Shown piece after piece: positions 1 through 9,367 of a stretch of DNA of 9,367 nt. The DNA is taken from assembly GCA_002841685.1 (NCBI GenBank), contig PHAM01000067.1:1-9367 (forward strand). Direction: 5' to 3'. The number at the start of each line of letters is the position of its first letter. Within the stretch, counting starts at the first letter, position 1. The DNA comes from Elusimicrobia bacterium HGW-Elusimicrobia-2. Lineage in GTDB: Bacteria; CG03. Made by a program: the position numbers and the translations under genes. A model generated the notes under the pieces. That model was not told where the DNA came from, searched no databases, and saw nothing but the letters and a program-made list of their open reading frames with translations.

Positions 1-4
1 TCAT
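1..4 (-). CDS. Start of an unknown minus-strand gene cut by the window edge
   Basis: An ATG reading leftward at positions 4-2 lies 8 nt downstream of a GGGAGG ribosome binding site (positions 18-13, minus strand). A second ATG at 11-9 is only 1 nt from that site, so it is the poorer choice. Only the first codon is visible, so nothing can be said about the product. A plausible minus-strand promoter lies at 79-107, which would give a leader of roughly 70 nt. The call rests on the site, the spacing and the promoter together. Confidence 0.35.
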
Positions 5-12
5 AAATCATA

Positions 13-34
13 CCTCCCGGGGTTTCCCTCGGGA
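13..34 (-). promoter_or_regulatory. Hairpin overlapping the ribosome binding site of the left-edge gene
   Basis: On the minus strand positions 34-15 read TCCCG-A-GGG-AAA-CCC-CGGGA. This folds into an 8-bp GC-rich stem with one bulged A and an AAA triloop. The 3' arm contains the first four bases (GGGA, 18-15) of the GGGAGG ribosome binding site at 18-13. If the transcript includes it, the stem would hide the site from ribosomes. There is no U-tract after it, so it does not look like an intrinsic terminator. The regulatory role is inferred. Confidence 0.4.
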
Positions 35-78
35 AAGTATGCCTTTTATGGCTATTTGATTTCAAATCGATACACCTC

Positions 79-107
79 ATAATCTCTTCTTAATCCTTTT
101 CTATCAA
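79..107 (-). promoter_or_regulatory. Predicted promoter for the left-edge gene
   Basis: On the minus strand a TTGATA -35 (107-102, five of six consensus bases) is separated by 17 nt from a GATTAT -10 (84-79, four of six). Transcription would start near position 72, giving a leader that carries the hairpin at 15-34. A weaker plus-strand promoter overlaps it: TTGATT at 56-61, a 16-nt spacer and CATAAT at 78-83. That one could serve the DUF1016 gene. Confidence 0.35.
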
Positions 108-168
108 TCACTTTCACGCTTTTCCTAACTCAACGTTGGGACAGTAGTGAAAAAGAGATATATATAGA

Positions 169-912
169 ATGCTTCAATTTTATAAAGCGTACCCAATTGT
201 GACATCACTGATGTCACAATTAAGCTGGACGCATTATATTATATTGGTCGGAATAAAAACCAAGGGAGCGAGGGAGTTTTATCAAGACCAAATTGTGCGA
301 AATAATTGGAGTGTTCGGGAGTTGGAAAGGCAGATAAAATTAAGGCTATATGAGCGGATGAATCAACACGGCAAAATAATTGTGAAAAAACAGTCTAACT
401 TTGCATTGCCGGAAAAGATATTTAAAGACAGTTATAATTTTGATTTTTTGAAGCTCGATGATATGCGTTATGAAAAAAAAGTTGAAGAAGTGCTTGTTAG
501 AAACGTAGAATCGCTACTTTTGGAATTCGGACAGGATTTTTCTCTTGCTGGCAGGCAGAAGAAAATTATCATTGATAATCAGACTCATTTTGTTGACTTA
601 GAATTTTATCACAGAGGAATTCCATGCATAGTGATTGTAGATATAAAGATAGGCCGATTTAAAAGCGAATATGTTGGGCAAATGAACAAGTATTTAAATT
701 ATTATAGAGAAAAAAGAAAATATGACTGGGGAAAAGATCCGATAGGGCTGATTATATGTGAAGATAAAGGAGAAGAAGAAGTCCGTTTTGCTCTCGGTGA
801 TCTGGAGAATAAAATATTTGTAGCAGAGTACAAATCAAAACTTCCCACAGCAAGGGAAATCAAAACAAAATTACACCGATCCAAGAACAAAGAAAGTAAT
901 TCCAGACATTGA
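169..912 (+). CDS. N-terminally truncated YhcG-family (DUF1016) PD-(D/E)XK nuclease
   Basis: The protein (247 aa) matches the YhcG/DUF1016 family, putative PD-(D/E)XK nucleases often found beside restriction-modification and other mobile genes. The N-terminal part keeps only the end of the DUF1016_N domain (LQFYKAYP, then SQLSWTHYIILVGIK near residues 17-30, and NNWSVRELERQI). The C-terminal nuclease fold is complete: FVDLEFYHR supplies the Asp, and IVDIKIG is the E-x-K position, with Asp in place of the usual Glu. QMNKYLNYY, DPIGLIICEDK and a final KLPTAREI motif follow. Full-length relatives are around 340-370 aa, so roughly 100 residues are missing. The frame continues upstream of the ATG for six codons that still look family-like (KRDIYR), then meets TGA at 148-150 and TAG at 145-147. 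It is therefore probably a decayed remnant, although an expressed short form cannot be excluded. No clear ribosome binding site precedes the ATG. It is convergent with glmM. Confidence 0.65.
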   Translation: MLQFYKAYPIVTSLMSQLSWTHYIILVGIKTKGAREFYQDQIVRNNWSVRELERQIKLRLYERMNQHGKIIVKKQSNFALPEKIFKDSYNFDFLKLDDMRYEKKVEEVLVRNVESLLLEFGQDFSLAGRQKKIIIDNQTHFVDLEFYHRGIPCIVIVDIKIGRFKSEYVGQMNKYLNYYREKRKYDWGKDPIGLIICEDKGEEEVRFALGDLENKIFVAEYKSKLPTAREIKTKLHRSKNKESNSRH

Positions 913-1095
913 CACGCTTTCGCTGAAGCTACGACGGACAGGCATTCTGGGAATAGACACACATTCTGTTGAAAACAGCAGTAATAATTTCACAATAAAA
1001 AAGCTAACATTAGCCGTAGTTAACGCCAGGTTCATCAAATGTGACAGAATTACTCCACCGCAGCAGCATGGCCTTAGAAAATAAACCGGTGGATT
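913..1095. other. Intergenic region between convergent DUF1016 and glmM genes
   Basis: No gene is seen in these 183 bp. Positions 928-943 (GCTACGACGGACAGGC) match a copy at 8571-8586 on the other strand at 13 of 16 bases, suggesting a dispersed repeat. A possible glmM-side terminator lies at 997-1014. Arms CCACCG (1053-1058) and CGGTGG (1087-1092) could form a longer stem just after the glmM stop. Confidence 0.5.
997..1014 (-). terminator. Possible weak terminator downstream of glmM
   Basis: On the minus strand GCTAATGTTAGC (1014-1003) is an inverted repeat followed at once by six T residues (1002-997). The stem is short: 4 bp with a 4-nt loop, or 5 bp with an unlikely 2-nt loop. It lies about 80 nt after the glmM stop codon. 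The position and T-run suit a terminator for the lemA-glmM unit, but the stem stability is marginal. Confidence 0.3.
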
Positions 1096-2445
1096 TCAGG
1101 ACAATTTCTTTTTGAATATTTTTGTAAGGTCTTCGGCTATTTTGGTTATTTCTTTATGGGAAGGGCCTTCCACCATTATCCGCAGGAGGAGCTGGGTGCC
1201 GGAGTATCTGATAAGGACTCTGCCGCGGCCGGCGAGCTTCAAGGACGCCTCGTCATAAGCTTTTTTGAGTTCAGGCACTTTTTTGAAATCCGCCCTTTTG
1301 CCGACAGGCAAATTGATGAGCACCTGGGGATATCTTTTCATAACTTTTCTCAATTCCGAAAGTTTCTTTTTGGTATGCTTCATCACGGAAATAAGCTGGA
1401 GCGCCGTGAGAAGACCGTCGCCGGTGCTGTGATGATTGAGAAAAATAATATGCCCTGAATCCTCGCCGCCTATGACGGCTCCGCGCTTGTGCATCTCTTC
1501 AAGAACATACTTATCCCCGACCCTCGTCATGGAACTCCTGATCCCTTTCTGCTCGAAATATTTACGAAGGCCGTAATTGGACATGACCGTTCCCACCACG
1601 AAATTGTTTTTGAGCTGTTTCTGTTCTTTCAGAAAATTGGAAACAACGGCTATTATCTCGTCGCCTGATACTACATGGCCTTTTTCATCAACCGCGATGA
1701 GCCGGTCGCCGTCGCCGTCAAAAGCAAATCCCGCGTTCGAGCGCTCTTTTAAAACCATGTTAGCGAGCTTTTCAGGATACAGGGAACCGCAGTTCTTATT
1801 GATGTTGATCCCGTCCGGGCTGACACCCACGGCTTTAACCTCCGCGCGGAGTTCGTTGAAGATCATCGGGGCTATTTTATAAGTGGCGCCGTTTGCGCAA
1901 TCGAGCGTGACCTTCATTCCTTCCAGCGAAAAATCCCGCGGAAGCGAATTTTTCAGGAATACTATGTAACGCCCGAGGGCGTCATCCACACGGACATTCT
2001 TCCCTATACGCGAAGACACGGGCAGAAGGTGGTGTATGTTTGCCGAAAGCGCTATCTTTTCTATTTCCTTTTCCGCTGAATCCGAAAGTTTCATGCCCTC
2101 GGAGTTGAACACTTTGATACCGTTGTCCATATAAGGGTTATGCGAGGCGGAAATAACCACACCGGCGTCCGCGTTGATATTCTTGGTCAGGAACGCTATT
2201 CCCGGAGTGGGCATCGGCCCGACAAGCAGGACATCCCCGCCCATTGCCGTGATCCCGGCGGCGAGCGAACTCTCAAGCATATATCCCGAAAGCCGGGTGT
2301 CTTTGCCTATCAGGATTTTCGGGCGGTGAGATTTTGTCTTCTTGAAATAATTCGCCAGAGCGCCGCCGACTTTCACAATATGAAAAGGAGTCATCGGGCT
2401 TTTATTGGCCACGCCCCTTATTCCGTCCGTTCCGAATAATCTCAT
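1096..2445 (-). CDS. glmM: Phosphoglucosamine mutase GlmM
   Basis: GlmM converts glucosamine-6-phosphate to glucosamine-1-phosphate in cytoplasmic UDP-GlcNAc synthesis, which feeds peptidoglycan and lipid A. The ATG at 2445 gives 449 aa, the usual family length, and the expected N-terminus MRLFGTDGIRG. It is preceded by GGAGG about 6 nt upstream. An in-frame start 60 nt further upstream would add a non-homologous extension lying inside the previous gene. Visible motifs in the 449-residue numbering are the phosphoserine loop VVISASHNP (catalytic Ser101), the Mg-binding DGDGDR at 243-248, the sugar-binding GGEDSGH at 326-332 and the phosphate-binding RYSGTQ at 413-418. In that last motif a Gln stands where the family usually has Glu (SGTE). 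The start overlaps the stop of the upstream acetyltransferase gene by 4 bp (ATGA), showing translational coupling with a pathway partner. It is the last gene of its unit. Confidence 0.95.
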   Translation of the reverse strand: MRLFGTDGIRGVANKSPMTPFHIVKVGGALANYFKKTKSHRPKILIGKDTRLSGYMLESSLAAGITAMGGDVLLVGPMPTPGIAFLTKNINADAGVVISASHNPYMDNGIKVFNSEGMKLSDSAEKEIEKIALSANIHHLLPVSSRIGKNVRVDDALGRYIVFLKNSLPRDFSLEGMKVTLDCANGATYKIAPMIFNELRAEVKAVGVSPDGININKNCGSLYPEKLANMVLKERSNAGFAFDGDGDRLIAVDEKGHVVSGDEIIAVVSNFLKEQKQLKNNFVVGTVMSNYGLRKYFEQKGIRSSMTRVGDKYVLEEMHKRGAVIGGEDSGHIIFLNHHSTGDGLLTALQLISVMKHTKKKLSELRKVMKRYPQVLINLPVGKRADFKKVPELKKAYDEASLKLAGRGRVLIRYSGTQLLLRIMVEGPSHKEITKIAEDLTKIFKKKLS

Positions 2446-3176
2446 TTTCTTTCCTCCACATAGGGTGTACCCATATTCCATTTGATTATTGTTCCGTTTT
2501 CCCATGTTCCGCGGATAGTGAAATTAGGGTATACCATGCAATTTTTACTAAGTATGGTTCCCGGCATCGTAACTGAATTGCAGCCTGTTGAAACTCCGTC
2601 TCCGAGAATGGCGCCGAATTTTCTCAAACCCGTCGATATTTTTTCAACGCCATCTCTCACATTTATTATGTCTTCGGTGAGCTTGAAATTGGCGAGCTTT
2701 GTTCCGGCGCCCAGATTCACTTTTCCGAGCACACTGTCCCCTATGTAGGCAAAATGGCCAGCCTTGCTTTGCCCCGTCATTATCGCGTTTTTAATTTCAG
2801 TCGTGTGGCCGATAACGCATCCGGGGCCGGTGATGACCTTGCCCCTTATGTAGGCGCCCTGCCGCACCTCGCTCTTCTCGCCTATTATGACCGGGCCCGT
2901 TATCATAGCTCCGGGCTCGACGACAACTCCCGGGCCAAGCTCTATGTTGTCATCCATAAGAAGAGCGCCCGCGTGAACGACCGCGCCGTTTTCCAGCACT
3001 TTTTTTTCTGTTATAAGGTCACCGCCATTTCTGATGGCGCTAACATTCGGCTTTATGTGTTTCTTAATGTAATCGCCGATCAGCGGCAGCACTTCCCAGA
3101 CAGTTTCAACATCCTTAAAGATTTCCCTGTGGGGAAAACCGCTCAGGTCAAAAAAATCTTCAGCTTTAAAAGTCAA
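2442..3176 (-). CDS. Stand-alone GlmU C-terminal-type acetyltransferase (left-handed beta-helix)
   Basis: This 244-aa protein is built of hexapeptide repeats from about residue 62 to 220, typical of a left-handed parallel beta-helix acyltransferase. The segment SKAGHFAYIGDSVLG with NLGAGTKLANF closely follows the acetyltransferase half of GlmU (SKAGHLTYLGD, NIGAGTITCNY). His141 matches the catalytic His, and Arg111, Lys129, Tyr144 and Asn163 match substrate-binding positions. The N-terminal uridylyltransferase domain is absent. Residues 1-60 are a short helical region (FFDLSGFPHREIF) without a nucleotidyltransferase loop. It probably acetylates glucosamine-1-phosphate, the product of GlmM, whose gene overlaps its 3' end by 4 bp. 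The start is TTG at 3176, with AGGA about 8 nt upstream, and overlaps the lemA 3' end by 11 bp. An upstream ATG in the leader runs straight into TGA and is not used. Other sugar acyltransferases share this fold, so the substrate is inferred. Confidence 0.8.
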   Translation of the reverse strand: MTFKAEDFFDLSGFPHREIFKDVETVWEVLPLIGDYIKKHIKPNVSAIRNGGDLITEKKVLENGAVVHAGALLMDDNIELGPGVVVEPGAMITGPVIIGEKSEVRQGAYIRGKVITGPGCVIGHTTEIKNAIMTGQSKAGHFAYIGDSVLGKVNLGAGTKLANFKLTEDIINVRDGVEKISTGLRKFGAILGDGVSTGCNSVTMPGTILSKNCMVYPNFTIRGTWENGTIIKWNMGTPYVEERK

Positions 3177-3723
3177 TGTTCACATCCTGTCTTTCTCTGC
3201 TTGATATTTTGAAAAGATCGGCGTCTTTATATCCCACGAAAGATGCCAGCAGGGCGTCCGGCAGCTGGTGTATCCTTATGTTATAGACATTCACGCTGTC
3301 GTTGTAGAATTCCCTGCGGTCTGCTATCTGGTTCTCTATCTGCGTTATCCTGCTCTGCAGATGCGCGAAATTCTCGTTCGCTTTCAGTTCCGGATATTTT
3401 TCCGAAAGAGCGAAGAGCTTTCCCAGGGCGCCGCTGAGCATATTTTCCGCCTGGCCCTGCTCGGCAACAGTGCCCGCGTGAATGCAGGCGCCGCGGGCTT
3501 TTATCACATCAACAATCGTTGATTTCTCGTGCCCCATATATCCCTTGACGGTTTTCACCAGCTTCGGGATCTCATCATACCTCTGCTTTAAGAGGACATC
3601 GATGTTGGACCAGGCCTTATCCGCGTTTCTTTTGAGTACCACAAGATTGTTGTAAATCTTGACTATGTATATCACCACCGCGGCAAGCGCGCCCCAGAGC
3701 AGAATATCTATAATATAATCCAT
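3166..3723 (-). CDS. lemA: LemA family membrane protein
   Basis: The protein (185 aa) matches the LemA family in length and architecture. It has one N-terminal membrane segment (about residues 3-23, no signal cleavage site), then a long helical domain beginning YNNLVVLKRNADKAWSNIDV. Further family-typical stretches are QRYDEIPKLVKTVKGYM, KYPELKANENF, LQSRITQIENQIADRREFYNDSVN and a conserved YNIRI near residue 147. The exact biochemical role of LemA proteins is not settled. They are membrane-anchored helical bundles that often sit near GIDE/TPM-type membrane proteins, and a GIDE-like gene lies about 110 bp upstream here. The start is ATG at 3723 with GGGAGG 8 nt upstream. It is the first gene of a unit with the acetyltransferase and glmM, although no functional link to sugar metabolism is evident. 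Confidence 0.92.
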   Translation of the reverse strand: MDYIIDILLWGALAAVVIYIVKIYNNLVVLKRNADKAWSNIDVLLKQRYDEIPKLVKTVKGYMGHEKSTIVDVIKARGACIHAGTVAEQGQAENMLSGALGKLFALSEKYPELKANENFAHLQSRITQIENQIADRREFYNDSVNVYNIRIHQLPDALLASFVGYKDADLFKISSRERQDVNIDF

Positions 3724-3751
3724 AAGCTTTTCCTCCCGCTAAATTTCCTGA

Positions 3752-3779
3752 ATATTAGCAAATTTTGCCTTTCACACAA
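3752..3779 (-). promoter_or_regulatory. Possible promoter for lemA-glmM
   Basis: In the 109-bp gap upstream of lemA, on the minus strand, TTGTGT (3779-3774) is followed after 16 nt by TAATAT (3757-3752). A transcript starting near 3745 would include the GGGAGG site of lemA. The -35 matches only three consensus bases, so read-through from the folP unit is the main alternative. Confidence 0.3.
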
Positions 3780-3832
3780 AAGCCGCGCACTAAGTTAATA
3801 ATCCCAAACAAAGCGCTTTAGGGCGATACATT

Positions 3833-4795
3833 TTATCTTTCGATAAGGCCTGATGAGCGCAAGAGGTTGATCAGAAAATGTGATGAAACGGCAAAAACAA
3901 CAATGCCGCCGAAAATAAAAAAGAAACTTTTCAGCGCGAAGCCGCTCAAAAGTTCCTTCTCGCTTTTATCGGATATGAGCATCTTTTCAGCGTTTCTCCC
4001 CGACACCGCCACATCGCAGAGGTCATCGGCGCCTTCTTCAAGCGCGATCGCTTTTTTAATGCCCTCCACCGCCATAATCCATTCGTGATCGTCCAGATTG
4101 CCGTCGCCGTTTAAATCATATTTCGCGCGTTCGGAGGCACTGGCCTTGATTTCTTTGAGCCGCGTCAGGAGTTTCTCCTTTCTCCCTGCCATCACATCGC
4201 GGCTTTTGCCGGCATAGCCTATGGCATAGAGCTGTTCGCCGGGAGACACATACCATTCGCTGTATCTTTTCGCGCCGTCGCCATAACCTTCCGAATGATA
4301 GTATTTTCTTTCAAGTATGCTGTCGCAGTTAAAGGGCTCTATCAGCACGGTGCCTGTTGAATCCTTGATGTAAAAAGGTGTTATGCTCTGGCCCTCGGCG
4401 ATCACTTTCCAGGCCCGTCGGCGGTTTTTGCCATAGCCTGTCACGGTCAGTTTCTCAACTTTGTATTTATAGAACACACAGTTTATTCCGTTGAGTTTTG
4501 TCTCCAGCGGATACTTCGCGGCGGAGACGCCTTTAAGTTCCACTATGCCCATGGGCATGGAGCGTATTTTTGAGGTGGGGATGTTCTCTATCATGCTCTT
4601 GATGCCGAACAGCTCCCAGCCCCAGAAGAACATGAAAACGCTCAGCACAAGAACAGCCGCCAACGCTATGAGAAGCTTCAGCTCGTTTTCCCCGAGCCTT
4701 ATGTTACAGCCCATAAACAACAGGGCGATAAGAATGAGAACGGCGACAATGCCGGCGTTTCTGATCACCTGATTTATTCTCGGCTGAAAATCCAT
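3833..4795 (-). CDS. GIDE-like integral membrane protein with an EF-hand
   Basis: The ATG at 4795 gives 320 aa. Two hydrophobic segments lie near residues 14-30 and 40-63, and a third near 290-310. Between them, about residues 75-195, is a GIDE-like domain, known from the mitochondrial ligase MULAN and from prokaryotic membrane proteins. Its supporting motifs are GINCVFYKYKVE, ITPFYIKDSTGTVLIEP and a closing YSEWYVSPGEQLYAIGYA. Residues 227-238 (DLNGDGNLDDHE) are a canonical 12-residue EF-hand loop with acidic or Asn ligands at 1, 3, 5, 9 and Glu at 12, so the protein probably binds calcium. No RING finger is present. An alternative start at 4825 would add 10 residues and overlap the upstream gene. 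Neither start has a strong ribosome binding site, and 4795 lies 1 nt after the upstream TAA. Its neighbour lemA fits known LemA-GIDE associations. The molecular function is unknown. Confidence 0.75.
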   Translation of the reverse strand: MDFQPRINQVIRNAGIVAVLILIALLFMGCNIRLGENELKLLIALAAVLVLSVFMFFWGWELFGIKSMIENIPTSKIRSMPMGIVELKGVSAAKYPLETKLNGINCVFYKYKVEKLTVTGYGKNRRRAWKVIAEGQSITPFYIKDSTGTVLIEPFNCDSILERKYYHSEGYGDGAKRYSEWYVSPGEQLYAIGYAGKSRDVMAGRKEKLLTRLKEIKASASERAKYDLNGDGNLDDHEWIMAVEGIKKAIALEEGADDLCDVAVSGRNAEKMLISDKSEKELLSGFALKSFFFIFGGIVVFAVSSHFLINLLRSSGLIER

Positions 4796-4796
4796 A

Positions 4797-5531
4797 TTAA
4801 GCGGAATTGAACAGGCCGCATTCATTCTTGAAATCGCAGGCGCCGCAATAGTTGTTCCGGCGGGGCCGGAAATCGCTCTCCCCCGCCATGCGGTCCGCGG
4901 TCATCTCAACGCGCTGTTTTATTCGTCCGACGTCAAAACGGCTCACGTCATAAGTCACCTTTTTGGCGTGCCTCAGAAAAATATACGAAACCGCCGTTAT
5001 CTTTTTCCTGAAATATTCGGTACAGCCAATGTAGTATATGGGAAGCTGAAGATCTCTCTCAAGCGTTTCCTTCTCGGGTATCTGCCTGTGCGTTTTATAA
5101 TCTATTATCTCAAAACCGCCGTCGTTCCTGTGTATCCTGTCTATAAAGCCCCCCACCTGATGGCGGCCGGCGGAAAACGAGAATTGCGGCTCAACGCGCC
5201 AGGCCGGGCTGAAATCACCGCGGACAAAAACCTCGTAATAATTCTCAAGTATCTGTCTGCCCTCCTCAAAAGCGCGCTCGCTTTCCTCACTGCTGTAGCC
5301 CTCGCTCTTCCAATGCCTCCTGAGCGCGGAAATAAGATTTTCTTTCGAGGGCTTCTTCAGCCCCAGCCAGTACGAGAGGCGGCCCGAATAGAAATCCTCA
5401 AGAGCCGCGTGCAGGGAATGGCCGAAGGAAAAATACTTTTTGTAGGGGGTCTTCACCCTGTCGATATAAACTTTCTTATACGAATACGGGCATTTCTCGT
5501 ACGCGCTCAATTTTGAATAACTCAGCCGCAT
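4797..5531 (-). CDS. RecB/Cas4-like PD-(D/E)XK nuclease with predicted 4Fe-4S cluster
   Basis: This 244-aa protein has the layout of the stand-alone RecB-family nuclease domain (also in AddB and Cas4). It opens with LSYSKLSAYEKCPYSY, the usual start of this superfamily. It then shows GHSLHAALEDF (His41 or His38), GGFIDRI (Asp131), FEIIDYKT (Asp144-x-Lys146) and QLPIYY (Gln162, QxxxY motif). Four cysteines, Cys14 and the C-terminal Cys229, Cys232 and Cys238 (YCGACDFKNECG), match the pattern that holds a 4Fe-4S cluster in AddB and Cas4. There is no helicase domain, and no CRISPR array or cas gene is nearby, so a Cas4 label is not justified. The likely activity is DNA cleavage in repair or recombination. 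The ATG at 5531 follows the folP stop directly (TAAATG), with a G-rich GGGGGCG stretch just upstream that can serve as ribosome binding site, so it is cotranscribed with folP. Confidence 0.85.
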   Translation of the reverse strand: MRLSYSKLSAYEKCPYSYKKVYIDRVKTPYKKYFSFGHSLHAALEDFYSGRLSYWLGLKKPSKENLISALRRHWKSEGYSSEESERAFEEGRQILENYYEVFVRGDFSPAWRVEPQFSFSAGRHQVGGFIDRIHRNDGGFEIIDYKTHRQIPEKETLERDLQLPIYYIGCTEYFRKKITAVSYIFLRHAKKVTYDVSRFDVGRIKQRVEMTADRMAGESDFRPRRNNYCGACDFKNECGLFNSA

Positions 5532-6386
5532 TTATTCGCCCCCGGCTTTCACAATAGCGTCCGTCATAGCCGCGACTCTCTTCATCGCTCCGACATCATG
5601 CACCCTGATCATATCCGCCCCGTTCATAATGGCGGCGGCCACGGCCGCGGCGGTCCCTTCCAGCCTGTCATTCTCCGGAAGGTTCAGCGTTTTGCCGATA
5701 AAAGACTTGCGCGAGACCCCTGCCAGCACGGGCCTGCCGAGTTCTTTTAATTCCGCGAGGCGTTGGAGTATTATGAGATTGTGCTCAACAGTCTTGCCGA
5801 ACCCTATCCCAGGATCCACTATTATCATGTCCTCGCTAATGCCCGCCTCAAGAGCGCCCTTGATAGCTTTGCGCAGATATTCCTTTATGGAATCCATCAC
5901 ATCGTCATAGACGATCACGCCATCCTGCATATTTTCAGGTATCCCCTTGATGTGCATGAGTATGACAGGCACCCCGTAATCGGATGCTATTTCCGGCATC
6001 TTCTTGTCAAACTGAAAAGCGCTTATGTCATTTATCATGGCGGCGCCGTTTTCCAGGGCGGCTCTTGCGACTTCCGATTTGTATGTGTCAATGGAAACGG
6101 GAACATCAAATTTTGAAGACAGCTCTTTTATGAGAGAAGCCGTCCTTCTTATTTCTTCTCCGGCATCTATCGCTTGGGCCCCGGGACGGGTTGACTGACC
6201 GCCTACATCAAGAATGTCGGCGCCCTCTCTGATAAAACGCGCGGCCTGGCGGAGAGCCTCATCATCTGAATTGAGGCCGTCGCCCGAAAAAGAATCCGGC
6301 GATGTGTTGATGATACCCATTATAAAAGTTCTTTCGCCGAAGGGGATGGCGTATTTTTTTCCGGTCGATCTGCTTGTCCAATCCAT
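5532..6386 (-). CDS. folP: Dihydropteroate synthase FolP
   Basis: FolP condenses 6-hydroxymethyl-7,8-dihydropterin pyrophosphate with p-aminobenzoate to form dihydropteroate in folate synthesis, in the cytoplasm. The 284-aa protein is full length for the family. Visible motifs are MGIINTSPDSFSG (residues 23-35, metal and pyrophosphate loop), DVGGQSTRPG (60-69, with Gln where many homologues have Glu), VSIDTYKSEVA, MINDISAF, LMHIKGIPENMQ, VDPGIGFGKTVEHN, LAGVSRKSFIG and a final RVHDV. The ATG at 6386 has no Shine-Dalgarno sequence. It sits 6 nt after a predicted extended -10 element, which suggests a leaderless transcript. The gene heads a unit with the nuclease and the GIDE-like gene. No other folate gene is in the window. 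Confidence 0.95.
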   Translation of the reverse strand: MDWTSRSTGKKYAIPFGERTFIMGIINTSPDSFSGDGLNSDDEALRQAARFIREGADILDVGGQSTRPGAQAIDAGEEIRRTASLIKELSSKFDVPVSIDTYKSEVARAALENGAAMINDISAFQFDKKMPEIASDYGVPVILMHIKGIPENMQDGVIVYDDVMDSIKEYLRKAIKGALEAGISEDMIIVDPGIGFGKTVEHNLIILQRLAELKELGRPVLAGVSRKSFIGKTLNLPENDRLEGTAAAVAAAIMNGADMIRVHDVGAMKRVAAMTDAIVKAGGE

Positions 6387-6392
6387 GGAATT

Positions 6393-6421
6393 ATTTTAGC
6401 AAAAAAACACAAAAATGTTAT
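6393..6421 (-). promoter_or_regulatory. Predicted folP promoter (leaderless)
   Basis: On the minus strand ATAACA (6421-6416, four of six -35 bases) is followed after 17 nt by the extended -10 TGCTAAAAT, whose hexamer TAAAAT is at 6398-6393. The hexamer ends 6 nt before the folP ATG (6386), so the transcript should start at or next to the start codon. It overlaps the divergent lpxK-gmhB promoter almost completely. Confidence 0.55.
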
Positions 6422-6424
6422 AAT
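6396..6424 (+). promoter_or_regulatory. Predicted lpxK-gmhB promoter (leaderless)
   Basis: TTAGCA (6396-6401, four of six -35 bases) is followed after 17 nt by a perfect TATAAT (6419-6424) with an extended TGT just before it. The -10 ends 6 nt before the GTG at 6431, so transcription should begin at or within a base or two of the start codon. This also supports GTG 6431 over any upstream ATG. Confidence 0.6.
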
Positions 6425-6430
6425 GGCGGC

Positions 6431-7894
6431 GTGATTAAACTTATTTCTCTTATCTACGGCGCGGCAACCGGGATAAACCGCTTTTTTTTTGAAAAAGGTT
6501 TACGCAAAAAAGAGATAATGCCGGGTTTTGTGATTTCTGCCGGCAACATATCCGCCGGCGGCACCGGGAAAACGGCTTTTGTCATTGATCTGTGCCGGAT
6601 GCTGGGCGGTAAAAAGAAAACAGCCGTCATAACCCGGGGATATAAAGGAAAAACAAAAGGCCCCGCGCAGGCGCAAACAGGCGCCGGGGCGGCTGAACTT
6701 TTCGGCGATGAAGCCGTGATGATGGCTGAAAAACTCGTCCCGACACCCGTCATTGTCTCCAAAAACAGGATTGCAGGAATAAAATTCGCGCGTAAAAAAT
6801 TCAAAAGCGGCATTTTCATCCTTGATGACGCTTTCCAGAATTTCACAATGGGAAAAGACAGGGACATAGTGATTGTTGACGCCCTTTCTCCCTGGCGGGG
6901 CCTTATGAGGGAAGGGAAGCGCTCTCTCAGACGGGCCGATATGATCGTCATCAGCAAATCAAATCTCGCCGAAACGCGGGATGTGGAAAAATTGAAGGAA
7001 CAAATACGCTCTTTTACAAAAGCTCCCGTTATAAGCTCGGAACTGAAACTCAGCGATATCATGGATATAAAGACTTCGGAAAAAATATCCGCTGTATCCC
7101 TGGAGAACAAAGGGCTCGGGGCCTTCTGCGGCATAGGGAAACCCGATTCTTTCAAAAGATTCCTTGAAAAAAACGGAATCGCCTTAAAACAATTCATATC
7201 TTTCGGCGATCATCATGATTATAACAGCTCCGACATTGATAAGCTGGACAAAAAGCTCACATGGCTGACAACGGCAAAAGACGCCGTGAAGCTCGGAGGC
7301 CTTTCTTCACCCGCCGACATATTAAGCGTTGAAACGGAATCCGCATACAGCGAAGACATATTAAAGCTCATTTTCCCCGGAGGCGGAGAGAACAAAGCCG
7401 TGCTGCTCGACCGTGACGGCACGCTGAATATCGATCCGGGTTATGTAATAAAGAAAAAAGACCTGAAACTCTTTCCTGAAACGATCCCCGCACTCAAAAA
7501 ACTTTCTGACGCCGGTTATCTCCTTATAATAGCAAGCAATCAATCGGGAATAGGCAGAGGTTATTACAGCTTGAATCAGGTGAAGAAATTCAATAAAGCC
7601 CTGACAGACAAACTATCCGGGAACGGAATAAAAATATCGGGCATATACATCTGCCCCCACAGGCCTGATGAAGAATGCGCCTGCAGAAAACCGGAAGCAC
7701 TGCTTTTTGAAAAAGCCATAGACGACTTCGGCATTGATGTCAGCAAAAGCTGGTGCATAGGTGATAAAATAACGGATGTGGAAGGCGCGAAAAAAGTGAA
7801 TATCAAAGGGATCCTTCTAGGCCAGGATTTCAAAAACCTCTCCGATGCCGCCGACTATATTCTAAATTCCGAAAACAAAAATAGCACCTTGTGA
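6431..7894 (+). CDS. lpxK: Fused lipid A 4'-kinase (LpxK) and GmhB-type heptose-bisphosphate phosphatase
   Basis: The GTG start gives 487 aa. Residues 1-316 are LpxK, which phosphorylates tetraacyldisaccharide-1-phosphate at 4' to make lipid IVA at the inner membrane. Seen there are a hydrophobic amphipathic N-terminus (MIKLISLIYG), the P-loop ISAGGTGKT (40-48), VITRGYKG, FGDEAVMMA, ILDDAFQN (130-137, with the conserved acidic pair), FGDHHDY and LTTAKDAV. After a GGGENK linker, residues 322-470 are a HAD phosphatase of the GmhB/histidinol-phosphatase group. It shows DRDGT (327-331), ASNQSGIGRG, the zinc loop CPHRPDEECACRKP (Cys408, His410, Cys416, Cys418) and GDKITD (Asp445). GmhB removes the 7-phosphate of manno-heptose-1,7-bisphosphate on the way to ADP-heptose for the LPS core. 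In-frame ATG 6374 would add 19 residues overlapping folP and lies upstream of the promoter. The second domain's substrate is inferred from family and lipid A context. Confidence 0.92.
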   Translation: MIKLISLIYGAATGINRFFFEKGLRKKEIMPGFVISAGNISAGGTGKTAFVIDLCRMLGGKKKTAVITRGYKGKTKGPAQAQTGAGAAELFGDEAVMMAEKLVPTPVIVSKNRIAGIKFARKKFKSGIFILDDAFQNFTMGKDRDIVIVDALSPWRGLMREGKRSLRRADMIVISKSNLAETRDVEKLKEQIRSFTKAPVISSELKLSDIMDIKTSEKISAVSLENKGLGAFCGIGKPDSFKRFLEKNGIALKQFISFGDHHDYNSSDIDKLDKKLTWLTTAKDAVKLGGLSSPADILSVETESAYSEDILKLIFPGGGENKAVLLDRDGTLNIDPGYVIKKKDLKLFPETIPALKKLSDAGYLLIIASNQSGIGRGYYSLNQVKKFNKALTDKLSGNGIKISGIYICPHRPDEECACRKPEALLFEKAIDDFGIDVSKSWCIGDKITDVEGAKKVNIKGILLGQDFKNLSDAADYILNSENKNSTL

Positions 7895-7917
7895 TTCAAC
7901 CTGCAAACGCAGTTGAA
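7895..7917 (+). terminator. Hairpin at the lpxK-gmhB / higA convergent junction
   Basis: Directly after the stop of the lpxK-gmhB gene, TTCAA-C-CTGC-AAAC-GCAG-TTGAA forms a 9-bp stem with one bulged C and a 4-nt loop. A T-rich but interrupted run follows on the plus strand from 7921. It overlaps the higA stop codon and so could affect both converging transcripts. The lack of a strict T-tract keeps confidence low. Confidence 0.35.
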
Positions 7918-8207
7918 AACGTTTGAATTTCTTTCTTTATTTGTTTGCCTATTTTCTCTTCTTCCACTTCTAAATCATAATGCGCTTGAAGGTTGAGCCA
8001 GAATTGGGGTGACATATTAAAAAATTTTCCTAACCTCAAAGCTGTATTAGCAGAAATTGACCTTATTTCATGCACGATCTCATTGATCCTTCGCGCAGGA
8101 ACATGGATCTCCTTAGCTATACGATACTGGCTTATACCCATAGGCTTAAGAAATTCCTCCAGAAGAATTTCTCCCGGATGTATAGATTTTATTTTCTTCC
8201 CATTCAT
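7896..8207 (-). CDS. higA: HigA-family antitoxin (XRE-type helix-turn-helix)
   Basis: This 103-aa protein matches the HigA/VapI antidote family. IHPGEILLEEFLKPMGISQYRIAKEIHVPARRINEIVHEIRSIS covers the typical HPGE opening and the helix-turn-helix. ANTALRLGKFFNMSPQFWLNLQAHYDLE is the family C-terminal signature. It would bind and neutralise HigB and, as the DNA-binding partner, repress the operon. ATG 8207 is chosen over ATG 8213 because AGGAGG (8221-8216) is 8 nt from the first but only 2 nt from the second. That ribosome binding site overlaps the higB stop codon, so the two genes are coupled. The gene is convergent with lpxK-gmhB, with 1 nt between the stops. Gene order toxin-antitoxin is typical of HigBA. 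Confidence 0.93.
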   Translation of the reverse strand: MNGKKIKSIHPGEILLEEFLKPMGISQYRIAKEIHVPARRINEIVHEIRSISANTALRLGKFFNMSPQFWLNLQAHYDLEVEEEKIGKQIKKEIQTFSTAFAG

Positions 8208-8219
8208 TTTCATCGCCTC

Positions 8220-8501
8220 CTAATGATAATCCACTGTTTCAACAATGTGCGCATTCCCATCATGCCACTTAAAACAAATCCGCCATTGCTTATTAATTCT
8301 AATACTGCGGCTCCCTTTTCGATTACCTTTTAAAATTTCCAAATGGTTTGATGGCGGTATTTTTAAATCATTTAAATCTGCCGCAGCGTCAAGAATCCAT
8401 AATTTCCGCATTGCTGTCCGCTGAATATCACGCGGAATCCGTCGTGAAAATTCACGATTAAATATCTTCTCTGTATCTTTGCACCTAAATGATTTAATCA
8501 C
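8220..8501 (-). CDS. higB: HigB-family toxin (RelE/ParE superfamily)
   Basis: The 93-aa product (GTG start) matches HigB, the RelE-fold mRNA interferase also called plasmid maintenance killer protein. Family features are the opening IKSFRCKDTEKIF, an LDAAADLNDLKIPP segment, HLEILKGNRKG, the core SIRINKQWRICFKW and the C-terminal VETVDYH. The family length is about 92-93 aa, which fits GTG 8501. An in-frame ATG at 8516 would add five residues but lies upstream of the predicted transcription start, since the promoter -10 (8512-8507) is between the two codons. HigB would cleave mRNA at the ribosome and is held in check by HigA. Only 12 nt separate its stop from the higA start. Confidence 0.92.
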   Translation of the reverse strand: MIKSFRCKDTEKIFNREFSRRIPRDIQRTAMRKLWILDAAADLNDLKIPPSNHLEILKGNRKGSRSIRINKQWRICFKWHDGNAHIVETVDYH

Positions 8502-8506
8502 GCTGA

Positions 8507-8529
8507 ATAGTAACATTGGCCGTTACTAT
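8507..8529. promoter_or_regulatory. Palindromic operator of higBA
   Basis: A perfect inverted repeat, ATAGTAAC - 7 nt - GTTACTAT, fills the space between the -35 and -10 elements and covers the -10 itself. HigA-type antitoxins are known to repress their own operons by binding such palindromes over the promoter. The placement is exactly what autoregulation needs. Binding by this HigA is inferred. Confidence 0.7.
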
Positions 8530-8535
8530 TGTCAA
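8507..8535 (-). promoter_or_regulatory. higBA promoter
   Basis: On the minus strand a perfect TTGACA (8535-8530), a 17-nt spacer and TACTAT (8512-8507) form a strong sigma-70-type promoter, with TGT just upstream of the -10 as an extended element. The -10 ends 5 nt before GTG 8501, predicting a leaderless higB transcript. The spacer and -10 are filled by the palindrome described separately. Confidence 0.75.
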
Positions 8536-8570
8536 GCGTTATTAACATTAGGCGCTAATAAGTCACGAAA

Positions 8571-8586
8571 GCCTGCCGGCCGTAGC
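8571..8586. repeat. Copy of a dispersed GC-rich intergenic repeat
   Basis: The minus strand reads GCTACGGCCGGCAGGC, matching GCTACGACGGACAGGC at 928-943 (plus strand) in 13 of 16 bases. Related CTGCCGG cores occur at about 8894 and 8951. These GC-rich words stand out in otherwise AT-rich intergenic DNA that borders the accessory genes on both sides of the window. Confidence 0.35.
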
Positions 8587-8661
8587 CAACAGCTCTTTAG
8601 CACATAACATTATTAAGTGCAGTCAGAGGCGTTGACCAATTATACTTTCTTAATATTTCTC

Positions 8662-8763
8662 CTATGCCGGTTTGGTTTTATTTTTATTTTTATTTTTTTC
8701 CTGTTTTACTTTTTTTTGATTTGACCGCTTGTTCTTATCCTTTTGTCCGCCTTTGTCACCCAT
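8662..8763 (-). CDS. Small lysine-rich protein, 33 aa
   Basis: An ATG at 8763 is preceded by a perfect AGGAGG with 6-nt spacing (8775-8770). The frame runs 33 codons to TAG. The product begins MGDKGGQKDKNKR, ends KTKPA, and is almost entirely Lys, Asn, Gln and polar residues with no hydrophobic core, so it is expected to be disordered and strongly basic. Very short proteins opening with an MGDK/MSDK-plus-lysine pattern are familiar as conserved hypothetical genes in many bacteria, with no known function. Nucleic-acid or ribosome binding is a guess from the charge. It lies downstream of the cold-shock gene and upstream of higBA on the same strand, and has its own candidate promoter near 8802. 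The strong ribosome binding site is the best evidence that it is real. Confidence 0.7.
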   Translation of the reverse strand: MGDKGGQKDKNKRSNQKKVKQEKNKNKNKTKPA

Positions 8764-9085
8764 TTGAATCCTCCTTTCTGCTACAGAAACAACGATGCTC
8801 TATTGTACCACCATAACAACCTGATGAATAGATGCAATCCTCCTATATCACCAGGAATGGTAGCTTTTCAAGCAGTTATTTCTATTACCCCAGCCTGCCG
8901 GCAGAGCGGCGTTTACCAATTAAACAGCACTAAAATGTCTAATGCCAGTCTGCCGGAGTTTAAGCGGAGCAGGGGTCACTAATCCTCTTTGAGTAGTTGT
9001 TGTTTTGCTTTGTTTGCTTTTTACTTTTTCTTTAACTGTTCTTTCAGATACTTACTAATATCCGTAATACGATTTCAGTGTTTAC
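8764..9085. other. 322-bp intergenic stretch between the cold-shock and lysine-rich genes
   Basis: No complete gene is supported here. On the minus strand it holds an extended -10 candidate TGGTACAAT (hexamer 8807-8802) about 31 nt before the lysine-rich gene's start, a second AGGAGG with no usable start codon after it (near 8842-8847), and a lysine-rich reading frame without a start codon and broken by a stop (9074-8979). Two CTGCCGG-centred repeat words lie near 8894 and 8951. A plus-strand open frame across 8743-8982 is judged accidental. Confidence 0.5.
8802..8810 (-). promoter_or_regulatory. Possible extended -10 promoter for the lysine-rich gene
   Basis: On the minus strand TGGTACAAT gives an extended -10 (hexamer TACAAT, five of six bases, 8807-8802). 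A start near 8795 would give a leader of about 31 nt containing the AGGAGG site. The -35 region (TATTCA at 8830-8825) is poor, as extended -10 promoters can tolerate. Confidence 0.4.
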
Positions 9086-9328
9086 TTATGAAACCTTTTT
9101 GACATTGATTGCTTTCAAACCTTTGTCGCCGGTTGCGGAATCGAATTCTACGAGATCCCCTTCCTGCAAAGATCCGGATGCAATATCATTTTTGTGAACG
9201 AACAGATCTTTGCTGTTGTCGTCCGGTGTGATAAAACCGAAATTCTTTTGTTCGTTGAAAAACTTAACTGAGCCTGTTGCACAAACAAATTTTTCAGCAA
9301 CCGACGGCTTCCAACTATAATCTAACAT
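9086..9328 (-). CDS. Cold-shock domain protein (CspA family) with N-terminal extension
   Basis: Residues 16-80 are a cold-shock domain: [21 protein letters not shown], with RNP1 as KNFGFI, then DLFVHKNDI as RNP2, [11 protein letters not shown] and [11 protein letters not shown]. Such proteins bind single-stranded RNA or DNA and melt mRNA structure. Usual family members start directly at the domain (about 65-70 aa). Here about 15 extra residues ([16 protein letters not shown]) precede it, with no in-frame start codon at the domain boundary. In RNP2 a Lys replaces the aromatic residue after VH, so the nucleic-acid-binding face is altered. ATG 9328 is preferred to TTG 9337: neither has a ribosome binding site, but -10-like sequences TATTAT (9348-9343) and TATAAA (9345-9340) would place the transcript start near 9336. 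The -35 would fall outside the window. Confidence 0.88.
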
Positions 9329-9367
9329 TTTTTTCAAATTTTATAATACCCAAAAATTATTTCCAAT

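Follow-up and report, generated by a model that had tools for sequence, protein, structure and literature searches.

The closest known system for the N-terminal half of the protein considered here is the LpxK of A. aeolicus (PDB 4ehx/4ehy), which employs K51, T52, D99, E100, D138, D139 and H261 as catalytic residues and depends on an N-terminal amphipathic helix (PMC6286764). For the C-terminal half, the point of comparison is E. coli GmhB (PDB 2gmw/3l8e), a phosphatase for which the HAD DxDx(T/V) motif, a S/T residue, an acidic pair and a CxH...CxC loop serve as reference motifs (PMC8204981). Fusions between neighbouring enzymes are themselves known from the bifunctional E. coli enzymes HldE, which acts in the ADP-heptose pathway, and HisB, which carries a homologous HAD domain; in these cases, however, both partners belong to one pathway, whereas the LpxK and GmhB steps lie in converging branches of LPS synthesis and share no common intermediate.

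In the window, by which we mean the whole 9,367-nucleotide stretch of DNA that was analysed, we found both enzymes encoded by an uninterrupted frame of 487 codons, without any stop between the domains: a complete LpxK is followed by a six-residue linker and a complete GmhB-type HAD phosphatase (Table 1). The gene is solitary in its own genome and is transcribed divergently from folP. Its start codon is probably the GTG at position 6431, the same place being occupied by ATG in one relative, and an alternative in-frame start exists at the TTG at 6374. As an additional observation, the extended -10 promoter-like site (window 6396-6431) ends so close to this GTG, about 7 nt upstream, that the transcript may be leaderless.

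Table 1. Features of the fused lpxK-gmhB gene and its surroundings (window coordinates; residue numbers refer to the fused protein)
Feature	Position	Strand	Basis
Promoter-like site TTAGCA-17-TATAAT, extended -10 TG, ~7 nt 5' of the start codon	6396..6424	+	Consensus scan, 10/12; by itself no evidence of function
Fused gene lpxK-gmhB, 487 aa, GTG start, TGA stop (7892-7894)	6431..7894	+	Open frame; shared with three further members of the genus
LpxK domain, aa 1-315, predicted tetraacyldisaccharide 4'-kinase; N-terminal helix predicted at aa 2-21	6431..7375	+	Profiles, PDB, Foldseek, model
Walker A GGTGKT; K47, T48 = A. aeolicus K51, T52	6557..6574	+	Alignment to 4ehx
D93-E94 = A. aeolicus D99, E100	6707..6712	+	Alignment; role from PMC6286764
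Walker B D132-D133 = A. aeolicus D138, D139	6824..6829	+	Alignment
H261 of the DHH motif = A. aeolicus H261	7211..7213	+	Alignment
Linker PGGGEN, aa 316-321	7376..7393	+	PGGG invariant in four genomes; lies between the domains in family matches and model
GmhB domain, aa 322-487, HAD-IIIA, D-glycero-D-manno-heptose-1,7-bisphosphate 7-phosphatase type	7394..7891	+	Profiles, PDB, Foldseek
HAD motif I DRDGT (D327 nucleophile, D329)	7409..7423	+	Sequence, alignment to E. coli GmhB
Zinc loop C408-X-H410 ... C416-X-C418	7652..7684	+	Sequence; ligands C-P-H and C-x-C coincide with those of E. coli GmhB in the alignment
HAD acidic motif D445...D449 (GDKITD)	7763..7777	+	Sequence

The N-terminal domain matched the LpxK family profile over aa 4-308 (PF02606, E=2.6e-66, 224.4 bits versus a cut-off of 27) and the TIGR00682 model over positions 2-311 of 324 (177.2 bits versus 91.95), and the A. 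aeolicus enzyme was recovered both by sequence (4ehx, E=2.5e-33) and by a Foldseek search with the predicted structure (4ehy, E=1.3e-23). As judged by alignment, all seven A. aeolicus catalytic residues are conserved, and the domain resembles that enzyme in its fold, its Walker A and B motifs, the equivalents of D99, E100 and H261 and the N-terminal helix. Besides the second enzyme at its C-terminus, the fused protein differs from A. aeolicus LpxK at some substrate or nucleotide contacts: among the lipid-contact residues, R72 and R119 are kept, whereas H143 is replaced by N137 and E117 by K111; Q240 corresponds to S240, in a poorly conserved region. In A. aeolicus, H143 contacts the 1-phosphate of lipid A; at this position the present family has Asn (LDDAFQN; window 6821-6841, aa 131-137), and several other families of the phylum have Ser (LDDGFQS).

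Concerning the C-terminal domain (aa 321-474 in the profile comparison), the GmhB model PRK08942 gave the best score of the HAD families, 152.8 bits versus a cut-off of 178, and GmhB_yaeD (TIGR00213) likewise stayed below its cut-off (130.7 versus 149.6 bits); the HAD-IIIA (113.9 bits) and TIGR01656 models were passed, and hisB_Nterm (TIGR01261) reached 105.5 of the 140 bits required. E. coli GmhB was again retrieved by sequence (3l8e, E=5e-25) and by Foldseek with the model (2gmw, E=2.1e-12). The motif residues are all present (D327, D329, S369/N370, C408, H410, C416, C418, R419, K420, D445, D449), and the domain shares with E. coli GmhB the HAD motifs, the CxH...CxC zinc loop and NQSGIxRG; it differs in being part of a larger chain, in its shorter zinc-loop insert and in scoring below the curated GmhB cut-offs. 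An AlphaFold model of the fused protein, built from the window and related-locus sequences (mean pLDDT 90, pTM 0.78), contains both folds as well-formed domains with a short linker between them. A first-pass annotation of this DNA had proposed an LpxK and a GmhB-type phosphatase in one frame, and the open frame, the matches to both families and the intact catalytic motifs bear this out.

The genus that carries the fusion is a small group of groundwater bacteria without cultured members, and all four of its genomes compared here encode it, the three other copies being 77% (G002), 70% (G003) and 96% (G004) identical to the window protein, with PGGG(E/T/K)N as the linker throughout. The G002 copy comes from Elusimicrobia bacterium CG03_land_8_20_14_0_80_50_18 (PEUP01000040.1). 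The G004 copy is split at aa 436 by a contig end and its remainder lies at the edge of another contig, from which we infer that the gene continues across the break. Both domains are under purifying selection, with dN/dS well below 1 (Nei-Gojobori, four pairs: 0.09-0.26 for LpxK and 0.11-0.14 for GmhB, several dS values being near saturation and the ratios for distant pairs therefore rough). All genomes involved are draft metagenome assemblies, which might be taken to favour a missed stop or frameshift in assembly or annotation; however, the same fusion with its PGGG linker recurs in four genomes at 70-96% identity, PEUP01000040.1 among them, and the first-pass annotation's own test, a stop or frameshift between the domains in relatives, turned up none. 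We consequently consider an artefact of any kind to be practically negligible, and that of a single assembly is rejected, the occurrence in four genomes being far beyond chance.

With regard to the pathway in which the phosphatase would act, the own genome encodes the other ADP-heptose enzymes. HldE is split (loci L154 and L156): the kinase half stands with kdsB-kdsA-kdsD-dnaA on contig C87 and the adenylyltransferase half adjoins gmhA on contig C94. hldD is found on contig C62, and several heptosyltransferase-like genes are present. In terms of NCBIfam scores, rfaE_dom_I (355.8 bits) and rfaE_dom_II (185.3 bits) exceed their cut-offs, and gmhA (186.6 bits) and hldD (266.0 bits) fall slightly below theirs; the two partners over the cut-offs suggest the beta route for heptose-1,7-bisphosphate. 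Family and composite protein searches for a second GmhB in this 96% complete genome found none, and its second PF13242 match was rejected as phosphoglycolate-phosphatase-like. As a result, the first-pass annotation's question about a second gmhB and about gmhA, hldE and hldD could be answered: the rest of the pathway is there and no second GmhB was found, so that the fused domain would fill the one missing step, the absences in this genome being provisional because of its 96% completeness.

A related HAD domain could instead serve histidine synthesis, and we consider it quite improbable that the C-terminal domain is mainly or additionally a histidinol-phosphate phosphatase. The own genome contains hisD, an unfused IGPD hisB, hisC, hisA, hisF and hisH (on contigs C31, C91 and C67, with IGPD alone beside hisD on C91), no PHP-type histidinol phosphatase was found in it at 96% completeness, and no HAD of the HisB-N/GmhB type other than the fused domain was found there; moreover, an IMPase-like candidate scored 143 bits, far under the HisN cut-off of 275. 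These findings leave some room for an additional activity on histidinol phosphate. A protein of the IMPase family could nevertheless take the HisN role, the GmhB models outscore the HisB-N models by 152.8 to 105.5 bits, and the motif NQSGIGRG is GmhB-like where HisB has NQDGLGTQ. Furthermore, the unfused orthologue lies inside an lpxK-gmhB-hldE-kds operon in G005 and G006, which represent two further genera of this family. A main role on histidinol phosphate is unlikely since gmhB is kept in this LPS operon in both genomes, neither of which gave a hisD or IGPD match. The GmhB assignment of the first-pass annotation is thus favoured over HisB by scores, motif and LPS-operon orthologues, and a HisB-type phosphatase as the main role is not favoured.

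The same two genera indicate how the fusion may have arisen. In G005 and G006, lpxK and gmhB form two distinct ORFs that overlap, the gmhB start of G006 lying 29 bases upstream of the lpxK end, and the gene order is lpxK, gmhB, a methyltransferase-like gene, hldE-kinase, kdsB, kdsA, kdsD and dnaA. The own genome retains the hldE-kdsB-kdsA-kdsD-dnaA block on C87 without lpxK or gmhB. At the junction of the fused protein, the last LpxK residues VETESAYSEDILKLIF, aligned to VETVIKTDDRIKNLFL-stop of G006, lead through PGGG directly into the GmhB core, and the basic, hydrophobic N-terminal extension of ~25 aa found on the unfused GmhBs of G005 and G006 is missing. In the GmhB tree, the fused LpxK-GmhB domains cluster with unfused GmhBs from their own family (support 100/99). 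These arrangements are consistent with an ancestral lpxK-gmhB-hldE-kdsBAD operon with lpxK and gmhB as tightly packed, overlapping neighbours, which in the ancestor of the genus would have been joined in frame through a short Gly-rich linker, the fused gene then presumably becoming its own transcription unit beside folP.

Further GmhB fusions were encountered beyond the genus. In seven genomes (G008, G010-G015) that belong to the phylum's other families, GmhB forms the C-terminal part of a protein of ~460 aa, its N-terminal part being a lipid A acyltransferase of the LpxL/HtrB type, and a free lpxK lies directly downstream (loci L112, L113, L015-L018, L021-L027). In five Elusimicrobiota genomes (G370, G372, G373, G377 and G378; loci L194, L191, L195, L190 and L166, respectively), it is C-terminal to an O-antigen-ligase-type membrane protein (PF04932) in proteins of 559-584 aa, and G371, from the same Elusimicrobiota group, has GmhB in a frame of similar length, the frames of all six genomes being given as 566-585 aa. 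In G279 (L160 2524-3876), DUF3108 is fused behind GmhB; the upstream lpxK ends in TAA, the next codon being the gmhB ATG in the same frame, so that this genome, the best candidate of the Elusimicrobiota group for an LpxK-GmhB fusion, was rejected on account of the stop between the domains. The LpxL, O-antigen ligase and DUF3108 proteins are like LpxK-GmhB in joining GmhB to an LPS-operon neighbour, with partners that differ. On the tree of GmhB sequences, every fused group occupies one side of a branch and the partner types form separate groups; GmhB has thus been fused several times, independently, to different LPS neighbours. At other Elusimicrobiota loci (L060, L074, L094), lpxK and gmhB are adjacent or overlapping yet separate. 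LpxK, in turn, is joined to another LPS enzyme in the WaaA-LpxK protein of Selenomonadaceae (L091 4582-7062, 827 aa), where, in contrast to the present case, the partner is the Kdo transferase and stands at the N-terminus. Separately, in the phylum of an Omnitrophica locus, an 804-aa frame containing GmhB (G535 C27:2604-3050) and frames of 718-814 aa containing LpxKs (G570 C19, G697 C19, G451 C1) are probably further fusions.

Taken together, these results point to a bifunctional LPS enzyme that arose by the fusion of operon neighbours and has two independent active sites, a reading to which we assign a probability of roughly 0.8. Working at the inner face of the inner membrane, the LpxK domain would add a phosphate to the lipid A disaccharide at its 4'-position, and the GmhB domain would take the 7-phosphate off D-glycero-D-manno-heptose-1,7-bisphosphate for ADP-heptose and the inner core; the exchange of partners in relatives suggests that the two sites most likely work independently. 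Speaking against this reading are the exchanged substrate or nucleotide contacts of the LpxK domain and the GmhB model scores beneath the curated cut-offs. Likely consequences would be co-expression in a fixed ratio and an incidental localisation of GmhB at the membrane, and a benefit from joint dosage and fixed stoichiometry, or from GmhB being held at the membrane, is possible. A link peculiar to these two enzymes, serving substrate channelling or mutual regulation and akin to the functional tie of lipid A phosphorylation to heptose supply that the first-pass annotation had envisaged, is very improbable. Both enzymes do act before the inner core joins lipid A, and the linker is short and conserved; however, LpxK and GmhB have no intermediate in common, and GmhB has three other fusion partners in relatives while the lpxK next door stays free. 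As the phosphatase of relatives is fused to whichever LPS gene adjoins it, or overlaps lpxK unfused, the envisaged tie was not upheld, and this pattern of partners is better accommodated by a fusion of operon neighbours.

The same pattern could also be read as selection for position, with the fusion placing GmhB at the inner membrane in an LPS assembly cluster where the heptose precursor is made beside lipid A, which we regard as unlikely. The inner membrane is the site of action of LpxK, LpxL and the O-antigen ligase, that is, of three of the four fusion partners, and LpxK, LpxL, the ligase and the DUF3108 protein could be alternative ways to the same tether; the very same partners are, however, simply operon neighbours. 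The ~25-aa N-terminal extension that unfused GmhB carries in both sister genera might represent another such tether, but its hydrophobic moment is ordinary in G006 (28% of GmhB 18-mers are as high) and mildly unusual in G005 (7.5%), so that the test for an amphipathic helix on the unfused GmhBs of this family is weakly positive and at most suggestive. In addition, most Elusimicrobiota GmhBs are, among the matches listed, free short proteins. The broader proposal, that fusions to LpxK, LpxL, O-antigen ligase and DUF3108 have selectively and more than once brought GmhB to the inner membrane across Elusimicrobiota and their sister phylum, is doubtful; if true, such recurrent recruitment would reveal a membrane-bound LPS assembly complex in which the heptose precursor is made on site.

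As to its distribution, the LpxK-GmhB fusion is confined to this genus among 16 genomes of its phylum, and it was not found among the matches listed for 340 genomes of the Elusimicrobiota group or for 384 genomes from the phylum to which an Omnitrophica locus belongs, in ranked match lists at the top of which a full-length fusion would stand; a widespread architecture was thus rejected for these genomes and matches. No published description of LpxK-GmhB, GmhB-LpxL or LpxK fusion proteins was found in the open literature searched, in agreement with the remark of the first-pass annotation that this is not known as a standard architecture. While LpxK joined to another LPS enzyme has a parallel in WaaA-LpxK, the pairing of LpxK with GmhB itself appears to be new.

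Overall, the LpxK-GmhB protein looks like a real, conserved and fairly ordinary fusion of adjacent genes, and it represents a new domain architecture that unites in one chain the two branches of LPS synthesis leading to lipid A and to heptose. Together with the GmhB fusions of its relatives, it forms a natural series of one phosphatase on different neighbours, which makes it testable whether such fusions are by-products of tight operons, and also whether heptose precursor synthesis benefits from a position at the inner membrane. Automatic annotation of these genomes will tend to name only one of the two enzymes.

Two further features of the window deserve mention. Directly behind lpxK-gmhB, on the opposite strand, lies a HigA-HigB type toxin-antitoxin pair (window 7896-8516), and further upstream a LemA protein adjoins a GIDE-type (PF12483) membrane protein (window 3169-4825).
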